DNA of 50,377 nucleotides, from NCBI GenBank assembly GCA_028712895.1, contig JAQTPL010000011.1, positions 1-50,377 on the forward strand, given 5' to 3'. The translations under genes were made by a program, and so were the position numbers. Shown piece after piece: positions 1 to 50,377 of the stretch. The notes beneath the pieces are model-generated. The model worked only from the letters and a program-made list of their open reading frames with translations. It did not search any database and was not told the DNA's origin. Positions within the stretch are counted from its first letter, which is position 1; each line of letters begins with the position of its first letter. The DNA is from a bacterium (GTDB lineage Bacteria; CAYTYR01; UBA6262).

Positions 1-1
1 G

Positions 2-169
2 GTTAATCTGGCCCTGCTGTTGTATTTTATGAGATTAGAAAGCCAAGCCGGCTTTAAAGATAATTTTTGGAAAGCTATCCCTATGGCTTTTTATTACCAG
101 TTAAGACATTTAGGCGGTCTTTGCGGCCGGATTGCCGGTTCATTGAAATACCGCGTGTTATATTTTTAA
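2..169 (+). CDS. C-terminal end of an unidentified protein, possibly a glycosyltransferase (partial)
   Basis: An open frame enters from the left edge and ends at TAA 167-169, leaving about 55 residues. The visible tail has a hydrophobic stretch (LALLLYF), then an aromatic and basic segment with FWKAIPMAFYYQLRHLGG and a Gly-rich CGRIAG. Tails of this kind close some membrane-associated family 2 glycosyltransferases, but too little is present to assign a function. A new promoter follows at once, so the next gene is probably a separate transcription unit. Confidence 0.5.
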   Translation, partial: VNLALLLYFMRLESQAGFKDNFWKAIPMAFYYQLRHLGGLCGRIAGSLKYRVLYF

Positions 170-189
170 CTGAAATAAGCAGAAAGACC

Positions 190-217
190 TTGACAACCTG
201 AAAATTTGTGTTATATT
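190..217 (+). promoter_or_regulatory. sigma70-type promoter for the GspE/PilB-like gene
   Basis: TTGACA (190-195) and TATATT (212-217) are separated by 16 bases. This predicts a transcript start near 224 and a leader of about 75 bases before the chosen start codon at 299. Confidence 0.7.
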
Positions 218-257
218 TTAATTGGCAACCCACATTTTATTACAAAGAGGTGCAGAA

Positions 258-284
258 CGGTAATTAGCCACGAGAAAATTACCG
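258..284 (+). promoter_or_regulatory. leader hairpin abutting the ribosome binding site
   Basis: CGGTAATT (258-265) pairs perfectly with AATTACCG (277-284) around an 11-base loop. The final G is also the first base of the GAGGAG Shine-Dalgarno (284-289). The hairpin could affect ribosome access, but no known riboswitch class was recognised. Confidence 0.5.
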
Positions 285-298
285 AGGAGACATACGTA

Positions 299-1741
299 AT
301 GAAGCCTCTTGGCTGGGACAACAACGCAGGGTACAGGCAAAAAAAGTTAGGTGAAATATTACTTGATGCATCAGTGATCGATGAAAGGCAATTGAAAACA
401 GCCTTGACCAAACAACAGCGGTCAAGCAAAAAATTAGGAGAGATTTTAGTCAATCTCGGGTACACTAACGAAGAATTAGTTTTAAATGTATTAGGTAAGC
501 AACTTGATTCTCCTTATATCCGGATAGATGAGACAGAACGGATCGACAATACCATTATTCACAGGATACCGGGAAACCTGGCTGAGCGCAATTTGATCTT
601 ACCGGTGAAGGTAGAAGATGATACGCTCTGGGTAGCAATGAGCGACCCGGCCAACCAGTTCCTGAAAAAGGTGCTGGCTCTTTTGACCGGGTATAATATT
701 AAGTCCTATATTGCCAGTCCCAAGGAATTAAAGCAGACCATTGCCAGCTATTATTCCCGGGAAGGCAGGTTTGAAAAGAATGCCGAAAGTGTCCCGCAGT
801 GTAGTTACTTCCTGCCGTTGAAACAATTAGGCTTTACCCCGCGGCAGTTGCAGGTTTTTGGCAAATACCTGGAAATGCAAAAGGGTTGCGTGCTGATCAT
901 TGGTTCTGAGGATAGCGGCAAAAAGACCACTGTATATGGCAGTCTCCGGCAGCTGAATTTTCCAGATAATGACATAGTTTCCATAGAAAGAAAGATGGAC
1001 TATAAGCTGGATTGCGTGAACCAGCTGGAAATTTCAGGTACCAGTGACCAGGACATGAAAAAGATGATTGATAGTGTCAACCAGTTCAATCCTAATATCC
1101 TGGCGATAGAGAATATCCAGGGTGTAGAAAGCTGGAATGGCCTTGGCCGGATGGCGGAAAAGGGGAACCTGGTCATTGGGACGATCAATACAGACCAGAA
1201 TATCGTTGATTTTCTTGCCACTTTCCAGGATAAAAGGACCACTCACTACTCAGTTATTGAAAACCTGACCCTGGTGGCTGAGCAAAAGTTGGTCAGGGCG
1301 GTCTGCCCTTACTGCCAGACACCTTATAATATTACCGGAAAAACAGCCAGGAAGATGGGCTTAAAGGTAAAAGGGGCTATGATTAATATATATAAAGGTA
1401 AAGGATGCAATGTCTGTGACCATACCGGTTATTATGGTTATACTGCTTGTTATGAACTACTGCCAATCAATAGTTCGATAAAGGACCTGATGATGCAAAA
1501 TGCCAGCAAGGCAAAAATAAAAAAAGCGATACAAAAGGAAATGGATTATAGTTTTAATGATGTCCTGCAGGAAAAACTTTTGAAAGGGCAGGTTTCAGCT
1601 GAAGATTATCTCCAGGTAATGGGAAAGAATATCAATCAATTCAAGGAACTTAAGACGGTGATGGTCATGGATACCTTTTGGTCCTTGTTTGAAAAATCAG
1701 GCTCTATTAATGCCTATTTGGAGTACCGCAGGAAGAACTAA
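299..1741 (+). CDS. GspE/PilB-family protein with MshEN c-di-GMP-binding domain and degenerate ATPase
   Basis: This is a 480-residue relative of type II secretion/type IV pilus assembly ATPases. Residues 16-39 and 45-68 are two 24-residue KLGEIL...Q motifs joined by a 5-residue spacer, the layout known for the c-di-GMP-binding MshEN domain; motif I has Ser where Gly is usual. In the ATPase half, the Walker A is GSEDSGKKTT (202-211) with Lys replacing the usual Thr/Ser after GK. The Walker B region (NILAIENIQG, 266-275) lacks the GEIRD sequence, and the His box (usually TLHTN) reads TINTD. The zinc site survives: C336, C339, C370 and C373. I infer a c-di-GMP sensor or pseudo-ATPase. The ATG at 299 is chosen because GAGGAG (284-289) precedes it; an in-frame ATG at 206 lies inside the promoter's -10 region. 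A c-di-GMP riboswitch follows directly downstream. Confidence 0.88.
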   Translation: MKPLGWDNNAGYRQKKLGEILLDASVIDERQLKTALTKQQRSSKKLGEILVNLGYTNEELVLNVLGKQLDSPYIRIDETERIDNTIIHRIPGNLAERNLILPVKVEDDTLWVAMSDPANQFLKKVLALLTGYNIKSYIASPKELKQTIASYYSREGRFEKNAESVPQCSYFLPLKQLGFTPRQLQVFGKYLEMQKGCVLIIGSEDSGKKTTVYGSLRQLNFPDNDIVSIERKMDYKLDCVNQLEISGTSDQDMKKMIDSVNQFNPNILAIENIQGVESWNGLGRMAEKGNLVIGTINTDQNIVDFLATFQDKRTTHYSVIENLTLVAEQKLVRAVCPYCQTPYNITGKTARKMGLKVKGAMINIYKGKGCNVCDHTGYYGYTACYELLPINSSIKDLMMQNASKAKIKKAIQKEMDYSFNDVLQEKLLKGQVSAEDYLQVMGKNINQFKELKTVMVMDTFWSLFEKSGSINAYLEYRRKN

Positions 1742-1775
1742 TATTTTATCTGCTAGATATTTTTATAAAAAGAGC

Positions 1776-1803
1776 TTGACAAAACACTTTTTTGTGCTAT
1801 TGT
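1776..1803 (+). promoter_or_regulatory. promoter of the c-di-GMP riboswitch transcript
   Basis: TTGACA (1776-1781), a 16-base spacer and TATTGT (1798-1803) preceded by TGTGC. The predicted start near 1810 lies just upstream of the riboswitch aptamer. Confidence 0.7.
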
Positions 1804-1834
1804 ATGAGTAAGCATAAAACTCAATTGACAAATT

Positions 1835-1926
1835 AACCGAAAAGGCAAACTCGTCGCAAGACGGGGGCGCAAAGCCACGGGACCACTGGAATACCTATGT
1901 TCAAAAAGAGGTTAGCCGGGCTGCCG
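1835..1926 (+). promoter_or_regulatory. c-di-GMP-I riboswitch (GEMM-I)
   Basis: The conserved elements occur in order. GGCAAAC (1844-1850) begins the core. A CGTC/GACG stem capped by a GCAA tetraloop (1850s) is P2. CGCAAAGCC (1868-1876) and then GTTAGCCGGGCTGCC (1911-1925) complete it, with the final TGCC closing P1 against GGCA. This is the GEMM-I class, which binds cyclic di-GMP. The aptamer's 3' strand runs into the left arm of a terminator, so ligand binding can be coupled to read-through. AACTC (1818-1822) could also pair with GAGTT (1926-1930) as an antiterminator. Whether ligand turns the gene on or off cannot be settled by eye. The controlled gene starts at 2045. The 303-base spacer 1742-2044 is fully taken up by promoter, riboswitch, terminator and a start-codon hairpin. 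Confidence 0.93.
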
Positions 1927-1960
1927 AGTTAAAGCAACATGTAACTCGGATTTTTGTTTT
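1924..1960 (+). terminator. intrinsic terminator, expression platform of the riboswitch
   Basis: CCGAGTTA (1924-1931) pairs with TAACTCGG (1942-1949), followed by ATTTTTGTTTT. The left arm shares CC with the aptamer's closing TGCC (1922-1925). A second small hairpin, ACCGG/CCGGT, follows at 1961-1975. Confidence 0.85.
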
Positions 1961-2007
1961 ACCGGAGCACCCGGTAAATAAAAATAAAACAGCCACGAAA
2001 GTCACGG

Positions 2008-2046
2008 ATGTGCTTTTGGGGCAAAAAAAATAAGGAGGAAGCACAT
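2008..2046 (+). promoter_or_regulatory. possible start-codon hairpin upstream of the riboswitch-controlled gene
   Basis: ATGTGC (2008-2013) is complementary to GCACAT (2041-2046), which contains the first two bases of the start codon. The Shine-Dalgarno AAGGAGG (2032-2038) lies in the loop. GCAC at 1967-1970 could compete for the same GTGC. This would allow control of translation below the terminator; it is a base-pairing inference only. Confidence 0.4.
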
Positions 2047-3217
2047 GAAGAAATTGTTAGTGTTAGTAGTAACAGTATTAGCAATAGTCGGCTTAGCTTC
2101 TATGGCTTATGCTGATACGACTATCTTCGGAGATAGTCTTGCTTATGCCTTTGCCAATTGGCAGGGATCAAACCAGGATAATTATGGTACGACAACGACT
2201 CCCAATCTGCATTCGATCACTGAATCAGTAGTTACCTCGCCATGGTCCGGTGTTGGTGATCCTATAGGCAATACAGTGCTCAAGATTGATTTTGACATGA
2301 ATACTGTTGCGGGTAATGCCAATGAATCCTGGAGCGGTCATTTAATGACTGCCCCTGGTGGAGTGAAATTATCCGGCGTTAGCAGGTATACTTTTAAAAT
2401 TAGAGGGGACGCCGCAACCAGTGGAACTCCTCAAATTGATAAGCTAGTTTGCTCTGATGCCAATAGCAATCTGATCAATATTGTCAATCCAGGATATGCT
2501 GTTCCTGATTCTTCGGCCTGGGTAACCTTTACCACAGATGCTAACTTTTTTGCCGGGAAGAACATGAGCGGAGTACCTATTCCGTTTGGTGTTTATATGA
2601 CTTCCAGCGCTAATGCCAGTGTAACCAATGGCACTCCAGGCTTACCGAATGGCAACAGGCACGTTATCTTCTACCTTGATGATGTCAAATTTTTGGGTGG
2701 CAGTTCCGGCTCGGTGTTAGTGACTATGATGACCGGCGTGATCGGCGTGCAGATCGAGGGTAATATTAATTTTGGCCAGGTCACAGCTGCGACAGCCCTT
2801 AATTCAGCAGATTTGATAGGGGATAAGTTCTTTACCGTTACTAATGTTGGAAACGCGACTATTAACTATGACGTAAACTTGTTTAATCCAGGCGGCTGGA
2901 CTGCTGAAGATCCCGGCCATAGCTTAAGCACTCCGAATCTAGTGACTGAGCAAGATCGATATGCGCTTTATGGGTTATTCACACAGCAATTCACCATCGC
3001 TCCTGGGCTCGCGGATTATCAGGCTGATGATGCGATAACCACCGCTCCGCAAATGTCTGGAAGCAGCAAATACAGTTTCCCTGATGGTACTTCCCAGGGT
3101 GTAGGTATAAACGCAGGCGATATTAGGCAGCTCTATATTGGCTTATATACTCCTCTGCTGTCTTCAGTAAGTACGACTCAGCAGATCAGTATCGCCGTAT
3201 CAGCAGTTACTCCGTAA
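2045..3217 (+). CDS. secreted two-domain protein under c-di-GMP riboswitch control
   Basis: A 390-residue protein with a clear signal peptide (MKKLLVLVVTVLAIVGLASMAYA, residues 1-23). Residues about 25-219 look like a beta-sandwich binding module of the galactose-binding type, closing with FYLDDVKFLGG. Residues about 230-390 form a second beta domain (IGVQIEGNINFG, TNVGN, NPGGW, YALYGLF) that recurs at the C-terminus of the 975-residue protein at 7891. The shared pattern also covers GVG, a Leu/Thr-rich TPL segment and a final Q-I-x-I-x-V strand. No enzyme motif is visible. It is the first gene behind the c-di-GMP-I riboswitch, so its output should follow cellular c-di-GMP. I infer a surface or extracellular structural or adhesive protein. 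It has no known family that I can name. Confidence 0.85.
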   Translation: MKKLLVLVVTVLAIVGLASMAYADTTIFGDSLAYAFANWQGSNQDNYGTTTTPNLHSITESVVTSPWSGVGDPIGNTVLKIDFDMNTVAGNANESWSGHLMTAPGGVKLSGVSRYTFKIRGDAATSGTPQIDKLVCSDANSNLINIVNPGYAVPDSSAWVTFTTDANFFAGKNMSGVPIPFGVYMTSSANASVTNGTPGLPNGNRHVIFYLDDVKFLGGSSGSVLVTMMTGVIGVQIEGNINFGQVTAATALNSADLIGDKFFTVTNVGNATINYDVNLFNPGGWTAEDPGHSLSTPNLVTEQDRYALYGLFTQQFTIAPGLADYQADDAITTAPQMSGSSKYSFPDGTSQGVGINAGDIRQLYIGLYTPLLSSVSTTQQISIAVSAVTP

Positions 3218-3228
3218 GTATTATATTA

Positions 3229-3260
3229 CAGGTGTGCGGGTGGTTTCACCCGCACACCTG
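3229..3260 (+). promoter_or_regulatory. perfect 14-bp hairpin between secreted genes
   Basis: CAGGTGTGCGGGTG (3229-3242) and CACCCGCACACCTG (3247-3260) pair perfectly around GTTT. The bases after it (GTTTGGTTC) are not a proper U tract. It may be a leaky terminator or a 3'-end stabiliser that keeps the first gene's mRNA more abundant than the next gene's. Confidence 0.75.
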
Positions 3261-3288
3261 GTTTGGTTCAAAACAAAAGGGGTAAAGG

Positions 3289-4896
3289 ATGAAATTTATG
3301 AATACATTAATGAAGCAGCATACAAAAACTTTTAATGAAGTCTTAGCGACAGCTATTATTTCTTTGTTGATGTTTTTCTTTGTCTCTGCCGGATATGCGG
3401 CTTCTATGAGCGTAACCCCGCCAAAATTAACTTATACTGACATCAGGATCGGTAATACGTATACGCTTGAAGATATGAATCCTAATAATATCAAAATTAA
3501 ATTCACCTACATTGGCAATGATAATGAACCCATGGAAGTTGAAGCTACACAGACTGGCATAACTGTACCGGCTGACTATGAAGTATTACCAGATACTAGC
3601 ACAGTTACTATCAGCCCGAATAATTTTTTTATCAATAGTGGTGACAGCCAGGAAGTTTCAGTAAGTGTAAGTATTCCGCAAAATATAGACTACCTGGGGA
3701 AAAAGTTTGCTTTTGGCATCTGGGGTTATAGCAAAACCAGCTCTGGAAACGCCGCGGCCATTGCCACAGTTTACCTTGAAATAAATCCTTTATATGTCAA
3801 CTATGGTATAGCCGGATATGAAGAGTTAACGACTATCGGTTTGATCGGCAATAAAGCGGTCATTGCCGCCAATATTGTCACTGCGAAGGGGACTCCATCT
3901 CCGGGCGTAAAACTTTATTACAGGAAAACCGAAGCCGATACTTGGGCTGCCCAAGATCCTGTAAACAGTAATCCTACTGCAAAAAGTGATGGCACCAAAG
4001 ATTTTACTTTTGAAGTTGCCGCCAGCTCTATTACCACTGCTGGCTTCCAATATATTATAGAAACAAATGCAGGTGCGTCTTATGCCTACTCGCCTGTTCA
4101 GGAGAAACCTGCTGATTTCCAGGCTGCCAGTACCAAATATCATAGTGTAACTGTCTCCAGGCTGACTACCGGGCAAATTGCCACTACGGGCAGCACCCTG
4201 AGCGTGCCTGATGGCAATCCTCATGACGGCGCTGTTAAGATCGTCGCTCCGCGCGGCGCAGTGGCTACCAACCAAACGATAACTTTAGAGCAAATTGATG
4301 AAGTTAATGACGCTTCTTGCCCTAAGGCACCTGGTTTTGCCCTGGCTGAAAAACCGGCTATGATCTTTAAACTTCAGCCGGAAAACACAAGGTTTTTGAA
4401 AAATATCGATCTTACTTTACTCTATTTTGATATTGACGATAAGGATGGCCTAGTAGATAATTTATTTGACCAGGACGGGGCCCCGATAGAAGAAGCCAAG
4501 CTCAAGATGTTCTGGTGGGATGGATTTAAGTGGAGATTGGTCAACGGGGTTCAAACCCAAGACGTGGAAAAGAACACTATTACCGTCAAAACCAACCATT
4601 TTTCATACTATGCCCTAATCCCGGTCAATTCCCTAAGTCCTGAAGATTACCGGCCAGCCAAGAAGATAATTACTCCTAATGGCGATGGTATAAATGATGA
4701 AGCGGATTTCAGCGGCTTAGCTGAAGAGATCAAGATCTTCGATATTACCGGAAGAAAGATCCGGTCAGTATCTGCCGGCACAGGCGAATGGGATGGTAAA
4801 GATAATGACGGCAGTGTAGTTGAGAGCGGAGTCTATATTTACCAGTTTAAGGTCGAAGGTACTTTAGTTAGCGGCGTTATCGCCGTGGCGAAGTAA
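3289..4896 (+). CDS. secreted multidomain protein with chaperone-like N-terminus and FlgD-like C-terminal domain
   Basis: A 535-residue exported protein with a long n-region and a hydrophobic core ending near SAGYAAS (about residue 38). The N-terminal beta domain (YTDIRIGNTYTLED, then ADYEVLPD and YLGKKFAFGIWGYS) resembles the repeated domain of the proteins at 5911 and 6891. The middle (about 280-440) is beta-rich and ZU5-like (GSTLSVPDG, IVAPRGAV, NHFSYYALIPV). The last 80 residues, from ITPNGDGINDEADF through WDGKDNDG and SGVYIYQF, are a FlgD/T9SS sorting-like Ig domain. ATG 3289 follows AAGGGG at good spacing. The stop is followed directly by the PorV-like gene's ribosome site, so the two are coupled. 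I infer a cell-surface protein exported across the outer membrane. Confidence 0.82.
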   Translation: MKFMNTLMKQHTKTFNEVLATAIISLLMFFFVSAGYAASMSVTPPKLTYTDIRIGNTYTLEDMNPNNIKIKFTYIGNDNEPMEVEATQTGITVPADYEVLPDTSTVTISPNNFFINSGDSQEVSVSVSIPQNIDYLGKKFAFGIWGYSKTSSGNAAAIATVYLEINPLYVNYGIAGYEELTTIGLIGNKAVIAANIVTAKGTPSPGVKLYYRKTEADTWAAQDPVNSNPTAKSDGTKDFTFEVAASSITTAGFQYIIETNAGASYAYSPVQEKPADFQAASTKYHSVTVSRLTTGQIATTGSTLSVPDGNPHDGAVKIVAPRGAVATNQTITLEQIDEVNDASCPKAPGFALAEKPAMIFKLQPENTRFLKNIDLTLLYFDIDDKDGLVDNLFDQDGAPIEEAKLKMFWWDGFKWRLVNGVQTQDVEKNTITVKTNHFSYYALIPVNSLSPEDYRPAKKIITPNGDGINDEADFSGLAEEIKIFDITGRKIRSVSAGTGEWDGKDNDGSVVESGVYIYQFKVEGTLVSGVIAVAK

Positions 4897-4909
4897 GGAG
4901 GGGATGACG

Positions 4910-5842
4910 ATGAAGAGGAATTTGATACTTACTTTAACCGTAATAGCGATAGTTTTTCATATACAAGTTGCGCAAGCCGCATTTAAAGACTGTGGTTGGG
5001 GGACCAGACCTGCTGGCATGGGGGGAGCATTTGTTGGGGTAGCGAACGATAGTAATGCTCCCCTATGGAACCCGGCAGGTATCGCCCAGATGAAAAATGC
5101 CGAAACCAGTTTCATGTATTCCACTTATTATAATGGTTTGGATTTGAAGGCAGGTAGTGACAGTATCAGCCTGGGATTTAATTATCTCTCCTTTGTCTAT
5201 CCCAAAAGCACGATTGGTGCTTTCGGAGTAAGCTGGGCCAATTTTACGGCCACGAATCTCTATAAAGAAGACACGTATACCTTTACCTATGCAAAAAAGA
5301 TAAATGATTGGCTGCCTGAACTGCCACCGATCATTTATGTAGGTTTGAACCTGAAATCAATGGGGCATACTTATACGCTTGATGATTATGCTCAGAATGA
5401 CCCGGTTTTTGTACAGGGAGGAACCTCCAAGAGCGCTTTTACCGTGGATCTTGGGGCTTTGGTAAAACCTTGGAACAGGCTGGCCATAGGCGTCGCGGCT
5501 AAGAACCTGACTCAACCGGATGTAGGATTGAAAGATGAAGATATAGTCCCGATGGAGTTAAAAGTGGGTGCAGCGTACCGTTATACCCTCATTACTCCGG
5601 CTGTTGATCTGACTATGCGTGATGGTGTCACCACCATGCACATGGGAGTAGAAAGCTACTTGATGAATAAAGCGCTGGGATTAAGAGCTGGCTGGAATTC
5701 CACTGAACTGACCTTTGGCTTCTCTTTTAACGGTATCCGTTCCAAAAACTTTGGTCTTAACCTTGATTATTCCTTTATTATGCCGCTGGAGATAGAAGAT
5801 TCATCCGGTAGCCACAGGATATCAATGGGTGTATGGTTCTAA
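4910..5842 (+). CDS. PorV/UPF0164-like outer-membrane beta-barrel protein
   Basis: A 310-residue protein with signal peptide (MKRNLILTLTVIAIVFHIQVAQA). The mature start, GTRPAGMGGAFVGVANDSNAPLWNPAGIA (written in part: GMGGAFVGVAND and WNPAGIA), is the hallmark of the PorV/PorQ and UPF0164 group in the FadL-like barrel superfamily. Alternating beta strands continue to a C-terminal aromatic residue (MGVWF). In type IX secretion, PorV shuttles sorting-domain cargo at the outer membrane. The preceding gene ends in a FlgD/T9SS-like domain, which fits a cargo-shuttle pair, but no other T9SS core gene is in view. ATG 4910 is chosen over ATG 4904 because AAGGAGG (4895-4901) is then 8 bases away rather than 2. 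Confidence 0.85.
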   Translation: MKRNLILTLTVIAIVFHIQVAQAAFKDCGWGTRPAGMGGAFVGVANDSNAPLWNPAGIAQMKNAETSFMYSTYYNGLDLKAGSDSISLGFNYLSFVYPKSTIGAFGVSWANFTATNLYKEDTYTFTYAKKINDWLPELPPIIYVGLNLKSMGHTYTLDDYAQNDPVFVQGGTSKSAFTVDLGALVKPWNRLAIGVAAKNLTQPDVGLKDEDIVPMELKVGAAYRYTLITPAVDLTMRDGVTTMHMGVESYLMNKALGLRAGWNSTELTFGFSFNGIRSKNFGLNLDYSFIMPLEIEDSSGSHRISMGVWF

Positions 5843-5867
5843 AAGTAGTTACCAATATTAAATACTA

Positions 5868-5900
5868 AAGGAGACCTGAATCAAGGTCTCCTTATTTTTT
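5868..5900 (+). terminator. intrinsic terminator after the PorV-like gene
   Basis: AAGGAGACC (5868-5876) pairs with GGTCTCCTT (5885-5893) and is followed by ATTTTTT. The next gene's Shine-Dalgarno AGGAGGG (5901-5907) begins immediately after, so any read-through feeds straight into that gene. Confidence 0.85.
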
Positions 5901-5910
5901 AGGAGGGAAT

Positions 5911-6816
5911 ATGCCTAAGATTAAAACGCTGCTATTAACAGGATATATTGTCCTGTCTGCCGGCCTAGTGCAGGCTACAGGCTTGACGGCGAATTTTGGT
6001 GATGTTTTGTTCGAGAACCTGAAGATAGGACAGTCGTTTAGCGCTCGCGATAAAGCTAATCTGCCATATGTGGTGACTAATTCCGGGACTAAAGATATTG
6101 ACATCGTGATCGAGGTCATACCGCCTTTGCCTAAGAATCTAAAACCAGGATATGAACCGATCCCGGATCCGCGCTGGATTACCTTGGGCAAGAGATCCGG
6201 GACCTTAAAACCAAAAGGGCAAGTCTTAACTGATTTTGTCTTTAATATTCCTAATGATGAGAAGTTAATGGGCAGGAAATTCCAGGCAGTGCTTTATCCT
6301 TACACCTATGATGGGATCCTGAAGATAGGGGTTAACAGCAATGTCTATTTCACTATTGATAAAGAAAAAGGGCCTTATCCGATATACTTGAATCCAAAAG
6401 ATTTCAAAGATAAGCAATCCTTTGAGGTGGATCCTCAGGATATATATGTGCAGGATGTTCCTTTAGGGGAAAAAGTCGATCTGGAAAAAAAGTACGGGTT
6501 GGTTTTGAAAATAACCAACTCTACGGATCTGCAGTGTAAGTATTATATGAATACCATAAAAGTAAAAGACGAGCTTTCCGCTGCCACGCTCAAAGAAGGA
6601 TATTTGGACACACCTGACCCGAATATATTATCCTTTGACTCTATAGAATTAGTGGTGAATCCTAAGGAAACAAAGAAAATGAAGCTCTATCTCCAATTCC
6701 CTAAAGATAAACAATATGCGGGCAAGAAATACATGTTCCTGGTACCAGTGGTCCTGGGATACCAGGAAGTGCCAGTGATCCGTTATGTTTATCTTTATGT
6801 CACTACGAAGAAATAA
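5911..6816 (+). CDS. secreted protein with two chaperone-like beta domains
   Basis: A 301-residue protein with signal peptide ending near GLVQA (about residue 22). The first domain (25-150) carries FGDVLFENLKIG, an Asn-x-Gly turn, GYEPIPDPRW, and MGRKFQAVLYPYTY. The second domain (about 155-301) repeats the scheme in weaker form: TDLQCKYYM, YLDTPDPN, PKETKKMKL, and AGKKYMFLVP. The same domain is found once in the proteins at 3289 and 6891. The spacing of a Pro-rich loop, a hydrophobic strand and a G-(R/K)-K-F/Y strand recalls Ig-like pilus chaperones and related periplasmic domains, but I cannot name the family. No catalytic motif is seen. It lies between two secreted-protein groups and probably helps assemble or anchor them. 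Confidence 0.8.
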   Translation: MPKIKTLLLTGYIVLSAGLVQATGLTANFGDVLFENLKIGQSFSARDKANLPYVVTNSGTKDIDIVIEVIPPLPKNLKPGYEPIPDPRWITLGKRSGTLKPKGQVLTDFVFNIPNDEKLMGRKFQAVLYPYTYDGILKIGVNSNVYFTIDKEKGPYPIYLNPKDFKDKQSFEVDPQDIYVQDVPLGEKVDLEKKYGLVLKITNSTDLQCKYYMNTIKVKDELSAATLKEGYLDTPDPNILSFDSIELVVNPKETKKMKLYLQFPKDKQYAGKKYMFLVPVVLGYQEVPVIRYVYLYVTTKK

Positions 6817-6818
6817 TG

Positions 6819-6847
6819 TTGCGTATATGTTAATATGGTGGTATATA
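6819..6847 (+). promoter_or_regulatory. weak possible promoter
   Basis: TTGCGT (6819-6824), 17 bases and TATATA (6842-6847) upstream of the next gene. The -35 is poor, and the two genes could equally be co-transcribed. Confidence 0.3.
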
Positions 6848-6890
6848 TATAGGCAAGACTACTTGTTGAGCCATGGTAAAGAGAGGGGAA

Positions 6891-7760
6891 ATGAAAAAAA
6901 AGATACTAAAGACATTTGGATTGTTTTTGTTGGCCCTCAGTTATGCCGGTGGCGCCTGGTCAGCGGCTTTAACGGTTAATTATGCGGATATTGTCCTGGA
7001 AAACCTGCAGCCGGGAGTCCCGGCCAGCCTGTTACAGAGGGCCGGGAGCGCACTTGGCGTCAATAATACTGGTTCGCTGGGCGATAATATCTATTTTGAA
7101 ATATTGATCCCTAACAAGAGCCAGCTCGCAGCTGGATACGAACCTATTCCTAATGTCAGCTGGCTTAAACCTGAACGCATCAGTTTTTGGGTTAAGGCTA
7201 ACGAGACTGAAAATCTTGACTTGATCGTGTATGCGCCCTATGATCCAAAATTATTTGGCAGGAAATATCAGGCTATCCTGATGGTCTATACCCTGGCCGG
7301 TGCAGGAGTGATGCAGGACAGCATAAAAACCAGAGTATTTCTTAATTTTAGCAGTGAGCCATATGGTCGTGAAGCCCTGAATAAAAAAGTCCGTGATGAC
7401 CAGACCAATGACAAGATTGTCATGATCTACCCTAAAATGACCTCAATTAGCAAAGTGAGCTTGAAGCGGAAGCTGGATTTTTCCAGGATGGTTGTTACCA
7501 ATAATAGTAACGAAAAAATAACTCTTGCCTTATACGCCGTAGGCTTGGCCAATGCTCCGGCTTTAGCCAGGTTAATAAGTTTTAAAAATCCGGTCATTGA
7601 ACTAAATAACAAAGAATCAAAAAGCATAGATCTATCCATAGATTTACCCTTATTAAAACTTAAAAAAGACCGGCCTATCTTGATCTTAATCGGCGCTAAG
7701 GATACGGCAAATCCTCCTAAAATAGGGCAATTTGGCCTCTTAATAGTGCAGTTCAACTAA
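6891..7760 (+). CDS. secreted paralogue of the preceding chaperone-like protein
   Basis: A 289-residue exported protein with signal peptide MKKKILKTFGLFLLALSYAGGAWSA (written as MKKKILKTFG then a hydrophobic core). The N-terminal domain aligns with the protein at 5911: YADIVLENLQPG for FGDVLFENLKIG, GYEPIPNVSW for GYEPIPDPRW, and FGRKYQAIL for MGRKFQAVL. The C-terminal half is a more diverged beta domain with VVTNNSNEKITLALY. ATG 6891 is preferred because GAGGGG (6883-6888) lies just before it and it gives a normal signal peptide; an ATG at 6873 is in frame but would add MVKRGE. The tandem paralogues suggest gene duplication and related roles in the same surface system. Confidence 0.8.
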   Translation: MKKKILKTFGLFLLALSYAGGAWSAALTVNYADIVLENLQPGVPASLLQRAGSALGVNNTGSLGDNIYFEILIPNKSQLAAGYEPIPNVSWLKPERISFWVKANETENLDLIVYAPYDPKLFGRKYQAILMVYTLAGAGVMQDSIKTRVFLNFSSEPYGREALNKKVRDDQTNDKIVMIYPKMTSISKVSLKRKLDFSRMVVTNNSNEKITLALYAVGLANAPALARLISFKNPVIELNNKESKSIDLSIDLPLLKLKKDRPILILIGAKDTANPPKIGQFGLLIVQFN

Positions 7761-7773
7761 GAATAAATAGCGG

Positions 7774-7801
7774 TTGACAAGAGCGGTTTTTATGCTATAT
7801 T
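7774..7801 (+). promoter_or_regulatory. promoter of the 975-residue secreted protein
   Basis: TTGACA (7774-7779), 16 bases, then TATATT (7796-7801) preceded by TATGC. It resembles the promoter at 1776-1803 in spacing and in the TG-C before the -10. Confidence 0.7.
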
Positions 7802-7811
7802 TATAATATCC

Positions 7812-7875
7812 AGAAGCTACGGACTTCGGTTACATGGCTATACACATATGGCTTCTGTAGCCTATTTTATTTTAA
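7812..7875 (+). promoter_or_regulatory. structured leader RNA of unknown type
   Basis: AGAAGC (7812-7817) can pair with GCTTCT (7851-7856). GCTAC (7816-7820) can pair with GTAGC (7857-7861). GGCTA (7836-7840) can pair with TAGCC (7858-7862), which is followed by a U-rich TATTTTATTTT. These pairings exclude one another, the behaviour expected of a regulated leader. It lacks the GEMM core and I recognise no known class. Confidence 0.4.
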
Positions 7876-7890
7876 TGGAGCAACAGCATA

Positions 7891-10818
7891 ATGTCGTTTG
7901 CAAAAAACATGAAAATTGTCCTGGCCTTCGCCATTATATCCTTGCTTGTATACCCAGCATCGAGGATTTGGGCAGAGGGCACAATTTATACCTTTTCCGA
8001 GAGTTTTGACACCACAAACCATCGGGGTGCCGGAACTACTGCTGACTGGAACAGCGCGGACGGAGTGCTACAGTTGCCTGCCAACTCTGATCCCGCCAGT
8101 AATACCAAGCAGATCAATGACAGTGTCACTGTAATGGGTAACTATCTTTATTATGCCTGGATCGATTTCCGCGGCGGTATCGGTAGTAATAGCGGTCACA
8201 TCTACCTGCAGAGATATGATAAGTCCGGGGCTAATCCTTTAGCCGCGGATGTACTGGTAGATCATGGTTCTGCTAGCTCTTATATAAGTGATGGCTTTTT
8301 TGGCACGTATGTCAAAATGATCAATGACGGTACCTATGTCTATGTTTATTGGACTAAAAGCAATACCTTATACTTACAGAAATTTAATGCCAATGCTGAA
8401 CGTCAATGGAGCGGGGATCTGCAGGTAAATGCAACTGTGGCGGTCAATAGTTATAACTATGGGTATTACACCGGTCTGGTCAACAGTGATGGCTCTTTAT
8501 CGTTCTTCTGGAATAGCGGTACTGGCGTATATCTGCAGAAAGTGAATCCTGATGGTCCTGGAGTTCTGAATGGAAGTGCTGTACAGCTATTAGGCTCAAT
8601 TACTAATTCGGTTTATGTAAATCTAACTACTGCCAGCCGTGATAGTGATGATAATTATTTCCTGATCTATTCCAGCTACAATAGTACAAATACAAACAAG
8701 GAACTTTTCTTAGAGAAATATGATTCCAGCGGAACAGAGGTTTGGTTGGATCGTGTGCTCATTGCTTCGGTAAAAACTATTTACGGGGCTGATATAGCTA
8801 CTGATGCTGCAGGTACTAGTTACATCGTCTGGGACCAGATGACTGCTTCTAGTGGCCTGGACGTCTATATTGCCGCAGTCAATACCAACGGAGCTCCTAT
8901 GAGCGGGTGGACCGCGAAAAAAGTCTATACTACCACCAGTTATAATAACCATAATCCCAAGGTTCATCTTGATTCAAATAATGCACCTGTAGTAATTTGG
9001 GAAGATGCCCGGACTAGTGGCAAGCTGGATGTATACGCCCAGCGCTATAATAATAGTGGTACGGCACAATGGGCGGCAACTGGGATAAAAGTGAATAGAG
9101 GAGATAATCCTTCGTTTAATGCTGGGTACTATACTGGTTATAATTCAAATTTTGTCATAGATACAGATAACAGTTTGTATGTTACTTGGTATGCTTACCG
9201 TAATGCTGATTATGATACGTATGGGCAAAAAGTCACGGCAGCTGGTGTAAATAATGCCAGTGATTGGACCATTACCCAAACCGAGGCTGGCGGGGGATAT
9301 GCTTTATCAGCAGAAGCTGTGTCTAATGATGTGCTCTATCCGGATAATCCTACCAGTCCGATACTTTCGGCTAAGGTTTACTGTAATTATTATTCCAAGG
9401 GACAAACCATTCAATTATCTTTGTCTAATGACGGGATAACGTGGCAAAGCGCGAGCCTTAATGGTACCAGTCTCTCTTTCAGTAATACTAATGGTAAAAG
9501 TCTCTACTGGAAAGCAGTGATATCTACAACTGATCTTTTTGTCACCCCGGTCATATACGATGTGTTGATTGAGTATACCATGACCGGGGAAGGTATCTCT
9601 TACCATAAGCAATTATATATTTATGATGACTACTGGCATTATCCGGCCAGCGGTTGGATGAACTATAGTGCTATGGTCATGGATTCATATAGTCATGATA
9701 ATCCGGCTACTGGATCCTCCTGTGTGAAGATCACCTATGATCCGGCCAAAGCAGATTGGGCAGGATTCTATGCCCAAGCCAGCGCGCAATGGGGCGGACA
9801 AGGCCTCGATATGAGTAATTATTCGGCTATGCTGATCAGGGCCAGGGCAGGCGATAGTAACGCTAGCGCCATTCAAGTCCAATTTGGCGTTGGCGGCGAT
9901 TCCGGGGATACGTGTAATGTTAAGACTAACTTTATGGTACTAACTAATGAATGGCAGACGTATGCTATTGACCTGACTAATAAGAATTTGACTAACATTA
10001 ACGGATTGCTTTTAGTGGTAATGAGGCCGGCTGTGAACATTGACCCGTCATTTTATATCGATGATATCAAGTTCATCGGGCCAGGCCCGGCGGCTATCAC
10101 CGACTTGAATACTACGCTCGGCAGCACTCCAGGCAGTGTCAACCTTACCTGGACAGCTCCAGCCGGAGATTATATCAATAATGGCTATGTTGTAAGATTT
10201 GCAGACAATTATGATTTTAATAATGCTACTGTCTACGGCCAATCCTGGATCCCAGGCACTCCCGGGACTCCGGAGTCACATGCCGTGGCTGGCTTGATCC
10301 CGGGGCAGGGATATTATTTTGCTGTCCAGACTATGGATGATCATGGGAATCTGTCAGGCCTGTCTAATGTAGTATTTGTTATTGCCAGAACTGCGGGCAT
10401 TGGCATTACCGTAGAAGGGACTATTGATTTAGGTTTAATGATGTCCGGTGAAACTAAAATTGGTACTGAACCGATCATTGTTACCAACATCGGCGGTGAG
10501 CCGGTAACTTTGACTTTAAATTTAGAGGATCCTCCAGGATGGCAAGCCGCACCGACTCCTGGGATGAATCAATATGCATTGCTTGGGGCTTTTGGCAGCA
10601 CCAGCGGCGCGGTTATTTGGAATGTTAATAATCATTTACTGACAGCCCATGGCATTAAATGCACTAATGCTATATATGCGGGAGACCAAAATGGGGTAGG
10701 CGTGGCGGTGAATGCCCAGAGAAAGCTGTGGCTTAGGCTTACCACTCCCTTAGGTATAGATGTAGGGACAGAAAAACAAATTATTACCATTAGTGTGACT
10801 GCCGGGACCGCAAATTAA
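7891..10818 (+). CDS. large modular secreted protein: seven-repeat propeller, binding module, FN3 and shared C-terminal domain
   Basis: A 975-residue exported protein with signal peptide ending near SRIWA (about residue 28). Between residues about 105 and 455 a Y-x-Q-K/R unit recurs seven times: YLQRYDKSG, YLQKFNANA, YLQKVNPDG, FLEKYDSSG, YIAAVNTNG, YAQRYNNSG, YGQKVTAAG. This suggests a seven-bladed beta-propeller. Residues about 570-730 form a galactose-binding-like module closing with FYIDDIKFIG, like that of the riboswitch-controlled protein. Residues about 733-833 are a fibronectin type III domain (LTWTAPAGD, GYYFAVQTMD). Residues 836-975 repeat the C-terminal domain of the protein at 2045. 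Such architecture is typical of surface glycan-binding or adhesive proteins. It has its own promoter and a structured leader, and is followed by a terminator. Confidence 0.82.
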   Translation: MSFAKNMKIVLAFAIISLLVYPASRIWAEGTIYTFSESFDTTNHRGAGTTADWNSADGVLQLPANSDPASNTKQINDSVTVMGNYLYYAWIDFRGGIGSNSGHIYLQRYDKSGANPLAADVLVDHGSASSYISDGFFGTYVKMINDGTYVYVYWTKSNTLYLQKFNANAERQWSGDLQVNATVAVNSYNYGYYTGLVNSDGSLSFFWNSGTGVYLQKVNPDGPGVLNGSAVQLLGSITNSVYVNLTTASRDSDDNYFLIYSSYNSTNTNKELFLEKYDSSGTEVWLDRVLIASVKTIYGADIATDAAGTSYIVWDQMTASSGLDVYIAAVNTNGAPMSGWTAKKVYTTTSYNNHNPKVHLDSNNAPVVIWEDARTSGKLDVYAQRYNNSGTAQWAATGIKVNRGDNPSFNAGYYTGYNSNFVIDTDNSLYVTWYAYRNADYDTYGQKVTAAGVNNASDWTITQTEAGGGYALSAEAVSNDVLYPDNPTSPILSAKVYCNYYSKGQTIQLSLSNDGITWQSASLNGTSLSFSNTNGKSLYWKAVISTTDLFVTPVIYDVLIEYTMTGEGISYHKQLYIYDDYWHYPASGWMNYSAMVMDSYSHDNPATGSSCVKITYDPAKADWAGFYAQASAQWGGQGLDMSNYSAMLIRARAGDSNASAIQVQFGVGGDSGDTCNVKTNFMVLTNEWQTYAIDLTNKNLTNINGLLLVVMRPAVNIDPSFYIDDIKFIGPGPAAITDLNTTLGSTPGSVNLTWTAPAGDYINNGYVVRFADNYDFNNATVYGQSWIPGTPGTPESHAVAGLIPGQGYYFAVQTMDDHGNLSGLSNVVFVIARTAGIGITVEGTIDLGLMMSGETKIGTEPIIVTNIGGEPVTLTLNLEDPPGWQAAPTPGMNQYALLGAFGSTSGAVIWNVNNHLLTAHGIKCTNAIYAGDQNGVGVAVNAQRKLWLRLTTPLGIDVGTEKQIITISVTAGTAN

Positions 10819-10849
10819 CGAAAAAACCTGAAGAATTGGCTGGTCGCGC

Positions 10850-10882
10850 AAAAACCTTTGTTCCCATGATAAGGTTTTTTTT
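10850..10882 (+). terminator. intrinsic terminator closing the surface-protein region
   Basis: AAAAACCTT (10850-10858) pairs with AAGGTTTTT (10871-10879), continuing into a T run. An earlier AAAAAACCT (10821-10829) could pair with the same right arm. Confidence 0.8.
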
Positions 10883-10898
10883 GATTTAATAATAAAGC

Positions 10899-10927
10899 TT
10901 GACTTTAAAGGATATTTTGGCTATACT
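10899..10927 (+). promoter_or_regulatory. promoter of rplM-rpsI
   Basis: TTGACT (10899-10904), 17 bases and TATACT (10922-10927), preceded by TGG-C. A small CTCA/TGAG hairpin follows in the leader. I cannot say whether it is an L13-type autoregulatory site. Confidence 0.75.
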
Positions 10928-10980
10928 TATAATCTCATTTTTAATTGAGGAAAACGCATTGAAAGGCGGACAAGAAGGAA

Positions 10981-11415
10981 ATGAAGACCACGATCGTAAA
11001 CAAAGATGACATCAAGAAAAAATGGTATCTTATTGATGCTGAAGGCAAAGTCCTGGGGCGCGTAGCTTCAGAAGTTGCCGCTCTTTTGCGCGGCAAAGGC
11101 AAGCCCGAATTTTCCCCACACCAGGATCTGGGGGATGGGGTAGTGATCATTAATGCGGAGAAAGTTATCCTGACCGGCAAAAAGCTTACCCAAAAATTTG
11201 ATTTCCGTTATTCAGGCTATCCCGGGGGGCAAACCCTGACTCCATACAGTATCCTGATGAAAAAAAATCCGGAAAAAGCCATGACCATGGCGGTTAAAGG
11301 CATGCTTCCGCCGAACAAATTACGGGATAAAATGATCAAGAGATTAAAAGTGGTTAAAGGGGCGACAGTCCCGGCAAATTACCAAAATAGCGAAAAATAC
11401 GAGATGAGAGGTTAG
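10981..11415 (+). CDS. rplM: 50S ribosomal protein L13 (uL13)
   Basis: A 144-residue protein of normal length for the family. It carries the L13 landmarks: WYLIDAEGKVLGRVASEVA near the N-terminus, LRGKGKPEFSPHQD, DFRYSGYPGG, and MLPPNKLRDKMIKRLKV toward the end. It assembles early on the large subunit. AAGGA precedes the ATG closely. The stop is 4 bases before rpsI, the usual operon partner, and its promoter is at 10899-10927. The expected GH in the middle (FSPHQD) and the basic C-terminus are intact. Confidence 0.97.
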   Translation: MKTTIVNKDDIKKKWYLIDAEGKVLGRVASEVAALLRGKGKPEFSPHQDLGDGVVIINAEKVILTGKKLTQKFDFRYSGYPGGQTLTPYSILMKKNPEKAMTMAVKGMLPPNKLRDKMIKRLKVVKGATVPANYQNSEKYEMRG

Positions 11416-11419
11416 GTAC

Positions 11420-11812
11420 ATGGCAGAGACGATTCAAACCGTAGGCAGGAGAAAAAATTCCATTGCCCGCGCCGCCTTGGTTGGCGGACAGGGTCTGGTG
11501 ACTATTAACGGCAAACCAATGGATGAGTATTTTCAGAAAGAAGAAACCTTGATCGCGATCGTGATGGAGCCGCTCAAAGTTATCAAAGCAGCGACTCAAT
11601 ACGATATCAGCATACAGGTTTACGGCGGGGGCACGGTGGGACAGGCTGGAGCCGTCAGGCACAGTATTGCCAGGGCCTTGGACAAGATCGATCCCAGTAA
11701 TCATGGAGCCTTAAAAAAAGCCGGATTCTTAACCCGCGATCCCAGAGTGGTCGAACGGAAAAAACCGGGCCGGCCAAAAGCCAGGAAAAGATTCCAGTTC
11801 TCTAAGAGATAA
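11420..11812 (+). CDS. rpsI: 30S ribosomal protein S9 (uS9)
   Basis: A 130-residue protein matching S9: TVGRRKNSIARAAL at the start, INGKPMDEYF, VYGGGTVGQAGAVRHSIARAL in the middle, and the terminal RPKARKRFQFSKR tail. The conserved C-terminal KR tail reaches the P-site tRNA in known ribosomes. It lies 4 bases after rplM and must be co-transcribed with it. A bidirectional terminator (11861-11890) follows. Confidence 0.97.
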   Translation: MAETIQTVGRRKNSIARAALVGGQGLVTINGKPMDEYFQKEETLIAIVMEPLKVIKAATQYDISIQVYGGGTVGQAGAVRHSIARALDKIDPSNHGALKKAGFLTRDPRVVERKKPGRPKARKRFQFSKR

Positions 11813-11816
11813 TTTA

Positions 11817-11938
11817 ATACGGCGTATAGCGGATAGCGTATGGCGTATAGAAAAACATAAAACCCTGTTGATAAAATCAACAGGGTTTTTTAATTTTAAT
11901 TACAATTTACCATAAGCTATATGCTATCTGCGCCCTAT
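11817..11938. repeat. imperfect inverted repeat flanking a terminator
   Basis: The left arm (11817-11854) is built of gcgtatagc/ggatagc/gcgtatggc words. The right arm (about 11903-11938) is roughly its reverse complement (accataagctatatgctatc). The terminator hairpin sits between them. The right arm runs into the stop codon of the reverse-strand gene. Confidence 0.6.
11861..11890. terminator. bidirectional intrinsic terminator
   Basis: AACCCTGTTGAT (11861-11872) and ATCAACAGGGTT (11876-11887) pair perfectly around AAA. Ts follow on the plus strand, and the reverse complement ends in a T-rich stretch too. It serves rpsI and the convergent gene at 11935-12558. Confidence 0.9.
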
Positions 11939-12558
11939 TTTATGTTGTAGCTTTTGAGAACTTTTAAAGTTTTCTTGGTCTCATATTTTATTTGGCCAAT
12001 GCCGGGGGCGTACCAGCCATACTCATCACTTGGTTCATTATCGCGCACTTGATGGATATAGATTTTCACGCACTTGAAGGTTCCGGCTGGTACGGTTATT
12101 TCTTCATCAGTAGATAATATCTCACAATGCATTTTGATATTTTTATTGATCCAGGCGATCTTTAATTTGCCTTCCCAGTCCCATTTTGCGTCTTTAGCCA
12201 AAGGGAACATCATGATCGGGATTGCCGGGGTGAAAACCGAGTTTGCTTCAGGAGTAAAAGATTTACTCGCTGCGATCTTTTTCCAGAAGACGCCTTTCTC
12301 ATTCCTGAGCACATAAGCCCGGACCGTGCCCCGTTTGTCCTTCTGTTTCAGGATACTGCATATTACTTGGTCATATGTTTCCGGCGGGTCGATAGTAGCT
12401 GTTTGCTCAAATACGGCATTTTTATTTTCCAGGTCTGTGATCTCATAAACCCATTGGCTGCCTGGTGACAGGGGATAATAATCACTTTTTTCCGCGGTCC
12501 AGGCCGCAGAGCTAAGAGCCAAGAGAGCCAGGGTCAAGAGACATTTTATTACAGTCAT
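11935..12558 (-). CDS. secreted protein of unknown function
   Basis: A 207-residue reverse-strand gene with signal peptide (MTVIKCLLTLALLALSSAAWTA). The mature part opens YYPLSPGSQWVYEI and ends with TVPAGTFKCVKIYI then EYGWYAPGIGQIKYE. This YPL-G-x-W-x-Y...PAGTF-C-x-K...WYAPGVG pattern recurs in many short secreted beta-rich proteins of environmental bacteria whose role is unknown. No enzymatic motif is visible and it is not a lipoprotein. It is the only reverse-strand gene in the window. It has its own promoter (12589-12617) and converges on rpsI across a shared terminator. Confidence 0.85.
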   Translation of the reverse strand: MTVIKCLLTLALLALSSAAWTAEKSDYYPLSPGSQWVYEITDLENKNAVFEQTATIDPPETYDQVICSILKQKDKRGTVRAYVLRNEKGVFWKKIAASKSFTPEANSVFTPAIPIMMFPLAKDAKWDWEGKLKIAWINKNIKMHCEILSTDEEITVPAGTFKCVKIYIHQVRDNEPSDEYGWYAPGIGQIKYETKKTLKVLKSYNIK

Positions 12559-12588
12559 GAGAATCTCCTTATGCTGATTTATATGGAT

Positions 12589-12617
12589 AAGGTAGCATAT
12601 CTTAAACGCTGTTTCAA
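12589..12617 (-). promoter_or_regulatory. promoter of the reverse-strand secreted gene
   Basis: On the reverse strand TTGAAA (12617-12612), 17 bases and TACCTT (12594-12589) lie about 30 bases upstream of the start codon. It is back to back with the argC promoter. Confidence 0.6.
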
Positions 12618-12631
12618 GCTAAATTAAAATC

Positions 12632-12660
12632 TTTACAAAGGTAGTTTTTTAGACTATAAT
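12632..12660 (+). promoter_or_regulatory. promoter of the argC operon
   Basis: TTTACA (12632-12637), exactly 17 bases, then a consensus TATAAT (12655-12660), about 50 bases before the argC start. Confidence 0.8.
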
Positions 12661-12711
12661 CATAAAATATGATCGTTAGATAGAAACTCAACGTAATAGC
12701 GGAGGATGTTC

Positions 12712-13740
12712 ATGGTTAATGTAGGCGTGGTTGGAGCGAAGGGTTTTGCCGGTGAAGAATTGATCAAGTTGCTCCTTAAACACCCCCAGGTAAAGATCGC
12801 TGCTTTGGCTGATAAAATGGACGGGATATCCCAGGATATCACCGTTATTTACCCGTATTTGGCTGGCCAGATAGATCTGCCTTGTGAAGAATTGGATGTC
12901 GAACAAGTCGCTAAAAAATGTGACCTGGTATTCCTGGCCCTGCCCCATAAGGTCAGCCAGGGAATAGCTGCTGATTTTATTAAAGCCGGGAAAAAGGTTA
13001 TTGACCTCAGCGCTGATTTCCGGATCAAGGATGCAAAAATATATGAACAATGGTATGAAACGAAACACCTGTACCCTGAGCTGCTGGCTGAAGCTGTTTA
13101 CGGATTACCAGAGTTATACCGGGAAAAAATAAAAAAAGCCAGGCTGATCGCTAATCCTGGCTGCTATCCTACCAGCATTATCCTGGGGACGGCGCCATTG
13201 GTTCGGGAACGCCTGGCTGGGACTGAATATATACTGGCTGACAGCAAAAGCGGTGTAAGCGGCGCCGGCCGCGCCTTTGTCCAGAATTTTCAAGCGGCTG
13301 CAGAGAGAAGCGAGAACCTTAAAGCTTACAGTATCGGTATCCACCGCCATACTCCGGAAATAGAGCAGGAGCTATCCTATCTGGCCGGCAAAGAGACCAT
13401 GATCCTTTTTACACCACATTTAATCCCGATCATGCGAGGCATTCTCTCGGCCATTTATATCATGCCCAACAGTAATTTCAATACCAAGGAACTGTTGGAG
13501 ATTTATAGGGAATTTTATGACAAGGAACCCTTTGTGCGTATCCTGCCGGAAGGCAAATTCCCGGAGACCAATGAAGTAGTCAATACGAACTATTGCAATA
13601 TAGGGGTCAAAGCTGATGAACGGACGAAACGGATCATTATTGTCAGTGCCATTGACAATCTGATCAAGGGAGCCAGCGGCCAGGCTATACAAAACTTGAA
13701 TATTATGTGCGGGTTTGATGAAAAAGCAGGCCTGGTATGA
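12712..13740 (+). CDS. argC: N-acetyl-gamma-glutamyl-phosphate reductase
   Basis: A 342-residue enzyme of arginine biosynthesis that reduces N-acetylglutamyl phosphate to the semialdehyde with NADPH. The N-terminal nucleotide site is VGVVGAKGFAGEEL. The catalytic Cys is C151 in ANPGCYPTS. SGVSGAGR and the HRHTPEIEQEL region follow, as in the family. ATG 12712 is chosen because GGAGG (12701-12705) is 6 bases away, whereas the in-frame ATG 12706 directly abuts the Shine-Dalgarno. The last codons overlap argJ (ATGA). It heads a long co-directional run; argB and argD are not nearby. Confidence 0.96.
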   Translation: MVNVGVVGAKGFAGEELIKLLLKHPQVKIAALADKMDGISQDITVIYPYLAGQIDLPCEELDVEQVAKKCDLVFLALPHKVSQGIAADFIKAGKKVIDLSADFRIKDAKIYEQWYETKHLYPELLAEAVYGLPELYREKIKKARLIANPGCYPTSIILGTAPLVRERLAGTEYILADSKSGVSGAGRAFVQNFQAAAERSENLKAYSIGIHRHTPEIEQELSYLAGKETMILFTPHLIPIMRGILSAIYIMPNSNFNTKELLEIYREFYDKEPFVRILPEGKFPETNEVVNTNYCNIGVKADERTKRIIIVSAIDNLIKGASGQAIQNLNIMCGFDEKAGLV

Positions 13741-14963
13741 ATCATGACCAGGTAAAATTACCAAAAGGGTTTATCCTGACCGGCGTGGTTGCCGGTATCG
13801 CCAGGAAAAAAGGGAAACGTGATGTGGGAATGATCTATACCCCGCAGCCATGTGTTGCTGCTGCCATGTTTACGACTAACCAGGTGAAAGCAGCCCCGGT
13901 ATTATTGAGCCAGCGGCACATAGCTAAAGGCCTGGTGCAAGCCGTAGTAGTAAACAGCGGAAATGCTAATGCCTGTACCGGTAAAGCAGGCATTAATACG
14001 GCCTGGGAATCAGCCAAGATGGTAGCAGCCGGATTACAAGTAAAACCAGAACAAGTGATCGTGGCCTCTACCGGCGTCATCGGCGTCCCTTTACCATTTG
14101 CTAAACTTAAAAATGGCATCTTGCAGGCTATTGAAAAGATTAAACTGCCATCCGCCATCCGCCATCCGCTGACTGATTTTAGCCAATCCATCATGACTAC
14201 TGATACTGTTCCCAAGATCGTTTCCGTTAACGTTAATATTGGCGGGACAAAAGCCGTGATCACTGGCGTAGCCAAAGGATCTGGCATGATCCATCCTAAT
14301 ATGGCTACCATGCTGGTCTTTATCATGACTGATGCGGCGGTGGAAAAAGATTTTCTCCATAAAGCGTTAAAAGACAGTGTTGAGCCAACTTTTAATATGT
14401 TGACCGTTGATGGCGATACCAGCACGAATGATATGGTCATGGTCCTGGCCAGCGGTCAGGCTGGCAATAAAATGGTCACTGGTAAAAGCCGGGAGAGTAA
14501 AATATTTTCCCAGAAGCTGCTGCAGGTTTGCCGGGAATTGACCATCATGATTGCCCGGGATGGCGAAGGCGCGACTAAACTGGTCGAGGTTGAGGTTAGC
14601 GGAGCCAGGGATTTTGCCGCAGCCAAGCAGGTAGCCATGTCTATTGCTAAATCAAGCCTGGTCAAGACAGCTATTTTTGGCAATGATCCTAACTGGGGCA
14701 GGATCATCGCTGCTGTCGGATACAGTGGCGAAAATATTAACCCTGAACGGGTAGATATTACCCTTGTGTCCGGGGCCAGGAAGATCCAAATGTGCCGCAA
14801 CGGCATCGATCCTGGCTTTTCCGAGGCCCAGGCTAAGCAATTATTGCACAACAAGGAATTGAAGCTGCTTATCAACCTGAAACAGGGGTCAGCCAGCGCA
14901 ACCGTATATACCTGCGATTTTACTCACGGCTATATTGATATCAACGCCAGTTATAGAACATAG
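13737..14963 (+). CDS. argJ: glutamate N-acetyltransferase / amino-acid N-acetyltransferase (ArgJ)
   Basis: A 408-residue ornithine acetyltransferase that recycles the acetyl group between N-acetylornithine and glutamate and may also use acetyl-CoA. The autocleavage site is KGSGMIHPNMATML with nucleophile T191, which becomes the N-terminus of the beta chain. VNSGNANACTG and GNDPNWGRI are family hallmarks. The C-terminus DFTHGYIDINASYRT is complete. The start overlaps the argC stop by 4 bases, implying translational coupling. Mono- or bifunctional activity cannot be told from sequence alone. Confidence 0.96.
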   Translation: MNHDQVKLPKGFILTGVVAGIARKKGKRDVGMIYTPQPCVAAAMFTTNQVKAAPVLLSQRHIAKGLVQAVVVNSGNANACTGKAGINTAWESAKMVAAGLQVKPEQVIVASTGVIGVPLPFAKLKNGILQAIEKIKLPSAIRHPLTDFSQSIMTTDTVPKIVSVNVNIGGTKAVITGVAKGSGMIHPNMATMLVFIMTDAAVEKDFLHKALKDSVEPTFNMLTVDGDTSTNDMVMVLASGQAGNKMVTGKSRESKIFSQKLLQVCRELTIMIARDGEGATKLVEVEVSGARDFAAAKQVAMSIAKSSLVKTAIFGNDPNWGRIIAAVGYSGENINPERVDITLVSGARKIQMCRNGIDPGFSEAQAKQLLHNKELKLLINLKQGSASATVYTCDFTHGYIDINASYRT

Positions 14964-14972
14964 GCTGATCAA

Positions 14973-15578
14973 ATGAAAATAGTCAAAATAGATCCTGCCA
15001 GGATTAACCAATCTTTCATTGCTAAAGCTGTCCAGAAGATAAAAAAAGGTGGGGTGGTGATATTGCCCACTGATACCGTGTATGGGATTGGCTGCCTGGC
15101 AGATAGCCTGAAAGGCATTAGGCGTATTTATCGTATTAAAAAAAGGAATAAGAAAAAACCGTTACCTATATTGATAGGCTCGTTGCGCCAGATAACAGGT
15201 CTGCGACTGATCCTGACTCGGGAAACTAAAATATTAATAAAAAATTATTGGCCCGGGCCAGTAACCCTGATCGTGCCTACTACTGCCGGTGGATCAGTTG
15301 GCCTGAGAATGCCGCAACATCCCGTAGCTTTAGCCTTGTTGAAGAAAGCCGGGCCCATGGCTGTAACCAGCGTTAATTTCAGCGGCAAGGCTAGCGCCAG
15401 GAAGGTAGCAGAAATACCAGCTAAAATTGTTCTGGCTGCAGATTTTATCATTGATAGCGGTACTTGTCCATTAGCTATTGAATCAACAGTAGTTGATATG
15501 ACTGGCCGGCAAATAAGAATCCTGCGGCACGGATATATCAGCCAGAAAGAGATCATGAAGGCTATAAAAGATGTATAA
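14973..15578 (+). CDS. tsaC: threonylcarbamoyl-AMP synthase (TsaC/Sua5/YrdC)
   Basis: A 201-residue YrdC-domain protein that makes threonylcarbamoyl-AMP from Thr, bicarbonate and ATP for t6A37 modification of ANN-decoding tRNAs. The family motifs are GGVVILPTDTVYGIGC, KKRNKKKPLPILI, YWPGPVTLIV, VGLRMPQHP and the VTSVNFSG segment. The length fits the short TsaC form without the Sua5 C-terminal domain. Its end overlaps the next gene's start by 8 bases. This TsaC-phosphatase-glyA order recurs in many bacteria. Confidence 0.93.
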   Translation: MKIVKIDPARINQSFIAKAVQKIKKGGVVILPTDTVYGIGCLADSLKGIRRIYRIKKRNKKKPLPILIGSLRQITGLRLILTRETKILIKNYWPGPVTLIVPTTAGGSVGLRMPQHPVALALLKKAGPMAVTSVNFSGKASARKVAEIPAKIVLAADFIIDSGTCPLAIESTVVDMTGRQIRILRHGYISQKEIMKAIKDV

Positions 15579-16041
15579 AAAAATATTATTTGTTTGTACC
15601 GGCAATGTCTGTCGTAGTGCCATGGCTGAAGCCATGTGCAAGAAAATGCTCAAGAACTTAGGCTTAAAAGGCATAAAAGTATGGTCCCGGGGGCTGGCTG
15701 GATCTAGAATGCTCAGAGTCCCTGATGAAGTAGTGCAATTAATGGCTGAAGAGAGCTGCCGCCTGGATCTAGACATCCATGTTTCTGCCCCATTGACAGT
15801 CAGGGACCTGTCCCGGGCCGATTTAGTCCTGGTTATGGAAGATTATCATAAAGAGAAAATTGTCGCTGATTTTCCGGCTGTTGCGGACAAGGTTTTCCTG
15901 TTAAAACAGTTTGCCGGAGCTGGTGACGGTGATGTTGAAGACCCGATCGGGATGGAAGAAAAAGATTATCGCGCCTGCAAAGATGAAATTAAAGGTTATT
16001 TGCAAACTCTGATAATAAAACTACAGGAACAAAGGAGTTAA
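15571..16041 (+). CDS. low-molecular-weight protein-tyrosine/arginine phosphatase family protein
   Basis: A 156-residue LMW-PTP-fold protein. The phosphate loop is C9-TGNVC-R15-S near the N-terminus ([13 protein letters not shown]), and the general acid lies in VEDPIG near residue 132. Related proteins are YwlE (arginine phosphatase) and Wzb/Etp (tyrosine phosphatases). The Thr after the catalytic Cys (C-T-G-N) is also seen in YwlE, so an arginine phosphatase is possible, but this is a hint only. The start overlaps tsaC and the stop lies 2 bases before glyA, so the three are one unit. Confidence 0.9.
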
Positions 16042-16043
16042 CC

Positions 16044-17297
16044 ATGTCCTACGTTAAAAAAATCGATCCAGAGCTTTATGACGCTATACTAAAAGAAACT
16101 GAGCGGGAAGCTTATACCCTGGAGCTGATTCCCAGCGAAAACATTGTCAGTGAAGCTGTCTTGGAAGCGCAAGGCGGAGTAATGACCAATAAGTATGCTG
16201 AAGGCTATCCTGGGAAGCGGTATTATGGCGGCTGCGACTATGTCGATGTGGCGGAAAAGCTGGCCCAGGAAAGAGCCAAACAGCTCTTTGGCTGCGAACA
16301 TGTGAATGTCCAGCCGCATTGTGGTACTTCGGCTAACTTAGCTGTTTATCTTACGGTCCTTAACATCGGTGATACGATCATGGGCATGGATCTGTCTTGC
16401 GGCGGACATCTGTCACATGGGCATCCCCTTAATTTTAGCGGGAAATTCTATAAGATCGTGCCCTATGGGGTCACCACAGATACTGAAACCATAGATTATG
16501 ACCAGATGAGGAAACTAGCCCTGGAGCATAAACCAAAAATCATTGTTACCGGCGCCAGCGCCTATTCCAGGACCATAGATTTCAAAAGAGTAAAAGAGAT
16601 CGCTGATGAAGTGGGAGCCTACCATATGGCTGATATTGCCCATATCGCCGGACTGGTAGCTGCCAGCCTGCACCCATCCCCGGTTCCGTACGCTGATTTT
16701 GTCACCACGACTACTCATAAAACTCTGCGCGGGCCGCGGGGCGGTATGGTCATGTGCAAAGAAAAGTTTGCCAAGGACCTGGACCGGATAGTCTTTCCGG
16801 GAATTCAGGGTGGCCCCTTGATGCATGTCATTGCGGCCAAAGCCGTAGCTTTTAAAGAAGCTCTGGGAGATGGTTTTAAAACTTATCAGAAGCAGATCGT
16901 GGCCAATGCCCAGGAACTGGCTAAAGCCCTGCAAAATGAAGGATTCAGGATCGTCAGCGGCGGGACAGACAATCACCTCATGCTGGTAGACCTGCGTTCT
17001 AAAAAAACTACCGGCAAGATCGGCCAGGAAGCTTTAGACAAAGCCGGTATTACCGTTAATAAAAATACTATTCCGTATGATCCGGAAAAACCTTTCATTG
17101 CCAGCGGTATCAGGGTGGGCACCCCGTCTATCACCTCTCGGGGTATGAAAGAAAAGGAAATGACCCAGATAGCCAAATGGATAAACCAGGCGCTCTTTGC
17201 TCATGATAATGATGCTGTGCTAGCCAAGATTAAAGCTGACGTTAAGCAACTATGCCTGAAGTTTCCTATTTACGGAGAGAGACTCGGTGATCGGTAA
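16044..17297 (+). CDS. glyA: serine hydroxymethyltransferase
   Basis: A 417-residue PLP enzyme interconverting serine and glycine and charging tetrahydrofolate with one-carbon units. Landmarks are [49 protein letters not shown], the PLP lysine K226 in [14 protein letters not shown], and [12 protein letters not shown]. The length is normal. AAAGGAG precedes the ATG. The stop codon lies inside the left arm of an imperfect inverted repeat (17292-17351). Confidence 0.97.
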
Positions 17298-17351
17298 ACG
17301 GATACGAAACCCGAAAAGAAAGATTTTATCGGGCCTCGTTACCGTACACCG
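17292..17351. repeat. imperfect inverted repeat between glyA and the WecA-like gene
   Basis: The left arm 17292-17314 and the reverse complement of the right arm 17329-17351 agree at about 17 of 23 positions, with CCCGA/TCGGG at the inner ends. The left arm includes the glyA stop codon. Confidence 0.6.
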
Positions 17352-17375
17352 TATAACGAGATAAAGAGGTAACTA

Positions 17376-18416
17376 TTGAACGCGAAGATGGGTTCGATCA
17401 TTTATGCTGTTTTTTTTATTGCCCTGGCTTTAAGCTGGCTGATCACGCCTTATATTATCCGCCTAGCTACCCGGCTAAACGTAATGGACAACCCTGAGCA
17501 CAGAAAAATACACAAAACGCCTATTCCCCGCTGGGGCGGCTTAGGAATATTTATCGCTTTTACTTTGGCCGTGCTATTGTGCTGGCTTATTTTCCCTTAT
17601 TTCAGGCGCTTGGCCCTTTTTGCCACCTCGAAATTCTCGATGAGCTCACAAATAATCGGCATCCTGGTAGGCGGGGCTATCCTGATCATTATTGGTACTA
17701 TAGATGATAAGTATGGATTGCCGGCGATAGCGAAATTATTCGGTCAAATACTGGTAGTCCTAGTCCTGATCAATTACGGGATCAAGATCAACGGTTTTGC
17801 TGTGCCTTTTTTTGATTTTTTGCCTTTCAAGTCTATCCTGATTACCCAACTGGTGACTGTATCCTGGTTCTTGCTGTTTATTAATAGTGTAAACTTCAGT
17901 GATGGCTTGGATGGATTAGCGTGCGGCATTGTCGCTATTTCCTCTTTCACCTTTCTGGCGATATCAGTGCTGATGTGGGGCAGCCAGAAAATCCTGGTAG
18001 TACAGAACCTGAAACTTGCCGCGATCCTTTCGGCTGCTCTAGCCGGGTCCTGCCTCGGTTTTTTGCGCTACAATTTCTTCCCGGCAAAAATATTTATGGG
18101 TGATACCGGCAGTATGTTCCTGGGATTTATGTTGGCAGTTATTACGGTTATTGGTACGTTAAAGACCACTGCGGTCATTGCCTTGTTTATCCCAATGCTG
18201 GCTTTGGGACTGCCGCTGATAGATATTAGCCTGACTGTCTGGCGGCGCTGGCATAGTAAGGCTCCGATGTTTACTTCTGACCGGCAGCATTTGCATCATC
18301 GGCTCCTGGGCAAGGGGTGGACCCAGCGCGAAATAGTGTTGTTAAGTTATGTCTTGAGCGGGATACTGGGTATTTTTGCCATACTCTTGACCATCTATAA
18401 AGGAGTGACCCATTGA
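17376..18416 (+). CDS. undecaprenyl-phosphate N-acetylhexosamine-1-phosphate transferase (WecA/TagO family)
   Basis: A 346-residue membrane protein of the MraY/WecA superfamily, with about ten hydrophobic helices. It transfers a sugar phosphate from a UDP-sugar to undecaprenyl phosphate, starting surface polysaccharide synthesis. Motifs are PRWGGLGIF, the IDDKYGLPA aspartates, NSVNFSDGLDGLA, FMGDTGSMFLGF and DRQHLHHRLL. The His-rich last motif separates the WecA/TagO group from MraY. The TTG at 17376 is accepted because GAGGT (17366-17370) is well spaced; ATG 17388 is an alternative. wecB overlaps its end, supporting a UDP-GlcNAc/ManNAc pathway. Confidence 0.92.
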   Translation: MNAKMGSIIYAVFFIALALSWLITPYIIRLATRLNVMDNPEHRKIHKTPIPRWGGLGIFIAFTLAVLLCWLIFPYFRRLALFATSKFSMSSQIIGILVGGAILIIIGTIDDKYGLPAIAKLFGQILVVLVLINYGIKINGFAVPFFDFLPFKSILITQLVTVSWFLLFINSVNFSDGLDGLACGIVAISSFTFLAISVLMWGSQKILVVQNLKLAAILSAALAGSCLGFLRYNFFPAKIFMGDTGSMFLGFMLAVITVIGTLKTTAVIALFIPMLALGLPLIDISLTVWRRWHSKAPMFTSDRQHLHHRLLGKGWTQREIVLLSYVLSGILGIFAILLTIYKGVTH

Positions 18417-19531
18417 TCAAAGTCATAGCTGTGTTCGGCACCAGGCCGGAAGCTATTAAAATGGCCCCTGTCATTCATCAACTTAAAATGCAAAAATCAA
18501 AATTCAAAACTGTGGTCTGTGTTACGGCACAGCACCGGCAGATGCTGGACCAGGTATTGAAAATATTCCGCCTTAAATGTGACTATGACCTGAACATCAT
18601 GCAAAAGGCCCAGAGTCTTTACCAGATCACCACCAATGGATTGCTGAAACTAGAAGAGATCTTTAAGAAAGAAAAACCGCATATCGTACTAGTACATGGA
18701 GATACGACAACCACCCTGGTGGCGGCGCTGGCCGCATTCTATGAAAAGATCCCGGTAGGGCATGTTGAAGCAGGCTTGCGTTCTTTTGATAAATTCAATC
18801 CCTTTCCTGAAGAAATAAACCGGCGTATAGCTGATGTACTGGCTGACCTTTACTTTGCGCCGACCCCGCTGAGCGCCCGGAACCTGAAAAGAGAAGGGAT
18901 CCTGGATAAAAATATTTATGTTACCGGCAATACCGTGATTGACGCGCTATTAATGGCCCTCAAAGCTCCCTACCAGGCAAAAAGCAGGCAGCTTAAGTCC
19001 CTGGCTGCCGGGAAAAAAATCATCCTGGTAACCGTGCACCGGCGCGAGAACTGGGGGACGCCGCTAAAAAATATCTGTACTGCCTTGGCCCAGATCGCGG
19101 ACCGTTACCCTGATGTGCAGATCATCTACCCGGTGCATCTCAATCCGCAGGTCAAGAATGTTGTTTACGCCGGTTTGACCGGCCGGGCAAATATATTGCT
19201 CTGCGAGCCGCTGGATTATCTTGATTTTGTGCACGTCATGAAGAGATCATATATGGTGGTGACTGATTCCGGCGGTTTACAGGAAGAAGCGCCGTCCCTG
19301 GGCAAACCAGTGCTGGTCTTGCGTCAGGTAACAGAACGGCCGGAAGCAGTGAAAGCCGGGACAGTGAGAGTAATTGGCACTGCTACCAAAGCCATATACC
19401 AGGAAATATCCAGACTGCTCTCTTCTAAACCTGCCTATCAGAAAATGGCCAATGCCGTCAACCCATACGGGGATGGCCGGGCTAGTGAACGGATCGCTAA
19501 AGCTATCCTGCAGTATTTTCATAATAAATAG
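18413..19531 (+). CDS. wecB: UDP-N-acetylglucosamine 2-epimerase (non-hydrolysing)
   Basis: A 372-residue enzyme converting UDP-GlcNAc to UDP-ManNAc for surface polysaccharide precursors. Motifs are VFGTRPEAIKMAPV, TAQHRQMLDQ, VHGDTTTTLVAAL, VEAGLRSFDKFNPFPEEINRR, TVHRRENWG, and TDSGGLQEEAPSLGKPVLVLR, all as in the family. The TTG start overlaps the stop of the WecA-like gene by 4 bases. The pair suggests a lipid-linked ManNAc- or GlcNAc-containing glycan. Confidence 0.95.
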   Translation: MIKVIAVFGTRPEAIKMAPVIHQLKMQKSKFKTVVCVTAQHRQMLDQVLKIFRLKCDYDLNIMQKAQSLYQITTNGLLKLEEIFKKEKPHIVLVHGDTTTTLVAALAAFYEKIPVGHVEAGLRSFDKFNPFPEEINRRIADVLADLYFAPTPLSARNLKREGILDKNIYVTGNTVIDALLMALKAPYQAKSRQLKSLAAGKKIILVTVHRRENWGTPLKNICTALAQIADRYPDVQIIYPVHLNPQVKNVVYAGLTGRANILLCEPLDYLDFVHVMKRSYMVVTDSGGLQEEAPSLGKPVLVLRQVTERPEAVKAGTVRVIGTATKAIYQEISRLLSSKPAYQKMANAVNPYGDGRASERIAKAILQYFHNK

Positions 19532-19542
19532 GATCACACTCG

Positions 19543-20562
19543 ATGAAAAAGATACTCATTATTTCTATACTACTATTTGCCGGCTGTATTTCCGTGGTTG
19601 ATGTTGGCCCGCCAGGTACACAGCCAGTTAAGCCTTTGCCCAAGACGGCCGGAGGATTGCCGTTCTTGAGCCAGGCCATATTTGTCAATACGAATACTTT
19701 TTCCTGGTCTGACCTGCAAGGCAAGAAAATACTGATCGCTTTTTTTGATTTTAATAATAATGATGAAAACCAGCTGATCCCGTCATTGAATAATTGGTAC
19801 AGGCAATATAACCGGCGTAATGTGGAAATAGTGGGCATTCATGTCCCGGCTGAAAGGGAATTTTTTTCACTGGCAAAATTGCGCAAGACTATCGCCGCCA
19901 AGCGGATAAAATTCCCGGTCATCGTGGATAGCGATCATCTGATCTGGGCCGGTTTAGAGAGGTATGACCTGGTACGGGTTGATGCCCTGGGATTTATCCA
20001 GCAAAAATATGCCGAGCCCATTGATCCCTTGCAAGTAACCGCCGACCTGGAAAACCAGGTGAAACAAGAACGGGGTGCCGCGGCTATTCTTGAACCGGAT
20101 ATCCTGTGCGGTGCGGAAAAGGGCAAGATCGGCAATAGCGCTGATATGCATGCCTATGTTCCCTTTACATTTACGCAGGCCGGCAATATTCCTGTAGCCG
20201 GAGTAACTTATTTGAATGGGGTATGGACTGCCCGGCAGAAAAGCTATTTCTATGAAGGTCCTGCCGGGGAATCATCTATAGCGTTCCGGTTCTACTCGCC
20301 AAACGTCAGTATCCTGGCCCAAAGAGGCAGGGTAAAAGTTATCCTGGATGACCGGCCAATCTCCCCATCTTACCAGGGAGAAGATATAATTACAGATGGA
20401 TCTGGGAATACCTACGTTCAAGTCAGCGCTAAGCGGTTATATAATGTGGCCAGGGATCTACCCTGGCCAGCTACTCCTTATACCATTAAATTATATCCCG
20501 AGGGAGAATTTGAAATTTTCAGGATCCTGTTCCCTATAGGAGACAATTGGAAGTTACAATAA
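19543..20562 (+). CDS. thioredoxin-fold lipoprotein without catalytic cysteines
   Basis: A 339-residue lipoprotein: lipobox LLFAGC puts lipidation at C15. Residues about 45-190 look like a TlpA/AhpC-type thioredoxin fold (FSWSDLQGKKILIAFFDFN, VEIVGIHVPAE, KFPVIVDSD). The position where WCxxC would stand reads FFDFNNNDEN, so no redox pair is present. Residues about 200-339 (VTYLNGVW, SSIAFRFYSPNVSILAQ, KVILDDRPI, YTIKLYPEGEFEIFRI) resemble the beta domain that follows thioredoxin in DipZ-like proteins. A binding or structural role is more likely than disulfide exchange. It is followed directly by the ATPase gene with no gap. Confidence 0.8.
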   Translation: MKKILIISILLFAGCISVVDVGPPGTQPVKPLPKTAGGLPFLSQAIFVNTNTFSWSDLQGKKILIAFFDFNNNDENQLIPSLNNWYRQYNRRNVEIVGIHVPAEREFFSLAKLRKTIAAKRIKFPVIVDSDHLIWAGLERYDLVRVDALGFIQQKYAEPIDPLQVTADLENQVKQERGAAAILEPDILCGAEKGKIGNSADMHAYVPFTFTQAGNIPVAGVTYLNGVWTARQKSYFYEGPAGESSIAFRFYSPNVSILAQRGRVKVILDDRPISPSYQGEDIITDGSGNTYVQVSAKRLYNVARDLPWPATPYTIKLYPEGEFEIFRILFPIGDNWKLQ

Positions 20563-22266
20563 ATGGGCACAAAAAAAAGCCGGGAAATAATAAATATTGA
20601 AAAGGCTTCCTTTACCTATCGTAGTGCTCTTGCTCCAGCTTTAAAAAAAATTGCCTTTAAGGTCAAACCAGGTGAAGTTATCGGCATAATGGGGCCGACC
20701 GGAGCTGGCAAGTCTACGCTGGGCCTGCTGCTTAATGGCATTATTCCTCATTTTGTGCCTGGTATTTTAACAGGCCAGGTTTTGATCGACGGCAAAGACA
20801 CAGCTAAATTAGAGCCGCGTGAACTGGCTGGCACGGTCGGAGTGGTATTCCAGGATTTTGAAACACAATTATTTACGACCAGCGTGGAACTGGAAGTGGC
20901 TTTTGGCCCGGAGAATCTATGCCTGCCGGTAGATACCATTAGAAAGAGGGTCCATGATTACCTTGATCTTGTTGGTCTTCCTGGCCAGGAAAAAAAGGAA
21001 CCGGCAAATCTTTCCGGCGGGGAGAAACAGCGTTTAGCCATCGCCTCTATATTAGCGATGGAGCCAGCAGTCTTATATCTGGATGAGCCAACTACTGACC
21101 TGGATCCAGCCGGCAAAAAAGAAATACTTTCCCTGATCCGGATCCTGCAGAAGAAAAGGAATACGACCTTGCTGCTCGTGGAGCACGAAACTGAACAAAT
21201 TCTTGCCTGCGATCAAGTCATCATTCTAAAGGCAGGTGAAGTCATTACCTCTGGTCCAGCCAGGGAAGTCCTTTGCCAGAACCAGGCTGTAGAGCAGCTT
21301 GGTATTAAGCCATTACAAGTCAGTGAAGTATTTGCCGATGTGCCTGAGCTCGAGAGGCCGTTAACTCTGGCAGAAGGAATAGGGTATTTAAAACAGCAAA
21401 AGTATTATTGCGACGAGAATAAATACAGGAGTTTCATTCAGCATGATCAGCGGGAGTATGGCCCGGTATTAATAGAACTGGAAAAGGTTGGTTTCAGCTA
21501 TGGTGATGTTCCGGCTTTAACTGATATAAATTTTTCGGTCAGGAAGGGTGAGTTTATCGCTATCCTGGGACAGAATGGCAGCAGCAAAACTACCCTGCTC
21601 AAACAGTTGAACGGGTTACTAGCGCCAGGACAGGGGATAGTGCGGATCAACGGCCGGGACACAAAAAAACATCATCCTGTTACTTTCAGCAGTGAAGTGG
21701 GGTATGTTTTCCAGAATCCAGACCATCAGATAATCATGGAAACAGTGTATGATGATGTAGCCTTTGGCCTGCGCTTTAATAAAGTGCCGGAAACTGATGT
21801 ACAAAAGAGAGTTCAGGAAACATTAGCAGCAGTAGGATTAACTGGCCTGGAAAAGCATGATCCATTTACTTTAACCAAAGGGCAGCGGCAGCAGGTAGCA
21901 GTAGCGGCAGTCTTGGCTAACCGTCCGGATATCCTGGTTTTTGATGAGCCGACTACCGGGTTGGACTACCAGGAATTGCGCCGCCTGATGGAGTTGATCA
22001 ATAAACTCAACCAGGCAGGACACACTATTATCATGGTTACCCATTGTATGTGGATCGCTGCTGAATATGCCCAGCGGGTGGTGATTATGGACCACGGACA
22101 GATAGTAGTGGATGGCCCGACCAGGGAAATATTTACTCAGGCTGATACATTGCAAGCCTGTCAATTGGCACTGCCGCCGGTGACGCTTTTAGCCCAGCAA
22201 TTAGGCAAGACTGTACTTTCTGTGGTTGAGTTCAAGGAATGCTTCAGTAGAGGCAATGCCACATGA
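20563..22266 (+). CDS. fused double ATPase of an ECF-type (EcfA/CbiO) transporter
   Basis: A 567-residue protein with two ABC ATPase domains. Domain 1 has Walker A GPTGAGKS (44-51), signature LSGGE (150-154) and Walker B LYLDEP (171-176). Domain 2 has GQNGSSKT (336-343), signature LTKGQ (437-441) and LVFDEP (458-463). KG-type second signatures are normal in CbiO/YkoD-like proteins. The Ser341 where Gly is expected in Walker A of domain 2 is unusual. Such fused EcfAA' proteins drive vitamin or metal uptake with EcfT and a substrate-binding S component. Neither EcfT nor an S component is adjacent, so the substrate is unknown. It starts 1 base after the lipoprotein's stop. Confidence 0.9.
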   Translation: MGTKKSREIINIEKASFTYRSALAPALKKIAFKVKPGEVIGIMGPTGAGKSTLGLLLNGIIPHFVPGILTGQVLIDGKDTAKLEPRELAGTVGVVFQDFETQLFTTSVELEVAFGPENLCLPVDTIRKRVHDYLDLVGLPGQEKKEPANLSGGEKQRLAIASILAMEPAVLYLDEPTTDLDPAGKKEILSLIRILQKKRNTTLLLVEHETEQILACDQVIILKAGEVITSGPAREVLCQNQAVEQLGIKPLQVSEVFADVPELERPLTLAEGIGYLKQQKYYCDENKYRSFIQHDQREYGPVLIELEKVGFSYGDVPALTDINFSVRKGEFIAILGQNGSSKTTLLKQLNGLLAPGQGIVRINGRDTKKHHPVTFSSEVGYVFQNPDHQIIMETVYDDVAFGLRFNKVPETDVQKRVQETLAAVGLTGLEKHDPFTLTKGQRQQVAVAAVLANRPDILVFDEPTTGLDYQELRRLMELINKLNQAGHTIIMVTHCMWIAAEYAQRVVIMDHGQIVVDGPTREIFTQADTLQACQLALPPVTLLAQQLGKTVLSVVEFKECFSRGNAT

Positions 22267-22267
22267 C

Positions 22268-22341
22268 AAATTCTACCGTTCCTGCGGAATTTATTCTAAA
22301 TTTAGCATAAGCGAAGCGGTGTAATTTAGAATTTAGCATTT
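22268..22341. repeat. dispersed intergenic repeat, copy 1
   Basis: It contains CGTTCCTGCGGAA, TTATT, AAATTTAG, AGCGAAGCG and TTTAGAATTTAG in order, shared with the element at 48358-48470. Left and right halves are imperfect inverted copies (AAATT-x-x-ACCG...CGGTGTAATTT). Confidence 0.7.
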
Positions 22342-22371
22342 GCTTTTTCAAAAAAAAGGGGGTATAATATA

Positions 22372-22674
22372 ATGGTTGAAGAAAAGAAACCAGCTGAAAA
22401 CCAGCTGCAGGTAGAATTAGACGATCAAACTGCCCAGGGTGCTTATAGCAACCTGGCTTTAATCACTCATAACGAGACTGAATTTGTGTTGGACTTCATA
22501 TTTGTCCAGCCGCAACAACCCAAAGCTAAGGTAAGAGCCAGGGTAATTTCCTCCCCGGCCCATATCAGACGGTTCCTGGATGCGCTGACAGATAACATAA
22601 AGAAATATGAGCAGAAATTCGGCGAAATAAAACCCATGGTTACACCTGATGACCGTAGCCGGATGATACACTAA
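22372..22674 (+). CDS. DUF3467 family protein
   Basis: A 100-residue cytoplasmic protein with no signal peptide. The core (GAYSNLALITHNETEFVLDF, then FVQPQQPKAKVRARVISSPAH, then RRFLDALTDNIKKYEQKFG) fits the DUF3467 family, short bacterial proteins with no experimentally known role. The Shine-Dalgarno AGGGGGT (22357-22363) precedes the ATG. It sits alone between two repeat-bearing spacers and has no obvious partner. Confidence 0.85.
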   Translation: MVEEKKPAENQLQVELDDQTAQGAYSNLALITHNETEFVLDFIFVQPQQPKAKVRARVISSPAHIRRFLDALTDNIKKYEQKFGEIKPMVTPDDRSRMIH

Positions 22675-22710
22675 GCAGTCAACGCGAAATACAGTATTAG
22701 GGCGAAGGTT

Positions 22711-22804
22711 GTAGAAGTAGGTATGGAAGTAGGTCTGAAGTTTATGGTTTAGTCTAACGCCTATAGACTTAAGACTAAACTTACTTCCAAAACTTACACC
22801 TACT
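22711..22804. repeat. imperfect inverted repeat with gtaggt/ggaagtag words
   Basis: Left part 22711-22757 (GTAGAAGTAGG, GGAAGTAGG, GGTTTAGTCT) and right part 22763-22804 (AAGACTAAAC, TTACTTCC, TTACACCTAC) are approximate reverse complements. It fills most of the spacer before the outer-membrane-like gene. Confidence 0.6.
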
Positions 22805-22832
22805 AACTGTTCATTATTAAAAGGAGGTTTAC

Positions 22833-23627
22833 ATGAAAAAACTATTACTTTTGACGGGTTTAACAATATTACTTATGGCACAGGTTGTATTGGCGGCGCC
22901 TACGGAGCAAGGCGTGTTGGACCTGCTTGACGTCATTAATAAGCCGTTAAATGGAGTCGTTTCCACCGGTCTGGTAGGCGGCGAACCGCTGCCTGGTTTG
23001 CCGAATTTTACCGTCGGTACCGGCGTAGCTGCTTATAAAGTTGATTATAAAGATATTAATACCGGCGAATCCAAGAGCACGTATTTCCCGACAGTTTTTG
23101 CTACTGCCCGTCTTGGTTTGTTTGGGGGATTTTCACTGCCTGCGGTCAGCGGCATCGGGTCACTGGCTATCGGTGCGCGGCTGGGAGCTATTACTGCCGG
23201 GCCAGAACATAGTGTGACGGTGACCGGAGGGGAAGTGAGAGTCGGGCTACTGAATGACAGCCTAAGCACGCCTGGCGTGAGCGTCAGCTTCACATATAAC
23301 CAGGTATCAGATATCAAATTTGGCAAAGATAGCGATGATGCCCAGGCTACTATTAAAGCTCATAATATGGGTGTTAAAGCTGTGGTGCAGAAAGAGCTGC
23401 TTATTTTTACGCCCTATGCCGGTATTGGCCAGGAGAAATTCAGTACCGAAGCCACGTATAGGATAGATTCCCTGGGCCTTAATAAGTCCTGGGATAAGGA
23501 TAGTACAGAGACCCGCTTCCTGGCCGGCGTGGAAGTATCACCGGTTCCGTTTTTCCGGCTGGGAGTTGAATATAATAACGTGGGCGGTGACTCAGCCTAC
23601 GCGCTCAGCCTTCGCTTCAAGCTCTAA
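22833..23627 (+). CDS. secreted outer-membrane beta-barrel-like protein
   Basis: A 264-residue protein with signal peptide (MKKLLLLTGLTILLMAQVVLAAP) and a mature part of alternating Gly-rich strands: TVGTGVAAYKVDYKD, FGGFSLPAVSGIGSLAIGARLG, VTVTGGEVRVGLL, and the terminal YALSLRFKL. The ending of alternating hydrophobic residues suits an outer-membrane barrel, though the last residue is Leu rather than Phe. Function is not recognised. AGGAGG precedes the ATG. A promoter for secE follows, so it is a separate unit from the ribosomal cluster. Confidence 0.78.
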   Translation: MKKLLLLTGLTILLMAQVVLAAPTEQGVLDLLDVINKPLNGVVSTGLVGGEPLPGLPNFTVGTGVAAYKVDYKDINTGESKSTYFPTVFATARLGLFGGFSLPAVSGIGSLAIGARLGAITAGPEHSVTVTGGEVRVGLLNDSLSTPGVSVSFTYNQVSDIKFGKDSDDAQATIKAHNMGVKAVVQKELLIFTPYAGIGQEKFSTEATYRIDSLGLNKSWDKDSTETRFLAGVEVSPVPFFRLGVEYNNVGGDSAYALSLRFKL

Positions 23628-23657
23628 TCTTTGTAATCGCTTTTTCAAAAAAAACGC

Positions 23658-23686
23658 TTGACAAATATTTCACTATGCTATATATA
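23658..23686 (+). promoter_or_regulatory. promoter of secE-nusG-rplK-rplA
   Basis: TTGACA (23658-23663), 17 bases and TATATA (23681-23686), preceded by TATGC. No rpmG or trnW, often found before secE, is present. Confidence 0.75.
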
Positions 23687-23721
23687 TATTAGATTGTATT
23701 AACTTAAAATACGGGAAATCT

Positions 23722-23919
23722 ATGAATGCTAAGCAGATTCTGGAAAAAGTAAAGCAATTCTTCAGAGAAGTAACCGCTGAAGGCAAAAAAGTATCGTGGC
23801 CATCAAAACAGGAATTTGTCGGGGCTACGGTAGTAGTTATTTTTGCGATACTGGTTCTTTCAATGTTTATCGGGCTGGTAGATTTTGTTCTTTCCAGGTT
23901 GTTTGGCCTGATTATGTAA
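23722..23919 (+). CDS. secE: preprotein translocase subunit SecE
   Basis: A 65-residue short-form SecE with one C-terminal membrane helix (VVVIFAILVLSMFIGLVDFVLS). The conserved amphipathic helix before it reads FFREVTAEGKKVSWPSKQEFVGAT, including the K-V-x-W-P signature. It clamps SecY in the SecYEG channel. It lies 15 bases upstream of nusG, as in most bacteria, and its promoter is at 23658-23686. Confidence 0.95.
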   Translation: MNAKQILEKVKQFFREVTAEGKKVSWPSKQEFVGATVVVIFAILVLSMFIGLVDFVLSRLFGLIM

Positions 23920-23934
23920 AGGTAAGGGTTGATA

Positions 23935-24465
23935 ATGGCAAAGCGCTGGTACGTACTACACACCTATACAGGGCACGAAGATCGGGTCAAAGAAAATTTA
24001 CTCAAACTGGTAGCTACCAAAAACCTGGCTGATAAGATTTTCAACGTCCTGGTCCCTACGGAAGAAGTCGTAGAGATCAAAAATAATAAGAAAAAAGTCT
24101 ATACCCGTAAATTTTTCCCCGGTTACGTGTTGGTGGAAATGGAAATGGACGAGCAATTGTGGGGCGTGATCCGCACCACGCCGGGTATTACCGGATTTTT
24201 AGGCGGGACTACCCCGGTTCCCTTACCGGAAGAAGAGATCACCAAGATACTTGATCTGAGCAGCCGGGAACATACTGCCAAGCCTAAGCCAGCGATTATG
24301 TTTGATAAAAATGAAAATGTGCGCATCATTGAAGGCCCGTTCGCTAATTTTGCCGGAATAGTGGAAGAAGTAAACATGGAGCGGGGCAAGTTGAAGGTCA
24401 TGGTCACGATCTTTGGACGCGCTACACCAGTAGAGCTTGATTTCCTGCAAGTAGAGAAAATTTAA
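23935..24465 (+). CDS. nusG: transcription termination/antitermination protein NusG
   Basis: A 176-residue protein with an N-terminal NGN domain (KRWYVLHTYTGHEDRVKENL, FFPGYVLVEMEMDEQLW, RTTPGITGFLGG) and a C-terminal KOW domain (RIIEGPFANFAGIVEEVN to the end). It binds RNA polymerase and couples it to Rho or to ribosomal S10. ATG 23935 is chosen: a TTG at 23929 is in frame but adds only MI before the conserved MAKRWY. The spacer to rplK is short and empty. Confidence 0.96.
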   Translation: MAKRWYVLHTYTGHEDRVKENLLKLVATKNLADKIFNVLVPTEEVVEIKNNKKKVYTRKFFPGYVLVEMEMDEQLWGVIRTTPGITGFLGGTTPVPLPEEEITKILDLSSREHTAKPKPAIMFDKNENVRIIEGPFANFAGIVEEVNMERGKLKVMVTIFGRATPVELDFLQVEKI

Positions 24466-24541
24466 ACCTTCACGATTGCAGCAGCAATCAAAAACACTGC
24501 AGTCGTATTTTTATCGGAAGTTACCTTAAAGGAGTTTTGCA

Positions 24542-24967
24542 ATGGCTAAGAAAGTAAAAGCAGTAGTGAAATTACAGATTCCTGCGGGAGCCGCTAATCC
24601 AGCTCCGCCGGTTGGCCCGGCATTGGGCCAGCAGGGCGTAAATATTATGGAATTCTGCAAACAGTTCAATGCTAAAACAGCTAACCAGGAACAAGGTATA
24701 ATTATTCCTGTGATCATTACTGTTTTTGAGGACCGTAGTTTTACCTTTATTACCAAAGTGCCTCCAGTAGCCATATTATTAAAGAAAGCGGCCGGCATCG
24801 CGGTAGCCAGCGGAGAGCCGAATCGCAAGAAAATCGGCAAGGTTTCTAAAGAGAAAGTAAAAGAGATCGCCAACCAGAAAATGGTTGACTTGAATGCCAA
24901 AGATCTGGAAGGGGCTATCCATATGGTCGAAGGCACAGCCAGATCAATGGGCATTGAGATCGAGTAA
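24542..24967 (+). CDS. rplK: 50S ribosomal protein L11 (uL11)
   Basis: A 141-residue protein of exactly typical length. [37 protein letters not shown] is the highly conserved opening; here the [11 protein letters not shown] and GVNIMEFC parts are visible. [15 protein letters not shown] and [14 protein letters not shown] follow. It forms the L11 stalk base at the GTPase-associated centre. AAAGGAG precedes the ATG. It is followed by the L1 control site and rplA. Confidence 0.97.
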
Positions 24968-25007
24968 GAGCCCGTAATTAGCTGTCATTCGAGATATTCG
25001 ATATTTT

Positions 25008-25044
25008 GTGGGAGGCCCGATGTTCATCGGACCGCTAATACCAC
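25008..25044 (+). promoter_or_regulatory. ribosomal protein L1 binding site (autoregulatory) before rplA
   Basis: GTGG (25008-25011) pairs with CCAC (25041-25044). An inner CCGAT/ATCGG hairpin is capped by GTTC. Between them lies an asymmetric loop with GGAGG on one side and CGCTAATA on the other. This GTGGGAGG...CTAATACCAC arrangement is the L1-binding mimic of 23S rRNA known from rplK-rplA mRNAs. The rplA Shine-Dalgarno (25046-25051) follows immediately, so bound L1 would block translation. Confidence 0.8.
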
Positions 25045-25057
25045 CAGGAGGAACAAA

Positions 25058-25762
25058 ATGAGTCATGGCAAGAAGTATGCTAACGTAGCTAAGCTGGTTG
25101 ACCATAATAAGATCTACACCTTAAAAGAAGCTTGTGAGCTGGTCAAGCAGACAGCTACTGCTAAATTTGATGAAACCGTAGAGCTGACCGTATGCCTGGG
25201 AATTGATCCCAAACAAGCGGAACAATCTATCAGGGGCGCAGTGGTTATGCCCCATGGTACGGGTAAAAGTAAACGAGTGCTGGTCATCGCCAAAGGTGAG
25301 AAAATAAAAGAAGCCGAGAACGCCAAGGCAGATTTTGCTGGTGCTGAAGATATGATCGAGAAAATTGCCGGGGGCTGGCTGGATTTTGATGTGATCGTAG
25401 CGACTCCAGATATAATGAAAGACCTGTCCAAGGTAGGTAAGGTATTAGGGCCAAAAGGCCTAATGCCAAATCCTAAAGTAGGCACGGTTACTTTTGAAGT
25501 GGGCAAAGCAGTAGGAGAAATTAAAAAAGGTAAAGTAGAATATCGGGCTGATGCGTCAGCAGTGATCCATACAATAATTGGTAAAGTCAGTTTTGCCGCT
25601 AACCAGCTGGAAGAGAATGCCAAAGCCTTAATCGAAGCTGTGGTCAAAGCTAAGCCAGCTACAGCCAAAGGCCATTATATCAAATCCATGTCTCTTTGCT
25701 CTACGATGGGCCCCGGGATCAAACTCGATAGTACTCAAGTCCTTAATTCTTTAACTAAATAA
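25058..25762 (+). CDS. rplA: 50S ribosomal protein L1 (uL1)
   Basis: A 234-residue protein of normal length. Motifs are [63 protein letters not shown], and [20 protein letters not shown]. It builds the L1 stalk that guides E-site tRNA exit and represses its own operon. AGGAGG lies 7 bases before the ATG, just after the L1-binding site. A new promoter for rplJ follows the stop. Confidence 0.97.
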
Positions 25763-25792
25763 AATATTTATTCTAATTCCTAAAAAAAATAC

Positions 25793-25821
25793 TTGACAAT
25801 ATTTGATATATCTGATAATAT
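25793..25821 (+). promoter_or_regulatory. promoter of the rplJL-rpoBC transcript
   Basis: TTGACA (25793-25798) with TAATAT (25816-25821) at 17 bases, or GATAAT (25814-25819) at 15 bases. The leader that follows contains the L10-type element. Confidence 0.75.
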
Positions 25822-25830
25822 ATATACATA

Positions 25831-25917
25831 GTCTAAGAAGCAAGGTATCCGCCTTGTAATTTAGGGCGGATTAATTCTTTTGCTAAGAGCCTGCCGAGAC
25901 AGAGAAGTCTACACAAG
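25831..25917 (+). promoter_or_regulatory. L10-type ribosomal leader
   Basis: AGCAA (25839-25843) pairs with TTGCT (25880-25884) around an inner ATCCGCC/GGCGGAT hairpin (25847-25871) with a 5-8 base internal loop. A GAGCCTGCCGAGAC segment follows. The position and structure fit the L10(L12)4-binding leader that represses rplJL. I did not align it to the Rfam model. Confidence 0.65.
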
Positions 25918-25950
25918 AAAACTTCCATCGGTTCGGTGTGAAGTTTTTTT
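25918..25950 (+). terminator. attenuator terminator in the rplJ leader
   Basis: AAAACTTC (25918-25925) pairs with GAAGTTTT (25940-25947). Inner CATC/GGTG extends the stem, with one bulged base and loop GGTTC. TTTTTTT follows. L10-leader folding could decide between termination and read-through. Confidence 0.8.
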
Positions 25951-25975
25951 CTTTTTATAAGATAAGGATGACAAA

Positions 25976-26509
25976 ATGCCAAAAACAAAAACAGCCAAAA
26001 AAGAAGTAATGGAAAACCTGAAGGACAAACTCCAAAAAGCGACTGGGGTCATTGTCACTGAATATCAGGGTTTGAATGTAGGGGATCTCAATGACCTGAG
26101 AGGTAAATTGAGAAAAGTTTCCTGCGAATATCATATTATCCAAAACACATTACTGCATATTGCCAGTAAAAATACAGACTATACCGCGATCGATGACACC
26201 CTACAGGGACCGACCGCGGTTTGTTTTGTTTATGGGGATCCTGTTGGCCCGGCTAAGGTTATTATGGATTTTAAAAAGGACCATGATAAATTAAAAGTTA
26301 AAGCAGGATTAATTGAAAAAAAGGTGGTGAATGAGAAAGAGTTAAAATCGTTAGCTAGTCTGCCTTCAAGGCAGGTATTGTTATCCATGCTCGTATCCAG
26401 GCTGCAGGCGCCGTATGCAAATTTGGTGTATGTCCTGAACGGATCCCTGCAAAAACTGGTAACCGTGCTGGATGGTATCAGTAAAAATAAAGCGCAAACA
26501 AGCGCATAA
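25976..26509 (+). CDS. rplJ: 50S ribosomal protein L10 (uL10)
   Basis: A 177-residue protein with the family opening [38 protein letters not shown], the QNTLLHIA segment and a C-terminal helix for L7/L12 dimers. The [21 protein letters not shown] region matches the L10 core. It anchors L7/L12 and, as L10(L12)4, represses its own operon through the leader RNA. AAGGATG precedes the start. rplL follows after 35 bases. Confidence 0.95.
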
Positions 26510-26544
26510 TCCCCGGGATGGGATATAATAAGGAGGTGCAGTAC

Positions 26545-26922
26545 ATGACTGCCATAACCAAAGATCAAATGATTGAGTCCATCGAGAAAATGAGCGTGCT
26601 GGAATTAAGCGAGCTAGTCAAGACGTTGGAAGAGAAGTTCGGCGTAAGCGCTGCTCCAGTAGCAGTTGCCGCTGCCGGCGTACCGGGAGCTGCCGCAGCT
26701 GCCGAAGAAAAAACCGATTTCACCGTGATGTTGACCGGATTTGGTGCCAACAAGATCGGGGTCATCAAAGTGGTGAGAGAGCTGACCGCTCTGGGCTTGA
26801 AAGAAGCCAAAGACTTAGTAGAAGGCGTGCCCAAACCAGTGAAAGAAGGCTTGACGAAAGAACAGGCCAATGAAATGAAGAAAAAACTGGAAGAAGCCGG
26901 CGCTACTGCTGAGCTTAAATAA
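26545..26922 (+). CDS. rplL: 50S ribosomal protein L7/L12 (bL12)
   Basis: A 125-residue protein with an N-terminal dimerisation helix ([29 protein letters not shown]), an Ala-rich hinge ([20 protein letters not shown]) and the C-terminal GTPase-contact domain ([37 protein letters not shown]). ATG 26545 is chosen because AGGAGGT (26531-26537) lies 7 bases upstream and it gives the standard N-terminus; the frame is open back to 26518 but adds an atypical MGYNKEVQY. Confidence 0.96.
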
Positions 26923-26968
26923 GCTAATTTTTACCTCACCGTTACACGCAGTTAGCTAATATATAGGT

Positions 26969-27017
26969 AAAAAAGTTTCTCTCTCTACTCTTTTTCAAGC
27001 AGAGAGTTAAACTTTTT
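26969..27017 (+). promoter_or_regulatory. imperfect hairpin between rplL and rpoB
   Basis: AAAAAGTTT/AAACTTTTT outer arms and CTCTCTC/GAGAGAG inner arms form a long stem between 26969 and 27017. A T run and ATAATAA follow. It is a plausible partial attenuator or RNase III site that lowers rpoBC relative to rplJL. Confidence 0.55.
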
Positions 27018-27056
27018 ATAATAAACATGTTTTTTTAACGAAAGTATGAGGTTCAA

Positions 27057-30000
27057 ATGAGCAAAAAGAAGTTGAATTTTGCCCGCATTCCCTCAATAAT
27101 GGATCTTCCTGATCTATTGGAAATACAGAAGAAATCATATGCTGAGTTCCTGCAGCAGAATGCCGCCCCGGAAAAACGGAAATACCACGGACTCCAGGCA
27201 GCTTTCAAAGATATTTTCCCGATCACTAACTCGACGGGAACTTTGTCGTTAGAATATGTTAATTATATCCTGGATACACCGCTGTATAATGAAGATGAGT
27301 GCATCGAAAAGGATATGACCTATGCTTCGCCGCTCAAAGCGAAGATCCGCCTCATCATCAAGGATGCCGAGGCCAGGAATAAAGTCAAGGAAGTGACGGA
27401 GCAGGAGATCTTTATCTGCGAACTGCCGCTCATGACGACCACTGGATCTTTCATCATCAACGGCGCGCAGCGGGTTGTAGTCAGCCAGCTGCACCGGTCA
27501 CCCGGCGTGATCTTTGAAGAAGATGAGAACAATGCCATCTCTTCCTATGGTAAGAAACTTTACACTGCTCGCGTCATTCCGTACCGCGGTGCCTGGGTGG
27601 AGTTTGAATTTGACATAAATAACGCGCTTTTTGTGCGTATCAATAAGAAACGCAAATTCCCGGTCACTATGTTCCTGCGAGTCCTGGGATATGCAACTGA
27701 CGAAAAGATCCTCAACTTGTTCTATGCCAATGAAGAAGTCAAGGTCCGGGATTCCCAGGAAAGCCAGGACCGGCTGATCGGCAGTTATCTGGCCGGCGAC
27801 GTGGTTAATCCCAAGACCGGCGAGATCCTGCTTGATGCCGCGAAAGATATCACCAAAGAGCTTTATGATCTCTTGCTGAAAGAGAAAGTAGATAAAGTCA
27901 AGATCGTCAAGCTCGATCCCCAGATCAATAATGTCACGATTCTCAATACGATCAAGAAAGACCCATTCAAAGCCAACCACGATCCCAATATGGAAATTTT
28001 CAAGAAATTGCGCCCCTTTGATTTCCTCGGGACCGAAATGGCCCAGAATTACCTGCAGGAATTGCTCTTTACCAATCCTAAGAAATATGACCTGGGTAAG
28101 GTCGGCCGCTATAAACTGAACAAAAAATTACACCTGGATATCGCTGATACCAAACGTACGCTGACGGTGCAGGATATCATTGAAACGATCAAGTATGTCA
28201 TCGACCTGAACAACGGTATTTCCGAGTTGAAAGACAGCCATGGCAAGATCATCGCCCGGAGAATTATTGATGATATTGACCATTTAGGCAACCGCCGTAT
28301 CCGTTCGGTAGGGGAACTCCTGGAAAACCAGATCAGGATCGGTCTTTCTCATATGGAACGGCTGGTCCGGGAAAAAATGAATATCAAGGACCTGGAGAAT
28401 ATTACTCCCCGCGACTTGATCAATACGTCGCCGATAGTGGCGGTGATCAGGAAATTCTATGGTTCCAGCCAATTGTCCCAATTCATGGACCAGACCAACC
28501 CATTGTCTGAGCTGACCCATAAACGCCGTTTGAGCGCTCTCGGACCCGGTGGTTTGAACCGGAAACGCGCCGGTTTTGAAGTTCGCGACGTGCACCCGAC
28601 CCATTATGGCCGGATTTGCCCGATCGAAACCCCGGAAGGACCGAACATCGGTTTGATCACCTCGCTTTCTACGTATGCTAAAGTGAACGAGTATGGATTC
28701 CTGGAAACACCGTACCGTAAAGTAAAAGATGGCAAAGCGACCAGTGATATAGAATATTTTACCGCGGATGATGAAGATGAAGTAGTAGTAGCGCAGGCCA
28801 ACACTTTGATGGATGAAAAATCCGGCAAAATATTGGATGCGCAAGTGTTGACCAGGCTTCGTGATTTCTTCCCCTTACTGCCGCCCAACGAGATCGCCTA
28901 TATGGATGTTTCACCCAAGCAGCTGGTCAGTATCGCCGCAGCGCTGATCCCGTTCCTGGAGCATGATGATGCTAACCGCGCTTTGATGGGTTCCAACATG
29001 CAACGGCAAGCGGTACCGCTGTTATTCCCGGAAAGGCCGCTCGTCGGCACGGGCATGGAACAAAAGATCGCCGTGGATAGCGGAGCCGTGATCCTGGCCA
29101 AGCGGGAAGGCATTGTCCGTTTCGCTGATAGCGAAAAAATTATCATCTGGGGCGAAGGAAACGGCAGCCGGAATAATGGCGATGATGGCGATATTGATAT
29201 CTATTATTTGAAAAAATTTGTCCGTACCAACCAGGATACCTGCGTTAACCAGCGGCCGATAGTGCAGGCCGGCGATCATGTCAGCAAGGGCACGATCATT
29301 GCTGATGGCGCGGCGACCGATGGCGGAGACCTGGCACTGGGACGCAACTTACTGGTCGGATTCATGACCTGGGAAGGTTATAATTTTGAAGACGCTATCC
29401 TGATCAACGAGAGGTTGCTTAAGGAAGATGTCTTTACCAGTGTGCATATAACTGAATTTGAGATCGAAGCCCGTGATTTAAAACTGCGCGCTGAGGAAAT
29501 TACCCGTGATATTCCCAATGTCGGTGAAGACACCCTGCGCAATTTGGATGAGCGCGGGATCATTCGTATCGGCGCTGAAGTCAGGCCCGGAGATATCCTG
29601 GTAGGGAAAGTTACTCCCAAGGGAGAAACCCAGGTTACCCCGGAAGAAAGGCTGCTGCGCGTGATCTTCGGTGAGAAAGCTGAAGAAGTCCGTGATGCCA
29701 GCTTGTATGTGCCGCCGGGAATAGATGGCAAGGTTATCGGCGTTAAAGTATTTTCCCGTAAAGAAAAAGGCCGGACCAAAGCTACTGAAAAGAAAGAAAT
29801 AGAACGAATTAATAAAGAATTCCAGGCTGCCGTCTCCAAGATCAAGAGTGATACCAGGAAGGATGCGGAGCGGGTGAAGACTGATCTGGCTGCAGCTTTG
29901 AAAGGCCAGCCCAAAGGCGCCTCCAAGCTAAAGGCAGAGGCTAAGGAAAAAGCTGAATTCTTTGAGCGTATGGCGCTGATCATGATCGAGCAGGCGCGGC

Positions 30001-30788
30001 GCGAAAAAAATATAGCGATCGACCGGTATAAAAAAGGCGATGAGCTTTCCGTAGAAGTCAATAAACTGGTCAAGGTTTATATCGCTTCCAAGAGAAGGAT
30101 CTCGGTAGGTGATAAGGTAGCCGGCCGGCATGGTAACAAAGGTGTTATTTCCAAGGTATTACCGGCTGAAGATATGCCGTACCTGGCTGATGGGACGCCG
30201 CTGGATATTATTTTGAATCCCTTGAGCGTGCCTTCCCGTATGAATATCGGCCAGATCCTGGAAGCAGAGCTTGGCTGGGCCGCCAGCAAGCTCGACTGTG
30301 TAGCCGTAACCCCGGTATTTGACGGTGCCAAAGAAACAGAGATACAGGATATGCTGGAGAAATCCGGCCTGCCCCGCGATTCCCGGGTAACTCTCTATGA
30401 TGGCCGGACCGGGGAAACGTTCCATGAAAAAGTAACCGTAGGGCAAACATATATATTGAAACTAGCGCATTTGGTTGACGATAAGATGCATGCCCGTTCG
30501 ATCGGGCCGTACGCTCTGATCACTCGCCAGCCTCTTGGCGGCAAGGCTCAATTCGGCGGACAACGTTTCGGTGAAATGGAAGTATGGGCCATTGAAGGTT
30601 ACGGCGCTGCTTACACGTTGCAGGAATTCCTGACCGTGAAAAGCGATGATATCAGCGGCCGCACCAGGATGTACGAGGCTATTATTAAAGGTGAAACACC
30701 GCCTCCGCCAGGTACTCCGGAATCATTCAAGGTGCTAATCAAGGAATTACAGGGATTAGGCCTGAATGTCGAATTGCTGAAAAAGTAA
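27057..30788 (+). CDS. rpoB: RNA polymerase subunit beta
   Basis: A 1243-residue protein, within the usual range. The opening is [19 protein letters not shown]. The rifampicin cluster (about residues 469-500) reads [31 protein letters not shown], close to E. coli, so no obvious resistance change is seen. [26 protein letters not shown]-type catalytic segments and the C-terminal [30 protein letters not shown] are present. The stop lies 81 bases before rpoC. Confidence 0.98.
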
Positions 30789-30799
30789 CTAGTTAGTTT

Positions 30800-30853
30800 T
30801 TTGCAGTGTTTAGCTTGACTGAACACTGATAACTGATCGCTGTTCGCTGATAA
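30800..30853. repeat. inverted repeat in the rpoB-rpoC spacer
   Basis: CAGTGTT (30804-30810) pairs with AACACTG (30822-30828), with inner AG/CT. A TAACTGATCGCTGTTCGCTGATAA run of similar words follows. It belongs to the same style of word-built spacer repeats as elsewhere in the window. Confidence 0.55.
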
Positions 30854-30869
30854 AAGGAGGACAACGTCC

Positions 30870-33800
30870 TTGTCCAAGAAAGATAAAGAACCGAAAGTTA
30901 AAAAAATATCGCTGAAGCAGTCTAAAGACAAAGGCATGCTGCTAAACTATGATAATTTTGACGCCATGAAGGTCAGTTTGGCTTCCCCCGACCAGATCAG
31001 GACGTGGAGCTATGGGGAAGTAAAAAAGGCCGAGACTATTAATTACCGCACTTTCAAACCTGAGCGTGACGGTTTGTTCTGCGAAAAGATTTTCGGTCCG
31101 GTGCGTGACTGGGAATGTTCCTGCGGCAAGTATAAATGGGTCAAGCACAAAGGTGTCATCTGCGACCGTTGCGGCGTGGAAGTGACAGAATCTAAGGTCC
31201 GGCGCGATCATATGGGCCATATTGAGCTGTCAGTACCAGTGGCGCACATCTGGTTCTCCAGAAGGCTGCCCAGCCGTATGGGTTTGCTCTTGAATATGAG
31301 AGTGGGAGAGCTGGAGCAAGTGGTCTATTATGTGAGCTATGTAGTCATAGATCCGGGCAATACTCCGCTGAAAAAGAAACAATTATTAAGTGAAGAAGAC
31401 TACCAGAAATACCGCCAGGAATATAAAGGCGCGTTCAAAGCCGGTATCGGCGCCAGCGCGGTGAAAGAACTGTTAAAAGACGTTAACATGGCCAAGACTG
31501 CCGTAGAATTACGGGAAAAGATCAAAGGCGAACAACCTGGGCCAAATAAAATTAAATTGATGAAGCAACTGCGCATCATCGATTCTTTCATGCACTCTGG
31601 CAATAAACCAGAATGGATGGTCATGGATGTCATTCCCGTGATCCCTCCTGACCTCCGGCCGTTAGTGCCCCTGGAAAGCGGGCGCTTTGCCACCAGCGAT
31701 CTGAATGACCTGTACCGCCGTATCATCAACCGTAATAACCGTTTAAAACATATACAGGATCTTGGCGCACCCGAGATCATGATCAATAATGAAAAGCGCT
31801 TGCTCCAGGAAGCAGTGGACGCCCTGTTTGAAAATGGCGCCCGCGGCCGCATTGTAACCGGCGCCGGTAACCGCCCGCTGAAATCGCTGAGCGATATTCT
31901 CAAAGGAAAACAAGGCCGGTTCCGCCAGAACCTGTTAGGAAAACGCGTTGACTATTCCGGCCGTTCCGTGATCGTGGTTGGGCCGGAGCTAAAGCTGAAT
32001 CAATGTGGTCTGCCTAAATCAATGGCTTTGGAATTATTCAAACCTTTTATTATCAAGAACCTGATCGAAAAGAATGTCGCGCATACGGTTAAAAGCGCCA
32101 AGCGCATGATCGAGCAGTTGCGCCCGGAGATCTGGGATACGCTGGAAGAAGTGATCCAGAATCACCCGGTACTGCTGAACCGCGCGCCGACCTTGCACCG
32201 GTTAGGTATCCAGGCTTTTGAGCCGGTGCTCATTGAAGGAAAAGCGATCCGGATCCATCCTTTGGTTTGTACTGCTTTTAACGCTGACTTTGACGGTGAC
32301 CAGATGGCTGTGCACGTGCCTCTTTCCATCGAAGCCCAGCTGGAAGCCAGGATCCTCATGATGGCCAGCAATAATATTTTATCGCCTGCCAGCGGCCGGC
32401 CGATAGTTACTCCCAGCCAGGACATGGTATTAGGATGCTGTTACCTGACCAAGGAGAAAGCCGGCGACCTGGGCGAAGGCAAGATCTTTGCCGATGCTGA
32501 CGAGATTTCTGTAGCGTATGATAATGGTATAGTCGGGCTGCATGCCAAGATCAAAGTCCGCCTGCAGGGCCAGATCATAGCGACGACCGTAGGAAGGGTT
32601 ATTTTTAATGAGATCCTGCCGCTGGAATTGCGTTTTATTAACCGGACTATCACCCGGCGGGAGTTGTCCACCCTGATTTATGACTGTTATACCAAATTGG
32701 GTAATGCCCAGGCTGTAACCATGCTGGATAAGATCAAAAAGATCGGCTTCCATTATGCTACAGTGTCAGGCATGACCATTAATTTAGATGATATGAAGAT
32801 CCCGAAAGAGAAGAAAGAATTGATCGGCAAGGCCCAGAAAGAAGTCAACGAGATCGAGCGTCAGTACAAGAAGGGTATTATCACTGATGTGGAACGATAC
32901 AACAAAGTGATCGATATCTGGACCCATACGACTGATAAAGTATCAGACATACTCTTTAATGACCTGAAAGCTGAAGATGATTTCGCGATCGCTCCAGGCA
33001 GGGCCAAGTTTAACTCTATCTTTATGATGGCTGATTCTGGTGCCCGCGGCAGCCGTCAGCAGATCCGGCAGCTGGCTGGTATGCGTGGTTTGATGGCCCG
33101 GCCGCAAAAGAAGGTCACCGGCGAGATCGGTGAAATCATTGAATCACCTATTACTTCTAACTTCCGTGAAGGATTAACGGTATTAGAGTACTTTATTTCC
33201 ACTCACGGCGGCAGAAAAGGTCTGGCTGATACAGCGTTGAAAACCGCAGACGCCGGTTACCTGACCCGCCGCTTGATCGACGTGGCCCATGATGTCATTG
33301 TCACTGAAGAAGACTGCGGCACAGTCAACGGTATCCGCATCGGTGCCTTGAAAGAAGGGGATGAGATCATTGAATCCCTGCGCGAGCGCATCGCCGGACG
33401 GGTAAGCTTGGATAATGTGGTGAATCTCTTAACAGACGAGATCATTGTCCAGACCGGGGAAATGATCACTGAAGAAAAAGCCAAAGCCATTGAAGAAGCA
33501 GGCATTGAAAGGATCCGTATCCGTTCCGTGCTGACTTGTGAATCAAAAATCGGTGTCTGCCGTCTTTGCTATGGCCGAGATCTTTCCAATAGCAAAATGG
33601 CTGAGTTGGGTGAACCGGTTGGTATCGTGGCGGCCCAGTCCATCGGTGAGCCTGGTACCCAGCTGACCCTGCGTACTTTCCATATCGGCGGTACTGCCAG
33701 CCGTATCGTTAAGCAGTCAGAGATCAAAGCCCGTAAGGAAGGTAAAGTAAAATACTACAATTTAAAGACCATTAAAAATAAAGATGATAAATTCGTGGTC

Positions 33801-34937
33801 ATTAACCGCAACGGTGAGGTCATCATCCGCGATGAAGATGGCAAGAAGAAAGAAAATTACCTGATCCCGTATGGCGCCAAGTTGAACGTGAGCGATGGCA
33901 AAAAAGTTGATGCCGGCACGATCATTGCCGAGTGGGATCCGTATTCAATGCCGATCATTACCGAGCACAGTGGCACAGTTGAATTCGGCGATATTATTTC
34001 CGGTATTACCATCCATGAAGAGATCAACAAGAGCACTAATATTACCGAAAGAATAGTGATCGGGCACAAGGAAGAGAAACATCCCCAGATCATTCTTCTT
34101 GATTCCCATAACAAGCCGGTGATCAATTATCCTTTGCCGATCGACGCGCATATCGTGGTCAATGAAGGTGATAAGATCGAGACCGGCGATGTGATCGCGA
34201 AAATCCCGCTGGAAATTTCCCGGACCAAGGATATCACCGGCGGTCTGCCCCGGGTAGCGGAATTATTCGAAGCCAGGAAGCCGCGCAGTTCGGCGATCAT
34301 TTCTGAGATCGACGGCGTGGTCAAGCTGGGCGAGCAAGTCAAGGGCGCGACCAAGATCATTGTCCAGAGCGAAACCGGCATGAAGCGCGAATACCTGATC
34401 CCGTACGGCAAGCATTTGAATGTTTATGAAGGTGACCGTGTTCTGGCCGGCGAACAGCTAACTGACGGATCCATCAATCCGCATGACATCCTCAGGATCA
34501 AAGGGGACAAGGAAGTGCAGGAATACCTGGTGAACGAGATCCAGGAAGTGTACCGCCTGCAGGGCGTGTTCATCAATGACAAGCATATCGAAGTCATTGT
34601 GCGGCAAATGCTGCAGAACGTGATCATTGATAAGTCCGGCGACAGTGACCTGCTGCCTGGCGAACAGATCAATAAATTCAAGTTCACGCAAGCTAATGAA
34701 AAGATGAAAAAAGACGATAAAGAAGCAGCTACCGCTAATCCGATCCTGCTGGGTATTACCAGGGCTTCGCTGTCCAGCGAAAGTTTCATTTCCGCGGCGA
34801 GCTTCCAGGAAACCACCCGGGTGCTGACCAATGCGGCGGTTAACGGCGAAGTGGACAAACTGGGCGGCTTGAAAGAAAACGTGATTATCGGCCATTTGAT
34901 CCCGGCTGGTACCGGATTGCCTGGTTTGCAGAAGTAG
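30870..34937 (+). CDS. rpoC: RNA polymerase subunit beta'
   Basis: A 1355-residue protein with an intact catalytic loop N471-ADFDGD ([16 protein letters not shown]). The zinc finger at the N-terminus is C83, C85, C98 and C101 (CSCGKYKWV...CDRCGVEV). The second zinc site is C816, C890, C897 and C900. [19 protein letters not shown] marks the trigger loop/bridge area. The start is TTG 30870, with AGGAGG at 30855-30860; no ATG lies near. rpsL follows after 37 bases. Confidence 0.98.
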
Positions 34938-34974
34938 CAGTTTTTAATAGAATTTAAAGAGAACAGGGGAGCGT

Positions 34975-35352
34975 ATGCCAACAATCAATCAGTTGATCAG
35001 AAAAGGCAGAAAAAAACTAAAAAGAAAAGGGAAAACACCGGCTTTGGGAATGGCGCCGCAGAAACGCGGCGTGTGCGTGCGTGTTTATACCACCACACCC
35101 AAGAAACCGAACTCAGCTTTGCGTAAAGTAGCCAGGGTGAAACTATCCAACGGCATGGAAGTCACTGCCTATATTCCCGGTATCGGCCATAACCTGCAGG
35201 AACACTCAATTGTCATGATCCGCGGCGGCCGTGTGAAAGATTTGCCCGGCGTGCGTTATCATATTATCCGCGGTACGCTGGATACAGCCGGCGTCAGCGA
35301 CCGGAAACAAGGGCGCTCCAAATACGGGGCCAAGAGACCGAAAGCAGCCTAA
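34975..35352 (+). CDS. rpsL: 30S ribosomal protein S12 (uS12)
   Basis: A 125-residue protein of normal length. [23 protein letters not shown] opens it, and [29 protein letters not shown] carries the Lys at the classic streptomycin position, unchanged. [21 protein letters not shown] also has the normal Lys. It shapes the decoding centre. GGGAG precedes the ATG, and rpsG follows after 28 bases in the standard str order. Confidence 0.97.
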
Positions 35353-35380
35353 GGAACCTACGAATTAACGAGGAGTAAAA

Positions 35381-35851
35381 ATGTCCAGGAAAAAAAGAGC
35401 AGCTAAAAGGGAAGTAATGCCTGACCTGAAATTAGGTGATAAACGTATTACCATGTTTATCAATAAGATGATGTACGCAGGCAAAAGGAGCGTAGCCAGG
35501 AATATCCTGTATGACACCTTGGATTTCATTAAAGAAAAAACCAAAGAAGATCCTATGGGTGTGTTCAACCGCGCGCTGGAGAATGTCCGGCCGCTGTTGG
35601 AAGTGAAATCACGCCGGGTGGGCGGAGCCACCTATCAGGTGCCGGTAGAAGTACGGCCGGACCGCGGAATATCAATCGCGATCAAATGGCTCATCGAATA
35701 TGCCCGGGGACGTTCCGGACGGAGCATGGTGGAAAGATTGGCCAGCGAAATAATTGAAGCAGGCAAGAATGAAGGCAGCGCGATCAAAAAAAGAGAAGAT
35801 ACTCATAAAATGGCAGAAGCGAACAAAGCCTTTGCCCATTATAGATGGTAG
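35381..35851 (+). CDS. rpsG: 30S ribosomal protein S7 (uS7)
   Basis: A 156-residue protein of typical length. Recognisable segments are [40 protein letters not shown]-type [39 protein letters not shown], and the C-terminal [15 protein letters not shown]. It nucleates the 30S head and lines the E site. AACGAGGAG precedes the ATG. fusA follows after 20 bases. Confidence 0.97.
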
Positions 35852-35871
35852 GAAAGGGTTAGTTTAATTAC

Positions 35872-37947
35872 ATGGGAAGAGAATATCCGTTAGAAAGAAC
35901 ACGAAATATAGGCGTTATTGCCCACATCGATGCCGGTAAAACAACCACCACCGAGCGGTTGCTGTTTTATACCGGGAAAACCCACAAAATGGGTGAAGTC
36001 CATGACGGTACGGCAGTGATGGACTGGATGGAGCAGGAGCAGGAAAGAGGCATCACTATTACTAGTGCCGCCACCACCTGTTTTTGGCGCAATAACCGCA
36101 TTAATATCATTGATACTCCGGGCCATGTGGATTTTACCGCGGAAGTAGAGCGTTCCTTGCGCGTCCTGGACGGCGCGGTCGTAGTTTTTTGCGCAGTCGG
36201 CGGCGTGCAGCCGCAGTCAGAGACAGTCTGGCACCAGGCTGACCGTTACAAAGTGCCGCGTATTGTTTTTATCAACAAAATGGACCGGACCGGGGCTAAT
36301 TTCTCCCATGTTATCAGCCAGATGAAGAAACGCCTCAAAACCAACGCCGTTCCCATCATGTACCCGATCGGCAGCGAAAGTAATTTTAAGGGAGTTGTGG
36401 ATCTGGTCCGTTTAAAAGAATATCTCTGGGAAGATGAGAATTCTACCGAGTTCACGGAAAAAGATATTACGCCGGACGTTGAGTCCCAGGTGCATAAATA
36501 TTATCATCGCCTGGTAGAAGCCGTAGCTGATGCTGATGAAAAAGTTTTAGCCAAGTATCTTAATAATGAGAAAATAACTACTGAGGAAATGATCCAGGGC
36601 TTAAGGAAGGCGACCATTTCCCTGAAAATAATGCCGGTGCTGTGCGGTACTGCCTTTAAGAACAAAGGCGTACAGCCATTACTGGATGCGATCGTGGATT
36701 ATCTGCCCTCGCCGCTGGATGTGCCCCCGGTCACAGGAAAAAATCCTGAAACCAACAAGGAAGAAACCAGGGAACCCAGTGAAGCTGCGCCTTTTAGTGC
36801 TTTAGCTTTTAAAATGATGACTGATCCCTATGTCGGCAAACTGACCTATTTCCGGGTTTATTCCGGTAAATTAGCCACCGGGTCATATGTCTATAATGTT
36901 AACAAAGATACCCGGGAGCGGGTTAGCCGGATACTCTACTTACATGCCAACAAGAGAGAAGATATAGATGAAGTATATGCGGGAGATATTGCTGCTGCAG
37001 TAGGATTGAGATCTACTTTTACCGGTGATACCTTAACCATGGAAAAGAATCCGATAGTATTAGAATCCATGCATTTCCCCGAGCCGGTCATTAACCTGGC
37101 GATCGAGCCCAAGACCAAAGCAGATGAAGAAAAAATGGGCATTGCGCTTAACAGGCTGTCAGAAGAAGATCCTACTTTCCGGGTGAAGACTGATGAAGAG
37201 ACCAACCAGACGGTTATTTATGGTATGGGTGAATTGCACCTGGAGATCATCGTCGACCGCATGAAACGTGAGTTTAATGTCGAGGCGAATGTCGGCAAGC
37301 CCCAGGTAGCGTACCGGGAAACTGTGCTCAAGAAAGTCAAGCAGGAAGCCAAGTTCATTAAGCAGAGCGGCGGTCGCGGACAATATGGGCACGTAGTGAT
37401 CGAGATCGAGCCCAGCGGCCCGTCTGGCGGCTACCAGTTCATAAACAAAGTTGTCGGCGGTTCGATACCGCGGGAATATATACCGGCAGTGGACAAGGGT
37501 ATTAAGGAAGCCATGGAAAGCGGTATTTTGGCTGGTTATCCGGTAGTTGACCTGAAAGTGACCTTGATCGATGGCTCCTATCATGAAGTAGATTCAAATG
37601 AAATGGCTTTTAAAATAGCCGGCAGCATGGCCTTGCACGAAGGAATGAAAAAAGCGCATCCGATCCTGATGGAACCGATCATGGGTGTGCAGGTATATGT
37701 GCCGGAAGAATATATGGGTGAAATCCTCGGCGATTTAAGCTCGCGCCGGGCCAGGATAGAACATATGGAACCTCAGGGAGGCGTGCAGATGGTTACTGCT
37801 CATGTGCCGCTGGCAACCATGTTTGGTTATGCCACGAGCATGAGATCATTGACCCAGGGCCGCGCTAATTACAATATGGCCCCGTCCCATTATGAGCAGG
37901 TTCCTGAAAGTATAGCGAAAGAAATTGTTGAGCGGGTCAAAGGATAA
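35872..37947 (+). CDS. fusA: elongation factor G
   Basis: A 691-residue translational GTPase with G1 [11 protein letters not shown] (17-27), switch I region [15 protein letters not shown]3 DTPGHVDFT and G4 NKMDR. Domain IV has the family [15 protein letters not shown] segment and domain V ends [20 protein letters not shown]. It drives translocation and helps ribosome recycling. The size and motifs fit a standard EF-G rather than TetM or EF-G2. tuf follows after a short spacer with a small palindrome. Confidence 0.97.
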
Positions 37948-37953
37948 TAACAC

Positions 37954-37974
37954 TCCGCAAAGGCGGACAGGGAG
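37954..37974 (+). repeat. TCCGC/GCGGA element upstream of the tuf ribosome binding site
   Basis: TCCGC (37954-37958), loop AAAG, GCGGA (37963-37967), then CAGGGAGG, which supplies the Shine-Dalgarno. Related copies with GGCGGACA precede rplM (10965-10978) and rpsE (47337-47355). Confidence 0.5.
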
Positions 37975-37982
37975 GCACTTGT

Positions 37983-39182
37983 ATGGCGAAGGCGAAATTT
38001 AATCGGACAAAGCCGCATGTCAACATTGGGACGATCGGGCACGTAGATCACGGCAAGACGACCTTGACCGCGGCGATCACGTCGACGTTGGCGAAGATCG
38101 GCAGAGCACAGGCCAAAGGGGTCTTTGACATTGACAATGCGCCGGAAGAAAAAGCCCGGGGAGTCACCATTAATATAGCGCACGTGGAGTACGAAAGCGA
38201 AAAGCGCCACTACGCGCACGTCGACTGTCCCGGCCACGCCGACTTCATCAAGAACATGATCACGGGAGCCGCCCAGATGGACGGAGCGATCCTGGTAGTA
38301 AGCGCCGCCGACGGCCCGATGCCGCAGACGCGGGAACACATTTTATTAGCGCGGCAAGTAGGCGTGCCGTCGATGGTGGTGTTCCTGAACAAATGCGACA
38401 TGGTAGACGACAAAGAACTGATCGACCTGGTAGAGATGGAAGTCCGGGAACTGCTGTCCAAGTATAACTTTCCCGGAGACAAGATCCCGTTCATCCGCGG
38501 CAGCGCGGTGAAAGCATTAGAGAACGTAGAAAAAGGCAAAGACGATCCCTGGGTCAAACCGATCTATGATCTCGTTGAAGCCTGTGACACGTATATACCG
38601 GAACCCAAGCGTGAGACCGAGAAACCGTTCCTGATGAGCGTAGAAGACGTGTTCACGATCACCGGCCGCGGTACCGTAGCCACTGGTCGTATCGAACGTG
38701 GCAAGATCAAGGTAGGGGATGAAGTAGAGATCGTGGGTATCCAGGAGACGCGCAAGAGCGTGATCACCGGGATAGAAATGTTCCGCAAGCTGTTGGACGA
38801 AGGGCAGGCCGGGGACAATGTCGGCGCATTGCTCAGAGGCATCGACAAGGAACAGATCGAACGCGGGCAAGTCATTGTGAAGCCTGGCTCGATTACCCCG
38901 CACAAGAAGTTCAAAGGGCAAGTATATGTACTGACCAAAGAGGAAGGCGGACGGCACACACCGTTCTTCAAAGGATATCGTCCGCAGTTCTACTTCCGGA
39001 CCACAGACGTGACTGGCTTAGTGACCCTACCGGCTGGAGTGGAGATGGTGATGCCGGGCGACAATATCATGGTGGATGTGGAATTGATCACGCCGATCGC
39101 GATGGAGAAGGAACTGCGTTTTGCTATCCGCGAAGGCGGCCATACGGTTGGCGCTGGTGTCGTTTCAGAGATCGTTGAGTAA
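37983..39182 (+). CDS. tuf: elongation factor Tu
   Basis: A 399-residue GTPase that delivers aminoacyl-tRNA. G1 is GHVDHGKTT (19-27), then [64 protein letters not shown] and the domain II-III end [15 protein letters not shown]. Its codons favour C or G in third position more than its neighbours, as expected for a very highly expressed gene. It is the only tuf in the window. Confidence 0.98.
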
Positions 39183-39209
39183 ACTTTCTAAAAAACTGGG
39201 GAGAAAAAA

Positions 39210-39518
39210 ATGTCAGCAGAAAAAATACGTATCAGGCTAAAAGCGTACGATCACAAAATATTGGACCAGTCGTTACAGGAAATCGTAGAAACGGTCAGGA
39301 GGACTGGGGCTAAAATTATCGGACCGATACCTTTGCCGACCAAGATCAGCAAGTACACTGTTCTGCGTTCTCCCCATACCGATAAGAAATCTCGGGAACA
39401 ATTTGAGATGAGGATCCACAAAAGACTGATCGATATTATCAATCCCACCCCTAATACGGTAGATGCTTTGATGAAGATCAACCTACCGGCGGGCGTGGAT
39501 GTAGAAATAAAATCATAG
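39210..39518 (+). CDS. rpsJ: 30S ribosomal protein S10 (uS10)
   Basis: A 102-residue protein of typical length. [41 protein letters not shown] and [28 protein letters not shown] are visible in part and diagnostic. It is also NusE, the partner of NusG and NusB. It opens the S10 operon 27 bases after tuf, and no S10-type leader with L4 control is evident in that short spacer. Confidence 0.97.
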
Positions 39519-39527
39519 GAGCTTTAC

Positions 39528-40238
39528 ATGTTGGAAGGATTATTAGGCAGAAAAATTGGAATGACCCAGGTTTTTGACAGCCAGGGTGGAATTGTCCCGG
39601 TGACTGTAGTGCAAGCCGGTCCGTGCGTAGTATTAGGCAAGAAGATGATGGTGAAGGATGCCTATAATGCTATCCAGCTCGGCTTCGGTCAAAAAAGGGA
39701 GAAAAACCTGAACAAATGCCGTAAAGGTTTTTATGCCAAGGCCAATCAGAAACCAGTAGAGATCATAAAAGAATTCAAAACTGATGCGGTAGACACCTAC
39801 AATGTTGGCCAGGAGATCAAGCTGGATATTTTCCAGGTTGGCGACTATGTGGATGTTACCGGTATTAGCAAAGGGAAAGGTTATGCCGGCGTCATTAAAA
39901 GATGCGGCTATACCGGCGGGCGTTCTACCCACGGATCCATGTTCCACCGCAAACCCGGCTCGATCGGCGCGTCAAGCTTTCCTTCACGCGTATTGAAAGG
40001 CTTAGGTTTGCCCGGACAAATGGGTAACGTGCAAAGAACGACGATCAAATTGGAGATCGTGGATATTGACTCGGCCAACAACTTGATGTTGATCAAGGGT
40101 GCGATCCCCGGCAATAATAAAGGCTTGGTCATGATCAAGAAAACCACCAAGGCCCTGAAACACAAGAAAGAAGTGGTCAAAGCCAAGAGCACCGATCAAA
40201 AATTGGTGAAGAAACCTTCTAAGAAAAAATTAGTGTAA
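39528..40238 (+). CDS. rplC: 50S ribosomal protein L3 (uL3)
   Basis: A 236-residue protein, longer than the usual 205-215. GLLGRKIGMTQVFDSQGGIVPVTVVQAGPCVV opens it, and the GYAGVIKRCGYTGGRSTHGSMFHRKPGSIGASSFPSRV loop reaches toward the peptidyl-transferase centre. The extra length is a Lys-rich C-terminal tail (about 215-236: KSTDQKLVKKPSKKKLV). It is one of the first proteins to bind 23S rRNA. Confidence 0.96.
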   Translation: MLEGLLGRKIGMTQVFDSQGGIVPVTVVQAGPCVVLGKKMMVKDAYNAIQLGFGQKREKNLNKCRKGFYAKANQKPVEIIKEFKTDAVDTYNVGQEIKLDIFQVGDYVDVTGISKGKGYAGVIKRCGYTGGRSTHGSMFHRKPGSIGASSFPSRVLKGLGLPGQMGNVQRTTIKLEIVDIDSANNLMLIKGAIPGNNKGLVMIKKTTKALKHKKEVVKAKSTDQKLVKKPSKKKLV

Positions 40239-40264
40239 CCAGTATTTCTAAAGGAGATAAAGGT

Positions 40265-40894
40265 ATGTCTGAAGTAGATATTCTTAATTTTAAGGGTGAG
40301 AAAACAGGCAAGATTGCTCTCTCCGCTAAACTATTTGACCAGAAAATAAATGCTACTATATTGCATGAAGTGATCACGATGCAATTAGCCAATAAGCGGT
40401 TGGGAACAGCCTCTACCAAAACCCGCGGTGAAGTATCCGGCGGCGGCATCAAACCGTATAAGCAGAAACATACCGGACGGGCGCGGGCCGGCAGTACCCG
40501 GTCACCATTATGGCGGCACGGCGGAATTATTTTCGGGCCCCGTCCACGCAGCTATAAATATGACGTTCCGGCGAAGAAAAAACAGGCGGCCTTAATTTCC
40601 GCTCTTTCCTCTAAAGCCAAGGATAATGGCATTATCGTCCTGGATAAGTTGGAATTAGCCCAGCCGAAAACAAAGAATATCGGGCAGATGCTCAAAAAAC
40701 TGAATATTAACGGTTTGGCGCTTTTGGTCGTCGTTACAGTCACCAATGACCTGGCCAGGGCCGCACGTAATATCCAGTCCCTGGAGTTGGCTACTGCCGC
40801 TAAGTTGAATGTATATGAAATATTGCAAAGCAAACACCTGATAATTACCAAAGAAGCCTTAGCTGTCCTAGAAGCAAGGGTCAAGGAGAAATAA
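40265..40894 (+). CDS. rplD: 50S ribosomal protein L4 (uL4)
   Basis: A 209-residue protein of typical length. The exit-tunnel loop reads KTRGEVSGGGIKPYKQKHTGRARAGSTRSPLWRHGGIIFGPRPRSY in the genome, and the GRARAGSTRSP and GPRPRSY parts are diagnostic. KKKQAALISALSSKA follows. In enterobacteria L4 represses the S10 operon, but no such site is seen here. AAAGGAGATAAAGGT precedes the ATG. Confidence 0.96.
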   Translation: MSEVDILNFKGEKTGKIALSAKLFDQKINATILHEVITMQLANKRLGTASTKTRGEVSGGGIKPYKQKHTGRARAGSTRSPLWRHGGIIFGPRPRSYKYDVPAKKKQAALISALSSKAKDNGIIVLDKLELAQPKTKNIGQMLKKLNINGLALLVVVTVTNDLARAARNIQSLELATAAKLNVYEILQSKHLIITKEALAVLEARVKEK

Positions 40895-40896
40895 TC

Positions 40897-41187
40897 ATGA
40901 AAGATTTGAGCCAAGTGATCATTGGGCCTCTCAATACGGAAAAGAATACCTTATTGAAAGAAAAAGAAAACAAGTATGTCTTAAAAGTCAACATTGACGC
41001 CACGAAAGAAGATATCAAAAAAGCAGTGGAAAAAATGTTTAAGGTCAAAGTGACCAGGGTTAATACGATGAGAATAGGCGGCAAGGTCCGCCGGATGGGC
41101 ATGTTTATGGGCAAGAGATCTGACTGGAAAAAAGCTTTTGTCTCCATAAAAGCCGGCGAAACAATTAAATTCTTTGAAGGGGCATAA
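40897..41187 (+). CDS. rplW: 50S ribosomal protein L23 (uL23)
   Basis: A 96-residue protein. [51 protein letters not shown] is the L23 fold, followed by [26 protein letters not shown]. It rings the tunnel exit and docks trigger factor and SRP. The start lies 2 bases after the rplD stop and the stop is 5 bases before rplB, so the three are coupled. Confidence 0.96.
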
Positions 41188-41192
41188 GAGCA

Positions 41193-42032
41193 ATGGGCAT
41201 TAAAACTTACAAACCAACTACTGCTTCGCGGCGTTTTATCACCACCATGGACAGTTCTGATATTACCAAGCACCGTCCGGAAAGATCATTGATCACCTCT
41301 TTGAACTCTACCGGCGGACGTAACAATTCAGGAACCCTGACGGTCAGGCATAAAGGCAGCGGTCACAAGAGAATGTACCGGTTAGTTGATTTTTACCGGG
41401 AAAAATATAATATTCCAGCGACGGTGATCGCGGTGGAATATGATCCGAACCGCAATGCCCGGATCGCTTTACTGCAATATAAAGACGGGGAAAAAAGATA
41501 TATCGTCATGCCGGAAGGCTTGCAAGTAGGCGATGTAGTATCCAGCGGCGACCAGGCTGACGTGAAAGTCGGCAATGCGCTGTTCCTGAAAAATATCCCT
41601 GATGGCACAATTATCCATAATATCGAACTGGAACCCGGCAAAGGGGCAAAAATGGTGCGCAGTGCCGGCAGCTTTGCCCAGCTATTAGCCAAAGAAGGAA
41701 CCCATGCCCAGCTGAAACTAGCCTCCGGTGAAATGAGAGTAGTTAGCATTAATTGTCTGGCTACGATCGGGCAGGTGGGCAATATTGAATATAAGAATAT
41801 GGTGATCGGCAAGGCTGGCCGCAGCAGATGGATGGGCATCCGGCCTACCGTGCGCGGTACCGCGATGAATACCGTAGACCATCCGCATGGTGGCGGCCGC
41901 GGTAAGAGTAAAGGCGCTAATCATCCGAGATCGCCTTGGGGACAGTTGGCTAAGGGTGGAAAAACCAGAAGAAGAAAAGCCAGCGAGCAATTTATTATGA
42001 ATCACCGGCCTAAAGGGCCGAGAGGCATGTAG
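41193..42032 (+). CDS. rplB: 50S ribosomal protein L2 (uL2)
   Basis: A 279-residue protein of normal length. [19 protein letters not shown] opens it, and the [26 protein letters not shown] and [35 protein letters not shown] segments are the family's signature, with the conserved His in DHPHGG. It binds domain IV of 23S rRNA near the peptidyl-transferase centre. A palindromic spacer repeat (42034-42090) follows. Confidence 0.97.
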
Positions 42033-42033
42033 T

Positions 42034-42090
42034 TTTGCAAAACTCGCCTGCCTACCGGCAGGCAGGCAACTCGCAACTCGAAACTGTTTT
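42034..42090. repeat. palindromic spacer repeat between rplB and rpsS
   Basis: GCCTGCC (42046-42052), loop TACC, GGCAGGC (42057-42063), then AGGCAACTCGCAACTCG with repeated ACTCG words. It lies inside the S10 operon, where spacers are normally short. Confidence 0.65.
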
Positions 42091-42106
42091 TATTCAGGAG
42101 GAATTG

Positions 42107-42394
42107 ATGTCCAGGTCATCGTACAAGGGACCATTTGTAGATGAAAAATTGATGAAAAAAATTGATACTATGAACAGGGCCAAAAAGAAAGAAGTGATCA
42201 AGACTTGGTCCCGCCGTTCAACCATCACCCCGGAATTTGTCGGCCATACCCTGGCTGTACATAACGGCCGGAAATTCATTCCCGTGTTTGTCACCGAGAA
42301 TATGGTCGGCCATAAGCTGGGTGAATTTTCCCTGACCAGATACTTTAAGGGTCACGGCGCGGCGCATACTAAGGAAACAGCGGAAAAGACCTGA
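42107..42394 (+). CDS. rpsS: 30S ribosomal protein S19 (uS19)
   Basis: A 95-residue protein of normal length starting at ATG 42107 ([19 protein letters not shown]), with AGGAGG 5 bases upstream. The frame is open back to 42035, but that extension comes from the spacer repeat and is not part of the protein. [46 protein letters not shown] is the family core, seen here in full. It contacts S13 in the head near the A site. Confidence 0.96.
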
Positions 42395-42441
42395 TCAGTG
42401 TAACTAAACAACAGAATTAATGAAAAGGAGCACAGGCAATA

Positions 42442-42762
42442 ATGGAAGCTAAAGCGATAGCTAATTTTGTACGTGTATCTCCCCGTAAAGCGTCCCAGAT
42501 GACGGACATGATCAGGGGAAAAAATGTGGCAGAAGCGCTGATCATGCTGAAGTTCTCTCCCAAGGGAGCTGGTAAGATCGTCACGAAGGTGTTGAAATCT
42601 GCGGTAGCTAATTCGAAACAGAAAAATATACAAAAATTAACCGTGAAAGATGCGTACGTCGGTGCAGGCCCGACTATGAAAAGAATGCGGGCCATGGCCA
42701 TGGGTAGAGGGGCAACCATCAGAAAGCGGACGTCCCATATCACCATCGTCGTAGCTGATTAA
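42442..42762 (+). CDS. rplV: 50S ribosomal protein L22 (uL22)
   Basis: A 106-residue protein. EAKAIANFVRVSPRKASQMTDMIRGKNVAEALIMLKFSPKGAGKIVTKVLKSAVAN is the L22 helical core. The tunnel hairpin loop is the GPTMKRMRAMAMGRGATIRKRTSHI segment. No deletion in the macrolide-relevant loop is evident. AAAGGAG precedes the ATG. rpsC follows after 27 bases. Confidence 0.96.
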   Translation: MEAKAIANFVRVSPRKASQMTDMIRGKNVAEALIMLKFSPKGAGKIVTKVLKSAVANSKQKNIQKLTVKDAYVGAGPTMKRMRAMAMGRGATIRKRTSHITIVVAD

Positions 42763-42789
42763 TTCGTCTTAGGTAAAAGGAGGTTCGGA

Positions 42790-43542
42790 GTGGGTCAGAA
42801 AGTTCACCCGATAGGATTAAGATTAGGGATTAACAAAGACTGGGATTCCAAATGGTTCAGCACCCGGGACTATGCCAGCCAGCTGCATGAAGACATCAAG
42901 ATCAGGGCTTTCATGAAGAAGAAATTGAAACTGGCCGGAGTCTCCCGGATCAGGATCGAGCGTACCGGAAAATTTATCCGTATCGAGATCAGCACCGCCC
43001 GTCCGGGACGGGTGATTGGTGAGAGAGGCCAAGGGATCGAAACAGTTAAGACTGAGTTGCAGGCGCTCACTGATAAGCAGATTTATATCAATATTATTGA
43101 AGTAAAGAGCCCGGAAACCGATGCGCAATTGGTCGCGGACAATATCTCTTTCCAGATCGAGAAACAGATCTCTTTCCGGAGAGCGATGAAAAAAGCCATC
43201 AATAGCGCCATGCAAGGCGGCGCGCTGGGTATTAAAGTGGCGATTAGCGGTCGTTTAGGCGGCGCGGAAATTGCCCGCCGGGAATGGATGAAAGAAGGCC
43301 GTATACCGCTGCACACACTGCGCGCGGATATCGACTATGGTTTTGCCGAAGCTTTTACCACCTATGGCCAGATCGGCATAAAAGTATGGGTCTTTAAGAA
43401 AGAGATCATGAAGGAAATTAAAAGGCCTCCCAAAAAAGAAGTGAAAGAGATCAAGGAAAACACAGAAACGAATAATAATACTACTACTAATACTGAAACA
43501 GGAGCTCAAAATGCTAATGCCCAAGAGAGTCAAGTATCGTAA
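42790..43542 (+). CDS. rpsC: 30S ribosomal protein S3 (uS3) with Asn/Thr-rich tail
   Basis: A 250-residue protein with GTG start (42790; AGGAGGT at 42779-42785). [22 protein letters not shown] opens it; the KH domain carries [17 protein letters not shown] and the C-domain [31 protein letters not shown]. Residues after about 220 are a low-complexity tail rich in Glu, Asn, Thr and Gln, beyond the usual end. That tail overlaps the rplP start by 32 bases. Confidence 0.95.
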
Positions 43543-43921
43543 AACACAGCACGGGCGCATGCGCGGTAAAGCTACCCGCGGCAATAAAGTGTCCTTTGGT
43601 GAATTTGGCTTAATGGCCACTGAGTGCGGCGAAGTGAGTGACCGCCAGATTGAGGCGGCACGTGTCGCTATGATGCGTTTTATCAAAAAAGGCGGTAAGG
43701 TCTGGGTGCGTATTTTCCCGGATAAGCCGATTACCCGGAAACCAGCTGAAACCAGAATGGGAAAAGGCAAGGGAGATCCGGATCATTGGGCGGTAGTGAT
43801 CAAGCCCGGCCGCGTCATGTATGAAGTGCAGGGATTAACCGCGGAACAAGCCAAGGAAGCAATGAAGCTGGTGGGCGGAAAACTAAGCGTCAAAACAAGA
43901 TTTGTGAGCCGGATAGAATAA
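43511..43921 (+). CDS. rplP: 50S ribosomal protein L16 (uL16)
   Basis: A 136-residue protein of normal length. [25 protein letters not shown] opens it, then [26 protein letters not shown] and [37 protein letters not shown], all diagnostic. The ATG at 43511 is kept because AGGAG (43500-43504) is 6 bases away and MLMPKR is the usual N-terminus; ATG 43517 is an alternative. It overlaps the S3 tail by 32 bases. Confidence 0.96.
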
Positions 43922-43938
43922 ACTAAGGTGAGGATAGA

Positions 43939-44148
43939 ATGGCAAAAACCAAAACTGCTCCTAAAGACTTAAGAAACCTGACTGATAACGAACTGCAGGA
44001 TAAATATCTTTCTTTGAAAGATGAAATGTTCCAGTTGAAGATCCAGCAGGTGACTCATCAGAAAGTGGCTAATCCCATGCGTTTCGGAGTGATCCGCAAA
44101 AATATAGCGCGGATCCAGACGCTGATGAATGAACGGAGGAAGAAATAA
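43939..44148 (+). CDS. rpmC: 50S ribosomal protein L29 (uL29)
   Basis: A 69-residue two-helix protein. DLRNLTDNELQDKYLSLKDEMFQLKIQQVTHQKVANPMRFGVIRKNIARIQTLMNERRKK covers the family pattern, including the NP-x-R turn between helices. It sits beside L23 at the tunnel exit. Its stop touches the GTG start of rpsQ. Confidence 0.95.
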   Translation: MAKTKTAPKDLRNLTDNELQDKYLSLKDEMFQLKIQQVTHQKVANPMRFGVIRKNIARIQTLMNERRKK

Positions 44149-44403
44149 GTGGCTAAGACCAATAGAAGGATCAAGATCGCCAAGGTAGTCAGTGACAAAA
44201 TGAATAAGACCAGAGTGGTCACCACAGAGCGCAAAGTAGCTCATAAACTCTATGGCAAGCTGATCAAGAAAACCACGTCATTTAAAGTCCACGATGAAAA
44301 AAATGAGTCTAAAATCGGCGATACCGTAAAGATCGTTGAATTCCGGCCGTTAAGTAAAACTAAACGCTGGCAATTAGTTGAAATCGTAGAAAGGGCGAAA
44401 TAA
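44149..44403 (+). CDS. rpsQ: 30S ribosomal protein S17 (uS17)
   Basis: An 84-residue protein with a GTG start that begins directly after the rpmC stop. [72 protein letters not shown] is the S17 OB fold. It binds helix 11 of 16S rRNA early in assembly. GGAGGAAGAA just upstream serves as the ribosome site. Confidence 0.95.
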
Positions 44404-44405
44404 TT

Positions 44406-44774
44406 ATGATCCAAGTACAAAGCATGTTAATAGTCGCAGACAATTCCGGAGCCAAGACCATCATGTGCATCAGGTGCCTGGGCGGATCCCGGCGCAAGTA
44501 TGCCAGTGTCGGCGACATCATTGTCGCGGCGGTGAAATCGGCAATTCCGCAGGCCCCGGTAAAAAAAGGCGACGTCGTCAAAGCTGTCATTGTCCGTACG
44601 GTGCGTCCGCTGCGCCGGGAAGACGGCACCTATATCCGTTTTGATGAAAATAGCGCCGTGATCATTGATGATAATAATGAACCCAGGGGCACCCGTATTT
44701 TCGGCCCGGTAGCCAGGGAGTTGCGCGAAAAGAATTTTATGAAGATCATCTCGTTGGCGCCGGAAGTGCTATAG
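44406..44774 (+). CDS. rplN: 50S ribosomal protein L14 (uL14)
   Basis: A 122-residue protein of exact family length. [44 protein letters not shown] opens it and [53 protein letters not shown] ends it. It forms an intersubunit bridge and the RsfS docking site. A repeat-rich spacer (44777-44834) follows before rplX. Confidence 0.97.
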
Positions 44775-44776
44775 AA

Positions 44777-44834
44777 ACGTTGGCGGTTCCCGCCCAGCAA
44801 GCGTTGGCGGGCAGGCGCAGTAAGCGGACTGCAG
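44777..44834. repeat. repeat-rich spacer between rplN and rplX
   Basis: CGTTGGCGG occurs twice (44778-44786 and 44802-44810). CCCGCC (44789-44794) pairs with GGCGGG (44806-44811). GCAGT/ACTGC (44817-44832) makes a second hairpin. It is another inserted-looking spacer element in the spc operon. Confidence 0.6.
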
Positions 44835-44860
44835 TAAAAAACTAATATGGAGTTATAATA

Positions 44861-45175
44861 ATGTTGCATTTGAAGAAAAAAGATAAAGTGATCGTGCTCA
44901 GCGGCAAGGATAAAGGGAAAAAAGGCGAAGTACTGAAACTGATCCCGGAAAAGAACCAGGTGATCGTTTCCAAGGTGAATTTTGTGAAAAAACACTCCCG
45001 TCCTAATCCGCAAAAAGGCGGCGGCGGGATCATCCAGCAGGAAGCCGCGCTCAATATCAGCAAAGTCATGCTCTTATGCACCAAGTGTAATAAGCCCACC
45101 AGGATCAAGATCGACACCCTGGCCGACGGTAAAAAAGTACGCATGTGCAAAAAATGCGGAGAAATTCTAGTTTAA
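44861..45175 (+). CDS. rplX: 50S ribosomal protein L24 (uL24)
   Basis: A 104-residue protein. The KOW motif is KDKVIVLSGKDKGKKGEVLKLIPEKNQVIVSKVNFVKKHSRPNPQKGGGGI. A C-terminal zinc-ribbon-like part has CTKC and CKKC, common in bacterial L24. It initiates large-subunit assembly near the tunnel exit. ATGGAG precedes the ATG at moderate spacing. Confidence 0.95.
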   Translation: MLHLKKKDKVIVLSGKDKGKKGEVLKLIPEKNQVIVSKVNFVKKHSRPNPQKGGGGIIQQEAALNISKVMLLCTKCNKPTRIKIDTLADGKKVRMCKKCGEILV

Positions 45176-45193
45176 CTACGAGGAGAAGAAGTA

Positions 45194-45736
45194 ATGCCCA
45201 GATTAAAGGACTTTTATACCAAAGAAATAATACCGGCGATGAAAAGCGAATTTGGATACAAAAATGCGCTGGAAGTGCCCAAGCTGTCCAAAGTAGTGAT
45301 CAATATGGGGCTCAGCGACGCCAAAGAAAATATTAAAGTGATAGATATCGCCGTAAAACAACTGTCCTCTATCACCGGCCAGCGTCCAGTAGTGACCAGG
45401 GCTAAAAAATCTATTTCCAACTTTAAGATCAGGGAAGGTATGCCCATCGGCTGTAAGGTAACCCTGCGCGGCGACATTATGTATGAATTTATGGACCGCT
45501 TGATCAATGTGGCTTTGCCCAGGATCCGCGATTTTCGCGGTATTCCCAGGAATAGTTTTGACGGCCGCGGCAATTATACGCTGGGACTGAAGGACCAGAC
45601 TATTTTCTCTGAGATCGATTATGAAAAGATCGACAAGCTCAGAGGTATGGATATTACGGTAGTGACTACGGCTAAAAATAATGAACAGGCAGAAAAACTG
45701 CTGGTTTTATTCGGCATGCCTTTTAGAGAAAAATAG
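45194..45736 (+). CDS. rplE: 50S ribosomal protein L5 (uL5)
   Basis: A 180-residue protein of normal length. [39 protein letters not shown] and [33 protein letters not shown] and the [30 protein letters not shown] segments identify it. It binds 5S rRNA and bridges to S13. ACGAGGAGAAG precedes the ATG. rpsN follows after 16 bases. Confidence 0.97.
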
Positions 45737-45752
45737 AGAAGGGGAATTTTGC

Positions 45753-45938
45753 ATGGCTAAAAAATGCTTACGTATTAAGGCAACACAGGAGCCAAAATTC
45801 AGTACCAGGAAGTACAACCGCTGTCCGCTCTGCGGCCGGTCGCGCGCTTTCCTGCGCAAGTTCCAGATGTGCCGCCTCTGTTTCCGGAAATTGACCCACC
45901 GGGGCGAGATCGTTGGCGTAACCAAGTCCAGCTGGTAA
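45753..45938 (+). CDS. rpsN: 30S ribosomal protein S14, zinc-binding type (uS14)
   Basis: A 61-residue type Z S14, starting at ATG 45753 ([24 protein letters not shown]) with AAGGGG upstream. The zinc site is CPLC and CRLC, in the [40 protein letters not shown] context. The open frame extends back to 45681 only by running through the end of rplE. It is the C+ form rather than the longer zinc-free form. Confidence 0.96.
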
Positions 45939-45961
45939 ATTATTTTAAAGGAGAATGTTGC

Positions 45962-46360
45962 ATGACTATAACTGATCCTATCAGTGATATGATTAACCGC
46001 ATTAGTAATGCGAGCAAGACCAAAAAAGAAAAAGTAGATATTCCCGCATCCAAGCTGAAAGCGGAGATTGCCCGCGTTTTAAAAAATGAGGGCTATATCG
46101 CCAACTGCAAGGTGATCGAGGACCGTAAGCAGGGAATATTGCGGGTATATTTAAAATATACGCCGGACAAGAAGAGCGTCATTACCGGCATTAAGAAAGT
46201 CAGCCGTTCCGGCCGCCGGGCCTATAAAGGCACCAAGGAATTGCCGCGGATTCTGGCTGGTTTAGGTACTGCCGTGGTCAGCACCAATAAGGGGCTGATG
46301 ACGGACAAGGAAGCGCGCCTGGCAAAAATAGGCGGCGAAGTGATCTGTTATATCTGGTAA
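45962..46360 (+). CDS. rpsH: 30S ribosomal protein S8 (uS8)
   Basis: A 132-residue protein starting at ATG 45962 ([33 protein letters not shown]), with AAAGGAG upstream; upstream in-frame codons run through rps[53 protein letters not shown] ends it, matching the family. It folds the central domain of 16S rRNA and represses the spc operon in E. coli; no such site was looked for in detail. Confidence 0.96.
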
Positions 46361-46382
46361 GGAAAGCTAAAGGAGGAAACGC

Positions 46383-46952
46383 GTGTCTAGAGTAGGGAAA
46401 AAAATCATAACAATTCCAAAAGGAGTCAAGGTCACGGTTAACGGCCAGCATGTTGAAGCTACCGGCCCGTTAGGGACCTTAAAGTATACTATTCCCGGAT
46501 GGATGACCATGAAGCTCGAAGGGGAGACTATCTCGGTACTCTGTGAGAACCTGACCAATGACAAGAAACCGGTCTATGGCTTAACCCGGGCGCTGGTCAA
46601 TAACCTGGTCAATGGAGTGGCCAAAGCCTTTTCCAAGAACCTGGAGATACGGGGTATTGGTTTTAAAGCGCTGGTCCAGGGAACTAAACTTAATTTACAG
46701 CTTGGTTTTACGCACCCTTGCGTATTGGATATACCGGAAGGCGTACAAGTGAAGGTTGATGAAAATACAAAAATATCAGTCAGCGGCGCTGACCGTTACA
46801 AAGTAGGAGAATTCGCTAATAAGATCAGGTCCCAAAGAATTCCTGAACCATATAAAGGCACTGGCATCCGTTACCTGAATGAATATGTGCGCAAGAAAGT
46901 CGGCAAAACCGGAGTAGCGGCTGGTGCAGCAGCAGGCGGAGGAGCGAAGTAA
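46383..46952 (+). CDS. rplF: 50S ribosomal protein L6 (uL6)
   Basis: A 189-residue protein with GTG start 46383 (AGGAGG at 46371-46376). [32 protein letters not shown] opens it, and [26 protein letters not shown] and the [26 protein letters not shown] segment follow. The end carries a short Gly/Ala-rich tail ([12 protein letters not shown]), longer than usual by about ten residues. The stop overlaps the rplR start by one base. Confidence 0.95.
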
Positions 46953-47317
46953 TGAAAACAGCCAAAAAAGTAGTAAAACTGCAATTACGCAAAGAGAGAG
47001 TGCGCGGGAAGATCCGGGGAACTGCGGAACGGCCCAGATTGTGTGTTTATAAGAGCACCAAGCATATTTATGCGCAGGTCATTAATGACCTGGCCGGCAA
47101 GACCTTAGTATCGGCCAGCACGGTAGGCCCTGAATTCAAGGATAAAAAAGTAAAGGCCGGGACCATCGCGGCAGCTAAGGTCATCGGTAGCCTGGTCGCT
47201 GAAAAAGCTCTGGCCGCGGGGATCACCAAAATAGTCTTTGACCGGGGTGGTAATCTTTATCACGGACGGGTCAAAGTATTGGCCGATAGCGCCAGAGAAA
47301 AAGGATTGAAATTTTAA
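46952..47317 (+). CDS. rplR: 50S ribosomal protein L18 (uL18)
   Basis: A 121-residue protein of typical length. [44 protein letters not shown] and [31 protein letters not shown] are diagnostic. It binds 5S rRNA with L5. It is translationally coupled to rplF through TAATG. A spacer with a TCCGCCT/AGGCGGA palindrome (47337-47351) follows. Confidence 0.96.
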
Positions 47318-47336
47318 TTAGAAAATAGATTACACA

Positions 47337-47355
47337 TCCGCCTAAGGCGGACAAG
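47337..47355 (+). repeat. TCCGCCT/AGGCGGA palindrome before rpsE
   Basis: TCCGCCT (47337-47343), one A, AGGCGGA (47345-47351), then CAAGGAA. It shares GGCGGACAAGG with the element before rplM (10965-10978) and resembles that before tuf. Confidence 0.55.
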
Positions 47356-47378
47356 GAATAAAGTAATAGGAGGAAAAC

Positions 47379-47891
47379 TTGGCACGGATCAGTCCAGATG
47401 GATTAGAATTAAAAGACAAAGTAGTGAACGTTGCCCGCGTGGCTAAAGTGGTCAAAGGTGGAAAACGGTTTTCCTTTGCCGCCCTGGTCGTGGTTGGCGA
47501 TGAAAAAGGTCATGTCGGTGTCGGCACCGGCAAAGCCAAAGAAGTGCAGGATGCCATTCAAAAAGGCGTAACCAACGCTAAAAAGAATTTGATCAAAGTG
47601 ACTTTAAAGGAAGGGACCGTGCCGCACGAAGTAAACGGCCATTTTGGCAGTGCCAATGTGCTGATGAAACCGGCGTGCCCAGGTACCGGCGTGATCGCCG
47701 GCGGCGGAGTGAGAATAGTGCTGGAACTGGCCGGGGCCAAGAATGTATTGACCAAATCATTAGGTTCCAAGAATCCGTACAACGTAGTTTATGCAACCTT
47801 TGACGGGTTAGCGCAGATGCGGACTGAAAATCTTAATGTGAGCATGGAAACTGAAAGAGCGGCACAAGAATTAAAACACACAACTGTTTAA
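47379..47891 (+). CDS. rpsE: 30S ribosomal protein S5 (uS5)
   Basis: A 170-residue protein with TTG start 47379 preceded by AGGAGG (47369-47374). [53 protein letters not shown] is the S5 dsRNA-binding fold; [43 protein letters not shown] ends it. It helps decoding accuracy. The next gene is rplO; the usual rpmD between them is absent. Confidence 0.96.
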
Positions 47892-47908
47892 TCAAGGAGT
47901 ATTGACCA

Positions 47909-48355
47909 ATGCAATTGACTGATTTAAGACCAGCAAAAGGTGCCACTAAAAGAAGAAAGATCGTAGGCCGCGGTCATGGTTCCGGTCATGGGCATACAGC
48001 TTGCCGTGGTATGAAAGGGCAGAATTCGCGTTCCGGCGGCGGGACTCGGCCGGGCTTTGAAGGCGGACAGATGCCTTTGGCCAGGCGCTTGCCCAAGCGC
48101 GGTTTTAACAGCCGTACTAAAAACAATTTTGCAGTAGTTAATTTAGACCAGCTGGAAAATAATTTCTCGGCCAATGCCGAAGTTACCCCGCAGGTATTAT
48201 TGGACAAGAAGATCGTTGATATCCTGCAGGATGGCGTCAAGTTGCTGAGCCGCGGCGAGATCAAGAAGAACCTGACAGTTAAAGTGCATGCGTGCAGCGC
48301 CAAGGCTAAGGAAATGATCGAAAAAGCCGGCGGCAAGTTAGAATTAATAAAATAA
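47909..48355 (+). CDS. rplO: 50S ribosomal protein L15 (uL15)
   Basis: A 148-residue protein. LTDLRPAKGATKRRKIVGRGHGSGHGHTACRGMKGQNSRSGGGTRPGFEGGQMPLARRLPKRGF is the basic, Gly-rich extended arm that threads the subunit; VHACSAKAKEMIEKAGGKLELIK ends the globular part. It lies 17 bases after rpsE, with no rpmD. A repeat-rich spacer separates it from secY. Confidence 0.96.
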   Translation: MQLTDLRPAKGATKRRKIVGRGHGSGHGHTACRGMKGQNSRSGGGTRPGFEGGQMPLARRLPKRGFNSRTKNNFAVVNLDQLENNFSANAEVTPQVLLDKKIVDILQDGVKLLSRGEIKKNLTVKVHACSAKAKEMIEKAGGKLELIK

Positions 48356-48357
48356 TC

Positions 48358-48470
48358 AATGCTAAATTACAAATTACATCGTTCCTGCGGAACTTATTAC
48401 AAATTCAGGTAAGAAACTTACCATAATTTAGCATCAGCGAAGCGATGGCATTTAGAATTTAAAATTTTAC
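48358..48470. repeat. dispersed intergenic repeat, copy 2
   Basis: It contains CGTTCCTGCGGAA, TTATTACAAATTCAG, ATTTAGCATCAGCGAAGCG and TTTAGAATTTA in the same order as 22268-22341. An extra GTAAGAAACTTAC palindrome sits in the middle. It fills the 129-base rplO-secY spacer. Confidence 0.7.
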
Positions 48471-48484
48471 AAGAGGAGCTGAAA

Positions 48485-49804
48485 TTGCTTAAAGGATTTG
48501 GAGATATTTTCAGAATTCCTGATTTAAGAAAGAAAATTCTTTTTACTCTTGGTGTCGTAATTGTTTACCGGATCGGGGCTTTCATTCCCACTCCCGGTAT
48601 TGATGCCGGCGTTTTAAAGAACTTTTTTGAAACCCAGAAAGGCACCTTGATCGGGTTCTTTGACCTGTTCAGCGGCGGCGCTTTGAGCAAGTTATCCATT
48701 TTCTCCATGGGTATCATGCCGTACATCAATGCATCAATTATCATGTCTTTATTGCAAACCGTGGTGCCATTTTTAGAGCAATTAGCCAAAGAAGGCGCCA
48801 GCGGCCGTAAAAAACTTAATCAATATACCCGGATAGGGACCCTGGTCCTGGCTGCAGTCCAGTCATATGGCCTGACTTTTTGGATGCAGAGCATGAAAGT
48901 CGGTGGCGCGAGCGTAGTTAAAAATCCTGGATTAGAGTTCCAATTGTTAACTGTAGTCACTTTAACTACCGGCACGGTATTTATCATGTGGCTCGGAGAG
49001 CAGATCACGGAGCGTGGTATTGGTAACGGCATATCCATTCTGATCTTTGCCGGTATTATTGACCGCATTCCGGCTATTCTTTTTGATACTTGGCAGCTGT
49101 TTAAGAGTGGGGAAATGAGCCTGTTTACGGTTGCGGCCCTTGTTGTGGTGATTGTCCTGCTAATCGGTTTTGTGGTTTATATCCAGCAGGCGCAACGGAA
49201 GATACCTGTGCAATATGCCAAGCGTATTGTTGGCCGCAGGATGTATGGCGGGCAGTCCAGCTATTTACCCCTGCGGGTAGACCAGTCTGGCGTGATCGCC
49301 GTGATCTTTGCCGTAAGTATCATGATGTTCCCGGCTACGATCGGGCAATTTTTCCCGAATGTGACTTTTTTCAAAAGCATAGCCGAATGGTTCACTCGCG
49401 GCGGCTTGATCTATAACTTGGTCTATGCGCTCCTGATCATTTTCTTTTGCTATTTCTATACCGCTATTACCTTCAATCCCAGTGATTTGGCTGATAATAT
49501 GAAAAAACAAGGCGGTTTCATCCCAGGCATCAGGCCGGGGCCGCCGACCAGCGAATATATTGACCGGGTCTTGACCAGGATCACCCTGATCGGGGCAATC
49601 TTTGTGGTTTTCATCGCCATTGTTCCGGATATTATTTTTTCCGGCCTGCACGCCGAGTTCTGGTCGGGCGTATTAAGCGGCACATCGATCCTGATCGTGG
49701 TTGGCGTGGCTTTGGATACCATGGGACAGGTAGAATCACACCTTTTGATGCGGCATTATGAAGGATTCATGAAAAAAGCCCATCTTAAAGGAAGAATGCA
49801 ATAA
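48485..49804 (+). CDS. secY: preprotein translocase subunit SecY
   Basis: A 439-residue protein with ten hydrophobic helices, the channel of SecYEG. KKILFTLGVVIVYRIGAFIPTPGIDAG marks helix 1 and the plug region; GEQITERGIGNGISILIFAGI, the YAKRIVGRRMYGGQSSYLPLRVDQSGVI loop and NPSDLADNMKKQGGFIPGIRPG are all conserved. The start is TTG 48485, with AGAGGAG at 48472-48478. The stop overlaps adk by one base. Confidence 0.97.
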   Translation: MLKGFGDIFRIPDLRKKILFTLGVVIVYRIGAFIPTPGIDAGVLKNFFETQKGTLIGFFDLFSGGALSKLSIFSMGIMPYINASIIMSLLQTVVPFLEQLAKEGASGRKKLNQYTRIGTLVLAAVQSYGLTFWMQSMKVGGASVVKNPGLEFQLLTVVTLTTGTVFIMWLGEQITERGIGNGISILIFAGIIDRIPAILFDTWQLFKSGEMSLFTVAALVVVIVLLIGFVVYIQQAQRKIPVQYAKRIVGRRMYGGQSSYLPLRVDQSGVIAVIFAVSIMMFPATIGQFFPNVTFFKSIAEWFTRGGLIYNLVYALLIIFFCYFYTAITFNPSDLADNMKKQGGFIPGIRPGPPTSEYIDRVLTRITLIGAIFVVFIAIVPDIIFSGLHAEFWSGVLSGTSILIVVGVALDTMGQVESHLLMRHYEGFMKKAHLKGRMQ

Positions 49805-50364
49805 TGCGGATTATTTTATTCGGCGGACCCGGAGCTGGCAAAGGAACGCAGGCAGAGAAGATCGTCAGCCATTATCATATACCGCAGATCTCTACCGGAG
49901 ACATCCTGCGTGAAACAGCAGCCAGCGCATCTCCTTTGGCCTTGAAAATTAAGGAAGTGATGAGCAAAGGAGAGCTGGTATCAGATGATTTATTGAAAGA
50001 GATCGTGGCTGAGCGTCTGGCCAAGCCTGATTGCCAGGCAGGGTTTATTCTCGACGGATATCCCCGGACTACCCGGCAGGCGCACGACCTGGAAGAGATC
50101 CTTGAAGCCCGTGGCCTAAAACTTGATGCCGTATTGTACATCGAAGTCCCTGAACAGGAATTAGTGACGCGTTTATCCAAGCGGGGACGCGCGGATGACA
50201 ATGAAAAGACGATCAAGAACAGGTTGAAAGTATATGAGTCCACCACCCGGCCGGTCCTTGATTTCTATAAAGAAAAAAAGCATTTGAAAAAGGTTAATGG
50301 CATCGGATCGATTGACCAGATATTTGCCTTGATCAGGAGTATCATGGATACTATTAAGAAGTGA
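49804..50364 (+). CDS. adk: adenylate kinase, short-LID type
   Basis: A 186-residue kinase balancing AMP, ADP and ATP. The P-loop is GGPGAGKGT (7-15), then ISTGDILRE for AMP binding, and GFILDGYPRTTRQA. The LID is the short RLSKRGRADDNEKTIKNRL form with no zinc cysteines. The start overlaps the secY stop by one base, the common secY-adk arrangement. The window ends 13 bases after the stop; map is the usual next gene but is not visible. Confidence 0.96.
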   Translation: MRIILFGGPGAGKGTQAEKIVSHYHIPQISTGDILRETAASASPLALKIKEVMSKGELVSDDLLKEIVAERLAKPDCQAGFILDGYPRTTRQAHDLEEILEARGLKLDAVLYIEVPEQELVTRLSKRGRADDNEKTIKNRLKVYESTTRPVLDFYKEKKHLKKVNGIGSIDQIFALIRSIMDTIKK

Positions 50365-50377
50365 TATAATAATATTA

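Follow-up and report, generated by a model that had tools for sequence, protein, structure and literature searches.

A candidate c-di-GMP-responsive surface protein locus with a WxL/WxLIP-like layout in an uncultured Elusimicrobia-type bacterium

Analysis of a 50,377-base stretch of DNA (the window) from an uncultured Elusimicrobia-type bacterium (NCBI phylum Elusimicrobiota) revealed a locus of genes P1 to P7 in which two putative c-di-GMP sensors adjoin a set of exported proteins. We give about an even chance, judged from sequence, structural models and analogy, to the proposal that the locus, here in a diderm, encodes a surface protein complex that c-di-GMP induces and that is built like a WxL/WxLIP cluster. 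Slightly short of an even chance is our estimate for the broader proposal that an unnamed two-part, usher-less surface assembly system, composed of a C-terminal domain (CTD) as subunit or anchor and a tandem PapD-like partner, would exist in several little-studied diderm lineages, being switched on by c-di-GMP through a riboswitch in two of them and coupled to a motor-dead MshEN protein in one. All results are computational.

The window is a whole contig (G000:C10), and the relatives near its metagenome-assembled genome (MAG) were Elusimicrobia bacterium UBA6262, NC_groundwater_1672 and fen_1175. The gene order is P1, a c-di-GMP-I aptamer, P2, P3, P4, P5, P6 and P7, followed by rplM-rpsI, and all features of the locus described below are on the + strand. 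The full order is the same in G001 and is largely kept in G003, where P5 is missing; in G002 pieces of the locus are spread over separate contigs. The left edge of the window falls just 5′ of P1. As G001 has a copy of tuf further upstream of the locus and the window has its own copy at 37983, the contig break left of P1 may have occurred at a repeat. Genes outside the window were read from fetched stretches with a simple ORF script, which may overlook small genes; the contigs of MAGs have limited length, and their labels may in some cases be wrong.

Gene P1 (299..1741) encodes a protein of 480 aa, which Pfam, NCBIfam and homologues place as MshEN plus T2SSE, the latter a degenerate PilB/GspE-type motor domain. 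The start at ATG 299 was confirmed, since conservation in four homologues begins there. The MshEN match (about 509-766) had an E value of 2.8e-16 in Pfam, and the c-di-GMP motif (about 344-502) scored 57.8 bits against NF053729, for which the cut-off is 38. Inspection by eye, using the motif definition of PMC5013675, found both Q residues and the 5-residue spacer of the tandem motif kept, with R changed to K twice and G to S once. At the motor motifs P1 reads GSEDSGKK (Walker A), ENIQG (Walker B), ERKMDY (Asp box) and INTD (His box), whereas eight intact paralogues from the same and related genomes read GPTGSGKT/S, GEIRD (GEVRD in one), EDPVEY and L/IHTN, respectively. The Ser/Thr of Walker A and the Glu of Walker B are therefore gone from P1, together with both the Asp and the His box. 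The protein thus departs from the PilB/GspE motor pattern (Walker A GxxxxGK[ST], Walker B Glu, Asp box, His box) at all four points, and it is also without about 135 residues that these paralogues have between the MshEN part and the motor part. The catalytic losses are common to all four homologues, in agreement with the description of P1 as a pseudo-ATPase in an earlier, sequence-only reading of the window. With its c-di-GMP motifs kept and its motor motifs lost, P1 is likely a c-di-GMP binder that cannot be a normal motor.

The second sensor was placed by Rfam covariance models at 1835..1929, extending slightly the span of 1835-1926 first proposed, and exceeds the gathering cut-offs of both RF03167, the best family (70.1 bits, E 1.2e-14, cut-off 59), and RF01051 (65.7 bits, cut-off 35). 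The ligand-contact elements GGCAAA, GC-A-AAGC and the 3′ GCC are present, as are G20, A47 and C92 (Vc2 numbering), which, from the Vc2 structure, we take to be the usual c-di-GMP-I ligand contacts. Sensing of cGAMP, considered because GEMM-Ib aptamers have the same fold, was rejected: A20, presumably the mark of cGAMP-type aptamers, is absent here, and G20 favours c-di-GMP. An RF03167 variant with altered ligand was also considered; the consensus of that family has G at position 47, and as A47 is found here we do not propose a different ligand. The aptamer is thus predicted to sense c-di-GMP, and two putative c-di-GMP sensors, each a profile match, indeed adjoin one another.

The helix P1 of the aptamer is extended by 5 bp (1833-1837/1928-1932), with pairing 5/5 in four genomes. 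It is followed by an intrinsic terminator (1924..1960; arms 1924-1931/1942-1949, U-tract 1951-1960), which our hairpin scanner missed as its loop is longer than 8; across four genomes 6-8 of its 8 positions pair and the U-tract is invariant. Positions 1928-1931 are common to the 3′ strand of aptamer helix P1 and the 5′ arm of the terminator. Because of this overlap ligand binding is predicted to prevent termination, and the riboswitch is predicted to be an ON switch. A possible ribosome-binding-site hairpin (2008..2046; AUGUGCU/AGCACAU) is invariant in four genomes, and since its arms never vary it gives no covariation support. The leader segment at 1992-2022 between the terminator and the ribosome-binding site, GCCACGAAAGTCACGGATGTGCTTTTGGGGC, is nearly invariant in four genomes and has no Rfam match.

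Promoter-like sites precede P1, P2 and P7. The one belonging to P2 (1776..1803; TTGACA-16-TATTGT, with TG before the -10) is largely conserved in four genomes, and the one before P7 (7774..7801; 11/12 matches) is conserved in G001 and G003. P2 is followed by a strong 14-bp hairpin with no good U-tract (3229..3260), found in G001 and absent in G003, and P4 by a terminator-like hairpin with a U-tract (5868..5893), found in G001, G002 and G003, the last with a weaker tract. Given the conserved terminator after P4 and the promoter-like site before P7, the riboswitch transcript probably covers P2-P4 and not the whole locus. P1, P2-P4 and P7 are expected to form separate units, while P5-P6 would depend on an unseen promoter or on read-through; gene P1 precedes the aptamer and is not under its control.

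Downstream of the sensors lie, as first read, only exported proteins: each of P2-P7 begins with a signal-peptide-like segment, and further along none of the six has a hydrophobic stretch strong enough to be transmembrane. P2 (2045..3217, from its ORF and homologues) has 390 aa, and P7 (7891..10818, from Pfam and homologues) is a modular protein of 975 aa with an fn3 domain. Comparison of the two confirmed that they share a CTD, at 2705-3214 in P2 and 10363-10815 in P7; the N-terminal region of P2 is in turn similar to the middle domain of P7. Elsewhere in the genome, at L146 645-2770 (G000:C72), three tandem small exported proteins resembling this middle domain (residues 583-728) were seen near a PorV gene and a CHU_C-tailed protein.

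No Pfam family of any kind matches the CTD. The fold matches of its model (pTM 0.79) all had Z values under 8, where common, unrelated beta sandwiches also score; fibre or tube subunits were prominent among the matches (FimA Z 7.6, CanA 7.3, CsuA/B 6.9, TasA 6.4), and glycosidase and PapD-like domains were also matched. Sequence searches against solved proteins gave at most chance-level matches for both the CTD and the PapD-like family described below, one each (1grw, E 0.02; 2l02, E 0.42), which were discarded. Identity of the CTD with the WxL domain, which is C-terminal, spans 160-190 aa and has two W-x-L motifs and a Pfam WxL match, was likewise rejected for lack of Pfam support: P2 and P7 have no W-x-L motif, and Pfam WxL matched none of 14 CTD members. 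W-x-L-like triplets were noticed, by eye only, in some distant CTDs, such as KWALRV in L174.

Three proteins with a chaperone-like domain had been proposed, and profiles and AlphaFold/VIA comparisons bear them out in P5, P6 and the N-terminus of P3. P5 (5911..6816; 301 aa) is an exported tandem PapD-like protein by its AlphaFold model and by homology, and P6 (6891..7760, with the start set by homology; the mechanical ORF starts at 6873) is its paralogue, 25-28% identical and with the same two tandem domains. The P3 domain (3346-3753) matched the family profile with an E value of 8.7e-15. The model of P5 (mean pLDDT 74.7, pTM 0.46) aligned over both domains with Enterococcus WxLIP (9i1y) at Z 11.9 across 207 residues; the rmsd of 16.6 indicates that the domain orientation differs, and two-domain structural alignment of P5 gave an rmsd above 11. 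Against the chaperones FimC, Caf1M and YadV one domain aligned, at Z 10.5-11.3. The PapD-like fold is common, and eukaryotic PapD-like proteins of the ciliary central apparatus ranked as high for the P5 model as WxLIP and the chaperones. P5 thus appears, from the model and its VIA match to 9i1y, to have the two tandem exported Ig-like domains of WxLIP (DUF916-DUF3324). The WxLIP_PGBD and HBD profiles gave chance-level matches only (best E 0.06, in 3/13 PapD-like proteins), and beyond residue 45 neither P5 nor P6 has a segment hydrophobic enough for a transmembrane helix. Like the CTD, the PapD-like family has no Pfam family.

P3 (3289..4896; 535 aa, from its ORF and Pfam) combines a signal-peptide-like N-terminus with a C-terminal CHU_C, T9SS type-B-like tail (about 4663-4854; E 1.3e-10, 41.7 bits, cut-off 27), as does T9SS type-B cargo, which pairs a signal peptide with a CHU_C/TIGR04131 domain at the C-terminus; TIGR04131 itself scored 31.8 bits with a cut-off of 35. 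Its neighbour P4 (4904..5842) is a divergent PorV/PorP-family outer-membrane barrel by NCBIfam, and the earlier assignment as PorV-like holds with an E value of 2.1e-18 to PorV_fam, though its 67 bits are below the curated cut-off of 90. Many P3/P4-like pairs of a CHU_C protein and a barrel occur in the genome, and G000 has 17 PorV-family matches. The core of the T9SS appears only partly visible in profile searches. The catalytic part of PorU was not found; PorU profile matches cover the tail region of the model only, and thus count cargo tails, not the sortase, so they were rejected as PorU. The search for GldM gave no match, and its control gave none either. An SprA-like T9SS translocon protein outside the Bacteroidota (1718 aa; 110 bits, cut-off 200) was observed at L140 1587-6743 (G000:C35), and also in G001, G002 and G004:C123.

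Among 290 sampled genomes, the PapD-like family was found in 17, the CTD family in 16 (a summary of the same counts gives 17 and 16 in the order CTD, PapD-like) and both in 13, a co-occurrence with a Fisher p of 1e-16, uncorrected for relatedness as our association tests ignore phylogeny. A scan of GTDB contigs with the PapD-like family gave ten loci, including more Elusimicrobia, one Endomicrobiales and one MAG labelled Spirochaetes. All seven loci outside family f1 (L170-L175 and L177, where L170 corresponds to contig L133 of G004) have a CTD gene in their vicinity, which is small in six of them and only large in L172; leave-one-out profiles recognised the small CTD-only proteins beside the PapD-like gene with E values of 1e-8 to 1e-27. 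The WxL-like layout, at least one WxLIP-like protein adjacent to two domain-bearing proteins, is seen in P5/P6 with P2 and P7 and again in L173, L175, L212, L214, L217 and L258, as a resemblance of layout only. The cassette usually also includes PorV-family barrels and proteins with a CHU_C tail; histidine kinase-like and response regulator-like proteins were recognised by eye in L171 and L175. In L214, L218 and L258 the CTD and PapD-like genes stand together with no CHU_C or PorV gene in the stretch read.

Seven genomes from two lineages, which differ in gene order, have a c-di-GMP-I aptamer immediately before a CTD gene. In family f1 (G000-G003) it precedes P2; in lineage f118 (G120, G257 and G384, recorded as related to the window only at the level of "same domain") it has the PapD-like gene on one side and a small CTD gene on the other. 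Scattered genes with no tie to c-di-GMP, which would speak against the earlier reading, are therefore not what we found, as the two families also co-occur in 13/290 genomes. Recurrence of the whole four-part set in variable order held for the CTD, the PapD-like proteins and, in a second lineage, the aptamer, but not for the MshEN pseudo-ATPase, which is tied to the locus in f1 only and was not found in the f118 cassettes. The earlier reading of the locus, whose link between sensors and cargo was drawn from gene order, is supported in part. Most other cassettes, including that of G004 (C174) within the short sequence available, have no aptamer, and the CTD and PapD-like genes stay linked where none is near. 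Since many cassettes lack it, c-di-GMP control would be a plug-in and not a defining part; the conserved object appears to be the cassette, with c-di-GMP control added in at least two lineages.

Aptamers also precede other genes. G004 has ten aptamer matches, one of them sub-threshold. Behind those that could be read lie genes for subtilase and GH113 proteins with CHU_C tails, accompanied by PorV genes, and for a PorV-OmpA fusion, an HD-GYP protein and an MshEN protein (G004:C190) that is cut by the contig end and may be a P1 orthologue, among others. Subtilase and GH113 cargo with T9SS-like tails plus PorV genes follow aptamers in both G000 and G004; a simple binomial estimate over a rough window, which concerns PorV and not the aptamer-CTD link, gave p of about 0.0007 in each. 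Ten GGDEF matches were found in the genome, and in the literature searched we found no link between c-di-GMP riboswitches and Elusimicrobia or PorV. Several sites merit separate mention. Tandem c-di-GMP-I aptamers at L032 17311-17397 and 17522-17613 (G000:C60; also L053, L054 and L057) precede a subtilase with a T9SS-like tail and a PorV gene, and the first of them has C for G at position 20 in four of four genomes, which might change the ligand. The fusion at L066 2371-3945 (G004:C62) joins a PorV-family barrel to an OmpA peptidoglycan-binding domain directly behind an aptamer, and at L063 2940-4598 (G004:C89) an aptamer precedes a PAS-GAF-HD-GYP protein, a possible feedback on c-di-GMP breakdown. 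A c-di-GMP-I-UAU variant aptamer (RF03168, 69.3 bits) lies at a contig end at L064 139-216 (G004:C184). At L262 6510-7364 and L263 8455-9303 (G090, G231), in an apparent polysaccharide locus, large CTD-bearing proteins have as a neighbour a short protein whose N-terminus is MshEN-like; this may be a second tie between c-di-GMP and the CTD family.

The following sequence of events would account for these data. At high c-di-GMP the aptamer would fold, its helix P1 would take up the 5′ arm of the terminator, and P2-P3-P4 would be transcribed. P2, and P7 from its own promoter, would be exported by Sec and would present carbohydrate- or surface-binding N-terminal modules on the beta-structured CTD. 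The CTDs would be held in place or stabilised by the PapD-like domains of P5, P6 and P3, possibly through strand complementation of the kind predicted for WxLIP and WxL, while P3, through its tail, would be taken through or anchored in the outer membrane by the neighbouring barrel P4. In the least certain step, P1 may adjust a type IV pilus or secretion motor in parallel as a motor-dead c-di-GMP binder. The product is probably a surface or adhesion complex turned on by the aptamer. Against this explanation, the terminator after P4 parts P5-P6 from P2-P4.

That terminator, together with the hairpin after P2, the position of P1 upstream of the aptamer and the promoter-like sites before P1, P2 and P7, several of these signals being conserved, would also suit a locus in which the riboswitch controls P2 only, or perhaps P2 with P3-P4, and P1 and P5-P7 are independently regulated neighbours. 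We think this very unlikely, as the order of the whole locus is conserved in G001 and nearly so in G003 and as the CTD and PapD-like genes are linked in other lineages; it concerns, moreover, shared transcription and not shared function. The aptamers that precede other T9SS-like-tailed cargo and PorV genes in G000 and G004, and the 17 PorV-family matches in G000, could instead point to an ordinary c-di-GMP-regulated T9SS-like cargo operon, with P3 and P4 as cargo and shuttle, the CTD a mere sorting or anchoring tail, and no special complex of CTD and PapD-like proteins. The persistence of the latter two where no aptamer is near, and where CHU_C and PorV are absent (L214, L218 and L258), argues against it, as does the lack of any Pfam match for the CTD, and we regard it as quite unlikely.

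An usher-less fibre is unlikely in our judgement. Here the CTD would be a polymerising subunit like FimA, Csu or TasA, the tandem PapD-like proteins would be periplasmic chaperones, and c-di-GMP would turn the fibre on. The prominence of fibre and tube subunits among the CTD fold matches is consistent with this, as are the free-standing CTD-only proteins next to a PapD-like gene and the match of single PapD-like domains to FimC, Caf1M, SfaE and YadV at an rmsd of 2.1-2.6. However, the CTD matches all stay at the Z values of unrelated beta sandwiches, the locus has no usher gene, and in P2 and P7 the CTD ends larger binding proteins, as in WxL proteins, and is not a simple pilin.

The complex with WxL/WxLIP-like architecture, if correct, would be of interest because such surface clusters have so far been described for Firmicutes. 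To find the same layout in diderm candidate lineages, in sequences that look unrelated, would imply that a two-part surface platform is either very deeply homologous or was invented convergently; the two families that build it here have no Pfam entry. The recurrent riboswitch would give the system a definite input signal in not-yet-cultured bacteria, and it points to a c-di-GMP regulon of T9SS-like secreted proteins.

Among known systems, P1 shares the tandem c-di-GMP motif and the T2SSE fold with the MshE/PilB ATPases that carry MshEN (PMC5013675) and differs in its missing Walker A, Walker B, Asp and His boxes and its missing segment. Expression of the adhesin gene gbpA is increased by the class-I riboswitch Vc1 (PMC4744006); here too a class-I aptamer, predicted to be ON, stands before a putative surface-binding protein gene, with the differences that the downstream families are unnamed, that the terminator overlaps aptamer helix P1 and that the cassette is recurrent. 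Chaperone-usher pili are similar in their PapD-like domains and beta-sandwich subunit-like domain, but no usher (FimD/PapC) gene was found among the genes of the locus, and the partner has two full PapD-like domains of about 135 residues each. T9SS type-B cargo uses a cognate, often genetically linked shuttle (PMC12618676). The CHU_C tail of P3 followed by a PorV/PorP-family barrel resembles such pairs of cargo and PorP/SprF-like shuttle (PMC9143113, PMC12618676), as do the many cargo/barrel pairs and the SprA-like protein in the genome; the differences are scores that are all sub-threshold except for CHU_C, the catalytic part of PorU and GldM not being found, and the additional PapD-like domain of P3.

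The closest parallel in layout is the WxL cluster of Firmicutes, consisting of a small WxL protein, a large WxL protein and WxLIP (PMC10599100). In both, clustered genes encode a small protein made of one beta domain, a large modular protein with that domain at its end and, separately, an exported protein made of two Ig/PapD-like domains; among bacterial structures, WxLIP (9i1y, 9i25) matches the P5 model best over its full span. The differences are that the CTDs of P2 and P7 have no WxL motif or Pfam WxL match, that P5 and P6 are without a C-terminal membrane helix, and that the window comes from a diderm lineage, with a T9SS-like tail, a PorV barrel and a c-di-GMP riboswitch. The sequence-only reading knew of no named system with this make-up, which stands at the family level; in make-up, the locus closely parallels WxL/WxLIP clusters and T9SS type-B pairs. 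Judged by motif, membrane helix and Pfam match, the cluster is not a member of the WxL family but resembles it in layout, and a homology too distant for HMMER could still underlie the resemblance.
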